This document shows positions 1-31,034 of a stretch of 31,034 nucleotides of DNA, piece after piece. The number at the start of each line of letters is the position of its first letter. Positions within the stretch are counted from its first letter, which is position 1. The notes beneath the pieces were generated by a model, which saw only the letters and a list, made by a program, of their open reading frames with translations, made no database searches and was not told the origin of the DNA. The position numbers and the translations under genes are program-made. Source of the stretch: a virus; IMG/VR virus record IMGVR_UViG_3300027784_000020, positions 1-31,034 of that record; one strand, 5' to 3'.

Positions 1-92
1 GAAAACACTTGACAGCCGTTATTATAAATGTTATTATATAATTGCATTGAGGAAAAGGGCATAAAAAAAATAATCAAAAGGGGAGATAAAAA
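1..92 (+). repeat. Promoter-leader repeat, copy 1
   Basis: Bases 1-50 match 1417-1466 with only three mismatches, and similarity continues loosely through the A-rich leader to the shared ribosome binding site (GGGGAGATAAAAA). The unit contains a promoter and two direct copies of GTTATTATA (18-26 and 30-38) that overlap the spacer and -10, which could be operator half-sites. The window starts at the first base of the repeat, so it may extend further left. Confidence 0.8.
9..37 (+). promoter_or_regulatory. Sigma-70 type promoter, early gene set 1
   Basis: TTGACA at 9-14 is a perfect -35. TATTAT at 32-37, after a 17-base spacer, is the best-placed -10; a TATAAT at 37-42 is 22 bases away and too far. 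It lies about 55 bases before the first start codon at 93 and is duplicated at 1425-1453. Confidence 0.75.
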
Positions 93-254
93 ATGAATAA
101 TGGTGTAAAAAATGTTTTAGAAGATACTTTAGAGGGAATGGTTACAAAAGTTGATAACAATTTAAATCAACATCCAGCTGGACTGAATGGTTATGAATTG
201 GAAGAAATGAAAGAAGAATTGGAATTATGTTTAGAGTTGGTAAAAAATGAATAA
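93..254 (+). CDS. Small hypothetical protein (53 aa)
   Basis: I do not recognise this protein. The ATG at 93 follows a strong GGGGAGA ribosome binding site 8-9 bases away, the same leader used by the genes at 446 and 1501. The product is short, helical and Glu/Leu-rich in its second half (residues about 34-52), with one cysteine and no membrane segment. Its stop overlaps the next gene's start by 8 bases, so the two are probably translationally coupled. Being first behind a strong promoter, it is probably an abundant early phage protein. The evidence is the ribosome binding site and operon position, not family. Confidence 0.65.
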   Translation: MNNGVKNVLEDTLEGMVTKVDNNLNQHPAGLNGYELEEMKEELELCLELVKNE

Positions 255-429
255 ATGCAGAGAATGCAATAGTGAGTTAAAAATATTAGGAACAGGGTAT
301 TATGGTGATACAATAGAAGTGAGATGTAAAAAATGCGGGATAGAATATGAAGTAGAAATGGATGGATTAGGTATGGCCGGAATGGAATGGGTAATTGCAA
401 AAGAAAAAGATATGATTGAAAAACAATAA
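247..429 (+). CDS. Zinc-ribbon small protein (60 aa)
   Basis: Two CxxC knuckles (C4-x2-C7 and C28-x2-C31) are spaced as in a minimal zinc ribbon, with a beta-rich stretch between them. Such small proteins often bind nucleic acid or act as adaptors, but nothing here shows the partner. No good ribosome binding site precedes the ATG, which overlaps the upstream gene by 8 bases, so translation is probably coupled. It ends just before the ribosome binding site of the gene at 446. The specific function is unknown. Confidence 0.65.
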   Translation: MNKCRECNSELKILGTGYYGDTIEVRCKKCGIEYEVEMDGLGMAGMEWVIAKEKDMIEKQ

Positions 430-445
430 AAAAGGGGAGATAAAA

Positions 446-922
446 ATGATTAAGAAAGCAAAAGCAAAAAATTTGGACTTGGAAAAAGGAGATAAAATTT
501 ATTTTAATGGTGACAGGGCAAATGCATCTGGTGTTGGCACTATTACTGAAATCAAAGATGATACTTATTACGAAAACGGTAAAGTGTATGAGGTAGAATT
601 TGCAGACGGTCGCGAGATGAGCCTTGAAGGCTTTAATTTTAGCGACCACTACGCGGGGAATGGGTCGACACGATTTGTTGCTTATGTAGAATATATGAAG
701 TGGAAAAGGGAAAGGATAATGAATTTTATCGGGGTCGAAGAGGGAGAGATGAATCAGGCAGTTGCTGAATTAATGGAACAGAAAAACTTTAAAAATATAA
801 AAATTACTTATTATAAAGATGGTCTGAACGCCGTTGAATTAGAGAGGAAGGAAGAGGGCAGAGATAATTACTTTTTGATTGTTACTGATAAAGAGCTGAA
901 AACTATTAAGAAAGGGCTTTAA
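446..922 (+). CDS. Hypothetical protein with SH3-like N-terminal segment (158 aa)
   Basis: I chose the ATG at 446 because AGGGGAGA lies 6-8 bases upstream; an in-frame ATG at 416 lies inside the previous gene and has no such site. Residues about 10-55 (phrases such as LEKGDKIYF, GVGTITEI and YEVEFADG) look like a small beta-barrel of the kind that reads DNA, RNA or protein tails. Residues about 90-158 are mixed alpha/beta. I cannot assign a family. It is followed by the first copy of a repeated hairpin element at 930-967. Confidence 0.6.
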   Translation: MIKKAKAKNLDLEKGDKIYFNGDRANASGVGTITEIKDDTYYENGKVYEVEFADGREMSLEGFNFSDHYAGNGSTRFVAYVEYMKWKRERIMNFIGVEEGEMNQAVAELMEQKNFKNIKITYYKDGLNAVELERKEEGRDNYFLIVTDKELKTIKKGL

Positions 923-929
923 AAATGGG

Positions 930-967
930 CTGGTGCTGGGCATCACCGAAAACTGCCTCAAAAAAAT
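930..967 (+). repeat. Intergenic hairpin element, copy 1
   Basis: The phrase GCTGGGCATCA followed by AAACTGCC and a run of A recurs at 1980-2011. GGGCA (938-942) can pair with TGCCT (954-958, one G-U pair). Each copy sits between a stop codon and the ribosome binding site of the next gene. The A run follows the stem on the + strand, so it is not a normal terminator; it may be an RNA processing or translation-control hairpin. Confidence 0.5.
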
Positions 968-985
968 CAATTGAGGGGTGTAAGA

Positions 986-1378
986 ATGAAACTTCATGAG
1001 CTTACACAGGAGCAGAAAATGTCGATACTGGGTATAGATGAGGACAGGGATAAGGTTACATTTACTACGGTTGCGGTTTGCTCTTTTTGTGAGGGGGCTG
1101 CATCTCTCGCGGTAGATAAAAGAGTTTTTGGTGAAGAGTCAGGCGGGTGGATTCAGGATAAAGAGTTGGCTTATGAAGTATCGTTGGTCCATTACGGGCA
1201 TAACTTAAAACAGTGGGGGAAAAGGGTTGCGAATAGAGAGTTTGTTCCCTACCCCTGTATTTGTGAATGCCCGGAAACAGGAGGAAGGCACAGGATTGAG
1301 GAAACCGATGATGATGGTATATCTAAGCAGTTTACCTGCGCTGATTGTGGGAAACGTGTGCGGAGGGGGTATAGATGA
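986..1378 (+). CDS. Cysteine-rich putative zinc-binding protein (130 aa)
   Basis: The ATG at 986 follows GAGGGGTG by about 6 bases; an in-frame TTG at 971 overlaps that site and is less likely. The protein has three cysteine clusters: CSFC near residue 33, CICEC near residues 90-94, and a C-terminal CADC knuckle with basic residues after it (KRVRRGYR). The last resembles half of a zinc ribbon with a nucleic-acid-facing tail. The central region is beta-rich. I do not recognise the family. It is the last gene before the second promoter repeat. Confidence 0.6.
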   Translation: MKLHELTQEQKMSILGIDEDRDKVTFTTVAVCSFCEGAASLAVDKRVFGEESGGWIQDKELAYEVSLVHYGHNLKQWGKRVANREFVPYPCICECPETGGRHRIEETDDDGISKQFTCADCGKRVRRGYR

Positions 1379-1416
1379 TAAGGCTGAAAAAAAATAAAAA
1401 AAATAAATTATTTCGG

Positions 1417-1503
1417 GAAAACACTTGACAGGAGTTATTATAAATGTTATTATATAATTGTATTGAATAAAAGAACATAAAAACGAAAGGGGAGATAAAA
1501 ATG
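1417..1503 (+). repeat. Promoter-leader repeat, copy 2
   Basis: This second copy of the unit at 1-92 keeps the -35, the -10, the paired GTTATTATA motifs (1434-1442 and 1446-1454) and the GGGGAGATAAAAATG translation start. The three differences in the first 50 bases fall in the spacer and just after the -10. It resets transcription for a second early gene set starting at 1501. Confidence 0.8.
1425..1453 (+). promoter_or_regulatory. Sigma-70 type promoter, early gene set 2
   Basis: TTGACA at 1425-1430, a 17-base spacer, then TATTAT at 1448-1453. It is identical in layout to the promoter at 9-37 and has the same putative operator repeats. Confidence 0.75.
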
Positions 1504-1971
1504 ACTACAAAGGTTGATGTTAAGAATGAGAGATATGTTTATTTTAAGGCGTGGCCGGTGCATATTAATCCGAAGGCGCATAAGTGCTGGGTTGGGAGAG
1601 TTGCTGGGTATGACCCGAACGAGAAGTATCCCGTCCAGCTTGATTGGCTGGATAAGGAGTGGCTTGATAATGAACAGCATTATGATGTCAGCAATTTAGT
1701 GCCGGGTGATTTCATAAAAGTTAATGCCGGCAGTCATAATAATAGTTATCCGCAGTATTTTATGATTGTGAATACTGCTGAGGATTATATTGAAATTAAA
1801 AAGATGGAAGAGAGCGAGGCGATAGCGGAGCTTGAAGAGGATAAAGATGGTATACAGGGGCTGAAAAAAGATGTCGCTCGATTGGTTGCAAGAAAGAATT
1901 TTGAGAGTGATGAAATAGGGCAGGAAAAACTCGAGGATATATTAAAAATACTGAATGAGGACAGGGCGTAA
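1501..1971 (+). CDS. Hypothetical protein (156 aa)
   Basis: The ATG at 1501 is preceded by AAAGGGGAGATAAAA, the shared early-gene ribosome binding site. Residues 1-100 are beta-rich with many aromatics (for example the WLDKEWLDN stretch) and include VPGDFIKVNAG, which looks like a turn of a small beta-barrel. Residues about 100-156 form a charged, probably helical tail. It is unrelated in sequence to the gene at 446, although both share the same upstream leader and downstream hairpin element, so regulatory modules appear to be reused around different genes. Function unknown. Confidence 0.6.
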   Translation: MTTKVDVKNERYVYFKAWPVHINPKAHKCWVGRVAGYDPNEKYPVQLDWLDKEWLDNEQHYDVSNLVPGDFIKVNAGSHNNSYPQYFMIVNTAEDYIEIKKMEESEAIAELEEDKDGIQGLKKDVARLVARKNFESDEIGQEKLEDILKILNEDRA

Positions 1972-1979
1972 AAATATCT

Positions 1980-2011
1980 GCTGGGCATCAGAATAAACTG
2001 CCCAAAAAAAA
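1980..2011 (+). repeat. Intergenic hairpin element, copy 2
   Basis: GGGCA at 1983-1987 pairs perfectly with TGCCC at 1999-2003 around an 11-base loop, followed by eight A residues and then the ribosome binding site of the gene at 2031. It matches the element at 930-967 in sequence and placement. Confidence 0.5.
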
Positions 2012-2030
2012 TAATTGAAAGGGGATAAAG

Positions 2031-2357
2031 ATGGGAGAAAATAGAGGGGTTTTTGATAGAGAAAAAGGTTTTTTAAATTATGAAGCTTTATTTGCGCTTA
2101 TAAAAGATGGTGGGAAGATGCTAGCGACTGACCTATGGTTTCACACCTCGAGGACGGTGGGGGCAGAAAGGCGGAAAGAAGAAGCGGAAAAGATTGCGAA
2201 GGATATAGCTTGGGAAGCGCAAAAAGAAGGCTCTTTCGATATAAAGGTTAGAGAAAGGGAAGAGCACTTTTCAATAACTTTTAAAAAGTTTGATGTTGAT
2301 GTTTATATTTATTTTGTATCGGAACAAGCGAAGGAAGCGGAAAACGAAGATGAATAA
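2031..2357 (+). CDS. Hypothetical protein (108 aa)
   Basis: The ATG at 2031 follows GAAAGGGGATAAAG. The product is rich in Lys, Glu and aromatic residues with an alternating pattern in its C-terminal half (FSITFKKFDVDVYIYF), suggesting a beta-sheet after a helical middle region (residues about 45-70). No motif is recognisable. It belongs to the second early gene set and is followed by a membrane microprotein. Confidence 0.55.
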   Translation: MGENRGVFDREKGFLNYEALFALIKDGGKMLATDLWFHTSRTVGAERRKEEAEKIAKDIAWEAQKEGSFDIKVREREEHFSITFKKFDVDVYIYFVSEQAKEAENEDE

Positions 2358-2393
2358 ATAGGGTTTAAAACTGTAAAGGAAGGGGGGGATTTT

Positions 2394-2513
2394 TTGGATA
2401 TTACAGGGTTTGTTTTGCCGGTGGTTGTGCTTATATATTTGCTGGTTAGTTTGCTGAGAGGCGACTCTAAGTGGGATGGCGACCAGTTTACGGATACTAA
2501 TAAATGGGGTTAA
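2394..2513 (+). CDS. Single-pass membrane microprotein (39 aa)
   Basis: A TTG start at 2394 follows the very strong purine run AAGGAAGGGGGGG by about 6 bases. Residues about 5-21 form one hydrophobic helix (Phe, Val, Leu, Ile, Tyr only apart from one Pro and one Ser), then a short polar tail with Asp, Lys and Trp follows. The positive-inside pattern is weak. Small early membrane proteins in phages can act in host takeover or superinfection exclusion, but nothing here shows which. The support is the ribosome binding site and the clean fit between neighbours. Confidence 0.6.
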   Translation: MDITGFVLPVVVLIYLLVSLLRGDSKWDGDQFTDTNKWG

Positions 2514-2533
2514 TATTATAAGGGGGCGTTAAG

Positions 2534-2815
2534 ATGGTATCAGCAAGAGAGGCGTTAAGAAAGGTTTATGGGGATAGTCGGAATTTTATATCTCCACGAA
2601 TTATTGAGACGGGCTGGGTAGAGAAGGGGGAAGTTGCTTATGAGCTTTCATACGGGCTATTTCTCGATAAGCACGTGTTTGGAATTAGTGTAGTTAGGAA
2701 AGATAATGTCGGGGCTTGGCAGAAGGATACGGCGAAATCAACGTCTGTCTTTGATGCTGATATTAATACTGCCCGGGAAGAGATTGAGGAAGTTCTTGAA
2801 AGGCTGAAAAACTAA
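2534..2815 (+). CDS. Hypothetical protein (93 aa)
   Basis: The ATG at 2534 follows AAGGGGGCGTTAAG. The protein starts with a short helix (SAREALRKVYG), has a beta-rich centre (YELSYGLFLDKHVFGISVV) and ends with a helix (AREEIEEVLERL). This layout suggests a small alpha/beta domain, but I cannot name the family. It lies 18 bases after the microprotein stop and 14 bases before the next start, consistent with one operon. Confidence 0.55.
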   Translation: MVSAREALRKVYGDSRNFISPRIIETGWVEKGEVAYELSYGLFLDKHVFGISVVRKDNVGAWQKDTAKSTSVFDADINTAREEIEEVLERLKN

Positions 2816-2829
2816 TATTTTAGGGGGGT

Positions 2830-3051
2830 ATGGGTATAGTGGAGGAAAATCAAGAATATAACTTAGAGAAGATAATATACGAGAGGTATGCGGAGTTGAT
2901 GGGGCACTATCTGGACTCGGAAGATATTATTGCGATGATTGTTTTGAAAGAGCTTAAAAAGATTATAATAGCGAAGGAGAATAATATAGCAGTAAGTGAT
3001 ATTGATTACGGCAAAATAAGAAAAGAGCTTGATAGAGAGGGGGGGGAGTGA
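2830..3051 (+). CDS. Small helical hypothetical protein (73 aa)
   Basis: Two starts are possible: ATG at 2830 has the AGGGGGG run only 1 base away, whereas GTG at 2839 (70 aa) is 10 bases from it. I report the longer form. The product is mostly helical and acidic, with an ILE/Lys-rich middle and no cysteine or membrane segment. The stop is directly abutted by the ATG of the SNF2 gene, whose ribosome binding site (GAGGGGGGGAG) lies inside this gene's last codons, so the two are co-translated. Function unknown. Confidence 0.55.
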   Translation: MGIVEENQEYNLEKIIYERYAELMGHYLDSEDIIAMIVLKELKKIIIAKENNIAVSDIDYGKIRKELDREGGE

Positions 3052-4749
3052 ATGAATAAGCAGGATGAAGTGGAGGTATCGGTTGAGGGTCGCTGGATTT
3101 ATGTCGATGCTCCGTATAAACTGAAAAACTTGTGTAAGCAGATTATTACCCGGCGCTGGGATAGTGGGAGTAAGAGGTGGAAATATCGAAAATCTCCGGC
3201 GGTAGCTCAGCAGATAAAAAAGAGGTTTGGCCGGCAGGGGGTGGAGCTGGAATATGATGCTGAGTTTGAAGAGTTTTTAGAATTAGCTGAGCAGGTAAAA
3301 AAAGCACATAGAGCGAAAGAGGCTGAGCCGGAGAATTTGCCGGAAATACCGAGGAAGGTTACTGTGCCTTGGGGGCATCAGAAACAGGCTTTTTGGTTTG
3401 CTTATCAGCTCCATGCGTGCGGTCTGTTTATGGATATGGGTACGGGGAAAACGAAGGTTGTGATTGACTTGATTAATAATCGCAACCACGAAAAAACTCT
3501 GGTAATATCCCCACTTTCAGTTGTCCCGGTGTGGGGGAATGAGGTGAAAAAGCACGCGGTTGATGAAATTAAAGTTGCTATGTTGAATGAAGGCTCTGTC
3601 GCCGATAAAATGAATTACTGCAAGCAGGAGCTGAGGAAAGCTGAGGCTCGAGGGCAGAAATTTATGGCGGTTATTAACTATGAGAGCAGTTGGCGTGAGC
3701 CTTTTGGCGACTGGGCGCTTGATGCCGGCTGGGATATGGTTGTCTGTGATGAGTCGCACAGGATTAAGAGTGCGGGGGCAAAATGCAGTCTATATGCCAG
3801 CAAGCTGGCGGATAGGGTTGATTATAGGGTGGCTCTCACCGGTACGCCGATGGCGAATGGTCCGTTAGATTTATACGGGCAGTATAGGTTTTTGGATAAG
3901 GGGGTTTTTGGCACGAGTTTTAATCGGTTTAAACAGCGGTATGCCGTTACTGGGGGGTACGGTGGGTATGAGGTAATTGATTATAAAAACGAGGCTGAAT
4001 TAAACCGCAGGATGTTCTCACTGGCGTATAAGTGTGAGAGTGAGGAAGTGCTTGACCTGCCGGAGTCGGTAGATTTATATCGATATGTTCAGCTGAGTGA
4101 TGATAATATGAAAACTTATAGCGAAATTAAAAATCAGTTTATTACTTTTTTAGACGAGCAGGGGGAGAAGGAGCTTACGGTGGTTAATGTTCTGAGTCAG
4201 TTGATGAGGTTACAGCAGTTGACTTCTGGTTTTTTGCCGGATGATGAGGGAGAAGTGCATGAGCTTGGTAGCGATAAGCTGGATTTGCTTGAAGAAGTGG
4301 TTGATGAAATTCCGGAAGGGAAAAAGATTGTCGTTTTTGCCCGCTTCAGGTATGACTTAGAGCTGATTAATAATCTGTTAACCGAGAAGGGTTATAAAGT
4401 TGCTGAAATATCTGGTCGGGAAAATGAGTATGAGGAGTTTTTTGATGGAAAGAAGGATGCTGTTGTGGCACAAATTCAGGCTGGAGGCGTTGGTATCGAC
4501 CTTTCGCAGGCTTCACACGCTATCTATTATAGTATGGGCTTTAGTTTGAAAAACTATAAGCAATCGAGGGCCAGACTGCATAGGCCGGGGCAAGAGGATA
4601 CAGTGAGGTTTATTCACCTTCTTGCGCGTGGCACTGTTGACGAGAAAATTCATGGGGCGCTGGAAGCTAAGCAGGAAATTATTGATTATATCATAGATGA
4701 GATTGCTGAAAAAATTGGAGAAAAATCTGCTAGAATACTTGACAGATAG
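3052..4749 (+). CDS. SNF2-family DNA-dependent ATPase/helicase
   Basis: This is a superfamily 2 motor of the phage SNF2 type (565 aa). The N-terminal 60 residues (basic, with repeated Trp and Tyr) resemble a HARP-like DNA-binding domain. Motif I is DMGTGKT (128-134), motif II DESH (233-236) and motif III LTGTP (262-266). The C-terminal RecA lobe shows VVFARFR (427-433), GGVGIDL (478-484) and the arginine-finger motif QSRARLHRPGQ (504-514). All catalytic motifs are intact. Such enzymes occur in Firmicutes phage replication modules together with VRR-NUC nucleases, as here, and translocate on duplex DNA, probably remodelling forks or protein-DNA complexes. A consensus promoter for the next gene overlaps its 3' end. 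Confidence 0.93.
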   Translation: MNKQDEVEVSVEGRWIYVDAPYKLKNLCKQIITRRWDSGSKRWKYRKSPAVAQQIKKRFGRQGVELEYDAEFEEFLELAEQVKKAHRAKEAEPENLPEIPRKVTVPWGHQKQAFWFAYQLHACGLFMDMGTGKTKVVIDLINNRNHEKTLVISPLSVVPVWGNEVKKHAVDEIKVAMLNEGSVADKMNYCKQELRKAEARGQKFMAVINYESSWREPFGDWALDAGWDMVVCDESHRIKSAGAKCSLYASKLADRVDYRVALTGTPMANGPLDLYGQYRFLDKGVFGTSFNRFKQRYAVTGGYGGYEVIDYKNEAELNRRMFSLAYKCESEEVLDLPESVDLYRYVQLSDDNMKTYSEIKNQFITFLDEQGEKELTVVNVLSQLMRLQQLTSGFLPDDEGEVHELGSDKLDLLEEVVDEIPEGKKIVVFARFRYDLELINNLLTEKGYKVAEISGRENEYEEFFDGKKDAVVAQIQAGGVGIDLSQASHAIYYSMGFSLKNYKQSRARLHRPGQEDTVRFIHLLARGTVDEKIHGALEAKQEIIDYIIDEIAEKIGEKSARILDR

Positions 4750-4767
4750 AGCGAAATATATTATAAT
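4739..4767 (+). promoter_or_regulatory. Consensus sigma-70 promoter with palindromic -10
   Basis: TTGACA (4739-4744), 17 bases, TATAAT (4762-4767): both hexamers and the spacing match consensus exactly. The -35 lies within the last codons of the SNF2 gene. The -10 is inside a 12-bp palindrome ATATTATAATAT (4758-4769), a possible operator for the regulator encoded 33 bases downstream. Confidence 0.85.
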
Positions 4768-4799
4768 ATTTATAAGGAAAAAGGGAGGAGGGAATAATT

Positions 4800-5033
4800 T
4801 TGGTAAATAAAAATAGCTTAAAAAATCCGTTAAGGGAGTATAGGGAACAGAATGATATAAGTCGAGATGAAGTGATGGAAAAGGTTGGCGTGTCTTATCA
4901 AACTATATATTTTTGGGAGCAGGGTAGAATGACCCCCGGAACTGATAATATGATTAGACTTTCTAATATGATGGGGGTTAGTTTTGAAGAATTGAGAAAG
5001 AGGTGGAAACAGTGGGAGCAATTCTCTGCTTAA
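4800..5033 (+). CDS. XRE/Cro-type helix-turn-helix regulator (77 aa)
   Basis: The TTG start at 4800 is about 9 bases after AGGGAGGAGG. Residues about 11-66 form a classic HTH_XRE domain: LREYREQNDISRDEVMEKV, then VSYQTIYFWEQG as turn and recognition helix, and a final helix ending in GVSFEEL. The domain makes up nearly the whole protein, with no peptidase or oligomerisation domain. It probably binds operators as a dimer, possibly the palindrome over its own promoter. In a replication module it could be a Cro-like or middle-gene regulator. Target and sign of regulation are inferred. Confidence 0.88.
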   Translation: MVNKNSLKNPLREYREQNDISRDEVMEKVGVSYQTIYFWEQGRMTPGTDNMIRLSNMMGVSFEELRKRWKQWEQFSA

Positions 5034-5061
5034 TAATATAATTTTAAGAAGGGGGGAAACA

Positions 5062-5550
5062 ATGGAACAACTAAAAGGAATATTGGAGGAAATAGGGGAG
5101 AAAGAGGAGCTGAGGAAAAAAGATAGTTTTGTTTTGGCAGATATGCTGGCCGGGCTGGATTCTCAGAAGAGCAAACTTAAAAAGAAGCTGGATAATATTA
5201 AGGAGCAGAGGGAGAAAATCGAAGAAATTTTGATGGAGAAGATGAGCGAGAATGGTATCCAGAATATTAATGCCGGGGATAGGACTATATATATACACCG
5301 GCAGTATTGGGCTGGTGCTAAGAATGAGAGAGAGCAACTTGTTCAGGCTCTGAAAGATATAGGTATGCAGGATTACGTTAAGGAAAATTATAATACGCAC
5401 TCTATTAGTGCGTGGGTGCGTGAGAGGATTGAAGAGTATGAGAATGAGAACGATACTGTTGTTGATGACCCGATAGAGATTTTACCTGAAGAATTGCAGG
5501 AAGAGATGAAAATATCTGAGAAGGTGCAACTGCGCTCTCGCAGGGCGTAG
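5062..5550 (+). CDS. Coiled-coil phage protein, Gp157-like
   Basis: The ATG at 5062 follows AAGGGGGGAAAC. Residues about 1-75 are a long charged coiled coil. The rest holds a compact domain with a beta pair (INAGDRTIYIHRQYWAG) and helices ending in SISAWVRE, a pattern I associate with phage proteins next to SSB or recombination genes and loosely like the Gp157 family. It lies between the HTH regulator and a zinc-binding protein of ssDNA-binding type, which fits a role in replication or recombination. The family assignment is from memory and moderate. Confidence 0.6.
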   Translation: MEQLKGILEEIGEKEELRKKDSFVLADMLAGLDSQKSKLKKKLDNIKEQREKIEEILMEKMSENGIQNINAGDRTIYIHRQYWAGAKNEREQLVQALKDIGMQDYVKENYNTHSISAWVRERIEEYENENDTVVDDPIEILPEELQEEMKISEKVQLRSRRA

Positions 5551-5586
5551 AGAATATAAATAATACCAAAAATGGGGGTAAAAAAA

Positions 5587-6345
5587 ATGAGTGAAAAGAA
5601 TTTGCCGGAGGAAATTGCTGACTTTCAAATCGTACAGATTGATATTAGACAGCTGGAGGAAGTCATTGAGGTTAATATTGGCGACGAGGGGATTTCTCGG
5701 TTTGACTTAGACCGCTTGAAAGTGCCGACGGGGGGTACAACTACTTGGTCTGTTCCGACTCTGGAGGGAGAGAAACAGCAGGAAGCCGTTGAAGGTATTG
5801 TCATTCACTGGAAAGATGTCCGGGCGTATTGGGCTGGCGATTATACAGGTAAGAATACTCCACCAGATTGTTACTCGGATGATGCAAAAATTGGGGTGGG
5901 CGACCCCGGAGGTAAATGTAAAGAATGCCCTTTTGCCGAGTGGGAGTCTGCTGAAGAGGGTGATGGGCAGGCTTGTAAGCAGATGAGAATATTGTTTTTG
6001 CTTAGAGAAAATAATATACTTCCGTTAGCTATTACTGCGCCTCCTACTTCCGTCGGTAATATTAAGAATTATTTTATGCGACTTGCGAGTAAGGGGATTG
6101 CTTTTTATGGTGCAATTACGCGCTTTGAGCTGGATAAGGCGATGAGCAGTGGAGGTATTGAGTATTCTGAGATAGTGCCGAGTTATGTTCAGAAGTTGAC
6201 CGGTGATGCTCTGGATAAGATGAGAGAAGTGCGTGAGCAGATTAAACCGAAACTGGAGCAGGTTGACTTAGAGCCGGAGGGTGCTGGTGAGGTATATGAA
6301 GGTGATGCTTATGATATAACAGAGGATGATAGTGAAGAAGACTAA
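5587..6345 (+). CDS. Zinc-binding phage protein, putative ssDNA-binding type (252 aa)
   Basis: The ATG at 5587 is 8 bases after GGGGG; an in-frame ATG at 5572 overlaps that site. Four cysteines (C95, C111, C114, C130) form a C-x15-C-x2-C-x15-C site in the context GGKCKECPFAEW and ACKQMR, followed by LFLLRENNILPLAITAPPTS. Related phage proteins carry this signature in replication modules and have been annotated as ssDNA-binding proteins, but I cannot confirm this by search. The C-terminal 45 residues are acidic, ending in EEDDSEED-like sequence, reminiscent of the acidic tails of SSBs. It is the last gene before a terminator, so it closes a transcription unit. Confidence 0.6.
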   Translation: MSEKNLPEEIADFQIVQIDIRQLEEVIEVNIGDEGISRFDLDRLKVPTGGTTTWSVPTLEGEKQQEAVEGIVIHWKDVRAYWAGDYTGKNTPPDCYSDDAKIGVGDPGGKCKECPFAEWESAEEGDGQACKQMRILFLLRENNILPLAITAPPTSVGNIKNYFMRLASKGIAFYGAITRFELDKAMSSGGIEYSEIVPSYVQKLTGDALDKMREVREQIKPKLEQVDLEPEGAGEVYEGDAYDITEDDSEED

Positions 6346-6366
6346 AAAGAATAAAGAAATTAATAG

Positions 6367-6404
6367 GCAGGGCGGTAATGGTTGATTGTCGCCCTGCTTT
6401 TTTT
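6367..6404 (+). terminator. Rho-independent terminator
   Basis: GCAGGGCG (6367-6374) pairs perfectly with CGCCCTGC (6390-6397) around a 15-base loop and is followed directly by seven T. It separates the HTH/coiled-coil/zinc-protein unit from the primase-helicase genes. No clear promoter follows before 6433, so readthrough or antitermination is likely to supply the downstream genes. Confidence 0.92.
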
Positions 6405-6432
6405 AGCTACATAAATAGAAGGGGGTATCTGT

Positions 6433-8118
6433 GTGCTTATACGAGAGCTTTTTGGGCAAAAACCGGAAGATTATTATATGTTAATCTGGACGTTACCGAA
6501 TAAACGCAGTTATTGGGTGCAGAGTGTTGATGAGGTCGATGAGCTTAGAGAAGAGCTTGCAGGACAGCAGAACGTGTATTTTGGCGTGGGGTTAGTCGGG
6601 GAGGATTATGTAGAGGGGCTGTATAATCCACAGGCGAAAAGATGCCCTCAAGAGAAAATAGCGGGGATTGGAGGGCTTTGGGCTGATATAGATGTGCGGA
6701 CTGGGGATATTCACGAGCAGGATAATCTGCCTCCCAGTAAGGAGAAAGCTATGGAGCTGATTGAGAGCGCGCCGTTTGAGCCTTCTTATATTATTGATAG
6801 CGGGAACGGGTATCAGTGCTGGTGGTTGTTCGAAGAGCTTTGGCTTCTTGATAATGAAGGGAAAAGGCAGGAGGCAAAAGAGTTAGTCAAATCGTGGACT
6901 TATACTTTGAGGGCGATTGCGGATGATAGGTTTGGCTGGGATATTGACTGCACTATTGATTTGAGCCGGGTGATGAGGTTGCCCGGAACAAAAAATATGA
7001 AAAATACACCGCCGAAAGATGTCGCTTTTGTCGAGGAGGAAGGGGTTAGATATAATAGATATTCTCTGCAGGAGCGCACTATTGACTTAGATTATATTGA
7101 CGATACTTCATATCAGGTTGATGATGCTATTGAGTATGAAGTGGGGGAGCTTGTGCTTGACCCGCAGGCTGAGCCTCCGCAGGGGAAGTGGACTGCGTTA
7201 ATGCAGAATCAGCCGAAGGTGGCTGAATCTTTCCGGCAGGAAAGGGATGATATTCAGGACCAGTCGGCGAGTGGGTATGATATGAGCCTTGCAAATTTTG
7301 CTGTGCAGGCTGATTGGAGCGACCAAGAGATAGTGAATCTATTAATAGCACACCGTAGGGAGAATAATGAGGATTTGAAGTTAAGGCAAGATTATTATGA
7401 GCGAACAATTAAGAAAGCTCGCTATAAGACTGCTAAGGAGCAGAGTGCTGATAGTCTGGATAATGTCGCTCACTTGGCTGAGAAGATGAAGGCTGAAGAG
7501 GGTGATGTTGATGAGCTGACGAGCAAGGAAGTGCGCAAGCACGTTTTGAAGCATATATCTAACCTGATGGATATTAAAATCAAGAGGTTTGTAAAATATA
7601 CCAGCGACCCTCCGAAGTTTAAGCTGGAGACGAGTAAGGGGAGTACAATCATTGGCTCTGGAAGCTCTGTCTTATCTCAGAGCACTTTCCGGGGTAAGAT
7701 TTTTGAGGCTACGAATACTTTAGTGCCGAAATTTAAGGGGGAGCAGTGGGATAAGATTGTGCAGGCTCTGGGGGTTTGTCTCGAGGAGGAAAGCATTGGA
7801 GATGCGGCGACGAACAAAGGTACAGCTAAACAATGGCTGGAGGATTATTTGAATGATAGGGCGCTCATGCAGTGGGGCTTGGATGATGAGGAAGGTATTG
7901 CGAGGTCGAAAAACCCGTTTAAAAAGGATGATTATATATACATTTTTGGCTCTGACTTTAGAAAGTGGCTGAGAGTATCTGAGATGGAAAAGATTAATGC
8001 GAAAGAGATGGGTACGATTTTGAAAAGTTATGGGTGCCAGCCGGAGAGGGTGAACGTTACGATAGCGGAAGAGAACACAACGCGTAGTGTGTGGCGACTG
8101 CCGGCTGGATTCCGGTAA
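6433..8118 (+). CDS. AEP-superfamily DNA primase (PrimPol-like), 561 aa
   Basis: The GTG at 6433 follows GAAGGGGG. The N-terminal half has the archaeo-eukaryotic primase signature: WADID (D85 and D87 as metal ligands), SGNGYQ (123-128, the sGxGxH motif with Gln for His) and SRVMRLPGTKN (R179, R182). A helical PriCT-like region follows at about 270-330. The C-terminal 200 residues, ending in a winged-helix-like segment, carry no Walker motifs, so no helicase is fused. It would synthesise primers, or primers plus DNA, for phage replication. The partner helicase is probably the next gene or the SNF2 protein. The His-to-Gln change is also seen in RepB-type primases. Confidence 0.8.
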   Translation: MLIRELFGQKPEDYYMLIWTLPNKRSYWVQSVDEVDELREELAGQQNVYFGVGLVGEDYVEGLYNPQAKRCPQEKIAGIGGLWADIDVRTGDIHEQDNLPPSKEKAMELIESAPFEPSYIIDSGNGYQCWWLFEELWLLDNEGKRQEAKELVKSWTYTLRAIADDRFGWDIDCTIDLSRVMRLPGTKNMKNTPPKDVAFVEEEGVRYNRYSLQERTIDLDYIDDTSYQVDDAIEYEVGELVLDPQAEPPQGKWTALMQNQPKVAESFRQERDDIQDQSASGYDMSLANFAVQADWSDQEIVNLLIAHRRENNEDLKLRQDYYERTIKKARYKTAKEQSADSLDNVAHLAEKMKAEEGDVDELTSKEVRKHVLKHISNLMDIKIKRFVKYTSDPPKFKLETSKGSTIIGSGSSVLSQSTFRGKIFEATNTLVPKFKGEQWDKIVQALGVCLEEESIGDAATNKGTAKQWLEDYLNDRALMQWGLDDEEGIARSKNPFKKDDYIYIFGSDFRKWLRVSEMEKINAKEMGTILKSYGCQPERVNVTIAEENTTRSVWRLPAGFR

Positions 8119-8143
8119 TAGATGTTATTAAGGGGGTATAGCA

Positions 8144-9829
8144 TTGGCTTTAAGGGAAAACGATTTATCGGGCGTCAACGAATATAGGGTTTATGGTCCG
8201 CCCGGAACAGGGAAAACTACATTTTTATCCCGTCAGATTAATAAAGCTGTAAAAAAATACGGCTCTGATAGGATACTGGTGTCCTCTTTTACGAAGGCGG
8301 CCGCCGAGGAGCTGATTGGTCGCAATATTCCAATATCTGAGCGCAATATTGGCACTCTTCACGCTCACTGTTATCGCTCTTTAGGTCGCCCGGAGCTTGT
8401 TGTTGAGCATCTTGATGATTGGAATGATGAGCATCCGGATTTGAGGTTATCCGAGAGGGCGTATAGTGGGCTGAGGGATGATGAAATCAGTAAAGGTGAG
8501 GGAGTTACGAAGGGTGATGAGCAGTTAAGGAAACTCCAGATATATCGCGGGAAAATGGTTGATAAGAGCCTGTGGGAATCGTTTACGCAGTATTTTTATG
8601 AACGCTGGGAGGAGTGGAAGTCGGATAATCTGCTGTATGATTTTACTGACTTAATCGAGGTCGCTCTGGAGGATGAGCTTCCAGCTCCGTATGGTACGGA
8701 AATAGGCTTTTATGATGAGGTGCAGGATTTCACAAAGCTGGAGCTGAGTTTGGTGAGGCAGTGGGCGGAAGATATGGAGAGAATAATGATTGTGGGTGAC
8801 GATGACCAGAATTTATATAGTTTTAAGGGTGCTACACCGGAGGCTTTTTTGAATCCTCCGGTGCCTGAGGAACAGGTGAAAGTTTTAGATAAGTCCTATC
8901 GAGTGCCGGAGGCTGTTAGAGAGTTAAGTCAGAAGTGGATTAAGCAAATCCCTGAAGATAAACGCAAGCAGAAGGAGTATAAGGCCTGCGACCGGGAGGG
9001 TGAAGTTAGATTTTTGCAGGGGGTTAATTATAATGCAACGCGTAAGCTGGTTGATGATTGCGAGGAATATTTGAAAGAGGATAAAGAGGTTATGTTCCTT
9101 ACATCATGCAGTTATATGCTGGAGGGTATTATCGGCGAGCTGAGGGAGAGGGGAATACCTTACCATAATCCTTATGCCCGTAAGCGGGGCGACTGGAATC
9201 CTTTTTACAGTAATGGGATTACTGGTTGTGAGAAAATAATGATGTATTTTAAGCCGGTTAATGAATACTGGGGCGATAAAGCGAGGCTCTGGAATTGGCG
9301 GGATTTGTATCACTGGACGAAGCTATTAAAGTCGAAAGGGAATCTCAGGAGGGGGGCAAAAAAGAGGATAAAAGAAGAATATCAGAGGGTTAAAGAGGAT
9401 TCTATTCCGGATGAGGCTTTAAGCATTGGTGATTTGCTGGAGCTGTTTACGGAAAAAGGGCTGGATGGTGCGCTTGATTGTGATATTGAATGGTTAGAGG
9501 AAAATATGCTGGGGTCGAAAAAAAAGAAAAGGTCGATACAATTTCCGATTAAAGTTTTGAAAGAGAGGGGGTTTGATGCTTTGCGGGAGTCTCCACAGGT
9601 TAAAATCGGCACAATTCACTCGGTAAAGGGCGGTGAGGCCGATGTGGTTTACCTGTTTCCTGATTTGTCTCCTGCGGGCAATAGAGAGTGGAGGTCGGGG
9701 AATATGGAGGAAAAGGCCTCGGTGATAAGACAGTTTTACGTTGGTATGACGCGCTGTAAAGAGGTCTTATGTTTTTGCAATGCAGTAAGCGAAAACGCAA
9801 TATCAATAAGGAGGAGCTGGTTAAAATGA
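8144..9829 (+). CDS. UvrD/PcrA-like superfamily 1 DNA helicase, short form
   Basis: The TTG at 8144 follows AAGGGGGTATAGCA. All SF1A motifs are present: I GPPGTGKTT (18-26), Ia SSFTKAAA (47-54), II DEVQD (191-195), III GDDDQNLYSFKGA (218-230), IV SYR (251-253), V with TIHSVKGGEAD, and VI with YVGMTRCKE near the C-terminus. At 561 residues it is about 150 shorter than UvrD or PcrA, mainly in the 1B/2B insertions, as in phage versions. It should unwind DNA 3'-5'. The stop overlaps the next start as ATGA. Confidence 0.93.
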   Translation: MALRENDLSGVNEYRVYGPPGTGKTTFLSRQINKAVKKYGSDRILVSSFTKAAAEELIGRNIPISERNIGTLHAHCYRSLGRPELVVEHLDDWNDEHPDLRLSERAYSGLRDDEISKGEGVTKGDEQLRKLQIYRGKMVDKSLWESFTQYFYERWEEWKSDNLLYDFTDLIEVALEDELPAPYGTEIGFYDEVQDFTKLELSLVRQWAEDMERIMIVGDDDQNLYSFKGATPEAFLNPPVPEEQVKVLDKSYRVPEAVRELSQKWIKQIPEDKRKQKEYKACDREGEVRFLQGVNYNATRKLVDDCEEYLKEDKEVMFLTSCSYMLEGIIGELRERGIPYHNPYARKRGDWNPFYSNGITGCEKIMMYFKPVNEYWGDKARLWNWRDLYHWTKLLKSKGNLRRGAKKRIKEEYQRVKEDSIPDEALSIGDLLELFTEKGLDGALDCDIEWLEENMLGSKKKKRSIQFPIKVLKERGFDALRESPQVKIGTIHSVKGGEADVVYLFPDLSPAGNREWRSGNMEEKASVIRQFYVGMTRCKEVLCFCNAVSENAISIRRSWLK

Positions 9830-10095
9830 AAAAAAGGGGAAACGAGGAGAATTTTGAGGAGCTGGAAGGTATGCAGGGGCAAATACGCTGGATTTTTGAT
9901 TTGTTTTTAAAACAGGCTGAGTTGCTCGAGGAATATGTTAGTGCAGGGCTGTTATCGGCGGATGTAGCGGGAAAGATTATGGAGGGTGTGATGTTAAAAG
10001 CCTTATCTGATGTCGAGCTATTTGAGCTGTATTCGCCGGCTCAGGGGTATAATGATTTTCGTTTTAACTATAAAAGGGAAGGGGAAGAGGTATAA
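9826..10095 (+). CDS. Small helical hypothetical protein (89 aa)
   Basis: I chose ATG 9826 (ATGA overlap with the helicase stop) because AAGGAGGAG lies about 10 bases upstream inside the helicase gene. The product is helical and acidic with a long central helix pair (IRWIFDLFLKQAELLEEYVSAG, split over residues 20-41). No motif is recognised. Tight coupling to the helicase suggests a replication accessory protein, an inference from position only. Confidence 0.6.
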   Translation: MKKRGNEENFEELEGMQGQIRWIFDLFLKQAELLEEYVSAGLLSADVAGKIMEGVMLKALSDVELFELYSPAQGYNDFRFNYKREGEEV

Positions 10096-10355
10096 TGAAA
10101 ATAAAAATCAATGATGATTTTGGGATTAAGACGGATGAGAGGAATGTTATTTTATGTGAGCTGGTCGATAAGGAAAATGGGGAGCAGGAGTTTAGGTCGA
10201 TTAAGTATGCCCGCAAGATACATCAGATACTTGAAATATATAAAGACCACCGGTTGCGGACTGAGGAGGATATTACGAGCTTCGAGGAGGTCGCTGAGCT
10301 GGAGAAAAAGCTGAGCGCTGAAATCCAAGAGATTAAAGAAAAGCTGGGGGTGTGA
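10095..10355 (+). CDS. Small hypothetical protein (86 aa)
   Basis: The ATG at 10095 shares a base with the previous stop (TAATG) and follows GGGGAAGAGG. Residues 1-40 are beta-rich and residues 55-86 form a charged coiled coil. A phrase such as KYARKIHQILEIYKDH suggests a two-helix domain. I do not recognise the family. It is part of a string of small genes between the helicase and the nuclease. Confidence 0.55.
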   Translation: MKIKINDDFGIKTDERNVILCELVDKENGEQEFRSIKYARKIHQILEIYKDHRLRTEEDITSFEEVAELEKKLSAEIQEIKEKLGV

Positions 10356-10357
10356 GT

Positions 10358-10537
10358 ATGGAGAAAAACTGGATAATCGAGGATAATAACTGGCAAAATT
10401 GTGAATATTATAACCCGTTTGGGGGTTGCACTAATAGTTATATAATTAGCCGATTTTGCCGAAAGAGAAGGTGCTGTTTAATTAAGACTGAGGATGAGAG
10501 CGTGGAGGGAGTGGATGATATTGCAGAAGGAAGATAG
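10358..10537 (+). CDS. Small Cys-rich protein (59 aa)
   Basis: The ATG at 10358 lies 7 bases after GGGGG; a GTG at 10352 that overlaps the previous stop is an alternative. Cysteines at about 12, 20, 30, 35 and 36 (in NCEYYNPFGGC and FCRKRRCCL) suggest a compact metal-binding fold with a basic patch. The C-terminal 20 residues are acidic and overlap the next small gene by 23 bases. Function unknown. Confidence 0.5.
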   Translation: MEKNWIIEDNNWQNCEYYNPFGGCTNSYIISRFCRKRRCCLIKTEDESVEGVDDIAEGR

Positions 10538-10673
10538 TCGGGAGGAGCGTTTTTCAGAATATACTGAGCAGGAGTTGATTGATAGGCAGGTTTGCCCGAA
10601 ATGTTATGAGGGGTTAAGTGCGCAAACGGGGTGCTGGGTGTGTTTTAACTGCGGATTTTCGGTGTGTAGTTAA
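10515..10673 (+). CDS. Zinc-ribbon microprotein (52 aa)
   Basis: The reading frame from ATG 10515 gives two paired knuckles, CPKC (27-30) and CFNC (43-46), plus further cysteines at 40 and 51. This is a typical small zinc ribbon behind an acidic helical N-terminus. GGAGGGAG sits 3 bases before the ATG; a TTG at 10521 would have a better distance. It overlaps the previous gene by 23 bases and ends 15 bases before the next start. The cysteine pattern makes it credible despite its length. Confidence 0.55.
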   Translation: MILQKEDSREERFSEYTEQELIDRQVCPKCYEGLSAQTGCWVCFNCGFSVCS

Positions 10674-10688
10674 TGAGGGGGGTTAGAT

Positions 10689-11036
10689 ATGGGCAGGAAG
10701 AAAAAGTGGACTAAAGAGCGGTTAGTACAGGTTTATGGGGAGGCTTGTGAGGAGGAAGGGTATTTGATTAGGCTGAAAGAGATGAAAAGAAGGGATGACC
10801 TTCCGACCCCTTGGGTGATGTATAAGTATTTTGATAGCGTTAAGGAGCTGAGGGTTGAGGCGGGGGTGGATGTGCCGAAAGCTGAGCCGGACAAGGGAAG
10901 AGAAATTCCGTTAGTGAAAAAATACGAAAAGATGTGTCGAGATTGTATGTTTTTCCCGAAAAGCTGTGAGCATGATGCTGAAGACTGCTATCAGCAGACT
11001 ACGGATGATTACTGGGAGCTTATGGAGGTTGATTAA
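10689..11036 (+). CDS. HNH-repeat-like DNA-binding protein (115 aa)
   Basis: The ATG at 10689 follows GAGGGGGGTTAGAT. Residues about 7-60 match the pattern of the homing-endonuclease-associated repeat (a basic helix, LPTPWVMYKYFDSVKEL, then VEAG), a small helical DNA-binding module. The C-terminal 30 residues have four cysteines (CRDCMFFPKSC and DCYQQ), a likely metal site. No HNH nuclease motif is present, so this would be a stand-alone binding protein. Assignment rests on my reading of the repeat pattern. Confidence 0.55.
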   Translation: MGRKKKWTKERLVQVYGEACEEEGYLIRLKEMKRRDDLPTPWVMYKYFDSVKELRVEAGVDVPKAEPDKGREIPLVKKYEKMCRDCMFFPKSCEHDAEDCYQQTTDDYWELMEVD

Positions 11037-11038
11037 TT

Positions 11039-11422
11039 ATGTGGGGTGCCGTCTTTTTGATTTTTGTCGGTGGGGTTTTGGCCGGAGTTGTTATAACTAT
11101 GAATTGCGATAAAAAGGGCGATTACTTTAGAAGGGGGGAAACTGAAGTGAAATATAATGGGCTTAATCAGAATTCAGAGCTTAGCATAAAAGAGTTAATC
11201 AAGTTGATTGAAGCTGATTTATATTTAGGTTTTGTTAATGCTGACGATAAAATTATTAAGACAGATAAAAAATTAGAGCCCGGTAAAGTATTTGAAGTTA
11301 AAAACACTTATTCTGAAAAGTTGCACCCTGTAATTGTTACTGAGGATTGTGTAGTTATCGTTGAAAGTAAGGGAATAATAATTAATGAGGGGGATGTTTT
11401 TAATCTTGATTTGAGGGCGTAA
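11039..11422 (+). CDS. Membrane-anchored small protein with possible internal start (127 aa)
   Basis: The ATG at 11039 lies 10 bases after GGAGG. Residues about 2-21 are a hydrophobic Gly/Val-rich helix, a membrane anchor or uncleaved signal, followed by CDKKGDYFRRGE. Residues 37-127 form a soluble domain that looks beta-rich toward its end (FEVKN, PVIVTEDCVVIVESKGIII). A second in-frame start, GTG at 11147, has AAGGGGGG 8 bases upstream and would give a 91-residue soluble form lacking the anchor. Function is unrecognised. Confidence 0.55.
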   Translation: MWGAVFLIFVGGVLAGVVITMNCDKKGDYFRRGETEVKYNGLNQNSELSIKELIKLIEADLYLGFVNADDKIIKTDKKLEPGKVFEVKNTYSEKLHPVIVTEDCVVIVESKGIIINEGDVFNLDLRA

Positions 11423-11442
11423 AAAAGAAGCTAATAATTATA

Positions 11443-11471
11443 TTCAAACTGGTATAGTTAATGATTATATT
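11443..11471 (+). promoter_or_regulatory. Possible weak promoter
   Basis: TTCAAA (11443-11448), 17 bases, TATATT (11466-11471), in a 119-bp AT-rich gap between the genes ending at 11422 and starting at 11542. Both hexamers are imperfect; the gap holds no other gene. Confidence 0.3.
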
Positions 11472-11541
11472 TGTCGATATTATTTGTGTCCACCTAAAAT
11501 TATTGAAAATACATTACAAAAATATGAAGAGGGGGTCTGTT

Positions 11542-11748
11542 ATGAAAAAGGATAAGCTGTATAAGGTTACTGGCGGGCAATTTAAGGATATGATTATTAA
11601 GTATAAGGGTGAGCCTAGGAATGGGGCTGATATGTATGTATTCGGCAGGATATACAGCAATAATGGTGATGAGGAAGTCAGCAAAGGGGGAATGGTTGTG
11701 GTTAGAAAGAATGAGCTGGTTTCACTTGAGAAAATTAAGAAAGATTAA
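11542..11748 (+). CDS. Small beta-rich hypothetical protein (68 aa)
   Basis: The ATG at 11542 is 6 bases after GAGGGGG; upstream in-frame ATGs lie in AT-rich DNA without a binding site. The sequence (LYKVTGGQFKDMIIKYKGE, then VVVRKNELV) alternates like a small SH3/KOW-type barrel of about 60 residues, and the protein is basic overall. That would fit nucleic-acid binding, but no family is recognised. It lies 11 bases before the VRR-NUC gene. Confidence 0.55.
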   Translation: MKKDKLYKVTGGQFKDMIIKYKGEPRNGADMYVFGRIYSNNGDEEVSKGGMVVVRKNELVSLEKIKKD

Positions 11749-11759
11749 GGGATAAATTA

Positions 11760-12080
11760 ATGGTTAAAGAAAAGGCGATTACGGATAAGATTCTGAACTA
11801 TCTTAATTCTCTGGATAGGTGTGTGGCGTGGAAAACACATGGAGGGCGTTTTGAGAGTATGAAAGGAAAGCCGGATATTACCGGGGTTTTGGAGGGGCGC
11901 AGGTTTGATTTTGAAGTTAAAGCCCCGGGCAAAAATCCTACTAGGTTGCAGAAGGCTCAGATTAGAAAACTTCGAGAAGCTGGGAGCTGTGCGCATACGG
12001 TATATGACATTAATGAAGTAAAGCATTTTATTAATAATATGAGAACACTGGGGCAGGATATTTGTGGCAAAAGAGGTTGA
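11760..12080 (+). CDS. VRR-NUC domain nuclease (106 aa)
   Basis: This is a stand-alone VRR-NUC nuclease of the PD-(D/E)xK superfamily. Active-site residues are visible: GKPDITG (D39), then FEVKAPG (E52 and K54) and Q64 in the following helix, with an earlier Glu in the first helix. Its length is normal for phage VRR-NUC proteins. The family cuts branched or structured DNA (FAN1 carries the same domain) and in phages commonly travels with SNF2-type helicases, as here. AAGGG lies about 9 bases before the ATG. It closes the replication block before the gene-free region. Confidence 0.9.
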   Translation: MVKEKAITDKILNYLNSLDRCVAWKTHGGRFESMKGKPDITGVLEGRRFDFEVKAPGKNPTRLQKAQIRKLREAGSCAHTVYDINEVKHFINNMRTLGQDICGKRG

Positions 12081-12138
12081 TTATGGTATATATTTCTATA
12101 ATCTAGGGGGAAAAGAGGGGTTTTAATAATCTGACTAA

Positions 12139-12158
12139 TATATACACGCGCGCGCGTA
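12139..12158. repeat. Alternating purine-pyrimidine (CG)n tract 1
   Basis: Twenty bases of strict pyrimidine-purine alternation with five CG steps, including the 12-bp palindrome ACGCGCGCGCGT (12146-12157). Fifteen bases (12140-12154) recur exactly at 12373-12387. Such tracts can adopt Z-form DNA under negative supercoiling. Confidence 0.8.
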
Positions 12159-12296
12159 AGAGAAAGTAAAAACTGAGCAGTAATTATTTGATTATTAAGA
12201 CCCCTCCACTTTACTGTTATGGTAAGGATTAGAGGGCAATAATTACTGATTATTGCTAATTATTTAAAATACTTATAACCACTGTTATGATAGGGC

Positions 12297-12305
12297 TTAT
12301 CCACT
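12297..12305 (+). promoter_or_regulatory. DnaA-box-like site
   Basis: TTATCCACT differs from the bacterial DnaA box TTATCCACA at the last base. Only one good match is visible, so on its own it is weak evidence; it is listed because of the surrounding repeats and AT-rich DNA. Confidence 0.35.
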
Positions 12306-12372
12306 CTATTTTAGTAATTATTATGCTTATCGGAACGAACAGGTGCTGCGTTTTTTTGAGAAAAAAGAAAAA

Positions 12373-12394
12373 ATATACACGCGCGCGTGTATAT
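12373..12394. repeat. Perfect 22-bp palindrome with (CG)n core
   Basis: ATATACAC-GCGCGC-GTGTATAT reads identically on both strands and is alternating purine-pyrimidine throughout. It can form a cruciform, a Z-DNA tract or a binding site for a dimeric protein. The left 15 bases are the direct repeat of the tract at 12140-12154. Confidence 0.9.
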
Positions 12395-12433
12395 AAAGGC
12401 TATTTGTTTATTGCGGATATAGTGGGGCTGATT

Positions 12434-12462
12434 TTGCGGAAGATATAGAATTGTGCTACAAT
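12434..12462 (+). promoter_or_regulatory. Extended -10 promoter for the modification/late genes
   Basis: TTGCGG (12434-12439), 17 bases, TACAAT (12457-12462), with TG one base before the -10 (TGCTACAAT). It sits 20 bases before the ribosome binding site AGGAGGGG of the ParB gene at 12483. It is the only good promoter seen before the cassette and the packaging genes. Confidence 0.65.
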
Positions 12463-12482
12463 AATCTTATAGGAGGGGAATT

Positions 12483-13271
12483 ATGGAGCTTTACGATAAG
12501 GTTGAAAAGGTTGCGGTTGATGAGCTAATTCCTTATTATAATAACCCGAAAGAACACCCGGAGGAGCAGGTTGATAAAATTGCAAGCTCTATTAAGCACT
12601 ATGGGTTTACACAGCCGATTGTTATTAGTGATGATAATGAAATAATAATAGGGCATGGCCGAGTTCAAGCCGGGAAAAAACTGGGGCTTGAAGAGGTGCC
12701 GGCGATTGTGAGGGATGATTTAACTGACGCTGAGATGAGGGCGCTGAGAATTGCGGATAATAAAGTTGCTGAAAGTGGCTGGGATATGGAAAGGCTTTCT
12801 GCTGAGCTGGAAGCGCTTGATGTGGAGGAGCTTGAGCTGGGGTTTGAAGTTGGAGCTGTCGAGGAAATTTTAGAGGATGAGATGGAACAGTCTATATATA
12901 CTGATAAGGTGTCATCTCCGCAGTATAAGCCGATAGGTTATGAGCCGGAGATTGTTGATTTGATGGACACTGAGAGGTTTGAAAGTCTTTTGAAGAAGGT
13001 TGAGGATAGTGAGGTGGAGGAAAAAGAGAAGGAATTTTTAAGGATGGCGTGCTACCGGCACGTTATTTTTGATTATGAGGAGATTGCAGAATATTATTGT
13101 CATGCTGATAGTGAGATGCAGGAGCTTATGGAAGATTTGGCTTTGGTTATTATAGATTTTGAGAAGGCGATTGAGCAGGGTTTTGCTGAGTTCAACGAGA
13201 ATGTTTTAGGGAAGAGGGCTGAGGAAGAGGCTGGGGATAATGATGAGGCTGGGGATAATGATGAGGGATGA
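12483..13271 (+). CDS. ParB/Srx-domain protein 1 (262 aa)
   Basis: Residues about 6-95 are a ParB N-terminal (ParB/Srx) domain. VDELIPYYNNP opens it, and IIIGHGRVQAGKKLGL (GHGR at 57-60) corresponds to ParB box II, the nucleotide-binding loop. DLTDAEMRALRIADNKVAESGW is the usual extension in phage ParB proteins. Residues 145-240 form a second helical domain (EKEFLRMACYRHVIFDYEEIAEYY and an ALVIIDFEKAIEQG stretch) lacking in the paralogue at 14138. The ATG follows AGGAGGGG. The family includes CTP-binding partition proteins, nucleases and small-molecule or DNA kinases. With a glycosyltransferase and radical SAM enzyme downstream, a role in DNA modification is inferred. The last codons carry an 18-bp tandem duplication. 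Confidence 0.85.
   Translation: MELYDKVEKVAVDELIPYYNNPKEHPEEQVDKIASSIKHYGFTQPIVISDDNEIIIGHGRVQAGKKLGLEEVPAIVRDDLTDAEMRALRIADNKVAESGWDMERLSAELEALDVEELELGFEVGAVEEILEDEMEQSIYTDKVSSPQYKPIGYEPEIVDLMDTERFESLLKKVEDSEVEEKEKEFLRMACYRHVIFDYEEIAEYYCHADSEMQELMEDLALVIIDFEKAIEQGFAEFNENVLGKRAEEEAGDNDEAGDNDEG
13227..13262 (+). repeat. 18-bp tandem duplication at a gene junction
   Basis: GAGGCTGGGGATAATGAT occurs twice in direct succession (13227-13244 and 13245-13262). It encodes the acidic repeat EAGDND twice at the ParB C-terminus, and its second copy supplies the start codon region of the glycosyltransferase-like gene. Confidence 0.9.
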
Positions 13272-14118
13272 TTTTGGTATCTTTATTTTCAGCCACGGGA
13301 GAGCGGGAAGGGTTAATACGGTAAAGACGCTAGAGAAAAGTGGATATACTGGCAAATGGTATATCGTTGTTGATGATGAGGATGATGAGCTAGGTGATTA
13401 TATCGCAGAATATGGCCGGGAGAAAATTATTGTTTTCAATAAGGATGAGGTCGCAGAGTGGATTGATAGGGGCGATAATTTCCGGAATAAAAATATTGTC
13501 CTTTATGCGAGGAATAAGAGCTGGGAATTGGCTGAAGAGCTGGGGCTGAAATATTTTATGCAGTTTGATGATGATTATACCGGCTTTTATTATAGGTTTA
13601 AGCCTAATTATCAATATGATAAGAAAGCTCCGAAGCTGGAGTGCTTGGATTTTCTTTTCAATGAGATGATTAAATTTCTTGAGAAGTCAGGTGCAACTAC
13701 GGTAGCGTTATCTCAGGGCGGGGATTTTATCGGTGGTGAGGAATCGTCTTTTGCCGATAAGCCGAAGATTAAGAGGAAAGCTATGAATACGTTTTTGTGT
13801 TCTGTGGATAATCCTTTCTATTTTATGGGGTCTATAAACGAAGATGTAACGGCTTATGTTCGGCTTCAGCAGTTGGGGGAGCTTATGTTTACTGTTAATA
13901 CTGCTAGTGTTGAGCAGAGGTCTACACAGCAGAGTGAGGGGGGCTTGACGGAGATTTACTTGGATAAGGGTACGTATGTTAAGAGTTTTTATACTATATT
14001 ATATGCTCCCTCTTGTGTTCGGCTTACTTTGATGGGTAATAAGTATAAGAGGATACATCACTTGATTAAGTGGAGGAATGCTGTTCCGCAGATAGTCGAT
14101 GAGAAACATAAAAAATAA
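13261..14118 (+). CDS. TAGT-like (TET-associated) glycosyltransferase
   Basis: This 285-residue protein has a GT-A-like layout. The N-terminal strand IFIFSHGRAGRVNT (7-20) has the S-x-GR-x-GR nucleotide-sugar loop typical of phage TET-associated glycosyltransferases. VVDDEDDE (36-43) and KYFMQFDDDYTGF (98-109, D103-D105 as the metal-binding DxD) follow, with YFMGSINEDVTAYVRL further on. TAGT-type enzymes are predicted or shown to attach sugars to hydroxymethylpyrimidines in phage DNA. I chose ATG 13261 over 13258 for spacing from GGGG; it overlaps ParB 1 by 11 bases. The window has no TET/JBP dioxygenase or hydroxymethylase, so the acceptor is unknown. Confidence 0.7.
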   Translation: MRDDFGIFIFSHGRAGRVNTVKTLEKSGYTGKWYIVVDDEDDELGDYIAEYGREKIIVFNKDEVAEWIDRGDNFRNKNIVLYARNKSWELAEELGLKYFMQFDDDYTGFYYRFKPNYQYDKKAPKLECLDFLFNEMIKFLEKSGATTVALSQGGDFIGGEESSFADKPKIKRKAMNTFLCSVDNPFYFMGSINEDVTAYVRLQQLGELMFTVNTASVEQRSTQQSEGGLTEIYLDKGTYVKSFYTILYAPSCVRLTLMGNKYKRIHHLIKWRNAVPQIVDEKHKK

Positions 14119-14137
14119 GGAAAGGGCTTGATAGGTT

Positions 14138-14737
14138 ATGGAGCTTTACGATAAGGTCGAGAGGGCAAAGGTTGATGAGCTAATTCCTTATTATAATAAC
14201 CCGAAAGAGCATCCTGAGGAGCAGGTTGAAAAGATTGCAAGCTCAATTGAGCAGTATGGGTTTACTCAGCCTGTTGTTATTGCGGATGATAATGAAATAA
14301 TAATAGGGCATGGGCGGGTAGAGGCCGCCAAAAAGTTAGGGCTTGAAGAAGTGCCAGCTATTGTGAGGGATGATTTGTCGCTTGAGGAAATGAAGGCTTT
14401 GCGGTTGGCTGATAATAAGATAGCAGAGAGTGGCTGGAATATGGAGCAGTTAGAGGTCGAGTTAGAAACGATAGATTTTGAGGAGCTTGAAACTGGGTTT
14501 GATGAGGGGGAGATTGGGGAGATTCTTGAAGAGATAGATTTTATAGATAACAGCCTTCAGGAAGATGACCGGGGAAGTCGGACTGGGGTTGGAAAGGGGA
14601 GTATGGTAGTTTCAATTGGAACTTTGAGCGAGGTTTTGGAATATGATTTAGTGCAAGAAGTTATGAATAAAATTGAGGAGAAGTTTGAAGAAGATAAAAT
14701 AAGGCAGTTCATGGAGTGGTTTTTAAATGAAGGTTAA
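14138..14737 (+). CDS. ParB/Srx-domain protein 2 (199 aa)
   Basis: The first 140 residues are a close paralogue of the protein at 12483, with the same MELYDKVE start, NNPKEHPEEQV segment and IIIGHGRVEAAKKLGL box II. The DNA is also highly similar over roughly the first 250 bases, pointing to recent duplication. The last 60 residues differ: the helical domain of copy 1 is replaced by a short unrelated tail containing GVGKGSMVVSIGT. The stop overlaps the radical SAM start by 11 bases. Copy 2 may keep only the nucleotide-binding function, or the two may form heterodimers; this is inference. Confidence 0.85.
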   Translation: MELYDKVERAKVDELIPYYNNPKEHPEEQVEKIASSIEQYGFTQPVVIADDNEIIIGHGRVEAAKKLGLEEVPAIVRDDLSLEEMKALRLADNKIAESGWNMEQLEVELETIDFEELETGFDEGEIGEILEEIDFIDNSLQEDDRGSRTGVGKGSMVVSIGTLSEVLEYDLVQEVMNKIEEKFEEDKIRQFMEWFLNEG

Positions 14738-15968
14738 GGTTGTTGGTGGTGAGGGGTCTATTAATCTTTATTCTCTGGCAGTAATAGAGAATAAATTGAA
14801 AAAGGAAGGGGTCGAGCTGGTAGAGGATATTAGCAATGCTGATTTTCTTTTTTTGTCTGTCTGCGACCCTACGGAAATTTCTATGGTTAAAAAGGAGTCG
14901 GCTCAAGCGGAGGAGTTTTCTGTTCCTGTTGTTATGGGTGGATTTGAAAGTTTTTTTGCTATTCCATATTTTGCTTGGGTCGACTATGTTGTGGTGGGGG
15001 AGGGCTTTGATTTTTTTGAGGCTTTTGCAGAATCTCCAGAGAAGGCTTTTGCTTTGGATTGTGTTATGTCCTCGCCGGAAGATACTGTTTATCCTAATTA
15101 TAATATCCACTTTAAGGAGATGCCCTTACTAAAGGTGCCGGGCCGAAATAGGTTTTATTATCTTGCGGGGAAAGGGTGTAAGGGGAAGTGTAAGTTTTGT
15201 GGCACATCTTGGGTTCAACCACATCAAGAAAATAGCAAGTATCGTGTAAAAAGAATTTTGCGGAAGGTAGAGGATAAGCCGTGGGGGAAAATAAATTTAA
15301 TTTCCAACGATAGTGGTTTGGTTTATGAATCTAAAGCGATTAATGCGCAGAGTTGCAGGGTTAGTGATTATTTGCGAAGGCCTGATAGATATAAATCTAA
15401 CATGCTTCATTTTGGAATTGAGGCTTGGACGGAGGGGAGGAGAAAAGAATGGGGGAAGCCGGTTTCTCCTAAGGAGATTATAGAGCTTTTAAAAAAGACA
15501 AAGGAAAAGAAGCAAGAGTGTGAGTTGTTTTTTATTGTTAGTTATAAAGACTGGAGCTTGGAAAAGGTTGAAAGGTTTGCGGAAGAGTGCCTTATTCCTG
15601 ATGCTGATAAGTCGCCGAGGGTTTTTGTTAAGCTGACTTATTTCGACCCTGTTCCGCACACTCCTCTGGGGGATGAGAAGATAGAGCTAAGTTATTGCGA
15701 CCCGGAAGAGGTTTTTAAAATTTTAAATAGCAGAAATAAAAGGGTTAGGGTCTTTCCTACTAGGTCTATGGCAAGAACTGCTTGGAGGGGTGTTTTTCAT
15801 AGGTGTAAGCCAGAGGAGGCAAAGAGGCTGGGAGCTGAGCCGAGTGATACGAATAAAGCCGGGTCTTTTTCTGACTTTAAGGAACATTTACGAGCGGAGG
15901 GGCTGTTGTATAGGCTGGAAAAAACGAACGATTATTATGAGAATATAAAAGCGAGAATAAGTCTTTAA
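14727..15968 (+). CDS. Radical SAM enzyme with B12-binding-like N-terminal region
   Basis: The cluster motif C-x3-C-x2-C is at C151, C155 and C158 (GCKGKCKFCGTSW), preceded by an N-terminal 130-residue Rossmann-like part. That part (MKVKVVGGEG, then FLFLSVCDPTE, VVMGGFES and YVVVGEG) resembles the cobalamin-binding or MiaB-like domain of many radical SAM enzymes. Further TIM-barrel strands are visible (INLISNDSG, LHFGIEAW, ELFFIVSYKDW). The length (413 aa) is typical. The enzyme should use SAM and a 4Fe-4S cluster to start radical chemistry; the substrate is unknown. Overlap with ParB 2 and operon position suggest it works with the glycosyltransferase, possibly on a DNA base. Confidence 0.85.
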   Translation: MKVKVVGGEGSINLYSLAVIENKLKKEGVELVEDISNADFLFLSVCDPTEISMVKKESAQAEEFSVPVVMGGFESFFAIPYFAWVDYVVVGEGFDFFEAFAESPEKAFALDCVMSSPEDTVYPNYNIHFKEMPLLKVPGRNRFYYLAGKGCKGKCKFCGTSWVQPHQENSKYRVKRILRKVEDKPWGKINLISNDSGLVYESKAINAQSCRVSDYLRRPDRYKSNMLHFGIEAWTEGRRKEWGKPVSPKEIIELLKKTKEKKQECELFFIVSYKDWSLEKVERFAEECLIPDADKSPRVFVKLTYFDPVPHTPLGDEKIELSYCDPEEVFKILNSRNKRVRVFPTRSMARTAWRGVFHRCKPEEAKRLGAEPSDTNKAGSFSDFKEHLRAEGLLYRLEKTNDYYENIKARISL

Positions 15969-16000
15969 TTTGTTAGTATATTCTTAGGTGGTGATTAATA

Positions 16001-16504
16001 ATGGCACAATATCCGTGGGATGAAATTAAAACAAAATACGAAACTGGGAAATATAGTATAAGGCAGTTGGCTGATAAGTACGGGTTTAATGCCAGCTATG
16101 GCCGCCGTAAAGCTAAAGAAAATAACTGGGTTAAAGGAAAGAGTAGCAAAAAGGTAACAGAAAAAGTTAACAAAAAAGTAATTGAAGAAGAAGCAGAGAA
16201 AGAAGCAAAGCTCCGGCAGGAGTATGAAAAGATAATAACGAATATAAGGCGTGGAGCTTATCAGGCTTTGATGCAGGAGCAGAGTTTTGATAGGTTGAAA
16301 CAGTTTAAGATTGCTTCCCAGATTATTCGCAATTGCAGGAAGGAGCAGTGGGAGGTTAACCAGATTACAGAAACTGCTGAGAAGGTAGAGCAGGAGCTTT
16401 ATGGAAAAGGGGGTGGGCCAATTGAGTTTGACGGCGACCCAAAAGAAAGGCTCAAAAGAGCTATTAACAGAATTGCCGAAAGAGAGAAGGGAGAAAGCGA
16501 TTGA
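16001..16504 (+). CDS. Terminase small subunit
   Basis: Residues about 1-45 form a helix-turn-helix (IKTKYETGKYSIRQLADKYG followed by ASYGRRKAKENNW), the DNA-recognition part of phage small terminases. A charged helical middle (IEEEAEKEAKLRQEYEKI) serves oligomerisation, and the C-terminus is basic. The 167-residue length fits the family. It recognises the packaging site and recruits the large subunit, whose gene overlaps its 3' end. The ATG is preceded by TTAGGTGGTGATTAATA. Identification rests on domain layout plus position. Confidence 0.8.
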   Translation: MAQYPWDEIKTKYETGKYSIRQLADKYGFNASYGRRKAKENNWVKGKSSKKVTEKVNKKVIEEEAEKEAKLRQEYEKIITNIRRGAYQALMQEQSFDRLKQFKIASQIIRNCRKEQWEVNQITETAEKVEQELYGKGGGPIEFDGDPKERLKRAINRIAEREKGESD

Positions 16505-17768
16505 TAATTTGTCTGACGAGGAGGCTTTAAGCCTTCTGTATGATTGGGATTTCTGGGCGAGGGAGGGTCAGCTCCCTCCGCAGACTGACTGGCAAAACTG
16601 GTTGTTGCTTGCGGGGAGGGGGTATGGGAAAACTCGCACCGGAGCAGAGATGGTTAGAAAATGGGTTGATGAAGGAGTTAAAAGGATTGCTCTGGTTGCT
16701 GAAACCCCGGCTGATGCCCGCGATATAATGATAGAGGGGGAGAGTGGGCTGTTGAATATTTTTCCTCCTTGGAATGAGCCTCATTATGAATCATCTAAAA
16801 GGCGTATTACTTGGAATAGCGGAGCGATGGCGACTGTTTACTCTGGATATAAGCCCGACCAGCTGAGGGGGCCACAGCACGAGAAGGCGTGGGCTGATGA
16901 GCTTGCAAGCTGGAGGTATCCCCGGGAGACTTGGGATAATCTTATGTTCGGTATGCGTTTGGGTGAGAATCCACAGAGTGTTATTACTACCACCCCGCGC
17001 CCGTTATCTTTGCTGAAAGAGCTTATTGAAGATGAGGATACTGTGGTTACGAGAGGAACAACTTATGACAATATACAAAATTTACCAGAGCCTTTTTATA
17101 AGCGTATTATTAGTAAATATGAAGGTACTAGGCTGGGGAGGCAGGAGCTTTATGCGGAGATTCTGTCCGATAATCCCGGAGCATTGTGGAATTATGAGAT
17201 TATTCAGCACGTAAAAACTCATCCATCTTTGAAGAGGATTGTGGTTGCTATTGACCCGGAGGCTGAGAATAATCCTAATTCTAGTGAGACGGGAATTGTA
17301 GCGGGAGGCGTTGGAGTTGATGGTTATGGTTATGTGCTGGCCGACAAGTCGGTAAAAGCAAGCCCTAACGGCTGGGCACAGCGAGCTGTTGATTTATATG
17401 ATAGGTTAAGTGCGGACAGGATAGTTGGTGAGGTTAATCAGGGAGGAGAAATGGTTGAAGCCGTAATTCGCAGTGTTGACGGTGGGGGGAATATATCATA
17501 CAATAAGGTTAGAGCATCTAGGGGGAAGAAAACGAGGGCTGAGCCGGTTGCAAGTTTGTATGAGCAGGGGAAGGTGTTTCATGTCGGGCAGTTTCCTGAG
17601 CTTGAAGACCAGCTAACCACTTGGGAGCCGGGCAAGAAAAGCCCTGACCGTTTGGATGCTCTCGTGTGGTTAATCACAGAGTTAATGCTTGGAGAAAAAG
17701 AATACGGAGATATTGGGGATATGGAAGCGGTTGGGCAGGCACGAGCAAGTTCAGCAAGTCAATGGTAA
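16401..17768 (+). CDS. Terminase large subunit
   Basis: ATPase: GRGYGKTRTG (Walker A, 72-81) and KAWADELASW (Walker B with catalytic Glu, 162-171), preceded by the family phrase LSDEEALSLLYDWDFWAR and LLLAG. The RNase H-like nuclease follows (IVVAIDPEA, then an acidic GEVNQGGEMV strand and SPDRLDALVW near the end). It packages DNA into proheads and cuts concatemers. Start: ATG 16401 has AGGAG 5 bases upstream; TTG 16422 after AAGGGGGTGG is an alternative. Starts after about 16475 would cut the conserved LPKERREKAIDNL segment. The 104-base overlap with the small subunit is unusually long. Confidence 0.92.
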   Translation: MEKGVGQLSLTATQKKGSKELLTELPKERREKAIDNLSDEEALSLLYDWDFWAREGQLPPQTDWQNWLLLAGRGYGKTRTGAEMVRKWVDEGVKRIALVAETPADARDIMIEGESGLLNIFPPWNEPHYESSKRRITWNSGAMATVYSGYKPDQLRGPQHEKAWADELASWRYPRETWDNLMFGMRLGENPQSVITTTPRPLSLLKELIEDEDTVVTRGTTYDNIQNLPEPFYKRIISKYEGTRLGRQELYAEILSDNPGALWNYEIIQHVKTHPSLKRIVVAIDPEAENNPNSSETGIVAGGVGVDGYGYVLADKSVKASPNGWAQRAVDLYDRLSADRIVGEVNQGGEMVEAVIRSVDGGGNISYNKVRASRGKKTRAEPVASLYEQGKVFHVGQFPELEDQLTTWEPGKKSPDRLDALVWLITELMLGEKEYGDIGDMEAVGQARASSASQW

Positions 17769-17786
17769 AGATTGGGGGTACGGTGT

Positions 17787-19946
17787 ATGCCTGAGAGCAT
17801 AGATAGCGAAGAGGCTTTAAGGGAATACGGAGCTGTTGGGTCTAGTAATGCTGGCAGTTATTCAGATGAATATCTGGCCGAGTTGCGCTGGCCTAAGAAT
17901 ATAGAAGTCTATGATAAGATGCGGAAGTCTGACGGGCAGGTAAAGGCGATGTTACTTGTGATGGAGCTTCCGATAAGGTCGACTGGGTGGTTTATTAAGC
18001 CGGCTTCTGAGGATGATAGAGATAAGGAAGTGGCTGAGTTTGTTAGCAATAACCTTTTTTCTGGGCCACCGGAAGGTTTAACACAGCATTTTGATGATTT
18101 TTTGAGGTTGGCGCTAACTATGTTACCGTTTGGGTATTCTGTTTTTGAGATAGTCTTCGATATTAAAGATGGAATGTATGAGTGGAAAAAGTTTGCTCAC
18201 CGGCCTCAAAGGACTATCAGGGAATTTATATATGATGATGAGGGTGGGCCGGAAGCTATTGAGCAGGTTAAATATGGGCGCTCTTCGAGAGGTGTTGTGG
18301 AAATCCCTATCGAAAAGCTGATAATTTTTTCTAATAGGTTAGAGTCTGGCGATATGAGAGGCTCTTCGATATTGAGGAGTGCTTACAAGCATTGGAAAAT
18401 AAAGGATTTCATCTACAAAATTCTGAATATTGGTATTGAGCGCAATCTGGTTGGCACTCCCGATATGGAGTTGCCCGAGGACCCTTCTGAGGCGGAGAAA
18501 AAGAAAGCTCGTGAGATTGTGCAGAATATTACCTCGGGGGAGAGCAGTGGGATTACTCGCCCGAAAGGGTTTGTCCTTGATATTTTTGAAGGTAAAAGAG
18601 GAATGATGGAAGTGCTTCCGTATATTGAGCATCATGACCAAGAGATGTCGAAGTCGATATTAGCACAATTTTTAAATCTGGGAGAAGGCTCGACTGGTAG
18701 TTATGCGCTGTCAAAAGACCAGTCGGATTTATTTTTAATGAGTTTAAATTCTACCGCGAAATATATTAAGCAGACTTTCAATAGTTATGCGATTCCACAG
18801 CTGGTTAATCTAAACTGGGGGAATGAGAATTTAGGAGGGTATCCTGAGCTGGATTATAATCCGATTTCTGCGAATGAGGCTTTACTTGATACGGTACATA
18901 AAATGGTTACTGGGCAGGTTGTCGCCCCAGATGATAATATAGAAGAGTGGGTTAGAGATATGCTCGAATTGCCGGAAAAGGCTGAAGAGGATGAGGTTGG
19001 AGAGGAAGGGGTTGAAGCCTCTGATTCTTCTTCTTATAATGTCGGGCTGGACTTGCAGGAGCATAAAGACCATGATGGTGATTGTGGTTGTGTTGATAAT
19101 CTGCTTGAGCGTTATGAGAATAGGACTTTTGAAGAAGGTGAGAGGGTCTGGCGCAGAGATTTGACTGCGTGGGAGAAAGAGGTTAGTCTTGAGGAAATTG
19201 AACAGCAGTTTGATAGTGCTGAGGAGCTGTTTTTGGAGCAGGGTGATGAGATTACTCAAAAGCAGATTGAGGACTTGTTTAAGCGGATGCAGAAGCTGGT
19301 TGAAGCTGGAGAGCTTGATGAGATAGCAAAAATTCCGGTGAGGTATCGTGGAGAGTTTACTGATTTTCTGTCAAAACAGCAGAGGGATTTAATTGATTTT
19401 GGTAAAGAGCAGGCATCAGATGAGGTCGGGGTCGACCCGGAGGCAATCTCTGTTGACAATGAGAAAAGGAGGGCTGTTAATGCGAAGTCTGGGGTTGTTG
19501 CTGATAATATAGCTCAGAGGATTAAGACGGCGATGGCGTTAGACTGTTTAACTCGTTTGGAGCATGGAGAAACTGAGAAGTCTGCGCTTTATGGTGCGAG
19601 GCAGGCGGCAGAGGATAGAGCTGAGAGGGAGCTGAAAGGCTCTGCTTCTGCTACGGTTGGTGATGCGATTAATGATGGGAGGAGCTTAACTGCTGAGCAG
19701 ACGAATGTAGAGCTGGCGCAGTTTTCTGCGATACTTGATGATTATGTGTGTGAGCTGTGCGAGTGGATGGACGGGATGATAATAAGGCTTGATAATCCTG
19801 ATTATGATAGGTTTTCTCCGCTTATTCACTATCATTGTCGCTGTCTTTGGGTTTATATTGACCCGGAAGAAGAGCCTCAGCCTGAGCCTGACTGGGAGAC
19901 ACCACCGGACAGTTTGATAGAGGAGTTTGGCAATTTTGTTAGCTAA
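17787..19946 (+). CDS. Portal (DUF935, Mu gp29-like) fused to MuF head-morphogenesis domain
   Basis: The ATG at 17787 is 8 bases after GGGGG. Residues about 25-420 are a DUF935 portal (KMRKSDGQVKAMLLVMELPIRS, split here; LPFGYSVFEIVF; RPQRTIREF), the dodecameric DNA gate. Residues about 460-700 resemble the MuF/SPP1 gp7 family, ending in a metal site with C655, C658, H681, H683, C684 and C686 (CELC and HYHCRC). In Mu these are separate proteins (gp29 and gp30/F); here they are one 719-residue chain, joined by an acidic linker with a DHDGDCGC cluster. The fusion fixes MuF to the portal vertex. Confidence 0.85.
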   Translation: MPESIDSEEALREYGAVGSSNAGSYSDEYLAELRWPKNIEVYDKMRKSDGQVKAMLLVMELPIRSTGWFIKPASEDDRDKEVAEFVSNNLFSGPPEGLTQHFDDFLRLALTMLPFGYSVFEIVFDIKDGMYEWKKFAHRPQRTIREFIYDDEGGPEAIEQVKYGRSSRGVVEIPIEKLIIFSNRLESGDMRGSSILRSAYKHWKIKDFIYKILNIGIERNLVGTPDMELPEDPSEAEKKKAREIVQNITSGESSGITRPKGFVLDIFEGKRGMMEVLPYIEHHDQEMSKSILAQFLNLGEGSTGSYALSKDQSDLFLMSLNSTAKYIKQTFNSYAIPQLVNLNWGNENLGGYPELDYNPISANEALLDTVHKMVTGQVVAPDDNIEEWVRDMLELPEKAEEDEVGEEGVEASDSSSYNVGLDLQEHKDHDGDCGCVDNLLERYENRTFEEGERVWRRDLTAWEKEVSLEEIEQQFDSAEELFLEQGDEITQKQIEDLFKRMQKLVEAGELDEIAKIPVRYRGEFTDFLSKQQRDLIDFGKEQASDEVGVDPEAISVDNEKRRAVNAKSGVVADNIAQRIKTAMALDCLTRLEHGETEKSALYGARQAAEDRAERELKGSASATVGDAINDGRSLTAEQTNVELAQFSAILDDYVCELCEWMDGMIIRLDNPDYDRFSPLIHYHCRCLWVYIDPEEEPQPEPDWETPPDSLIEEFGNFVS

Positions 19947-19970
19947 GTTAGCTAAGGAGGGGCAGAAATT

Positions 19971-20552
19971 ATGAACGAAGATATAAGGGAAGTTATAAGG
20001 GCTGAGAACAGGAATTTTAAGCAGGTTTTGCGTAATATGGATTCTGGTATTGGGTCGGATGGTAATGCGTGGGAGGGTGGAGCTGTTGCGGAGGATGAGT
20101 TTTCCGAGGTTGTTTCAATAAGAGGTTATAAGAACGTTGCGGTTATGGGTATTCTGCAAAATGATGAGGCTCACAGTGCTAACTTAGATGTTTATGTCGG
20201 GCAGGATATTGAGCAATTTTATTATGCTTCTGAGCTGTCGGGTGAGGTTGTGTTTGAGGAAGTGCCGGACGCACCGGACTGGGATAGTGGTACGAATTAT
20301 AAGGTCGGTGATATGGTTAAGCACGAGGTCGGTGGGGAGCTTAATATTTATACATGTATAAAAAATCACAGAGATGAAGAGCCGGGTTCTGCCGGTTATG
20401 AAGAGTTTTGGAGCTTGACTTTGGAAGATACTCAGGGGGAGGTTATTGAAGTTATTAGACTTTCTGAGGTAGTGCCGGCTAGGTTTATTCAGTTTCATCT
20501 GGTTGATGATAGTTTAGATTATTTAAAGCTGAGTGTGGTTGCAAAATTCTAA
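19971..20552 (+). CDS. Virion-region protein with inserted CBM5/12-like module (193 aa)
   Basis: ATG 19971 follows AAGGAGGGG. Residues 102-148 follow the chitin/cellulose-binding module 5/12 pattern: W104, Y110, GD at 113-114, a central Y127 and W147. This module appears inserted in a beta-rich domain formed by residues 35-100 and 150-193. It probably decorates the head or neck and may bind surface glycans. Position between portal-MuF and protease fits a structural protein. The stop is in the same frame as the following protease, with no intervening stop before the conserved N-terminal segment at 20574. Confidence 0.55.
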   Translation: MNEDIREVIRAENRNFKQVLRNMDSGIGSDGNAWEGGAVAEDEFSEVVSIRGYKNVAVMGILQNDEAHSANLDVYVGQDIEQFYYASELSGEVVFEEVPDAPDWDSGTNYKVGDMVKHEVGGELNIYTCIKNHRDEEPGSAGYEEFWSLTLEDTQGEVIEVIRLSEVVPARFIQFHLVDDSLDYLKLSVVAKF

Positions 20553-20573
20553 AGTGTAAGGGAGGCGATTACA

Positions 20574-20711
20574 ATCCCTTTTGCTGGTTATGATGATTTT
20601 GAGGATTGCGTAAATGATAATCAAGATAAGGAAAACCCGGAGGCTTTTTGTGCTTATCTTCATTTTAAGTCAAAAGGTCAGTGGCCGGGGGAAGTACAGG
20701 GGGGTGAATTT
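20574..20711 (+). CDS. In-frame N-terminal extension of the protease, possible ATC start
   Basis: This 46-codon stretch reads PFAGYDDFEDCVNDNQDK then NPEAFCAYLHF, a segment that normally follows the initiator Met in phage proteins of this locus. The codon in the Met position is ATC (20574-20576), 8 bases after GGAGG (20561-20565). No ATG, GTG, TTG or CTG occurs in frame between the previous stop and GTG 20712, with which it is continuous. Either ATC (or ATT 20568) initiates, the upstream TAA is read through, or an ATG was recently lost and this is a dead remnant. Confidence 0.5.
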
Positions 20712-22355
20712 GTGCCTTATACGAGCTTAGAAAATTTGCCAGAGCAGATTAGAAGGGTTTTGCCTGAGAAAGCTCAAAGATTGTTTATGGAAAAGTTTAA
20801 CGAGGCTGTGAGAGATGAAGATACGGATACTTCTCGAGGGCAGGCGATGCGTATTGCTTGGGAAGCGATAAAAGAAGAAGGTTTTGGGAAAGGGGAGCTG
20901 TCTGGAATGTGGATTAAGGGTTTGCAGAATGAAGAGAATCAAATATCTGGGATGTTCAAATTTGATGAGGGGGATGTTAACGAAGTACAGATTTTGCGGA
21001 CTGGGGAATGGGAGCATCCGCAGTATGGTGATATTACTATTACTGAGCAGGATATTGATTTGTTCATAAAGAGTTTTGAGGAGCGCGCTCGCCGGATAGA
21101 CCTTGCTATCGACCAAGCTCATGAGCCGGATAAGGGGGCTGCGGGTTGGATTGAGGGGCTTCATAAAAGGCAGGAAAATGGGAGCGTAGGGCTTTATGCT
21201 GAAGTTGATTGGACTGACTTTGGCAGGGAGCTTATAGATGATAAGAGGTTTAAGTACATTAGCCCTGAGTTTAGATTTAACTATGAGGATGATGAGACGG
21301 GGGAGCTGTATGAGAATGTTTTGTTCGGTGCTGGGCTGACGAATAGGCCGTTCATTAAAGATATGGAGCCGATTATGATGAGTGAGGATGTGATTGAAGA
21401 CATTCAAAAACAAGCTATTAAGCAGAAAGGAGATGCTGGTATGCAGGATGATTGTGTTGATGCGCTGAAGTTTTTGGCCGAGAAAACTGGAAAAACAGAA
21501 GAGCAGGTAAAAGAGCTTATGGAGTTTATCGAGGATAATGAAATTGGGGGTGTCGAAGATTTAAAAGAGTTTCAGTGGCGAGAGATGCCTGTCGGCTGGG
21601 ATGTTAGCGCAGTCAGGCATTTTTATGATTCGCTAGGGGGGTATCAGGGTTGCGTTAATGAGATGTCGGGTCGGATAGATGAGCCGGAAGGTTTTTGTGG
21701 GCAGTTGGCGCACATGGTCGCTGGGCGAGTGGAGATGACTGAGGATGAAGATGAAGTTGATAATAAAAAAGGAGGTAATAGTGATATGGAGCTGGAAGAA
21801 GTTAAGAATGCGCTGGGTTTGGCTGAAGAGGCTGGGGAGGAAGAGGTTGTTAATGCGCTGGAAGATTTTAGCAAGCTGTATGATAAACTGGAGTTAAGTG
21901 AGGAAGCAGGGGCATCAGAAGCCCTGCAAAAAATAGATGAGCTGTCGACCAAGGCTGAAAAAGCTGTTGAGCTTGATGAAGAGAATACTCAGTTATCTGA
22001 GAGGGTGGCGAGTATAGAGCAGGAGATGCTCGAAGAAAAATGGGAAAATATTAAAAGTAAAGCTATGTCGGAAGGGAGAATGACTGCTGAGCAAGCTGAG
22101 GTCTTCAAGGAAAGGTATCTGGAGAATCCGGAGGCGACTAAAGAAATTATTAATACTTTGAAGCCTGTTGTCGAGATGGGTGAAAAGGGGTCTTCACAGG
22201 ATGGAGGCTCACAAGGTCGCTCTGCTATTAACTCCTTTAGAAGTAAGGTTAAGGAGTTGCAAAGTGAACAGGGTATGGAATACTCTGAAGCGATGAAAGA
22301 AGTTAAGAAAGACAATCCTCAGCTTTGGGAGGAAGTACAGCAGGAAAGAGGTTAA
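20712..22355 (+). CDS. ChaB-domain / Mu gpI-like prohead protease with C-terminal scaffold
   Basis: GTG 20712 follows AGGGGGGTG by 6 bases. Residues 1-60 match ChaB (YTSLENLPEQIRRVLPEKAQ and AMRIAWEAIKEEGF). Residues about 95-225 resemble the Mu gp32/I protease: EHPQYGDITITEQDIDLFI, then DQAHEPDKGAAGWIEGL with a conserved His, and YISPEFRF. A second Cys-bearing segment (DDCVDALKFL, GYQGCVNEMSG, FCGQLAHM) follows. The last 190 residues are a coiled-coil scaffold that can be made alone from ATG 21786. The protein should assemble inside the prohead and mature it by cleavage. Confidence 0.8.
   Translation: MPYTSLENLPEQIRRVLPEKAQRLFMEKFNEAVRDEDTDTSRGQAMRIAWEAIKEEGFGKGELSGMWIKGLQNEENQISGMFKFDEGDVNEVQILRTGEWEHPQYGDITITEQDIDLFIKSFEERARRIDLAIDQAHEPDKGAAGWIEGLHKRQENGSVGLYAEVDWTDFGRELIDDKRFKYISPEFRFNYEDDETGELYENVLFGAGLTNRPFIKDMEPIMMSEDVIEDIQKQAIKQKGDAGMQDDCVDALKFLAEKTGKTEEQVKELMEFIEDNEIGGVEDLKEFQWREMPVGWDVSAVRHFYDSLGGYQGCVNEMSGRIDEPEGFCGQLAHMVAGRVEMTEDEDEVDNKKGGNSDMELEEVKNALGLAEEAGEEEVVNALEDFSKLYDKLELSEEAGASEALQKIDELSTKAEKAVELDEENTQLSERVASIEQEMLEEKWENIKSKAMSEGRMTAEQAEVFKERYLENPEATKEIINTLKPVVEMGEKGSSQDGGSQGRSAINSFRSKVKELQSEQGMEYSEAMKEVKKDNPQLWEEVQQERG
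21786..22355 (+). CDS. Nested scaffold protein from internal start (189 aa)
   Basis: Inside the protease gene, the perfect Shine-Dalgarno AAGGAGGT (21769-21776) precedes an in-frame ATG at 21786 by 9 bases. The product begins MELEEVKNALG and is an acidic, Ala/Glu-rich coiled coil (residues about 1-90) followed by a short C-terminal domain (MTAEQAEVFKERYLE and YSEAMKEVKKDNPQLW) resembling capsid-binding ends of scaffolds. Mu (I/Z) and lambda (C/Nu3) produce scaffolds from internal starts in exactly this arrangement. It would be made in excess over the protease. Confidence 0.75.
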   Translation: MELEEVKNALGLAEEAGEEEVVNALEDFSKLYDKLELSEEAGASEALQKIDELSTKAEKAVELDEENTQLSERVASIEQEMLEEKWENIKSKAMSEGRMTAEQAEVFKERYLENPEATKEIINTLKPVVEMGEKGSSQDGGSQGRSAINSFRSKVKELQSEQGMEYSEAMKEVKKDNPQLWEEVQQERG

Positions 22356-22414
22356 ATGTGTAAGCTGACTAAGTCTGGCCGAGAAGGATAATATTATAAG
22401 AAGGAGTGAAAAAA

Positions 22415-22840
22415 ATGCCTGATATGACAGGACTTCAAGACGGGGCAATGGTCGCTAAGGCGGATGCTAACTTAGACCCCGAAGATGATTTGTATAAATT
22501 TGTTGAAATCACTGACGAGAGAGAGGTTGATACGCCCGATAGTGGCGGGGAAAGATGCTACGGGGTATTAAACTATATCTCTCCTGAGGGTGAAGATGAT
22601 TCGGGCGTTACGCAGAGTGTGGGGCTGACTGTGTCTGGTATAAGCCGTGTAAGGTGTGGCTCTTCTGTCAGTATTTCTGCCGGGAATTTGCTCGAGGTAG
22701 AAGCTGGAGGCACTGTTGCTGAATACTCTGCTGGAAGTGCAAACGTTGCAGTTGCTATCGCCCGAGAGGATGGTAATGATGATGAGGTTATTTCTGCTCT
22801 GATTATTACGGGTGGAGATATGCTTGACGCTGGAGAATAA
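22415..22840 (+). CDS. Capsid decoration protein (DUF2190-like)
   Basis: ATG 22415 lies 8 bases after AAGGAG; the upstream GTG 22406 overlaps that site. The 141-residue beta-rich protein has the order of head-stabilising proteins: an N-terminal extended arm with GAMVAKADANL, a core with CYGVLNYISPEG and SVGLTVSGISRVRCG, and the phrase GNLLEVEAGGTVAEYSAG followed by AVAIARED. It sits directly before the major capsid gene, the usual place for cement proteins (lambda D position). Assignment is by pattern and position. Confidence 0.7.
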   Translation: MPDMTGLQDGAMVAKADANLDPEDDLYKFVEITDEREVDTPDSGGERCYGVLNYISPEGEDDSGVTQSVGLTVSGISRVRCGSSVSISAGNLLEVEAGGTVAEYSAGSANVAVAIAREDGNDDEVISALIITGGDMLDAGE

Positions 22841-22876
22841 TCGTTAGTCTAAAAATAAATTAAGGAGTGAGAAAAA

Positions 22877-23818
22877 ATGCCTGGACAACCACATCCTGAC
22901 GCTAGAATTGACCCGATTTTGACTGATTTAAGTATCGCATATCAAAATAATGTCTATATCTGGGAGAATGTTTTCCCGATAGTGCCGACCGAGGAAAAAT
23001 CGGCTAGATATTATGTGTTCGACAAGTCTGAGTGGACGAGAGATGAAGCACAGAGAAGGGCCCCCGGTAATAGCTCTGAGGGTGGCGACTTCCCGCTGTC
23101 TGACGATAGGTATAATTGTGAAGAGAGGGCTTATCACACTAAGCTCCCCGATGAGTCAGCGGATACTGTTGGCGAAGATATTGACCTTGAGGAAGGTAAG
23201 GTCAACTTCGTTACAGAGAAAATTATGCTGAAAGCTGAGAGGGATATTGCGGACTTGGTTTTTGATGCTGGAAACTGGGATACTGTTGAAAATATCACGG
23301 ATGCTGAGGATAGGTTTGACGATTATAATAATTCTGACCCGGTCGGTGTTTTTGAAGATAATATAGATGATGTAGAAAGTAAGACCGGACAGATGGTTAA
23401 TACGATGGTGCTGGGGTCTGAGGTCTGGAGGTATTTGAAGCATCATCCTCAGATTCTTGACCGGATGGCAGTTGATAATCTCCGGACTGCGACTATTGAT
23501 ACTCTGTCTGCTATTCTGGAAATCGATAATATTCTGGTGGGCAGAGCGAGAGTGAATAATGCTAAGCGTGGCGCTGACGATAATTTCGAGAGAGTCTGGG
23601 GCAAACACTGCTGGTTAGGGCATGTCGCTGATAATCCCGGGCCACAAATCCCCTCTGCTGGTTATACCTTTATCTGGCCGAGAGAAGGGCAGATAAGAGG
23701 GGTAAGGCGCTGGAGAGATGAAGATACTCACAGCGATAAGATAGAGGCTTTCCAGTCGGATGATAAGAAAGTTACTGGCTCTGACTTGGGGGCTTTTATA
23801 CAGAACGCAATATCTTAA
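22877..23818 (+). CDS. Major capsid protein
   Basis: A 313-residue protein right after the decoration gene, behind AAGGAGTGAG. It has the features of an HK97-fold family common in Mu-like prophages: an N-terminal DPILTDLSIAYQN and VFPIVPTEEKSARYY arm, the E-loop region with RRAPGNSSEGGDFPLS, the long spine helix KIMLKAERDIADLVF, and A-domain segments (MVLGSEVWRYLKHHPQILDR and ILVGRARVNNA). The C-terminus is RGVRRWRDEDTHSDKIE. No frameshift extension is seen. Expected to be the most abundant virion protein; the downstream hairpin may boost or bound its transcript. Confidence 0.85.
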   Translation: MPGQPHPDARIDPILTDLSIAYQNNVYIWENVFPIVPTEEKSARYYVFDKSEWTRDEAQRRAPGNSSEGGDFPLSDDRYNCEERAYHTKLPDESADTVGEDIDLEEGKVNFVTEKIMLKAERDIADLVFDAGNWDTVENITDAEDRFDDYNNSDPVGVFEDNIDDVESKTGQMVNTMVLGSEVWRYLKHHPQILDRMAVDNLRTATIDTLSAILEIDNILVGRARVNNAKRGADDNFERVWGKHCWLGHVADNPGPQIPSAGYTFIWPREGQIRGVRRWRDEDTHSDKIEAFQSDDKKVTGSDLGAFIQNAIS

Positions 23819-23839
23819 TTTAGGTGCTGAGCTGAGAGC

Positions 23840-23866
23840 TAAGGAGGGGAGTTAATCCCCTCCTTA
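23840..23866 (+). terminator. Strong hairpin after major capsid gene (attenuator-like)
   Basis: An 11-bp perfect stem (23840-23850 with 23856-23866) with the loop GTTAA. Only ATTT follows, so it is a weak terminator or an mRNA-stabilising 3' end. Its right arm (TCCCCTCC) can instead pair with the next gene's ribosome binding site region (GGGAGG, 23881-23886), helped by TTAATT/AATTAA, giving two mutually exclusive structures. Confidence 0.65.
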
Positions 23867-23894
23867 ATTTAAAAATTAAAGGGAGGATAAAAAA

Positions 23895-24263
23895 ATGGCC
23901 TTTAAAGGAGCGACCCAACGATTTCGGAGGATGCTGGCGAATAAAGTTGCTGCGATTGAGGGATTAAGTGTCGGGGGGACGGATGATGAGAATGAAATAA
24001 TGGAAATTATAAATGGTGAGCAGGAAATCTCTGGTGATATTACGGTAAGCGCTGAGGATACTGCTCAGGAAACATTTTCTATTGACGGTATAGATGAAGG
24101 GGATATTCCTGCGGTAGATTTTGAGGCTGATATTGACGAGCTTCAGATTACTGCTTCCGTTACTGGTGAAGATGAGCTGACTGTTAATTTTTATAATGAT
24201 ACGGGTGTGGAGATTGTTCTTGGAGATGGTACGGAGATATTCTATCAAATTTTTGTCTTATAG
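23895..24263 (+). CDS. Hypothetical virion protein (122 aa)
   Basis: ATG 23895 follows AGGGAGGATAAAAAA. After a basic N-terminus (FKGATQRFRRMLANKVAA) the protein is acidic and beta-rich with repeated VTGEDELTV-type strands, typical of small head or connector decoration proteins. No family is recognised. It is the first gene after the capsid hairpin and may be controlled by it. Confidence 0.6.
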   Translation: MAFKGATQRFRRMLANKVAAIEGLSVGGTDDENEIMEIINGEQEISGDITVSAEDTAQETFSIDGIDEGDIPAVDFEADIDELQITASVTGEDELTVNFYNDTGVEIVLGDGTEIFYQIFVL

Positions 24264-24277
24264 AAAGGGGGTAAAAG

Positions 24278-24619
24278 ATGGGTTATTATATTATTAATGA
24301 CCCGCGGTATGCTGTTCGCTCTGGGGGGAGGCGTTATGAATATCGAGATAAAATCTCAAAGGATATTGCTGAGCAGATTCCGGATGAGGTTGTAGCCTAT
24401 ATCGAGGAGGAAGGCGAAGAGGCTTCTGCTGAGGAGCAGGAGCAGGAGGGAAATGAGCTTGGTTTGTCTGCAGAAGAGCTGGAGGGTATGCTTGAATATA
24501 GCGGGGGTGGCTGGTATGAGTTGCCGGATGGTGAAAATGAAAGGCCGAAAGAAAAGGCGATAGAGGTTTTAAAGGAGAAAATAAGGGAAGGCACAATCTC
24601 TGTTGAAAGAGAGGAGTAA
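24278..24619 (+). CDS. Hypothetical acidic protein (113 aa)
   Basis: ATG 24278 follows AAAGGGGG. The first 30 residues (IINDPRYAVRSGGRRYEYRD) are basic and beta-like. Residues 43-75 are almost entirely Glu, Ala and Gln, and a final helix is charged. The location between capsid and connector genes is where Mu-like phages carry small unassigned head proteins. Function unknown. Confidence 0.55.
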   Translation: MGYYIINDPRYAVRSGGRRYEYRDKISKDIAEQIPDEVVAYIEEEGEEASAEEQEQEGNELGLSAEELEGMLEYSGGGWYELPDGENERPKEKAIEVLKEKIREGTISVEREE

Positions 24620-24622
24620 TTT

Positions 24623-25048
24623 ATGCCTTACGCCAGTATTTCAGATGTGCAAAATTTAATTAAGTGGACTACCTTTACTCACACATCTACGGTTACCAGA
24701 CAGCAAATTAGCCGGGAGCTTGAGAACGCTGATGCTGAGATTAACAGCCGGATTGGACGGCTGTATCAGGTGCCTGTGGAGGATGAGAATGATAGGAAAC
24801 TTCTGGCATATATTTCTGCTAGGCTGACTGCGTATGAGATTGCGAAGATACTTGTTGCTCAGGCGGGTGGGGAGTTGCCGGAGGTAGTTGTGCAGTGGAA
24901 AAACAGTGCTGAGGGAAGGCTTGGAAAAATAATAAACGAAGAGCTGGTGTTGCAAAAGACTGATACCCGTATGGAGAGGGCTGATGGTTTGTCTTCTGGG
25001 ATGAAGGGGAAAGAGCCTGTCTGGAAAAAGGGGGTTGACCAATGGTAA
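24623..25048 (+). CDS. Head-tail connector, DUF1320 (Mu gp36-like)
   Basis: The 141-residue protein opens with YASISDVQNLI and follows the DUF1320 pattern: a helix with AEINSRIGRLYQVPV, then ARLTAYEIAKIL and the C-terminal WKNSAEGRLGKI helix. In Mu-type heads this adaptor sits below the portal and links it to the tail terminator. The ATG follows GAGAGGAG closely, and the end overlaps the gpG-like gene by 7 bases. Confidence 0.85.
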   Translation: MPYASISDVQNLIKWTTFTHTSTVTRQQISRELENADAEINSRIGRLYQVPVEDENDRKLLAYISARLTAYEIAKILVAQAGGELPEVVVQWKNSAEGRLGKIINEELVLQKTDTRMERADGLSSGMKGKEPVWKKGVDQW

Positions 25049-25554
25049 GAGTGAATATGGAGTTTGAGGTTGATGGAGAAAAGCAATTGTCGCGCTTTTT
25101 TGAACACGCCTCTGACGAAATCCCTGATTTTACAGGCACTTTTCTGGATTGGGCAGAAGATTTTAGGAGGACACAGCACAGCGTTTTCGTTAATGAGGGT
25201 GCTTTTGAAGGCAGGGGCCGGTGGGAAGAGCTGAGCCCTGATTATAGGGAGTGGAAAGAGCTTCATTATCCGGGCAGAACGATTTTGCAGAGGACGGATA
25301 GGCTCTGGAATTCTCTGACTGGTGAAGGACATACCGACCATATTTTTGAGTATGATGAGTCGGAGTTTAAGATAGGTACGGCTGTTCCCTATGCCACTTT
25401 TCATCAGGACGGCACTCCGAATATGCCACAGAGGAAGATAATAGAGCTGACGCAACCGCAGAGGAAAAGGTGGGTGCAGATATGCCGGAAGCAGACTTGG
25501 GGCCGGCTTGTTAACGGTGCTGACTTGCACGATTTAGCGACGAGAAGGAGTTAG
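25042..25554 (+). CDS. Virion morphogenesis protein, Mu gpG-like (tail completion)
   Basis: Residues 1-170 follow the phage virion morphogenesis family (Mu G / P2 S). Signature parts are GRWEELSPDYREWK, PGRTILQRTDRLWNSL and KIGTAVPYATFHQDGT, followed by PQRKIIEL. The family acts at the head-tail junction when the tail is joined. It overlaps the DUF1320 gene by 7 bases and ends 3 bases before the next start, so these three connector genes are translated together. Confidence 0.88.
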   Translation: MVRVNMEFEVDGEKQLSRFFEHASDEIPDFTGTFLDWAEDFRRTQHSVFVNEGAFEGRGRWEELSPDYREWKELHYPGRTILQRTDRLWNSLTGEGHTDHIFEYDESEFKIGTAVPYATFHQDGTPNMPQRKIIELTQPQRKRWVQICRKQTWGRLVNGADLHDLATRRS

Positions 25555-25557
25555 TAT

Positions 25558-26073
25558 ATGAGTATAGAGCAAGCTATAAATCGAGCAAAACTTATATTAG
25601 ATGAGGGCAACTCTGAGCTGTTAGAAGAGAATGACCCGGTTAATCTCGAGGAAGTTTTGGAGGAGATTGATTCAGAAGAGGGTTTTGATATTGTTACTCC
25701 TCCGCCGAAGCAATTTTTAGTTGGAAGTTACTTAGGGCGGGAGGAGGTTTTGGCAGAAATCCCTTGTGTAACGGTTGAAGCGCGTAATACACCGGAGGGA
25801 GAGACGGAGTCTGGGTATTATATCAAACAGCATTCTTTCTGGGTTTATGCGTGGGTTGCGGAGGTTGACATTGAGATTATGCACAGGTATATGATGCGTT
25901 ATGCGGAAGGGCTTGGGAAAATAATATCGGATATAAGACGATGGGGGAATAATTGGTTTGACGCTGGGGTAAATAATACTATGTATACAGATGTTTTTCA
26001 GGCAGACCATCGGATGGTTCAGGGGTGCCGAGTGGAGGCTCGTGTTAGTGAGGTTTTTGAAGATACAGTATAA
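25558..26073 (+). CDS. Tail terminator / head-tail joining protein, Mu gp37-like
   Basis: A 171-residue alpha/beta protein between gpG-like and tail tube genes, the standard place for the tail terminator. Residues about 50-110 carry strands (QFLVGSYLGREE, IPCVTVEARN, YYIKQHSFWVYAWVAE), then helix MHRYMMRYAEGLGKII and strands to the end, as in DUF1834/gpU-type terminators. The ring caps the tail tube. Family assignment is by fold pattern and gene order. Confidence 0.65.
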   Translation: MSIEQAINRAKLILDEGNSELLEENDPVNLEEVLEEIDSEEGFDIVTPPPKQFLVGSYLGREEVLAEIPCVTVEARNTPEGETESGYYIKQHSFWVYAWVAEVDIEIMHRYMMRYAEGLGKIISDIRRWGNNWFDAGVNNTMYTDVFQADHRMVQGCRVEARVSEVFEDTV

Positions 26074-26089
26074 TTAAGGAGGTAGTAAG

Positions 26090-26950
26090 ATGGTTGCAGA
26101 GAAGAAGGTTTTGAATAATATTGAGGTCGGCTCTGGTGTATTAGAGATTGAAAGGGATGGGCGGACTTATTCTTTTGAGGCCAGTGAGGATGGAGGGACG
26201 CTGTCGATAGCACGAGAGGTTGAATTTATTGAGGTTGATGAGGTTGTGGGGAGAGTGGCTGCGTATATTACTGGCGAGGAAGCCAGTTTTCAACTTAACT
26301 CACTGGAGGTTGATGTAGAGCTTTTGCGTGAAGCTATCGGGCAGGGTACGATTGAAACTGTTGAAGTTAATGGGCAGAATGAGAGGGTGCTGACTTTCGG
26401 TGGCTCTTCTGAGGTTAGCGTTTCTAAGTTGACTTATACTGTTCCTCGGAGAGTTAATCGTGATTTGAATCTTATTATTGAGCTGAATAAAGTTGTCTCA
26501 GTATCGGATATTGAGGCTCAGCAAACTAAGCAAGACCCTACTTCTTATCCGGTTGTTTTTGAAGCTATGAATGATATGAGCAAAGAAGAGGGCGCTCGTC
26601 TTGGGAAAATCATCAAAGAGGTATCTGAGGATGAGCTGGAGGAGGCTTTTTATTCGGTTAATATTAACGAAGAGAATAGTGATGATGAGGTCGCCCAGAA
26701 TAGTGAGCTGACTGTTGTTACGGATATTATTAATACCGGGGAGCTTGATGGTGAGCAAGATATTACGATGGACTTCGGAGATGATGAGGGTGTCGCAGAG
26801 GAGCTGGGCTTTGTGGTCGAAGCTGGCGGGGAGGAAGAGCTTACTCTGACTTATTCCGTTCCGTCGGATGCTGAGGTTGGAGAAACTGAGGTTACTGTTC
26901 ACTCGGAAGACGATAGCGATAGTTATATGGTTATGGTTAATGAGGGTTAA
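26090..26950 (+). CDS. Major tail tube protein with C-terminal Ig-like (CARDB) domain
   Basis: Residues 1-185 have the beta-rich tube layout (EVGSGVLEIERDGRTYSFEA; VVGRVAAYITGEEASFQLNSL, split here; KLTYTVPRRVNRDLNLII). Residues about 190-286 form a CARDB-like Ig domain: ELTVVTDIINTGELDGEQDI, then EEELTLTYSVPSDAEVGET and DSYMVMV. Such add-on domains project from the tail surface in several siphophages (lambda gpV has one). ATG 26090 follows AAGGAGGTAGTAAG. Expected to form the hollow non-contractile tube; no sheath gene is present. Confidence 0.8.
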   Translation: MVAEKKVLNNIEVGSGVLEIERDGRTYSFEASEDGGTLSIAREVEFIEVDEVVGRVAAYITGEEASFQLNSLEVDVELLREAIGQGTIETVEVNGQNERVLTFGGSSEVSVSKLTYTVPRRVNRDLNLIIELNKVVSVSDIEAQQTKQDPTSYPVVFEAMNDMSKEEGARLGKIIKEVSEDELEEAFYSVNINEENSDDEVAQNSELTVVTDIINTGELDGEQDITMDFGDDEGVAEELGFVVEAGGEEELTLTYSVPSDAEVGETEVTVHSEDDSDSYMVMVNEG

Positions 26951-26989
26951 TGAGGAAATCTAAAATATAAAATATAAGGGGGCGATTTT

Positions 26990-27403
26990 TTGGGAGAAAC
27001 AACTGATATAGAAAAGTTAACACGCGAGGGTAAGGTTTTTGAAAAAAATGGGGAGCAGATTGAGGTTAAGCCTATGGTTATAGCTGATTCCGACGAATTC
27101 AAGAAGAAGGTCGGGCAGACTCTCAGGGAAATAATTGAGCAGTATGAGGATGAAAACTGGCAGGAGCTAATTGAAATAATCGATAATATTCTGGGAGATG
27201 AGCTTTTAGAGCTGTCGAAGGTGGCTTGTGAAGACCTCAGGAGGCTGGGGGATGACTGGATTAAGAAGAATCTTACACTTGCTGATTTGCAGACTATTCT
27301 TGCTGAGGTTATAAAGCGCAACTTCCCGTGGGTTAGGCAAGCGATAGAATTGGGCCAATTGGGAAAGTTGCAGGAGGAAATCTCGAGGAGGGCAAATCAA
27401 TAG
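26990..27403 (+). CDS. Tail assembly chaperone, gpG-like (0 frame)
   Basis: TTG 26990 follows AAGGGGGCG. The 137-residue helical protein occupies the lambda G position between tube and tape measure. Near its 3' end the heptamer G-GGA-AAG (27361-27367) is in the correct phase for -1 slippage, so a fraction of ribosomes should continue into the gene ending at 27690 and make a 233-residue G-GT-type protein. The normal stop is TAG 27401-27403. The chaperones coat the tape measure protein during tail assembly. Confidence 0.85.
   Translation: MGETTDIEKLTREGKVFEKNGEQIEVKPMVIADSDEFKKKVGQTLREIIEQYEDENWQELIEIIDNILGDELLELSKVACEDLRRLGDDWIKKNLTLADLQTILAEVIKRNFPWVRQAIELGQLGKLQEEISRRANQ
27361..27367 (+). 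promoter_or_regulatory. Programmed -1 frameshift site GGGAAAG
   Basis: The heptamer fits X-XXY-YYZ with zero-frame codons GGA-AAG. It is the same slippery sequence used for lambda G/GT. The -1 frame is open from 27337 through to 27690, spanning the zero-frame stop at 27401. Confidence 0.9.
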
Positions 27404-27690
27404 GGCAGGTGAGGGCTGAGGTTTATGATGTTTTTATGCGTCGATATTCTGCTTATACTATTAAGAAAATAGAGAATGAGCTTACTTGGGAGCAGGTTTT
27501 GTTGATGCTGGAAACTGCCCGCAAAAAGCAGGAGGGAGAGCAGAGGGGGAGTAACTCCGGGGGTAATAACTTAGGGTATAATAGTAATATAGATGTCCAC
27601 AATTACGATATTCAGGATATAGCAGAAGGTAAAGCAGAAATCTCCGGGCTTAATCTGGAGCAGAGGAAGGTGGAGAAATCCGGTGGCTGA
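27367..27690 (+). CDS. Tail assembly chaperone, T extension (made by -1 frameshift)
   Basis: After slippage at 27361-27367 the -1 frame reads VAGGNLEEGKSIGQ and then a helical domain (VYDVFMRRYSAYTIKKIE), a Gly/Asn-rich linker and a short tail, 107 residues in all. A GTG at 27409 could start the downstream part alone, but no well-placed ribosome binding site precedes it. In lambda the T domain binds the tail tube protein. It overlaps the tape measure start by 8 bases. Confidence 0.8.
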   Translation, partial: VAGGNLEEGKSIGQVRAEVYDVFMRRYSAYTIKKIENELTWEQVLLMLETARKKQEGEQRGSNSGGNNLGYNSNIDVHNYDIQDIAEGKAEISGLNLEQRKVEKSGG

Positions 27691-29368
27691 TATTCTAGGA
27701 AATTTAGTTATGAGAATAAAAGGTGATGCCTCGGAGGGTAAGGAAGCGATAGATAGCACTCAGTCGGGCATTAAAGGGCTTATTTCGCCGGCTAATCTTG
27801 CGAAAGGTGCTGTGATGGGTGTAGCGGGTGGGATTGCCCATATGGGCAATCAAATGGTGCCTCTTAATCAGGCTTTAGACCGTACGGCTGGTCTGGTGGA
27901 TATGAATTCGGATGAGTTGCGCGACTTAGCTGGTGAGCTGACGGATGTTACTTTTCCACTCGAAGAAGTTACTGAGGGCATGGAGATGTTAGCGCAGAGA
28001 GGTGTGGAGAGTGAAGAGCAGATGCGTGCTTTACTTCCCACTCTGGATACTTTGGCAGATGCTCTGGATACTGACGTTTCGTATGCGGTAGAGCAGGCAG
28101 ATAGTTTTATGAAAGCTATGGGGATGTCGATTGAGGATTTTGATGAGGATAGCGCTGAGTTAATTCACACGCTAGAAACTTTGACTGACGATGGGATACA
28201 GCCGTTGGAGAGATTAATGCGTCAAGCGAGTGATGAATTTCACGAGCTGGACTTAGGGGCTGATGAGCTGGCAACTACAATGGTCGCTTTAGACCGGAAT
28301 ACTATGTCTTCGCGTGAAGCTACGCAAGCGATGAGGGATGCTGTTGAAGAGGCTGAGGGCGACCAAGATAAATTTAGGAGGTTAATAAAGCAGACTACCG
28401 GTGATTTAAATGAGTATTCTGAGCGTGTTGAGAGGGCAAACGGTACGATGGAAGAAAACGCCGAGATTAATGAGCGCAGTAATACTATTTTAGATAAGGC
28501 TCGTCAGCGAGTGCAGGAGGTTGCTTTTCAGTATGGGGAGCAACTGGAAGCTGTTCGGGAGTGGTCTGCCGGACTGGCAATGTCTATGCCGTTCATTGGG
28601 AAAGTTATAACCGGGATGAGGACGATGGGGTCTGCGATAACTGGGAATTTACTTCCGGCTTTGAAGGCGAAGGCTGGGGTTATTACTGGTACGGTAATTC
28701 CGGCTCTAAAAGCTAAGGCGGCAGTTATAACGGCTTCAGTCATTCCAGCTTTAAAAGGTCTAACAGCTTCTTTGGTTGCGATAGCTTCACCGATTGCGGC
28801 AGTTATAGCGGTAGTGGGTGCTTTAATTGCTATATGGGTTTTGTTCGGTGATGAGATAAGAGCTGTAATGGGTCATATATACGATAATGTAATAGGGCCG
28901 TGGCAGGATATTTTTGACTTTCTTTCTGGTATAGATTTATATGATATGGGCGTAAATATTATTAGCTCTTTGGCCGATGGAATTGCAGGCTCAGCTCGCC
29001 AGATTTATGACACAGTAACGGATATTTTGGGCGGTATGAGAGATAGGATTAAAGGCTTTTTTGGCATTAGGTCGCCGGCGAGGTTGATGATTGAGTATGG
29101 TGAGAATATTACCGAAGGGCTTGAAGAGGGCATGCTGGGGCGAGTGCCTCAGCTTCAATCTGCGACTGCTGAGACGGGAGAAGCTGTTGTGCGAGAGCTT
29201 GGTGGGCAAAGAGGGTCTGGAGGAGGAGGGGGCGGAAGTGATGGAGGCAGAAGTGCGCCACTTTTGAGTATTCAAAATATGTATGTGCGGGACGATGAGG
29301 ATATTGACAGGTTGGCGAGAAAGATTAATCGACTCCGCAAAAAGCAGGATAGGAGGCCGGTGCTATGA
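27683..29368 (+). CDS. Tail tape measure protein
   Basis: GTG 27683 has AGGTGGAG upstream. Residues about 1-300 form long amphipathic helices with the common tape-measure region (LDRTAGLVDMNSDELRDLA; VEQADSFMKAMGMSIEDF), residues 321-365 are three 15-residue repeats, 361-388 a hydrophobic stretch, and 470 onwards the conserved GFFGIRSPARLMIEYGENI segment. At 561 residues it predicts a short tail, roughly 80-90 nm by the usual 0.15 nm per residue rule. The stop overlaps the next start as ATGA. No peptidase or lysozyme domain is visible. Confidence 0.9.
   Translation: MADILGNLVMRIKGDASEGKEAIDSTQSGIKGLISPANLAKGAVMGVAGGIAHMGNQMVPLNQALDRTAGLVDMNSDELRDLAGELTDVTFPLEEVTEGMEMLAQRGVESEEQMRALLPTLDTLADALDTDVSYAVEQADSFMKAMGMSIEDFDEDSAELIHTLETLTDDGIQPLERLMRQASDEFHELDLGADELATTMVALDRNTMSSREATQAMRDAVEEAEGDQDKFRRLIKQTTGDLNEYSERVERANGTMEENAEINERSNTILDKARQRVQEVAFQYGEQLEAVREWSAGLAMSMPFIGKVITGMRTMGSAITGNLLPALKAKAGVITGTVIPALKAKAAVITASVIPALKGLTASLVAIASPIAAVIAVVGALIAIWVLFGDEIRAVMGHIYDNVIGPWQDIFDFLSGIDLYDMGVNIISSLADGIAGSARQIYDTVTDILGGMRDRIKGFFGIRSPARLMIEYGENITEGLEEGMLGRVPQLQSATAETGEAVVRELGGQRGSGGGGGGSDGGRSAPLLSIQNMYVRDDEDIDRLARKINRLRKKQDRRPVL
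28643..28777 (+). repeat. Three 45-bp repeats in the tape measure gene
   Basis: Units 28643-28687, 28688-28732 and 28733-28777 encode variants of xxxIPALKAKAxVIT (15 residues). The DNA copies have diverged at many third positions, so this is an old duplication kept at protein level. Confidence 0.75.
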
Positions 29369-29766
29369 GGGAGATAACTTTCGCTGGTTATAATCTTAAC
29401 GAGGAAATAGATAAATTATATACGGTTGATGTGGATAAGCCTCTGGTAGCACCGAAAAGCTCTAATAAGGCTGAAATTCCGGGTAAAGATTTTGCCTATA
29501 ATTTTGGGAATAACTATAAGCAGGATTTCGATATTACTGTCGATTTTGTTTTAGTGCCGGGGGAGGAAACTTCTCTGGGGGATGAAGAGGAAGCTCTGGC
29601 AGATATACTGGATACTGAGGGGGCAGAAAGTTTGGAAATATCTGGCTCGGAAAGGGAATATGAGGCACAGGTGGTCGATGAAATTATTCCTGAGCGCGAC
29701 CAGTACGGTCAAATATCTAGAATAACTGTTATCTTCGAGTGCAGGGAGAGTGAGAATAGTGGTTGA
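29365..29766 (+). CDS. Distal tail protein-like (133 aa)
   Basis: The gene directly after the tape measure starts ITFAGYNLNEEI and is beta-rich (DFAYNFGNNYKQDFDITVDFVL, split here; AQVVDEI; ISRITVIFECRE). This fits a short distal tail (Dit) N-terminal domain, which forms the hub ring at the tail end. It is shorter than classic Dit proteins and lacks their carbohydrate-binding C-terminal domain. ATGA overlap with the tape measure gene indicates coupled translation. Confidence 0.65.
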   Translation: MREITFAGYNLNEEIDKLYTVDVDKPLVAPKSSNKAEIPGKDFAYNFGNNYKQDFDITVDFVLVPGEETSLGDEEEALADILDTEGAESLEISGSEREYEAQVVDEIIPERDQYGQISRITVIFECRESENSG

Positions 29767-30931
29767 TGAATTTGCGTTTTGGGATGGAGCGCCACTTGAA
29801 AATATCGTATCAGCCCGGGAGGATAAAGAGCTGGGTGGAAACTGGTCTATTGATATAAGTTTAGTTTATAATACTGCGCCGTCCGGGATGTCGGTGGAGG
29901 ATGAGGTTGTTATTAATCATGATGCTGTCGCTGACAGCTCTTTTTTTATAACGAATATGGGGGAGAGGCGCGAGTGGGAAGAAAAGTTTTTAGATTTGAC
30001 GATTTCTAATAATGTTTTTAGGCTTGAGGGTGAGGTTATAAAAGAAGAATATACTTATTTTGGCAATATTGTGGAGCAGGTTGAAAGGATGCTGGAATAT
30101 CAGGAGGGGGAAAGTTTTCAGGTAGAGGTTGAGCCTTCAATGTCGCAGTCTGATATAGATGAATTTCTTGATATTACTTCTGAGCTGGAGTTGGGGCCTG
30201 AGAAGATGTATAGAGGATTTAAATACATTCTCAGGCAGTATTACGCCCGTTTTAGGGGTGAGGGTAATGTAATATACTTAATGCCGGAAACACACCTTAA
30301 ATCGACCACACTTAGCTTTGAGTATGGGTTGAATAATGAGGATATAAGCCGGGAGTATGATTATGAGCGTGTGGTCGGAACGCTGGTTGCTGAAGCTTGG
30401 CTAAGGGGAGCGGTGGTTGATGGTGTTATTGACCCGACAGTTATAAAAGAATATGGGTCTGGCACACCGGTGAGATATAAAGACTTCGGGACTTTCAGCC
30501 ACGAGGGGGCTTTGGATAAGGTTGCGAATGAGTATCTTTCTGAGCATATAACTCCGGAAGCTGAATATACGATGTCGGCGCTTGACTTGCTGAGAATGAA
30601 TGAGGAGGATAGGCCGGATTATCCTGCTGTCGAGCTTGATGTGGGGCAGGGGGTTGGGGTTGTTGATGATGAATTGGGTATAGATAATACGCTGAAAGTG
30701 CAGAGGATTTCTCGTTCTTTAATTGAGCCGTCTGAGTTAATGAGTCTTACCGTAGGGGAAATAAGGGAGGGCCATCTGCAGGAATTTAAGGATGAGGTTA
30801 TTTCTACGAAGAAGGAACAGGAGAGAAGGCAACCGAGGTTATATACCAGCACAGACCCGACTCACGAGCCTGACCCGGAGAAAGGAAAGGATGGGGATGT
30901 GTTTGTAAGGCCGGAGGGTGGTGACCTATAA
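29750..30931 (+). CDS. Tail tip / baseplate hub protein (Tal/gp27-like)
   Basis: This 393-residue protein follows the Dit-like gene, the usual place for the tail-associated hub. It has alternating beta segments (WSIDISLVYNTAPSGM; VEDEVVINHD; FFITNMGERREWEEKF) and a central region with IVEQVERMLEYQEG, like the gp27-type hub fold. The C-terminal 40 residues are proline- and charge-rich. No lytic motif is visible. GTG 29759 is 10 bases from GGGAG, better placed than GTG 29750, so the true start may be 9 bases later. It overlaps the previous gene by up to 17 bases. Confidence 0.65.
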   Translation: MRIVVDEFAFWDGAPLENIVSAREDKELGGNWSIDISLVYNTAPSGMSVEDEVVINHDAVADSSFFITNMGERREWEEKFLDLTISNNVFRLEGEVIKEEYTYFGNIVEQVERMLEYQEGESFQVEVEPSMSQSDIDEFLDITSELELGPEKMYRGFKYILRQYYARFRGEGNVIYLMPETHLKSTTLSFEYGLNNEDISREYDYERVVGTLVAEAWLRGAVVDGVIDPTVIKEYGSGTPVRYKDFGTFSHEGALDKVANEYLSEHITPEAEYTMSALDLLRMNEEDRPDYPAVELDVGQGVGVVDDELGIDNTLKVQRISRSLIEPSELMSLTVGEIREGHLQEFKDEVISTKKEQERRQPRLYTSTDPTHEPDPEKGKDGDVFVRPEGGDL

Positions 30932-31034
30932 ATGCCGATAGAATACGGGCAAACGCCGAAATATGATGAGTTCCTAGAAACTCTTAAAGAGCAGGCAGAA
31001 TATGATGTGGTGCAATTTGAAGTCCACGAGGAGT
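30932..31034 (+). CDS. Tail protein, partial (cut by window end)
   Basis: ATG 30932 directly follows the previous stop (TAAATG) and has GGAGGG about 13 bases upstream. Thirty-four codons are visible (MPIEYGQTPKYDEFLETL and on) with no stop before the window end. Position suggests a further tail tip, fiber or baseplate gene. No family can be assigned from this fragment. Confidence 0.55.
   Translation, partial: MPIEYGQTPKYDEFLETLKEQAEYDVVQFEVHEE

Follow-up and report, generated by a model that had tools for sequence, protein, structure and literature searches.

The virus DNA analysed here, referred to as the window (IMG/VR record IMGVR_UViG_3300027784_000020, positions 1 to 31,034; 31,034 nucleotides), carries four genes directly upstream of the terminase genes, in the order ParB1, TET-associated glycosyltransferase (TAGT), ParB2 and radical SAM enzyme (Table 1). 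The arrangement raises the question of what joins two ParB-like proteins to these two enzymes, and on which substrate the enzymes act. By analogy with related loci, the most likely answer is that two enzymes with ParB partners decorate the virus DNA.

Gene order and modules

The gene order, the coordinates, the motifs and the two 11-base overlaps described in an earlier, sequence-only reading were confirmed by profile searches and a re-check of the sequence. Both overlaps are exact (ParB1/TAGT, 13261–13271; ParB2/radical SAM, 14727–14737), and gaps of 19 nt and 32 nt separate TAGT from ParB2 and the radical SAM gene from terS. The start of the TAGT gene is placed at 13261, while the mechanical ORF opens at 13240. 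The identification of the TAGT was borne out by comparison with the Pfam TAGT profile (E 3.5e-36, 125.5 bits, cut-off 27.5) and with its PHROG (E 1.9e-77), and that of the radical SAM enzyme by a match to PF04055 above the cut-off (31.5 bits against 29.5, E 2.4e-7) and by the CxxxCxxC cysteines, which are invariant in 12 of 12 relatives.

Table 1. Features of the cassette and its surroundings in the window.
Feature	Position	Strand	Description
Gap before cassette	12081..12482	none	402 nt, longest non-coding stretch of the window; two CG-repeat palindromic sites
ParB1	12483..13271	+	ParB N domain (~codons 1-121) and P1C (~residues 139-240); TAGT partner
P1C coding stretch	12897..13205	+	Conserved TAGT partner; separate gene in some phages
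TAGT	13261..14118	+	GT-A type glycosyltransferase; PF20691, phrog_842
ParB2	14138..14737	+	ParB N domain and radical-SAM-partner tail, ~78 residues
Radical SAM enzyme	14727..15968	+	CxxxCxxC; N-terminal Rossmann domain of cobalamin/methylthiotransferase type; rare virus-borne family
Terminase small subunit (terS)	16001..16504	+	phrog_1206, E 3.2e-10; packaging block starts here
Terminase large subunit	16401..17768	+	PF03237 E 4.1e-25; PF17289 E 1.1e-11

The cassette consists of two separable two-gene modules, ParB-TAGT and ParB-radical SAM. The former pair recurs in viruses of archaea, Escherichia, Lactobacillus, Nocardia and Porphyromonas, and the latter in metagenomic viruses; since both recur across viruses, the pairing of the genes is not due to chance. 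One other virus lineage, L006, has the whole cassette, plus a ParB gene paired with a C5-methyltransferase (C5-MTase) gene. The ParB census and the TAGT set, with 80 loci each, comprise the nearest relatives among the matches listed, and therefore the proportions given below are not population frequencies.

The glycosyltransferase and its P1C partner

The window TAGT contains the motifs SHGRAGR and FDDDY. Arg14, Asp104 and Asp105 are invariant in all 15 TAGTs compared, the two aspartates forming the acidic metal/nucleotide-sugar motif. Sequence searches of solved structures with this protein gave no match. The conserved Asp pair and the Pfam family are shared with the beta-glucosyl-HMC-alpha-glucosyltransferase of phage T6, a TAGT with a predicted GT-A fold (PMC13216743). 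For the window TAGT, by contrast, no alpha/beta-GT or hydroxymethylase partner was found, and P1C is constant upstream of its family members examined here; T-even phages were missing among the tblastn matches to it. It fits the group of solitary TAGTs of undefined function described from 288 of 753 GT-bearing phage genomes in PMC13216743, a paper in which ParB goes unmentioned.

P1C is the C-terminal half of ParB1, about 100 residues long, with no significant Pfam match. Among the matches listed, the gene directly upstream of TAGT encodes P1C in 97 of 97 assessable loci, in 83 of which it is fused to ParB; the most distant TAGT examined (~26% identity) is also preceded by P1C (E 1.4e-14). Judging by these comparisons, P1C appears to be an undescribed domain and a conserved partner of TAGT. 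The P1C-TAGT pair is also found without ParB, among other genes, away from head genes and near replication-type genes, so TAGT can do without ParB. The ParB-TAGT module is widespread and is carried by cultured viruses such as HHTV-2 and the Lactobacillus phages phi jlb1 and c5; the radical SAM gene is missing from most TAGT loci among the matches listed.

The radical SAM enzyme

In 12 of 12 assessable virus contigs (~8 lineages), the gene immediately before that of the radical SAM enzyme encodes a ParB; none of the four radical SAM proteins checked that fall outside the family (L113, L202-L204) has such a neighbour. In eight loci (L100, L102, L103, L107, L108, L111, L199 and L201; ~6 lineages) the fetched stretch contains the ParB-radical SAM pair and no TAGT. 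The enzyme has no PHROG match, and a pattern-based search of 84,980 prokaryote species, which distant relatives could escape, yielded no confirmed relative. Isolated phages gave no match to the radical SAM proteins of the window or L100, and only distant cobalamin-type proteins with that of L107; plasmids contained no relative when the L102 protein was the query. To our knowledge, the ParB-radical SAM gene pair is rare among viruses and previously undescribed.

Sequence searches of solved structures gave only weak matches. The structural model (mean pLDDT 71, core poorly resolved) had MgmA as its top Foldseek match (E 5.8e-12), with TsrM and OxsB also found. An N-terminal Rossmann-like domain followed by a radical SAM core is common to the window protein and to MgmA, TsrM, OxsB, TokK and MiaB/RimO, but it is only 12-18% identical to these cobalamin-type and MiaB/RimO enzymes. 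The B12-binding profile PF02310 scored 14.8 bits, below its cut-off of 32.1. A methylthiotransferase was rejected (TIGR00089 17.4 bits against 251): MiaB/RimO have three conserved N-terminal cysteines, whereas the window family has no invariant N-terminal cysteine.

Two chimeric ParB proteins

Both ParBs match ParB_N (PF02195, cut-off 26.3 bits), ParB1 with E 7.1e-12 (45.6 bits) and ParB2 with E 6.1e-11 (42.7 bits), and the folds nearest to the AlphaFold2 model of ParB1 (mean pLDDT 83.8) are the solved ones of Noc and ParB-CDP. GHGR is present in both, at the P-motif (box II) of the ParB CTPase/NTPase switch; among 43 relatives of ParB1 the GxxR arginine is kept in 38 and replaced by Thr in 5, L006 being one of the latter. 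A canonical partition ParB (ParABS) was rejected, since both proteins fell short of the TIGR00180 cut-off of 58.45 bits, at 44.6 and 43.9. In place of the canonical HTH/dimerisation domains, ParB1 ends in P1C and ParB2 in the tail characteristic of radical SAM partners. It seems that the ParBs are partner or adaptor subunits rather than successive catalysts.

ParB1 and ParB2 are alike over the first ~121 codons only, and their tails are unrelated, which the sequence-only reading had overlooked. In both the window and L006, the DNA similarity between the two genes stops at nt 363-365. The two N domains are 80.0% identical in amino acids in the window (best other, 64.6%) and 97.6% in L006 (best other, 70.5%), and the N-domain tree places them as sisters within each cassette virus, with support of 100/95 (window) and 100/97 (L006). 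Meanwhile, the ParB2 tail groups with those of other radical-SAM partners: a profile built without it recognises it with E 3.1e-5, against 0.0089 for the next unrelated match. The ParBs are chimeric, with sister N domains and tails that follow the enzyme, and the same chimera occurs in two distant viruses; the sequences suggest a shared module set on private docks. Homogenised N domains as a general rule within a phage were rejected, being found in none of six other double-ParB loci.

These data bear on a minor but appreciable possibility, that two independent modules serving different modified bases merely stand side by side, and that the likeness of their ParBs comes only from a recent tandem duplication. 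The occurrence of each module alone, in most TAGT loci and in the eight radical SAM loci above, speaks for it. A plain duplication of ParB1 fails to explain ParB2, however, because its tail and its N domain have different kin, and the chimera arose in two distant viruses.

Neighbours of related ParB genes

ParB is already known in base-modification loci. Genes for several kinds of DNA-modifying enzymes accompany ParBs similar to those of the window: Mom follows in at least five loci, a DpdA-like transglycosylase in L153 and L166, an N6/N4 MTase is fused in L124 and separate in L165 and L171, and the C5-MTase is preceded by such a ParB in L006. Because similar ParBs precede these genes, DNA is the likely substrate of the cassette, and the DNA-modification role proposed from the sequence gains support by comparison. 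Mom and DpdA can each follow a related ParB gene, as the window enzymes do, but their chemistry differs, and neither is homologous to the TAGT or the radical SAM enzyme. HNH and AAA/GNAT genes are also found downstream of such ParBs. A literature search found no paper on the restriction behaviour of the DNA of these phages.

Phage ParB-methyltransferase fusions (N6_N4 MTase; PMC12704722) have the ParB N domain family in common with the window, where, by contrast, the ParBs are separate genes with the TAGT and the radical SAM enzyme as partners; that survey of the fold mentions neither a glycosyltransferase nor radical SAM. In the loci of cytosine carboxymethylation by CmoX/CmoY, as in L006, a ParBc, with its function stated as unknown, stands beside a C5 enzyme (PMC12783734). 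The CmoX/CmoA route was rejected for L006: its C5-MTase carries the SPPC motif but has, by our reading of the GxSV motif, Met where CmoX has Arg350, and CmoA was not found in 14 records.

It is improbable that the substrate is something other than DNA, in which case the TAGT would glycosylate RNA or a protein, of the capsid or otherwise, and a peptide would be the target of the radical SAM enzyme. MgmA, the top structural match, methylates protein glutamine; the cassette adjoins head genes, and no acceptor-making enzyme was found. Against these points stand the pairing or fusion of similar ParBs with known kinds of DNA-modifying enzymes and the P1C-TAGT pairs located away from head genes. A role of the ParBs in packaging or host takeover as nucleases or nicking enzymes, with the two other enzymes as unrelated passengers, is very improbable given the strict association of the gene pairs and the tails that track the enzyme. 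It would agree with the nicking of DNA reported for the ParB-methylase Bce_0392 (cited in PMC5512222) and with lone ParBs next to terminases, as in Rhodobacter phage RcOceanus, where no modification enzyme adjoins.

The acceptor

All TAGT acceptors known to us carry a hydroxyl. The sequence-only reading had noted the lack of a TET/JBP or hydroxymethylase gene in the window, leaving a supply from elsewhere or a new route. In the window, itself a fragment, no TET, hydroxymethylase or C5-MTase was found, the TET search having no positive control. Across homologous loci, many of them fragments, this held for TET/JBP (0 of 38 records, with no control genome matching either) and less strictly for thymidylate synthase/hydroxymethylase (PF00303, 2 of 32 records); C5-MTase occurred in 1 of 38. 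None of these enzymes is general across the records searched, and a TET-type acceptor is not indicated.

Proposed mechanism

It is somewhat probable that the locus is a late phage DNA-modification cassette of two interchangeable modules, with one ParB-fold partner per enzyme. ParB1 would partner the TAGT through its P1C tail, and ParB2 the radical SAM enzyme through its different tail. The similar N domains, a nucleotide-binding fold with conserved GHGR and without a helix-turn-helix, may direct the two enzymes to one common address on phage DNA or load them in one clamp-like manner, so that both would reach the same DNA molecules, plausibly shortly before packaging by the adjacent terminase. 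The TAGT would glycosylate a base. The contribution of the radical SAM enzyme would be a carbon-centred change, made either to the base or to the sugar attached to it; the chemistry, the order and the purpose, including the protection before packaging proposed in the sequence-only reading, are guesses.

Successive action of the enzymes on a single base is not supported as it was put forward: the four genes form two separable modules with adaptor-like ParBs, and sequential action is therefore only one option. A rather unlikely form of it is a TET-free route to glycosylated DNA, in which ParB2 guides the radical SAM enzyme to functionalise a base, ParB1 guides the TAGT to glycosylate what results, and the shared ParB domain co-targets both. 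The position attacked could be, for example, the methyl group of 5-methylcytosine, with a C5-MTase as a third enzyme under ParB guidance supplying that base, a step suggested by the gene order of L006.

The role of solitary phage TAGTs is left open in PMC13216743, and that of ParBc beside DNA-modifying enzymes in PMC12783734. The comparison offers a handle on both, through P1C, the ParB-radical SAM pair absent from PHROG, and the chimeric ParBs, which suggest a design of shared address and private dock. If the proposal is true, phages would have in ParB proteins a general means of delivering DNA-modifying enzymes, and the radical SAM partner would open a new way into DNA hypermodification. Because ParB-TAGT occurs in cultured viruses, half of the proposal is testable by ordinary nucleoside analysis.

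Palindromes upstream of ParB1

The two CG-repeat palindromic sites in the gap before ParB1, 12137-12158 and 12373-12394, are related, and the second is a perfect 22-bp palindrome, ATATACACGCGCGCGTGTATAT. As a general feature 5' of ParB such palindromes were rejected, none being found upstream of the cassette genes in L006, L015, L016 and L018. A motif search of the window found the motif confined to this gap, with 5 matches against 0.09 expected, and the sites are a candidate operator or ParB-binding site.

The ParB–Enzyme Cassette

The window is a linear IMG/VR record of 31,034 bases, probably a fragment of a virus genome. The four-gene set of the sequence-only reading, namely ParB1, a TET-associated glycosyltransferase (TAGT), ParB2 and a radical SAM protein in that order, was borne out by gene calls and profile matches, as were the 11-base overlaps, one within each ParB–enzyme pair; 19 nt separate the pairs. 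The genes of the terminase small and large subunits (terS, then terL) and of a Mu-type portal follow on the 3′ side. The window's longest non-coding gap precedes ParB1 and contains a pair of palindromic sites with CG repeats, spaced by 233 nt, one of them a perfect 22-bp palindrome ~90 nt 5′ of ParB1; their motif is absent from the rest of the window.

Coordinates of the cassette and of features in compared loci (L-numbers)
Locus	Position	Feature
Window	12081-12482	Longest non-coding gap
Window	12483-13271	ParB1
Window	13261-14118	TAGT
Window	14138-14737	ParB2
Window	14727-15968	Radical SAM
L004	2146-2994	TAGT, apparently split or shortened
L006	9295-10332	C5 enzyme
L106	182-1153	Shorter second radical SAM gene (323 aa), upstream of the ParB–radical SAM pair
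L199	3870-4841	Same
L200	2375-3346	Same
L202 (Streptomyces phage SF3)	3338-5912	Cobalamin-type radical SAM, then thymidylate kinase and NUDIX hydrolase
L195	4447-8040	ParB–Mom, then ParB and a different radical SAM (344 aa, PF04055 E 2e-9)
L119	4962-5729	P-loop ATPase 3′ of ParB
L120	4962-6071	P-loop ATPase 3′ of ParB, fused with a GNAT acetyltransferase domain (phrog_11143, of unknown function)
L173	5767-6915	S-adenosylmethionine synthetase directly 3′ of a long ParB fusion protein

Shared N Domains and Separate Tails

Across roughly 120 residues, the N domain, ParB1 and ParB2 share 80% identity, and beyond it they are unrelated; their DNA is 78.6% identical at nt 1-365 and likewise unrelated beyond. 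One further lineage (L006, L007, L110) has the order ParBa-TAGT-ParBb-radical SAM-ParBc-C5-MTase-terL, and there ParBa and ParBb are 97.5% identical at nt 1-363 and unrelated beyond. A 42-row tree pairs the two N domains within each virus as sisters (support 100/95 for the window and 100/97 for the L006 lineage). The ParB2 tail matched a profile of radical-SAM-partner tails, from which ParB2 had been left out, with an E-value of 3.1e-5, the best score of any tail neither in the profile nor duplicating a member. On these results, the N domain tracks the virus and the tail tracks the enzyme. Gene conversion or repeated N-domain replacement would produce such ParBs, and the two lineages suggest that both modules need the same N domain; sister N domains were not seen in six other double-ParB loci. 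In the proposed mechanism, the N domain would act as an address or clamp, the tail would dock the enzyme, and the TAGT or radical SAM enzyme would perform the chemistry.

The ~100-residue C-terminal half of ParB1 (P1C) had no significant Pfam match, and its predicted structure is a confident helical domain on a low-confidence linker. P1C lies directly upstream of TAGT in 97 of 97 assessable loci among the matches listed, fused to ParB in 83 and without a detectable ParB domain in 14, a few of these being truncated by contig ends. The pairing is kept in a Porphyromonas phage whose TAGT is ~26% identical. Within this branch of TAGTs, P1C is thus the invariable partner and ParB a frequent addition. 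The ParB-less P1C–TAGT pairs inspected (L012, L013, L014, L019, L081, L094, L096) lie away from the terminase, with neighbours that are partly of early or replication type. Viruses with a TAGT relative include those of Haloarcula, Escherichia, Salmonella, Lactobacillus, Nocardia and Vibrio. Apparently split or shortened genes (L004, Lactobacillus phages phiLdb and LL-Ku) suggest that TAGT function may be dispensable in some phages.

The Radical SAM Protein

The window protein narrowly exceeded the Radical_SAM profile cut-off and had no PHROG match; its three cysteines are kept across 12 relatives. Two alignment-based scans of viral sequences gave 18 loci, reduced to 12 contigs including the window (about 8 divergent lineages) by merging near-duplicates and removing two loci cut by contig edges and a weak outsider, L113. 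A ParB gene lies immediately 5′ of the radical SAM gene in all 12, overlapping it in most, with an apparently broken ParB frame in L106; terL lies 3′ in most. L113 and L202-L204, whose radical SAM proteins fall narrowly outside the family, gave no ParB match, and no relatives were confirmed in the prokaryote genome collection. The AlphaFold2 model (mean pLDDT 71) has a well-resolved N-terminal Rossmann domain and a poorly resolved core, and its Foldseek neighbours are MgmA, TsrM, OxsB, TokK and MiaB. We interpret the protein as a radical SAM enzyme of cobalamin type, or descended from that type, with cobalamin as a putative cofactor. The locus of the cultured phage SF3 is possibly a different nucleotide-modification locus.

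Partners of Related ParBs and the Probable Substrate

All counts come from nearest-relative sets with some near-duplicate rows and several short contigs. Among the best 80 loci, nearest to the window ParBs, about 45 encode a long C-terminal part; the one checked proved to be fused to an N6/N4 MTase. The genes 3′ of short ParBs encode Mom (L121, L156, L157, L169, L195), DpdA-like transglycosylase (L153, L166), N6/N4 MTase (L165, L171), TAGT (L152, L180, L197, L198) and a radical SAM protein of another type (L195), but HNH and AAA/GNAT genes also occur there. As DNA-modifying enzymes form the majority of named partners in this set, DNA would be the substrate of the cassette, by a guilt by association that is strong in number. 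In L195, the ParB with the 344-aa protein makes up a second kind of ParB–radical SAM pair, and the P-loop ATPase beside the ParBs closest to those of the window (L119, L120) is a possible further partner enzyme.

The occurrence of ParB near base-modifying enzymes is a loose theme already known. Solitary TAGTs with undefined function have been described without mention of ParB (PMC13216743); a survey of the ParB fold includes phage MTase fusions, and the terms "glycosyltransferase" and "radical SAM" are both absent from its main text (PMC12704722); and ParBc adjoining C5-carboxymethyltransferases has been called of unknown function (PMC12783734). From comparison with these works, we rate the enzyme families as known, and one gene pair and one regularity as new relative to recent literature.

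No MTase was seen in the window. Of enzymes that could make the TAGT acceptor, C5-MTase and thymidylate synthase/hydroxymethylase were almost absent from the collected records, many of which are fragments, and TET gave no match there; the TET model matched no control genome either. The L006 gene set of TAGT, radical SAM and C5-MTase hints at a possible cytosine route of methylation, next radical functionalisation and last glycosylation. The L006 C5 enzyme has the SPPC motif of carboxymethyltransferases and, by our own reading of the equivalence, Met where these have the cofactor-binding Arg.
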